NCBI GenBank assembly: GCA_017542695.1
Contig: JAFXWT010000224.1
Span: forward strand, 1 to 12,133
Reading direction: 5' to 3'
DNA from: Clostridia bacterium
GTDB lineage: Bacteria > Bacillota_A > Clostridia > Oscillospirales > CAG-272
Length of the DNA stretch: 12,133 bases
Position 1 is the first letter of the stretch. Each line of letters starts with the position of its first letter. Made by a program: the position numbers and the translations under genes. The notes below the pieces were generated by a model that worked only from the letters and a program-made list of their open reading frames with translations, was not told the origin of the DNA and made no database searches. This document shows positions 1-12,133 of this stretch, piece by piece.

Positions 1-768
1 ATATTGCCGCGTATCCCCGACGGCACGCCCGTTCTGACAGTCACAAAAGGGCTGATCGACGTCGGCGACGGTCGCCTTATGACGTATCCGGAATATTGGA
101 AAGAAAAGCTCAATGGTAGGAATGTGCCGCTGTGCGCCGTCGGCGGCCCGTGCACGAGCTACGAGCTTGTGGCAAAAGATCAGACCGAGGTCACGTTCTG
201 CGGATTTGACTCGGCGGCGACCGCCTTCGCAAAACGGCTTATGCAGACCGATTACTACCACATCAGCACGTCGACCGACGTTATCGGCGTCGAGAGTGCA
301 GTGGCGCTAAAAAACAGCTACGCGCTCGGCGTCGCGCTGACGATCGGACTGAATCAGGCGCGATTCGGCATCGACAGCGAGCCGCATTTCAACTCGCAAG
401 CGGCGGCGTTCGGGCAGGGAATACTTGAAATGGCGCGTCTGCTTGATTATCAGGGTGCGTATACGACGGAAAATCTCTCGCTCGGCGCGGGCGATCTTTA
501 CGTCACCGTTTTCGGCGGCCGTACCAGAAAGATCGGCGTTCTTCTCGGTCGGGGACTTGACATTGACGAGGCGCTCCGCGAGCTCGACGGCGTTACGCTT
601 GAATCGCTCGTCGTTTCGCGCCGCGTAGCTTCCGCCGTCAAAACGGCGGCGAAAGCGGGCAAGCTCGATCTTTCCGCTTTTCCGCTTCTCATGCACATCG
701 ACAATATTATCGAAAACAAAGCCAAAGTAAATATCCCGTGGGAAAAGTTCACGAAAAAAGCGCCGTGA
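1..768 (+). CDS. Glycerol-3-phosphate dehydrogenase family protein, N-terminus cut by window edge
   Basis: The frame is open from base 1, so the gene starts outside the window and 255 residues are seen; GpsA proteins are usually about 330-340, so most of the NAD-binding Rossmann part is missing. Counting from base 1, visible family marks are a T-K-G motif at K16, the segment AVGGPC, the D-V-I-G-V-E-S stretch leading to A-L-K-N with the expected catalytic lysine at K104, and a G-A-G-D-L-Y-V-T segment matching the canonical G-L-G-D-L-x-x-T. Family role (known): interconversion of dihydroxyacetone phosphate and sn-glycerol 3-phosphate for phospholipid synthesis. The sequence is divergent from housekeeping GpsA: GGPC replaces the usual SGPS/SGPN-type motif, and GGRTRKIG stands where S-R-N-R-x-G is typical. 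It may therefore be a paralogue with a shifted substrate, and I give no gene symbol. It ends in its own terminator. Confidence 0.82.
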   Translation: MLPRIPDGTPVLTVTKGLIDVGDGRLMTYPEYWKEKLNGRNVPLCAVGGPCTSYELVAKDQTEVTFCGFDSAATAFAKRLMQTDYYHISTSTDVIGVESAVALKNSYALGVALTIGLNQARFGIDSEPHFNSQAAAFGQGILEMARLLDYQGAYTTENLSLGAGDLYVTVFGGRTRKIGVLLGRGLDIDEALRELDGVTLESLVVSRRVASAVKTAAKAGKLDLSAFPLLMHIDNIIENKAKVNIPWEKFTKKAP

Positions 769-779
769 GGCGCTTTTTT
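754..779 (+). terminator. Rho-independent terminator overlapping the dehydrogenase stop codon
   Basis: Stem GCGCC (760-764), loop GTGA (765-768), stem GGCGC (769-773), then six T (774-779). Six A upstream (754-759) can extend the stem, so it could work in both directions. The TGA stop codon at 766-768 lies inside the loop. Confidence 0.85.
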
Positions 780-780
780 C

Positions 781-1053
781 AGTGAAAAGTGAAGAGAGAA
801 GAGTGAAGAGAAATGGAGTGTTTGCTTTGCAAACACGGAATTATTGTAATTGTAGGGCGGCAACTGAATGGCGCCCCTGTGCAAGGGGAGCTCCCGAGCC
901 GACGGGTTCCCGCGTACGAACGAAGTGAGTGCGTGGGGTTCGGGCGTGGTGAGGGTGAGGGGTTGTATAATGCGCGCGCAGGGTGGAGCACTTTCCCCGC
1001 GCACAGCGCCACATCTCCCGTAAACCGGGAGAAAAAACAATCAACCGTCGGTT
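781..1053. repeat. Intergenic hairpin-rich repeat region (MITE/REP-like)
   Basis: This stretch has no credible gene and is packed with small inverted repeats. It starts with degenerate tandem copies of GTGAAGAG (781-811). Then come a perfect 8-bp hairpin GTGTTTGC/GCAAACAC (818-836), mutually exclusive hairpins at 855-876 (GGGCG/CGCCC) and 874-888 (CCCCT/AGGGG), a 9-bp hairpin at 909-937, TGCGCG/CGCGCA (971-1003), TCTCCCG/CGGGAGA (1014-1032) and a TCAACCG/CGGTTGA palindrome just after. This is typical of non-autonomous intergenic repeats in gut Clostridia (from memory, not searched). No transposase or clear terminal inverted repeat is visible, so exact borders are unknown. Confidence 0.6.
909..937. 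repeat. Hairpin module, copy 1 (partner of 4091-4120)
   Basis: Left arm CCCGCGTAC (909-917), loop GAACGAAGTGA (918-928), right arm GTGCGTGGG (929-937). All nine positions pair if G-T wobbles are allowed. The flanks GGGTT on the left and GTTC on the right, and the loop, recur in the second copy at 4091-4120. Confidence 0.65.
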
Positions 1054-1087
1054 GAATTTTGAAATGCAAAATCCCACTTTTGATGTA

Positions 1088-1116
1088 TGGAAAAAACGTA
1101 AACAATATGATAAAAT
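1088..1116 (+). promoter_or_regulatory. Sigma-A type promoter of the XRE regulator gene
   Basis: -35 TGGAAA (1088-1093, 4 of 6 matches), 17-base spacer, -10 TAAAAT (1111-1116) preceded by TGA, an extended -10. The expected transcript start near 1123 gives a leader of about 24 bases containing the ribosome site AAAGGAG (1133-1139). Confidence 0.58.
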
Positions 1117-1146
1117 GTCATTGACAAACTTGAAAGGAGTTTATTT

Positions 1147-2223
1147 ATGAGCATAGGGAAAAACATATCGAAACTTCGCAAAGAAAAGAAAATGACGCAA
1201 TCACAACTTGCCGATAAGCTCGGGGTTTCCGTTCAGGCCGTTTCAAAATGGGAAAATGATTTATGCGCGCCGGACATAGCTCTTTTTCCTACAATCGCAA
1301 CGATTTTCGGTGTTTCCATTGACCGCATTTTCGATTTTCACATCGCAGGATACGGCGATGAAGTCGAGGCGATAATGAGAAAAGCGGATAATATCCGCGA
1401 CACATATAAAGAAATCGAAATAATCAGCGAAGGTCTTGAAAGATACCCGAACAGTCCCGATTTGAAAATCTATCTTGCGTTTTCTCTTTCTATGGTGAAC
1501 AGGTTTTCGAAAGATGAAAACGAAAAGAAAAACGCCATTGAAAAAGCGATAAGTCTTTGCAACGAGGTTGTCGACACCTGTGGAGATGAAAAGCAGATCG
1601 ACGAGGCGCTGAATATGCTCCGAAGAATATACGTCGATATAAAAGAATACGAAAAGGCACTTGACGCAGTTGATAAAATGAGCGCGGATAATTATTGCGA
1701 CAGAATAAGAGGTCTGACAGCGATATATACAAAGAAAAAAGATGCCGCGGGATTTTATGAATTTGCGGAAAACAACTTATGGAAGCTGTTTTTTACGATG
1801 GATCAACTTCTTGAAAAAACAGCGGAATACTTGTTTGAGAAAGAAGAGTATCAAAAAGCTCTCTGTTTCTTGTTTGCTCGTGAAAAACTTTTGTCTGTTT
1901 TTGACTACGGCTGCCAAGACTTTTATATTGCTCATAAAATAGACACGTGCGATATGACCGCGCGGATATATGCGAAACTTAAATATAAAGAAAAATGTTT
2001 GCGCGAGCTTCATAATCTGATAGAACTTGCAAAAAGAGAAAAGAATATCCCGAAAGATACCGATTATCGCGTATCGGCTCGGAATCCGATGTATTTCAGT
2101 TATTCTGACAAAAACTTATTTGAAGAAAACTTTGTTAATCTTCATATAGAAAATAAACTGAAAAAATATGACTCGTTTTTCGGAGAAGATGAAGACTACA
2201 AAAAAATGAAAGCCAATATATGA
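1147..2223 (+). CDS. XRE-family helix-turn-helix regulator with long helical C-terminal region
   Basis: A 358-residue protein. Residues 3-60 form an HTH_3/XRE DNA-binding domain; the helix-turn-helix lies about at 17-37 (T-Q-S-Q-L-A-D-K-L-G-V-S-V-Q-A-V-S-K-W-E), the hallmark of the Cro/CI superfamily. The rest (about 70-358) is predicted by eye to be almost all helical, rich in K, E, L and Y, with spacing suggestive of TPR-like repeats; this part is inference. Such regulators often sense a ligand or peptide through the helical part, but no target is identifiable here. The start is fixed by AAAGGAG at 1133-1139, seven bases before ATG. Codons are much AT-richer (AAA, GAA, ATA, TTT) than in pckA or cysS, and a repeat region lies directly upstream, which together hint at acquired DNA. 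It is monocistronic and converges on pckA. Confidence 0.85.
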   Translation: MSIGKNISKLRKEKKMTQSQLADKLGVSVQAVSKWENDLCAPDIALFPTIATIFGVSIDRIFDFHIAGYGDEVEAIMRKADNIRDTYKEIEIISEGLERYPNSPDLKIYLAFSLSMVNRFSKDENEKKNAIEKAISLCNEVVDTCGDEKQIDEALNMLRRIYVDIKEYEKALDAVDKMSADNYCDRIRGLTAIYTKKKDAAGFYEFAENNLWKLFFTMDQLLEKTAEYLFEKEEYQKALCFLFAREKLLSVFDYGCQDFYIAHKIDTCDMTARIYAKLKYKEKCLRELHNLIELAKREKNIPKDTDYRVSARNPMYFSYSDKNLFEENFVNLHIENKLKKYDSFFGEDEDYKKMKANI

Positions 2224-2227
2224 AAAC

Positions 2228-2256
2228 AAAAAATCCCGCCGCGGCGGGATTTTTTT
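2228..2256. terminator. Bidirectional terminator between XRE gene and pckA
   Basis: A 13-bp stem, AAAAAATCCCGCC (2228-2240) with GGCGGGATTTTTT (2243-2255) and loop GC. A T-run follows on each strand, so it can end both convergent genes. It begins five bases after the XRE stop and ends nine bases before the pckA stop. Confidence 0.92.
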
Positions 2257-2264
2257 GTGTCTAT

Positions 2265-3836
2265 TTACGCTTTCGGGCCTGCGTTGACTATGTTTTCGGG
2301 CATGGAGGTGTACTTCTTGAAGTTTTCGCTGAACTTCTTTGCAAGCTCCTTGGCCGACGCTTCGTAAGCGGCTTTGTCTGTCCATACGTTTCTCGGATCG
2401 AGTATCTCGCTCGGAACATCGGGGCAGGATTCGGGGACGTTGACATTGAATATCGGATCAAGGTGATACTTCACGTTTTCAAGCGATCCGTTAAGCGCCG
2501 CGGTGACCATCGCGCGCGTGTATTTCAGCTTCATTCTCGGAACCGTGCCCGCCTTGCCGCCGCACCAGCCGGTGTTGACGAGGTAGACCTTCGCGCCCGT
2601 CTTTTTCAGCTTTTCACCGAGCATCGTCGCGTAAACGCTTGCGTCGAGCGGGAAGAACGGCGCGCCGAACAGCGTCGAGAACGTAGTTACGGGTTCTGTG
2701 ATGCCGCGCTCCGTGCCCGCGAGCTTCGACGTGTAACCCGAAACGAAGTGGTACATCGCCATGTCGTCGTCGAGCTTCGAGATCGGAGGCAGAACTCCGA
2801 ACGCGTCCGCCGTAAGGAAAATGACCGTTTTCGGCAGGCCGCCGACTCCGGGGATCTGCGCGTTTGCGATATAGTCGACGGGGTAGCCCGCGCGCGTGTT
2901 TTCGGTAAGCGAGCCGTCGTCGTAGTCGGGAACGCCGTTTTCGTCGAGGATGACGTTTTCAAGAAGCGTGCCGAATTTGATCGCGCCGTAAATTTCCGGC
3001 TCGTGTTCTGCGGAAAGGTTGATGCACTTAGCGTAGCAGCCGCCCTCTATGTTGAATACGCCGTCGTCCGACCAGCCGTGCTCGTCATCGCCGATGAGCT
3101 TGCGGTTCGGGTCTGCGGAAAGCGTCGTTTTGCCCGTGCCGGAAAGTCCGAAGAACACGGCGCTGTCGCCGTCTTTGCCGATGTTCGCCGAGCAGTGCAT
3201 CGAAAGGATGCCCATTTTCGGGAGCACGTAGTTCATGACGGAGAATACGCTCTTCTTGATCTCGCCGGCATACTGCGAGCCGGCGATGAGAACGAGGTGC
3301 GCCTCGTAGTCGATGCCGATAAACGCCTCGCTGTGCGTTCCGTCGACTTCGGGGATGCACTTGAAGCCGGGTGCGGCGATGATCGTGTAGTCGGGCGTGT
3401 AGTTTTCAAGTTCTTCTTCCGTCGGACGGATGAGCAGCTGATGGATGAACATATTCTGCGAAGCGAGCTCGTTTACGATGCGGAAGCACTGCGTGTACTT
3501 CTTGTCAGCGCCCGCGTATCCGTCGAAAACGAACAGCTCCTTATTCTGCAGGTATGCGAGCATCTTCGCGTGGATCGCGTCGAACGCTTCTTTTGAGATG
3601 GGTCTGTTGATTTTGCCCCATGAGATATCATTATGTACGGCGGGCGTGTCGACGATGTATTTGTCGTCGGGCGAGCGTCCCGTGTACTTGCCTGTGTTGA
3701 CGGAAAGAGCGCCTGTGTTTGAAAGTGTGCCCTCGCCTCTTTCGAGTGCTTTTTTAACGAGCGTCGGTACAGATGCGTTGCGGATGACTGTTCCGTTTCC
3801 GCCTATTCCGAGCTCGATTGGTGTAAGTTGTTTCAT
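2265..3836 (-). CDS. pckA: Phosphoenolpyruvate carboxykinase (ATP)
   Basis: A 523-residue protein, close to the family's usual 520-540. It catalyses oxaloacetate + ATP = phosphoenolpyruvate + CO2 + ADP in the cytosol; in fermenting anaerobes it may run towards oxaloacetate (inference). Visible motifs: Y-T-G-R-S-P-D-D-K with R54 (substrate-binding arginine, E. coli R65), the PEPCK P-loop G-L-S-G-T-G-K-T-T with K236 (E. coli K254), kinase-2 motif I-G-D-D-E-H-G-W with D251 (E. coli D269), M-H-C-S-A-N carrying the metal-binding histidine near 214, and N-T-G-W-C-G-G. The ATP type is clear from these motifs and length. The open frame extends 14 codons further upstream (to 3878), but I chose ATG at 3836 because GGGAGGG (complement of 3848-3854) precedes it and the longer start would overlap the promoter. 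It has its own promoter and terminator. Confidence 0.97.
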
Positions 3837-3876
3837 AAAAACCAATTCCCTCCCATTATAATTTGATTGCAAATAC

Positions 3877-3905
3877 ATTATATCACACCCCGCGCAAAAA
3901 TGAAA
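3877..3905 (-). promoter_or_regulatory. Promoter of pckA, extended -10 type
   Basis: On the minus strand, TATAAT (complement of 3877-3882) is preceded by TGA, an extended -10. The hexamer 17 bases upstream (3900-3905) is TTTCAT, a weak -35. The transcript would start near 3870 and carry a leader of about 35 bases with the GGGAGGG ribosome site. Confidence 0.6.
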
Positions 3906-3960
3906 GAGGTTTTGAGAAAAAATATTATATTTTTTGCTGTTTCGGGGAGAACGGCAAAAC

Positions 3961-4140
3961 GAAAGCCTTCTCTTGACGGAGAAGGTGTCGCTGCAGGCGA
4001 CGGATGAGGAGATAACGCGAAAACATGGCTGCCCGTTATCTTCTCATCCGTCACGTCAATAAATCTCCGTGACACCTTCCGAACGGGGTTCCCGAACACG
4101 AACGAATGTGAGCGTTTGGGGTTCCGGTCATCGTCAGGGG
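3961..4140. repeat. Second intergenic repeat with long nested inverted repeats (MITE-like)
   Basis: A non-coding stretch between pckA and the small lipoprotein gene. It contains an 18-bp inverted repeat ACGGATGAGGAGATAACG (4000-4017) / CGTTATCTTCTCATCCGT (4034-4051), paired throughout if one G-T wobble is allowed, with a 16-base loop. Outside it, GAAGGTGTC (3981-3989) pairs with GACACCTTC (4071-4079). A 7-bp hairpin CCTTCTC/GAGAAGG sits at 3966-3985 and competes with the outer stem. The right part (4081-4140) resembles 901-960. There is no coding capacity for a transposase, so a non-autonomous element is the best reading. Confidence 0.65.
4091..4120. repeat. Hairpin module, copy 2 (partner of 909-937)
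   Basis: Left arm CCCGAACAC (4091-4099), loop GAACGAATGTGA (4100-4111), right arm GCGTTTGGG (4112-4120); eight of nine positions pair. The loop and the flanks (GGGGTT before, GTTC after) match copy 1, while inner stem bases differ at both partners of two pairs. Confidence 0.62.
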
Positions 4141-4148
4141 AAGACTAT

Positions 4149-4176
4149 AAAAATCCGCCCGCTTTCGCGGACGGAT
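4149..4176 (-). terminator. Rho-independent terminator of the lipoprotein unit
   Basis: On the minus strand, ATCCGTCCGC (4176-4167), GAAA tetraloop, GCGGGCGGAT (4162-4153; one G-T pair), followed by a short T-run (to 4149). It lies about ten bases after the stop of the small lipoprotein gene. Confidence 0.83.
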
Positions 4177-4185
4177 ATCATAAAA

Positions 4186-4572
4186 CTATTTTTCACCCCA
4201 AAACGCGAGGACTTTGCCGTCTTTGCTGATGATCACAACATATGCGCAGCTGAAATAGAAAAGAATGAAATGCTTTCTCACAAGCCAAACACCTGCGTTT
4301 TGATCAAAGCGGTACTCATATTCCGAAAAAACAGATTCAAAGAGCGATTCGTCAAATTTTTCTTTTGCGATCTTATCGATCGCTTTTTTAGCGTCGTACG
4401 TCGTTTTGATCTCGTCAAACACAAGTCTTGCGTCGACATTTTTGAATTGTTCAAGATATTTTTCATATTCGGAAAGGTCAAAGCTCTGCACATTATCGCT
4501 TGATCGTCCACACGACGAGAGGATGAGCAAAACCGCCGATAAGATCAATAAAATCGACAAAATTTTTCTCAT
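4186..4572 (-). CDS. Small lipoprotein, possibly NTF2-fold immunity-like
   Basis: A 128-residue protein starting M-R-K-I-L-S-I-L-L-I with a hydrophobic signal core and lipobox L18-S19-S20-C21, so it is probably anchored to the outer face of the membrane. The mature part is charged, then ends with a pattern of V-W-L-V, a hydrophobic stretch, A-Y-V-V-I-I-S-K-D-G-K-V-L-A-F-W-G. That ending recalls NTF2-fold immunity proteins, in which G-V-W-x-V is followed by an x-I-x-K-x-D-G-x-I/V-L strand; this is weak similarity by eye only. I see no toxin gene beside it. The start is supported by AAAGAGG (complement of 4579-4585), six bases upstream. It follows the larger lipoprotein gene after 70 bases with no terminator between, so the two may be co-transcribed. 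AT-rich codons set it apart from its neighbours. Function unknown. Confidence 0.8.
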   Translation of the reverse strand: MRKILSILLILSAVLLILSSCGRSSDNVQSFDLSEYEKYLEQFKNVDARLVFDEIKTTYDAKKAIDKIAKEKFDESLFESVFSEYEYRFDQNAGVWLVRKHFILFYFSCAYVVIISKDGKVLAFWGEK

Positions 4573-4592
4573 ATTATGCCTCTTTCGGTAAT

Positions 4593-4598
4593 ATTATA
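4593..4598 (-). promoter_or_regulatory. Possible -10 element upstream of the small lipoprotein gene
   Basis: A perfect TATAAT is read on the minus strand 20 bases before the start codon, but no acceptable -35 or TG extension accompanies it. Its use would allow separate expression from the upstream lipoprotein gene. Confidence 0.3.
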
Positions 4599-4642
4599 CT
4601 CTTGTATAAAACCTGTTTTTCCTTGATATTGCTGACTTTTTC

Positions 4643-6028
4643 TTAGTACGCCGTGCCGCCCCATTCGACGACGGTGAATCCCCGCCGCTCAAACGGAACG
4701 ATCTGCTGCGCTTCGATCTCGACGGGCGCGGCGACCTTTTTGATGTGAATTATCACGCGCAATACGCTCTCCGGTGCGGGCGAAACGTCGAGCGGGCAGT
4801 TTTTATCGCGCTCCGCCGTCTGCTCAAAGTAAACGACGCTCTGTCCGTTTTTCTCAAGCACGGGCAGCCAGAACATGATGAACTCGTTCGCTTCGCGCTC
4901 CGTAAAACCGAGCAGAGCGAGCTTCTCTTCAAGGAACGGAATGGCGTTCTCCGCCGTGACGTAAAATCCCGATGAAAAATCAACGCCGTAAGTCCTTGCT
5001 TCGTCAAAGAACAAGGCGTAATACTGCCGACCGCCGTCGTCTGTCAGCGTGCCGTCAATGTTTGCACGAACACGCCACGCGCCGCTATACTTCGGGTAAG
5101 TCGTGAGCAGGTTTTCCTCGTTCACATATTTCACCGTCACGTCCGTTGGCTCTGTGGGGTAGAGATAAACGACAGGTTTATATACCAAGTATCCGCCCGG
5201 ATCTTCGCGCGGTATATCGTCCGTTATTTCGATCCCGATGAAGAAAACCTCGGTTATGTAGTCGTTTGCAAATGCGCCGTTGCCGCGGTCGGTAACGTAA
5301 AATTTAAGGATATATCTTCCGTAGTCGAGCGATCCGAGCGCCGACAACTCATATTTTAATTGAGTGTCGTCGGGCATGACCCTTTCGCCCGTCTCCGCGT
5401 TATATACCATAACGCTCTGAATCGGCGGCATTACGGTCGCAAAGATCCAAATCTCGCTGTCGCGGCAGAAATGGACGAATTCGACCTTGTCGACGGGCGG
5501 CAGATAATCCGATTTGAAAATATCGTATCCGTCTCCGATAACTCCGCCGATCTCGCTGACCGCCATCTCGTGATACGGCTTGTACGGCTTTGTGTCTATC
5601 AATACAGTCGCCGTCGGCGTTTCGGCGTGCTTGCTCAGCGGAACAGGACCTTCAAAAATATTTATCGTTATCTTTTTTTCAAGCGTTCTTTCGCGTACGG
5701 TGATCTCCGCCGTGCCTTTCGATACGGCGATGACAAGCCCGTTCTGATCGACCGTTAGAACGCTCTCGTCAGACGATTCAAATCGTTTTTCGGGCGCGAT
5801 ATCGGGCCACGACCCCGTCAGAACGACGTCGACCTTTAACTGCTGCGTTGCGCCGACGACCATCTCGTCGTCGTATGTTATGTCGAATTTTTCGACGCGC
5901 GGCGTTTCCGATTCCGAGGTCTCTTTTTCGGTTGCCGCCGTCGTTACCTCTGCCGGCTTTTCATTCCCGCACGACGCGAGTGCGAATACCATTATAATAA
6001 GCAATAATGCCGCAAAAATTCTTTTCAT
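4643..6028 (-). CDS. Lipoprotein with BIG2 Ig-like domain and conserved C-terminal domain of unknown function
   Basis: A 461-residue protein. Residues 1-20 are a lipoprotein signal peptide ending in lipobox L17-A18-S19-C20. A Thr/Glu-rich linker follows (about 26-44). Residues about 46-125 form a bacterial Ig-like (BIG2) domain, seen in S-S-D-E-S-V-L-T-V-D-Q-N-G-L-V and K-G-T-A-E-I-T-V. A middle region (about 130-265) looks like beta-rich sandwich sequence. The C-terminal part opens with Y-K-P-V-V-Y-L-Y-P and closes with F-T-V-V-E-W-G-G; I recall a recurring secreted-protein domain in Firmicutes bounded by such motifs, but know no name or function for it. The open frame continues upstream to 6340, but that part overlaps cysS and its promoter and lacks a signal peptide. 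ATG at 6028 has a perfect AGGAGG (complement of 6035-6040) six bases upstream. It is probably cell-surface anchored. Confidence 0.86.
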   Translation of the reverse strand: MKRIFAALLLIIMVFALASCGNEKPAEVTTAATEKETSESETPRVEKFDITYDDEMVVGATQQLKVDVVLTGSWPDIAPEKRFESSDESVLTVDQNGLVIAVSKGTAEITVRERTLEKKITINIFEGPVPLSKHAETPTATVLIDTKPYKPYHEMAVSEIGGVIGDGYDIFKSDYLPPVDKVEFVHFCRDSEIWIFATVMPPIQSVMVYNAETGERVMPDDTQLKYELSALGSLDYGRYILKFYVTDRGNGAFANDYITEVFFIGIEITDDIPREDPGGYLVYKPVVYLYPTEPTDVTVKYVNEENLLTTYPKYSGAWRVRANIDGTLTDDGGRQYYALFFDEARTYGVDFSSGFYVTAENAIPFLEEKLALLGFTEREANEFIMFWLPVLEKNGQSVVYFEQTAERDKNCPLDVSPAPESVLRVIIHIKKVAAPVEIEAQQIVPFERRGFTVVEWGGTAY

Positions 6029-6095
6029 GTGATGCCTCCTGTCTTTTTCATATATTAGTCGAACAAAACGTCGAATTATCTCACGCTTTTTTTTG

Positions 6096-6124
6096 ATTTT
6101 ATCATAAAAGCACCGAAAAGTCAA
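6096..6124 (-). promoter_or_regulatory. Promoter of the BIG2 lipoprotein gene
   Basis: On the minus strand, -35 TTGACT (complement of 6119-6124), 17-base spacer, -10 TAAAAT (complement of 6096-6101) preceded by TGA. The near-consensus match predicts a leader of about 60 bases. It lies back to back with the cysS promoter, with 28 bases between the two -35 boxes. Confidence 0.8.
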
Positions 6125-6152
6125 ATATTTCGCCTGTCGCGTACGAAAGTTC

Positions 6153-6181
6153 TTTACAACTGCACATTTTTGTGATAAAAT
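6153..6181 (+). promoter_or_regulatory. Promoter of cysS
   Basis: -35 TTTACA (6153-6158), 17-base spacer, -10 TAAAAT (6176-6181) preceded by TGA. The predicted leader is only about 25 bases, which leaves no room for a T-box leader, the usual tRNA-sensing control of cysS in many Firmicutes. Confidence 0.78.
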
Positions 6182-6213
6182 AAAAAAGGTGAAATGTAAC
6201 TTTCGGAGGAAAT

Positions 6214-7626
6214 ATGAAGCTTTACAATACATTGTCAAAACAGATCGAGGAGTTTGTGCCGAATGAGGCGGGCAAGGTGAAAATGTACACCTGCGGTCCG
6301 ACTGTTTATCACTACGCGCACATAGGCAATCTCCGCACATATATAATGGAAGACGTGCTCGAAAAATTCCTGCGTTTTTACGGATATGACGTGATGCGCG
6401 TGATGAATGTCACCGACGTCGGACATCTGACGTCGGACGGCGACACGGGCGAGGATAAAATGCTTAAAGGCGCGAAGCGCGAGAACAAGACCGTCATGGA
6501 GATCGCAAAATTCTACGAGGACGCGTTCTTTTCCGACTGCAAAAAGCTGAACATCAAATATCCCGATATCGTTCAGCCGGCGACGGGGTGCATCGACGAG
6601 TTCATCCGCCTTGTCGAAGGGCTGATTGAAAAGGGATACGGCTACGTCGCGGGCGGCAATGTGTATTTTGACACGTCGAAAGTCAAAGATTACTACGCGC
6701 TCTCGGGGCACAGCACAGACGAGCTTATGGTCGGAGTGCGCGACGACGTTGACGAGGACACAAACAAGCGTAACAAAGCAGATTTCGTGCTTTGGTTCAC
6801 AAAGTCGAAGTTCGAGGATCAGGAGCTGAAATGGGAAAGCCCGTGGGGGCTCGGCTACCCCGGCTGGCACATCGAGTGCTCGGGAATTTCCATGAAATAT
6901 CTCGGTGATCGCATTGATATCCACTGCGGCGGCGTTGACAATATTTTCCCGCATCATACAAATGAGATCGCGCAGAGCGAGGCGTACGTCGGGCACAAGT
7001 GGTGCAATTATTGGTTCCATGTTCAGCACCTCAACGACGAAACGGGCAAAATGTCAAAGTCGAAAGGCGAATTTCTCACCGTTTCGCTGCTCGAAGAAAA
7101 AGGGTACGATCCGCTCGTTTACCGCCTTTTCTGTCTGCAGTCGCACTACCGCAAGCCGCTCACGTTCTCGTATGAGCAGCTTGACAACTCGAAAGCCGCT
7201 TACGAAAAACTCGTCAAGAAGATAGCAAATCAGAGCGGCGGCGACGTTGACGACAAAAAAGTTACGGAATATAAACAAAAATTCATCGACAAGGTAGGCA
7301 TGGACCTCAACACGTCGTCGGGACTGACGGTTCTTTACGACGCGCTGAAAGAAGACGTGTCGGGCGCGACGAAGCGCACGATAATCGCCGAGCTTGACAA
7401 GGTGCTCTCGCTCGGGCTGATCGCAGCGGCGGACAAACTGAATGAAAAACACGAAGTGCCCGTCGTTTCCGCCGAGGACCGGTGGATCGTCGATCTGATC
7501 AACGAGCGCGCCGCGGCAAAGAAAAACAAGGACTACGCCCGCGCCGACGCCATCCGTGCCGAGCTCGCCGAAAAGGGAATAACACTCGTCGACACCAAAG
7601 ACGGCACGACGTTCAGTAAGGGATGA
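6214..7626 (+). CDS. cysS: Cysteine--tRNA ligase
   Basis: A 470-residue protein of the expected family length. It charges tRNA-Cys with cysteine using ATP, in the cytosol. It is a class I synthetase: HIGN at 36-39 (the HIGH motif), K-M-S-K-S at 279-283, and zinc ligands C27 (T-C-G-P-T-V-Y), C222 (G-W-H-I-E-C-S), H247 and E251 (P-H-H-T-N-E). The anticodon-binding C-terminal helices end in a segment typical of the family (D-Y-A-R-A-D-A-I-R). The start ATG has GGAGGA (6205-6210) just upstream. The gene has its own promoter and no terminator after it. RimO and pgsA follow on the same strand, so it may head a three-gene transcript. No residue essential to the family is missing. Confidence 0.97.
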   Translation: MKLYNTLSKQIEEFVPNEAGKVKMYTCGPTVYHYAHIGNLRTYIMEDVLEKFLRFYGYDVMRVMNVTDVGHLTSDGDTGEDKMLKGAKRENKTVMEIAKFYEDAFFSDCKKLNIKYPDIVQPATGCIDEFIRLVEGLIEKGYGYVAGGNVYFDTSKVKDYYALSGHSTDELMVGVRDDVDEDTNKRNKADFVLWFTKSKFEDQELKWESPWGLGYPGWHIECSGISMKYLGDRIDIHCGGVDNIFPHHTNEIAQSEAYVGHKWCNYWFHVQHLNDETGKMSKSKGEFLTVSLLEEKGYDPLVYRLFCLQSHYRKPLTFSYEQLDNSKAAYEKLVKKIANQSGGDVDDKKVTEYKQKFIDKVGMDLNTSSGLTVLYDALKEDVSGATKRTIIAELDKVLSLGLIAAADKLNEKHEVPVVSAEDRWIVDLINERAAAKKNKDYARADAIRAELAEKGITLVDTKDGTTFSKG

Positions 7627-7715
7627 CCGTGCATCCCTGTTGGCGGAAAGCCGAAAAATCGCACCGTGCCTTAATTTTCAAATACTATACAAACGTATAA
7701 AAGGATTTTACACAC

Positions 7716-9059
7716 ATGGATAAAACAGCAAAGATCGGCTTTGTTTCGCTCGGATGCTCGAAAAATCTCGTCGATACGGAAACGATGCTCGCGCGGCTCG
7801 CCGCCGCGGGATACGAGATAACCCCCGAAGAAACGGAGGCCGACGCTATCGTCGTCAACACGTGCGCGTTCATCGAGAGCGCGAAAAAAGAATCCATCGA
7901 CAGCATCCTCGACATCGCATGGCTGAAAAAGCACCACAAGCTGAAAGCCATCGTCGTTACGGGGTGCCTCGCCGAGCGATACAAGGATGAAATATTCAAG
8001 GAAATTCCCGAAGTCGACGCCGTGCTTGGCATCGGGGGCGAGAAAAGCATCGTCGAAGCCATCGACAGCGTGCTTAACAAAAAGCGCTTTTCGGACTATT
8101 TCGACAAGGAAAAATCGCTCCTCGGCGGAGAGCGCGTCGTTACAACTCCAGAATACACGGCATACCTCAAGATCGCCGAGGGGTGCGACAACCGTTGCAC
8201 GTACTGCGCCATTCCGCTCATCCGCGGCGGCTTCCGCTCGCGCAAAATTGAGGATATCATCGCCGAGGCGAAGGACCTCGAAGCTCTCGGCGTAAAAGAG
8301 CTGAACCTCATCGCGCAGGACACGTCGCGCTACGGGCTCGACATTTACGGCGAATACAAGCTCGCCGAGCTCGCGCGCCGTATCACCGAGGAAACAAAAA
8401 TCCCGTGGGTGCGCCTGCTTTATTGCTATCCGGACAAGATCACGGACGAACTGATCGCCGAGATACGCGACAACCCGCGCATCGTAAAATACCTTGACAT
8501 CCCGATTCAGCACATCAGCGACAAAATTCTCCGCGCGATGAACCGCCACGGCGACAGCACCATGATCAAGGATACGATCGCGCGCGTTCGCGCCGCTATT
8601 CCGGATATCACGCTCCGCACGACGCTGATCGTCGGCTTCCCGGGCGAAACAGAGGAGGACTTCAACGAGCTGTGTGAGTTCGTCAAGGAGGCGAAATTCG
8701 ACCGCCTCGGCGCATTCACGTATTCGCGCGAAGAGGACACGCCCGCCTGCGACCTGCCCGATCAGATCGACGAGCAAACGAAGCAGGATCGCTACGATAT
8801 AATAATGAAAGAGCAAATGCATATCGTCAGTGAGAAGAACGAGCGCTTCATCGGCAAAAAAATGCGCGTGCTCTGCGAGGCGTACGATCAGGTCGCTGAG
8901 ATCTACTACGGACGCGGCGAAGGCGACGCGCCCGATATTGACACTAAAGTTTATTTTTCAAACCCCAAGGGTGCGAAAAGAATAAATCCAGGTGAATTTG
9001 TCACGGTCACGATCGACGAAACAGTCGACTACGACCTTGTCGGCCGTGCCATCAGGTGA
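7716..9059 (+). CDS. rimO: Ribosomal protein S12 (aspartate C3) methylthiotransferase RimO
   Basis: A 447-residue radical SAM enzyme that adds a methylthio group to a conserved aspartate of ribosomal protein S12. The N-terminal UPF0004 domain carries cluster cysteines C14 (L-G-C-S-K-N), C50 (N-T-C-A-F) and C84 (T-G-C-L-A). The radical SAM motif is C157-x3-C161-x2-C164. The C-terminal part (about 375-447) fits a TRAM domain. RimO rather than MiaB is favoured by S-L-G-C-S-K-N-L-V-D-T-E, L-I-A-Q-D-T-S-R-Y-G and I-P-W-V-R-L-L-Y. The start is ATG 7716 with AAAAGGA ten bases upstream. The gap from cysS is 89 bases with no terminator or good promoter. PgsA follows after 12 bases, a pairing widely conserved in Firmicutes. 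Confidence 0.95.
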   Translation: MDKTAKIGFVSLGCSKNLVDTETMLARLAAAGYEITPEETEADAIVVNTCAFIESAKKESIDSILDIAWLKKHHKLKAIVVTGCLAERYKDEIFKEIPEVDAVLGIGGEKSIVEAIDSVLNKKRFSDYFDKEKSLLGGERVVTTPEYTAYLKIAEGCDNRCTYCAIPLIRGGFRSRKIEDIIAEAKDLEALGVKELNLIAQDTSRYGLDIYGEYKLAELARRITEETKIPWVRLLYCYPDKITDELIAEIRDNPRIVKYLDIPIQHISDKILRAMNRHGDSTMIKDTIARVRAAIPDITLRTTLIVGFPGETEEDFNELCEFVKEAKFDRLGAFTYSREEDTPACDLPDQIDEQTKQDRYDIIMKEQMHIVSEKNERFIGKKMRVLCEAYDQVAEIYYGRGEGDAPDIDTKVYFSNPKGAKRINPGEFVTVTIDETVDYDLVGRAIR

Positions 9060-9071
9060 AAGGAGAAAAGC

Positions 9072-9656
9072 ATGAATTTACCTAACAAATTGACAGTGAT
9101 GCGTATCTGTCTCGTGCCTTCGATGATGCTCTTTATCGTATTTGATTTCGGGCTGGGCGCGTGGTCGAAGCTGATCGCGATGGCACTTTTCTCGATAGCG
9201 TCGCTGACCGACCTTTTCGACGGCAAGATTGCGAGAAAATATAACCTCGTAACAAATTTCGGCAAATTCCTCGATCCCGTGGCGGATAAATTTCTCGTCA
9301 TCGGCGCACTGATTTCAATGTGCCTGATCGCGCCGAACGATGTTTACGGGAAAATTCTCCTGCTCGGTACGGCGATAGTCATCTTCCGCGAGCTTGCGGT
9401 GACGTCGCTCCGCCTCATCGCCGTCAACGCCGAAGGCGTTGTGATCGCGGCAAACATTTTCGGTAAGATGAAAACCACGATGCAGATAGTGTTCGTTTTG
9501 ACGGCGCTTCTCGAAGAATTCCTTCGTATGCTCGGCGTGATCGACCTTCTTCACATCCCGTCGTACGTCACGCTCGCCGTGATGACGTTTATGACAGTCT
9601 TTTCCGGAATTACATACGCCAAGGCGTATTGGAAATACATCGGCGAAACGAAATGA
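9072..9656 (+). CDS. pgsA: CDP-diacylglycerol--glycerol-3-phosphate 3-phosphatidyltransferase
   Basis: A 194-residue integral membrane enzyme that makes phosphatidylglycerophosphate from CDP-diacylglycerol and sn-glycerol 3-phosphate, the committed step of phosphatidylglycerol and cardiolipin synthesis. The CDP-alcohol phosphotransferase signature is complete: D50-G51-x2-A54-R55-x8-G64-x3-D68-x3-D72, preceded by D47. Several hydrophobic segments follow (about 74-92, 95-120, 135-150, 160-185), as expected for a six-helix protein. The N-terminus M-N-L-P-N-K-L-T is typical of the family. The ribosome site AAAGGAG (9059-9065) overlaps the end of the rimO stop codon, so the two genes are translationally close. 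Phosphatidylglycerol is also the lipid donor for lipoprotein maturation, which the three lipoproteins of this window would need. Confidence 0.95.
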   Translation: MNLPNKLTVMRICLVPSMMLFIVFDFGLGAWSKLIAMALFSIASLTDLFDGKIARKYNLVTNFGKFLDPVADKFLVIGALISMCLIAPNDVYGKILLLGTAIVIFRELAVTSLRLIAVNAEGVVIAANIFGKMKTTMQIVFVLTALLEEFLRMLGVIDLLHIPSYVTLAVMTFMTVFSGITYAKAYWKYIGETK

Positions 9657-9666
9657 CTTTATCCTA

Positions 9667-9695
9667 TTGACATAATGACAAAAATATAATACAAT
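9667..9695 (+). promoter_or_regulatory. Strong promoter of the DUF1292 gene
   Basis: Perfect -35 TTGACA (9667-9672), 17-base spacer, -10 TACAAT (9690-9695). Two further TATAAT hexamers (9685-9690 and 9695-9700) surround it at non-optimal spacing. It starts ten bases after the pgsA stop and may also feed the downstream RNA. Confidence 0.8.
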
Positions 9696-9731
9696 ATAAT
9701 CAGAAAAAGAATTTGAAAGGAAACTATCACA

Positions 9732-10022
9732 GTGGACGGCGAACTTAATGAATCAAACAGCATCATCCTGACCGACGAAGACGGCAAGGAAGTCGAATTT
9801 GAATTTGTCGACAGTTTTGATTTCGAAGAAAACACATACTACGTTCTCATTCCGACGGAAGACAACAAAGACGAGGAATACGTGATTCTTAGACTCGAAA
9901 AAGACGAAAACGGCGACGATATCCTCTCCACCATTGACGACGACGAAGAATTCGATCGCGTTGCGGATTATTTTGAGGACGAATACCTTTCCGAGATAGA
10001 TTATGACGCGGACGCGGAATAA
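9732..10022 (+). CDS. DUF1292 family protein
   Basis: A 96-residue, very acidic protein of the DUF1292 family, a small cytosolic Firmicutes family without known function. It shows the family's order of elements: I-I-L-T-D-E-D-G-K-E-V-E-F-E, a Y-Y-V-L-I-P segment, E-Y-V-I-L-R-L-E-K-D-E-N-G-D-D and a D-D-E-E-F-D tail. About one third of the residues are D or E. It uses GTG as start at 9732, with AAAGG (9716-9720) eleven bases upstream; no better start is seen. In many Firmicutes such genes sit near ruvX or alaS; here it stands alone behind a strong promoter and before a structured RNA candidate with a terminator. Confidence 0.87.
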   Translation: MDGELNESNSIILTDEDGKEVEFEFVDSFDFEENTYYVLIPTEDNKDEEYVILRLEKDENGDDILSTIDDDEEFDRVADYFEDEYLSEIDYDADAE

Positions 10023-10050
10023 TAACAGGGAAGGGTGCATAGAATATTAA

Positions 10051-10270
10051 CGGATGGAGACATCCTCCTGCGACTTTAGTGATGTGCCGCTAATTAAACC
10101 TACACTCAACACTTGGAGTTCGGGAAACGGACAGGGAATGCAGACCTCCCGACAAAGCCCTGCTTACGTCACGGCTTTGCTCGGACGTTGGGAGCACAAA
10201 TGCCGTTCGATGAACACCACCCTTGCTTATGGCAGGGTCTTAATTCCGGCACACACGGAGGAGCGGGGTA
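10051..10270 (+). ncRNA. Structured non-coding RNA candidate
   Basis: No credible protein lies here, but the strand folds extensively. Visible helices: GGATG-GAGA-CATCC with a GNRA-type loop (10052-10065); an outer closing helix CTCCT/AGGAG (10065-10069/10259-10263); TGTGCCG/CGGCACA (10083-10089/10247-10253), continued by AATTAA/TTAATT (10092-10097/10240-10245); inside these, ACTC/GAGT (10103-10119), TCGGGA/TCCCGA, CAAAGCC/GGCTTTG (10153-10159/10173-10179) and ACCCT/AGGGT (10219-10223/10234-10238). ACGTC in the loop of the CAAAGCC hairpin (10166-10170) can pair with GACGT downstream (10184-10188), an H-type pseudoknot. The candidate ends just before a strong terminator. The multi-branched fold argues against 6S RNA; size and taxon could fit the raiA motif RNA, which I cannot confirm from memory. 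It could also be a long 3' UTR of the DUF1292 gene. Confidence 0.6.
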
Positions 10271-10280
10271 ACTTTGAATA

Positions 10281-10324
10281 AAAAAGACCGCTTTCGGCTT
10301 TTTGCCCAAAGCGGTCTTTTTTTA
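10281..10324 (+). terminator. Strong Rho-independent terminator after the RNA candidate
   Basis: A 14-bp stem AAAAAGACCGCTTT (10281-10294) / AAAGCGGTCTTTTT (10308-10321). After one C-C mismatch comes an inner GGC/GCC stem with loop TTTTT. A T-run continues to 10323. It can work in both directions. Confidence 0.92.
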
Positions 10325-10368
10325 TTTTGTTCGCCATTGTGTCAAGCGATGCGTTCACTTTGGCATAT

Positions 10369-10384
10369 GCGCCATATATGGCGC
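10369..10384. repeat. Perfect 16-bp palindrome between two convergent terminators
   Basis: GCGCCATATATGGCGC is fully self-complementary. It lies in the short gap between the terminators at 10281-10324 and 10395-10424. A weaker imperfect inverted repeat, GCCATTGTG/CACTTTGGC, sits just to its left. No promoter is near, so an operator role is not obvious. Confidence 0.6.
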
Positions 10385-10394
10385 GAAAATTAAA

Positions 10395-10424
10395 AAAACA
10401 GAGTTTCCGAAGAAACTCTGTTTT
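10395..10424 (-). terminator. Terminator of the PTT-repeat lipoprotein gene
   Basis: A 13-bp stem AAAACAGAGTTTC (10395-10407) / GAAACTCTGTTTT (10412-10424). Read on the minus strand the loop is TTCG, a very stable tetraloop, followed by a long T-run. It lies 15 bases after the stop codon, and can also work on the plus strand. Confidence 0.92.
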
Positions 10425-10439
10425 GTTTTTGTTTAGCTA

Positions 10440-11639
10440 TTATGCGTTCTCAGCTTCTTTTTCGATGTTGCTCTTGTAAGCGTCGAGCTGGTCGAGAGAA
10501 GAACCGAATACGATGTAGTCAACTTCTACATATGTACCCTGTTTAGCATTTGCCCGAGAGTCGCAGTTCGGGTTGCCGCTATCGCCGTAGTCAGCTGCGC
10601 CGAGGAGCCAGAAGTAGAGGCCGCCTGCTTCAGCAGCTGCTGCGCAGTAGTTGTTCGCACCGATGAGACCGAGGTTTCTCGGATCCTTAGCTGCTGCAAC
10701 GAACTGAGCGAATGTAGCTGTGTTGCACCACGATTCCTGACCAACCTTTGAGCCGTCAGCAAGTGTTACCTGGCTGGAGCCCCAACCGAAACGGTTAGAA
10801 GCAAGAGCGTTCGTGAAAGCAAGGTCATATGTGTATGTAGCATACTTATCTGTAGCTGTGCATGTCTTGGAACCAACAGAACCCTGGAGGTAGAGGTTCG
10901 AGCAACGGAGCGTCGTGAAGAAGCCGGGGCTGTTCGATGCGGACCACCAGACACCGATCATGTTGTTCGATGTGTTGTTGATGAGGCGAACCTTCATGTA
11001 CTGATGACGGCCTACCCAGCTCTTACCAACGTTAGCCGTTGTGTAAGGATACTTGGACCATGTGCCCCAACCCGGGAAGAAGCCTTCATCTTCGAATTCG
11101 TAGTCATATGTAATGAGCGATTCGAACATAAGAGCGTAAGCTGTGTTCGGTGTTTCACCTTCTACGTAGTCAGCCATTACCCAAATCTTCCAAGAATCTT
11201 CTTTGTACTCGATGTAGAGGTAAGCCGAGTTGTACGTAAGACCGTCAACAAGGTACTCGTGAGCGGAAAGGTTGTTCTGAACCGCATACGAGTCTGTACC
11301 GAAGTCAAAACGTGCGTAAAGCGGAAGCGTTGTGCCTGCTGACATAGTTGTTTCCGATGCAGTTGTTACGTCCGTTGTGGGCTCTGCCGTTGTGGGCTCA
11401 GCCGTTGTCGGCTCTGCCGTTGTGGGTTCTGCCGTTGTCGGTTCTGCCGTTGTGGGCTCAGCCGTTGTCGGAGCAGCCGTTGTCGGTGCAGCCGTTGTGG
11501 GCGCAGCCGTGGTCGGTGCAGCCGTTGTGGGCTCTGTTGTAGGTTCGCTCGTGGAATCCGGTTTTTCTTCGCAGCTAACGAGAGCGAATACAGTGAAGAG
11601 CATTACAACAGCAATTATGAGTGACCAAAATCTCTTCAT
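10440..11639 (-). CDS. Surface lipoprotein with Pro-Thr-Thr repeat linker and unknown C-terminal domain
   Basis: A 399-residue protein. Residues 1-23 form a lipoprotein signal peptide (M-K-R-F-W-S-L-I-I) ending in lipobox L20-V21-S22-C23. A linker of five-residue repeats follows: PTTAA four times (37-56), PTTAE six times (57-86), then PTTDV; such Pro/Thr linkers usually span the cell wall and may be glycosylated. The C-terminal 300 residues are rich in aromatic residues, G and N, with beta-sandwich character and five cysteines, ending near Y-V-E-V-D-Y-I-V-F-G-S-S. A carbohydrate-binding role is a guess. The frame begins 14 codons earlier, but ATG 11639 has AAAAGGAGA (complement of 11647-11655) and the signal peptide. 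Codon choice (GCT/GCA, ACA, GGT, AAG) differs from the neighbouring genes, as expected for very high expression or foreign origin. Confidence 0.86.
   Translation of the reverse strand: MKRFWSLIIAVVMLFTVFALVSCEEKPDSTSEPTTEPTTAAPTTAAPTTAAPTTAAPTTAEPTTAEPTTAEPTTAEPTTAEPTTAEPTTDVTTASETTMSAGTTLPLYARFDFGTDSYAVQNNLSAHEYLVDGLTYNSAYLYIEYKEDSWKIWVMADYVEGETPNTAYALMFESLITYDYEFEDEGFFPGWGTWSKYPYTTANVGKSWVGRHQYMKVRLINNTSNNMIGVWWSASNSPGFFTTLRCSNLYLQGSVGSKTCTATDKYATYTYDLAFTNALASNRFGWGSSQVTLADGSKVGQESWCNTATFAQFVAAAKDPRNLGLIGANNYCAAAAEAGGLYFWLLGAADYGDSGNPNCDSRANAKQGTYVEVDYIVFGSSLDQLDAYKSNIEKEAENA
11367..11531 (-). repeat. 15-bp tandem repeat array coding the PTT linker
   Basis: Eleven in-frame 15-bp units encode PTTAA x4, PTTAE x6 and PTTDV. 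Units differ at a few third positions and at the GCA/GAG-type codon that switches A to E. Such an array can change copy number by slippage in whole units without breaking the frame. Confidence 0.9.
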
Positions 11640-11719
11640 AAGAAAATCTCCTTTTAGATAAAGAATTTTTTTACCGTACAAGATATCGTCTGAAAAATAC
11701 CCCGCACTGCTTTATTGTT

Positions 11720-11748
11720 ATTTTAGCATTAACATTCCGATTTGTCAA
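11720..11748 (-). promoter_or_regulatory. Near-consensus promoter of the PTT-repeat lipoprotein gene
   Basis: On the minus strand, perfect -35 TTGACA (complement of 11743-11748), 17-base spacer, -10 TAAAAT (complement of 11720-11725) preceded by TGC, an extended -10. The leader would be about 70 bases. This is one of the two best promoters in the window and fits high expression. Confidence 0.85.
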
Positions 11749-11975
11749 GGGGTTTAATGAATTCTTGCGAAAAAAAATATTCCTTTTTTGCAAAAATATG
11801 AACTTTTTTAACGATTTTTCGGCTTGAGGACAAATATTTTTTGTTTTTAACGTAAAAATTGCGCCGTCTCAACGGTTTTTTCATTATATATTATTCACGG
11901 ACACGCAGTTTGATTACATCGGATCGCGTACTTTTTCCGCAAAGCCGATAAAAATACAGTGTATATGGTTATGTA
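11749..11975. other. AT-rich non-coding stretch
   Basis: There is no open frame with a plausible ribosome site. It holds long A and T runs, an AT hairpin TGC-G-AAAAAA/TTTTTTGCA (about 11766-11791) and a tiny CCGT/ACGG hairpin before six T (about 11870-11881) that could be a weak plus-strand terminator. I see no RNA gene or recognisable regulatory site. Confidence 0.5.
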
Positions 11976-11993
11976 CCCGCGGCGAGCCGCGGG
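11976..11993 (-). other. GC hairpin after the M23 peptidase gene, weak terminator candidate
   Basis: CCCGCGG (11976-11982), loop CGAG, CCGCGGG (11987-11993), a perfect 7-bp stem six bases after the peptidase stop. No T-run follows on the minus strand, so intrinsic termination is uncertain. Confidence 0.4.
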
Positions 11994-11998
11994 AGAGA

Positions 11999-12133
11999 TC
12001 AATCTTCGTACCATACCGAGCCGGCGGATGCCGACACGTTGATATACGACAGCGGGCTGACGTATTTTCCGTTTACCGTGACCGCGAAATGAAGGTGCGG
12101 CAAGTCGGATATTTCGAGGAGCGCGGTGTCTCC
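11999..12133 (-). CDS. M23 family metallopeptidase, C-terminal fragment
   Basis: Only the last 44 codons and the stop are inside the window; the rest lies beyond the right edge. Read from 12133, the frame gives G-D-T-A-L-L-E-I-S-D-L-P-H-L-H-F-A-V-T-V-N-G-K-Y-V-S-P-L-S-Y-I and then a Ser/Ala tail. H-L-H-F is the conserved H-x-H zinc motif of LytM-type M23 endopeptidases, and the following N-G-x-x-x-x-P-x-x-Y-I is their usual end. Family role: cleavage of peptidoglycan cross-bridges or peptides, or, in degenerate members, activation of other hydrolases at the cell surface. In sporulating Clostridia some members act in engulfment (SpoIIQ-like), but the fragment is too short to assign. A GC hairpin follows the stop. 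Confidence 0.85.
   Translation of the reverse strand, partial: GDTALLEISDLPHLHFAVTVNGKYVSPLSYINVSASAGSVWYED

What the first reader, a model, noticed from the sequence alone, without database searches (positions are those of the whole stretch)
10051..10270. Structured RNA candidate, about 220 nt, between a DUF1292 gene and a strong terminator
Seen directly: nested closing helices (10065-10069/10259-10263, 10083-10089/10247-10253, 10092-10097/10240-10245), at least three inner hairpins, a GNRA-type tetraloop hairpin at the 5' end and a possible H-type pseudoknot (10166-10170 with 10184-10188), followed at once by a 14-bp terminator. That is much more helix than expected for a 3' UTR. Inference: a stand-alone ncRNA. 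The raiA motif RNA is one known class of about this size in Firmicutes, but I could not match conserved positions from memory; 6S RNA fits poorly because the fold is multi-branched. If it matches no family, it would be new.
Basis: partly seen in the sequence, partly recalled or inferred. Interest (0 to 1): 0.75.

Follow-up and report, generated by a model that had tools for sequence, protein, structure and literature searches.

The report
6S RNA behind a DUF1292 gene
The structured RNA is a diverged 6S RNA, the RNA that bacteria use to hold back their RNA polymerase, and in this group of Clostridia it appears to be made as the tail of a messenger RNA for a tiny, very acidic protein rather than from a gene of its own.

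Summary
It is not a new class. It is a diverged 6S RNA that Rfam's model scores below its cut-off (23.2 bits against 46.4) but aligns over its full length. A model built from relatives (R1) matches 175 of 196 genomes of the family; in all 96 genomes listed for both R1 and Rfam's 6S model the place is the same. Covariation is strong: 35 of 49 pairs.

The new part is the address. In 76 of 76 loci of the close set and 59 of 63 further order loci the RNA lies directly behind a DUF1292 gene, same strand. In 35 of 142 such loci the stop codon is at most 14 nt before the closing stem. A sigma-A-like promoter stands before DUF1292 in 116 of 142 loci but before the 6S RNA in only 14 (1 of the 35 tight ones). 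I infer that this 6S RNA is released from the 3' end of a DUF1292 mRNA. No expression data were available, so transcription and processing are inferred. A working partnership of DUF1292 and 6S RNA is possible but untested.

The parts
9667..9695 (+). Sigma-A-like promoter TTGACA-17-TACAAT of the DUF1292-6S unit (inferred)
   Evidence: Sequence; score 15.9, 0 of 100 shuffles as good; the cruder scan finds it too but expects 1.3 such sites by chance in that stretch
9732..10022 (+). DUF1292 gene (96 aa, very acidic, GTG start)
   Evidence: ORF, PF06949 E 2.4e-17
10040..10045 (+). TAGAAT, possible weak -10 box directly before the 6S RNA
   Evidence: p 0.14 as a -10 alone, 0.17 as a full promoter: not significant
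10052..10065 (+). 5' hairpin with GAGA loop, outside the conserved core
   Evidence: Sequence; not in L001-L003
10062..10273 (+). 6S RNA
   Evidence: RF00013 model 1-187 of 187, 23.2 bits; R1 10058-10277, 191.6 bits, window is one of R1's nine seed sequences
10067..10071 (+). Closing stem, 5' strand (CCUGC), pairs with 10263-10267
   Evidence: 230 of 230 cells paired in 46 sequences
10263..10267 (+). Closing stem, 3' strand
10083..10089 (+). Helix next to the central bubble, 5' strand, pairs with 10247-10253
   Evidence: 85% of cells paired, 92 double-change cells
10090..10103 (+). Predicted pRNA template: start opposite C10103, product 5'-GUAGGUUUAAUUAG
   Evidence: RF00013 alignments; CCNAC in 74 of 76, 62 of 63 and 25 of 27 loci; pRNA itself not tested
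10114..10219 (+). Apical arm of the 6S RNA with conserved AUGCAGACCUCCC and UUGGGAGCACAAA strands
10221..10237 (+). 3'-central-bubble hairpin
10281..10321 (+). Intrinsic terminator

Best explanation
The RNA is the 6S RNA of this Clostridia lineage. By homology it binds sigma-A RNA polymerase as a mimic of an open promoter and is let go when the polymerase copies a short product RNA from it, here predicted to start opposite C10103 (mechanism inferred, not shown). In this group it is not a free-standing gene: a strong sigma-A-like promoter (9667-9695) is placed to make one DUF1292-6S transcript that ends at the terminator 10281-10321, and ribonucleases then free the 6S RNA from the 3' end (inferred). 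In loci with more room, such as this window (44 nt between stop codon and closing stem), a second, weak promoter may add to it.
For: 6S identity (about 0.97): full-length RF00013 alignment; L081 over the cut-off and L084, L003, L001, L086 just below it, all sharing the window RNA's motifs; 96 of 96 genomes listed for both models have the same place; covariation in 35 of 49 pairs (alignment fitted to R1) and in a separate MAFFT alignment; pRNA start position conserved. Transcription unit (about 0.8): DUF1292 directly upstream in 76 of 76 and 59 of 63 loci and in 52 of 52 genomes checked by an independent PF06949 search; promoter before DUF1292 in 116 of 142, before 6S in 14 of 142, tight loci 33 against 1 of 35; score >= 10 in 121 of 142 against 48 of 131 other ORFs; terminator-like sites between the two in 2 of 68, after the 6S in 83 of 138.
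Against: The window's own RF00013 score is half the cut-off, and L002 has no RF00013 match at E <= 0.5. 12 of 142 loci score >= 10 for a 6S-proximal promoter, and in the gap class 35-100 nt 11 of 58 (full) and 12 of 58 (-10 alone) reach p <= 0.05, so some lineages probably use one. 3 of 35 tight loci have a promoter-like site inside the DUF1292 frame at p <= 0.05. 26 of 142 loci show no significant promoter before DUF1292. L170, L188, L204 and L171 of the order lack an adjacent DUF1292. 55 of 138 loci showed no terminator by my simple pattern. Only sigma-A-type promoters were scanned. No RNA data.
Confidence: 0.8

Rival explanations
1. It is a 6S RNA with its own promoter throughout; DUF1292 is only a stable upstream neighbour, as rarA is in lactic acid bacteria.
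For: Upstream neighbours of 6S are conserved at family level in lactic acid bacteria, with a promoter in front of 6S (PMC8414754, passages). Clear promoter-like sites before 6S exist in some loci, e.g. L197, L198, L213. The window has TAGAAT at 10040-10045.
Against: 1 of 35 tight loci has such a site at p <= 0.05 and 0 of 35 a -10 alone, while 33 of 35 have one before DUF1292; frame-internal sites 3 of 35.
Confidence: 0.17
2. A new class of structured RNA, or a DUF1292 mRNA element, unrelated to 6S RNA.
For: No Rfam match at the gathering threshold; constant linkage to DUF1292 in the close set.
Against: RF00013 and R1 point to the same place in 96 of 96 genomes, 48 of 196 over Rfam's cut-off; more distant class members keep the RNA without DUF1292 upstream (20 of 27 loci, two of them with short upstream sequence).
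Confidence: 0.02
3. raiA motif RNA.
For: Similar size and host phylum only.
Against: Not among the matches with E <= 10 in 9990-10340.
Confidence: 0.005

Closest known systems
6S / SsrS RNA (Rfam RF00013)
   Same: Full-length alignment, closing stem, central bubble, apical arm, conserved pRNA start position
   Different: Sequence diverged so far that the window and most of its family fall under Rfam's cut-off: 48 of 196 genomes over it
B. subtilis 6S-1 RNA
   Same: 3'-central-bubble hairpin, possible bubble-collapse helix at the corresponding position, G-initiated pRNA (passages of PMC8876501 and PMC12005410)
   Different: Predicted pRNA is GUAGGUUUAAUUAG, not GUUCGGUCAAAACUA; its first five letters are those quoted for Aquifex. 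Gene linked to DUF1292
6S RNA of lactic acid bacteria (rarA upstream)
   Same: A protein gene conserved directly upstream (PMC8414754, passages)
   Different: There a promoter precedes the 6S RNA; here the strong promoter precedes the upstream gene and the gap is often 6-14 nt
3'-UTR-derived small RNAs
   Same: RNA encoded as the 3' end of a protein mRNA (inferred here)
   Different: As I recall, the described ones mostly act by pairing with mRNAs; a 6S RNA made this way was not seen in the listings

Membership tests
6S RNA (RF00013) | Homology to accepted 6S RNAs over the full length | tested here: met
   Model 1-187 of 187 aligned; the window alone scores 23.2 bits, under the 46.4 cut-off, but its R1 relatives coincide with RF00013 matches in 96 of 96 genomes listed for both, 48 of 196 genomes over the cut-off
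6S RNA (RF00013) | Rod with closing stem, central bubble and apical arm, supported by compensatory changes | tested here: met
   35 of 49 pairs changed on both sides in 76 sequences; helices checked on a separate alignment
6S RNA (RF00013) | Conserved pRNA start in the 5' side of the central bubble | tested here: met
   Position conserved in sequence only: C10103 falls on the E. coli column after CCGA (U44 as start is recalled); CCNAC in 74 of 76, 62 of 63, 25 of 27 loci, 4.7% in shuffles
6S RNA (RF00013) | Binds sigma-A/sigma-70 RNA polymerase and templates pRNA | not testable with these tools
   No biochemical data
6S RNA (RF00013) | Present across the lineage, usually once per genome | tested here: met
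   175 of 196 family genomes; two matches only in G150 among the rows shown
Free-standing 6S gene with its own promoter (usual arrangement, not defining) | Sigma-A promoter directly before the RNA | tested here: not met
   14 of 142 loci at p <= 0.05, 1 of 35 tight loci; window p 0.17
3'-UTR-derived RNA | Shared transcript with the upstream gene and a processed 5' end | tested here: inconclusive
   Promoter, gap and terminator layout fit; no RNA ends known
raiA motif RNA | Match to its Rfam model | tested here: not met
   None with E <= 10
tmRNA | ARAGORN match | tested here: not met
   0 genes in the window

The most novel reading that the evidence does not exclude
DUF1292 and 6S RNA are two products of one polymerase-control unit. 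The extremely acidic DUF1292 protein acts on RNA polymerase or on the 6S-polymerase complex, and ribosomes that stop 6-14 nt before the closing stem keep the 6S part unfolded while translation is brisk, so that free 6S RNA appears as growth slows.
Probability: 0.13. Interest if true: 0.85.

Novelty: new variant of a known kind. Interest (0 to 1): 0.5.

Why it matters
6S RNA is a global regulator of transcription, yet Rfam's model accepts it in only 48 of 196 genomes of this family where a lineage model finds it in 175. If the arrangement holds, a housekeeping polymerase regulator is made from the tail of a protein mRNA, which ties its supply to a small acidic protein of unknown function. DUF1292 stands beside it in the close set and most of the order, and in part of two further groups. 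That gives DUF1292 a direct, testable link to transcription control.

Tried and rejected
raiA, tmRNA and the other Rfam families: no match that covers the element apart from 6S. The Rfam row with the most bits, GmglnB1_5p_UTR, covers only the terminator. RimO-linked loci as a source of homologues: 3 of 80 carry the RNA (many of these contigs are short), so the rimO-pgsA neighbourhood is local while DUF1292 is the general neighbour. DUF1292 function: AlphaFold model pLDDT 75.7, pTM 0.59; 548 PDB matches with E <= 10, none with E <= 0.001; best sequence match in the PDB E 0.5: no hint. Literature: 'DUF1292' occurs in 6 papers of the library (listing only); none holds it together with '6S RNA'. 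A 2014 survey of 6S RNA in bacteria that I recalled by its DOI is not held (one search shows only papers that cite it), so an earlier report outside this library is possible.

Selections and omissions. The close set of 76 loci is the window, 70 of the 175 family matches (the 30 best, then 40 picked down the list) and five genomes whose family I do not know. The order set is 63 of the 108 matches, chosen the same way; the class set is 27 of the 74 matches (best ones). One search left out loci that repeat earlier places, and also L162 (G049) by oversight; its DUF1292 is adjacent. Alignment A4 used 46 of the 76 sequences. The promoter scan used 142 of 166 loci, those with DUF1292 within 500 nt, and picked start codons by a simple Shine-Dalgarno rule. 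L171, with DUF1292 1354 nt away, is counted as not adjacent. Two of the 20 class loci without DUF1292 have short upstream sequence (177 and 921 nt).

Full report
What is there. The element lies between the DUF1292 gene (9732-10022; PF06949, E 2.4e-17) and an intrinsic terminator (10281-10321). 10040-10280 folds to -81.2 kcal/mol, z -3.41, and 10051-10270 has z -3.57. No Rfam family reaches its cut-off in the window. In the permissive scan of 9990-10340, 6S RNA (RF00013) is the one listed family whose match covers the whole element: 10062-10273, model 1-187 of 187, 23.2 bits, E 0.0071, cut-off 46.4.

Relatives. A RimO search gave 80 loci. Three of them (L001, L002, L003) carry the RNA, aligned. 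RF00013 searched in 15 genomes matched 7, 3 over the cut-off; by coordinates, the matches in the genomes of L001 and L003 are the homologues of the window's RNA, while the genome of L002 gave none. Nine sequences (A2; consensus fold with 24 of 49 pairs changed on both sides) made model R1.

A 6S RNA per genome. R1 matches 175 of 196 genomes of the family of L001's genome, one match each except G150 with two. RF00013 matches 112 of the same 196, 48 over its cut-off. In the 96 genomes printed in both lists, the place is the same in 96. R1 also matches 108 of 117 genomes of the order and 74 of 148 of the class. The window RNA is therefore the 6S RNA of this lineage, most of whose members fall under Rfam's cut-off.

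Structure. On 76 sequences 91.9% of cells pair (76.0% after shuffling, at most 47.0% when partners are slid), 35 of 49 pairs have changes on both sides and the covariation score is 0.424 (0.148 shuffled) (this alignment was fitted to R1). Helix 10083-10089/10247-10253 has 92 double-change cells; 10092-10097/10240-10245 is 69% paired with 26; the pseudoknot is 78% paired with 2 and stays unproven. The hairpin 10221-10237 sits where B. subtilis 6S-1 has its 3'-central-bubble hairpin, and 10092-10097/10240-10245 resembles the collapse helix described there (PMC8876501, passages).

pRNA template. In the RF00013 alignments C10103 falls on the column after CCGA of E. coli 6S, which I recall as the pRNA start U44. 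CCNAC is present there in 74 of 76 close, 62 of 63 order and 25 of 27 class loci, against 4.7% of shuffles. The predicted pRNA is 5'-GUAGGUUUAAUUAG. B. subtilis 6S-1 pRNA (GUUCGG...) also starts with G, and the Aquifex one starts GUAGG (PMC12005410, passages).

The address. In 76 of 76 loci of the close set (window, 70 of the 175 family matches, five genomes) a DUF1292 frame ends directly upstream on the same strand, 6 to 308 nt before the closing stem. In the order set it is 59 of 63 within 378 nt, in the class set 7 of 27. One small further order shows it at 5 of 5 6S places, another at 5 of 9. An independent PF06949 search found matches in 56 of 59 family genomes, a single one in 50 of them. 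Of the 56, 52 have a listed 6S place and 52 of 52 are adjacent. The three genomes without DUF1292 (G026, G032, G043) and two with only weak or partial ones (G041, G072) are also without an R1 match; incomplete genomes may explain this.

Transcription. Among 142 DUF1292-6S loci, a sigma-A-like promoter before DUF1292 reaches p <= 0.05 (100 shuffles each) in 116 and before the 6S RNA in 14. In the 35 loci with a gap of at most 14 nt it is 33 against 1, and a -10 box alone before 6S in 0; over all 142 the -10 alone reaches it in 18. With score >= 10: 121 of 142 before DUF1292, 12 of 142 before 6S, 48 of 131 before other ORFs of the same loci; 111 of the 121 use a 17-nt spacer. Sites inside the DUF1292 frame reach p <= 0.05 in 3 of 35 tight loci. 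Terminator-like sites lie between stop codon and 6S in 2 of 68 loci with a gap of 40 or more, and after the 6S in 83 of 138 (shuffles: 22 of 690). In the window the promoter is TTGACA-17-TACAAT at 9667-9695; the cruder scan expects 1.3 such sites by chance in 851 bases. The 6S-proximal TAGAAT has p 0.14. The simplest reading is one transcript, DUF1292 then 6S, with 6S released by processing (inferred), helped by local promoters in some lineages.

What is not known. In 143 6S-linked copies DUF1292 has a median length of 98 aa with 37% D/E and 3% K/R; the fold model is moderate and has no convincing match. That it works together with 6S RNA is speculation.

Known or new. The RNA belongs to a known kind; expressed 6S RNA in Clostridia is on record for C. 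acetobutylicum (PMC3879012, passages). [quoted passage not shown] PMC8414754, passages). A DUF1292-6S unit was not found in the library searched (listings), which lacks most subscription papers.

Noticed in passing
10440-11681 (-): Lipoprotein-like ORF of 413 aa with a run of PTTA/EPTT repeats after the signal region; no Pfam match.
   Followed up: no
10395-10424: A second terminator-like hairpin that works on both strands in pattern, between the 6S terminator and the convergent lipoprotein gene.
   Followed up: no
9980-10022 and the matching place in many relatives: DUF1292 copies beside 6S often end in EIDYD just outside the Pfam domain; DYD lies in the last 22 residues of 66 of 143. It may be protein function or a signal in the RNA.
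   Followed up: partly
G150 and G433: Two R1 matches in one genome, possibly a second 6S RNA as in B. subtilis.
   Followed up: no
10147-10200: The apical arm carries very conserved strands (AUGCAGACCUCCC, UUGGGAGCACAAA) and a semi-conserved UUAUGUCACG loop, stronger than the Rfam consensus suggests; role unknown.
   Followed up: partly
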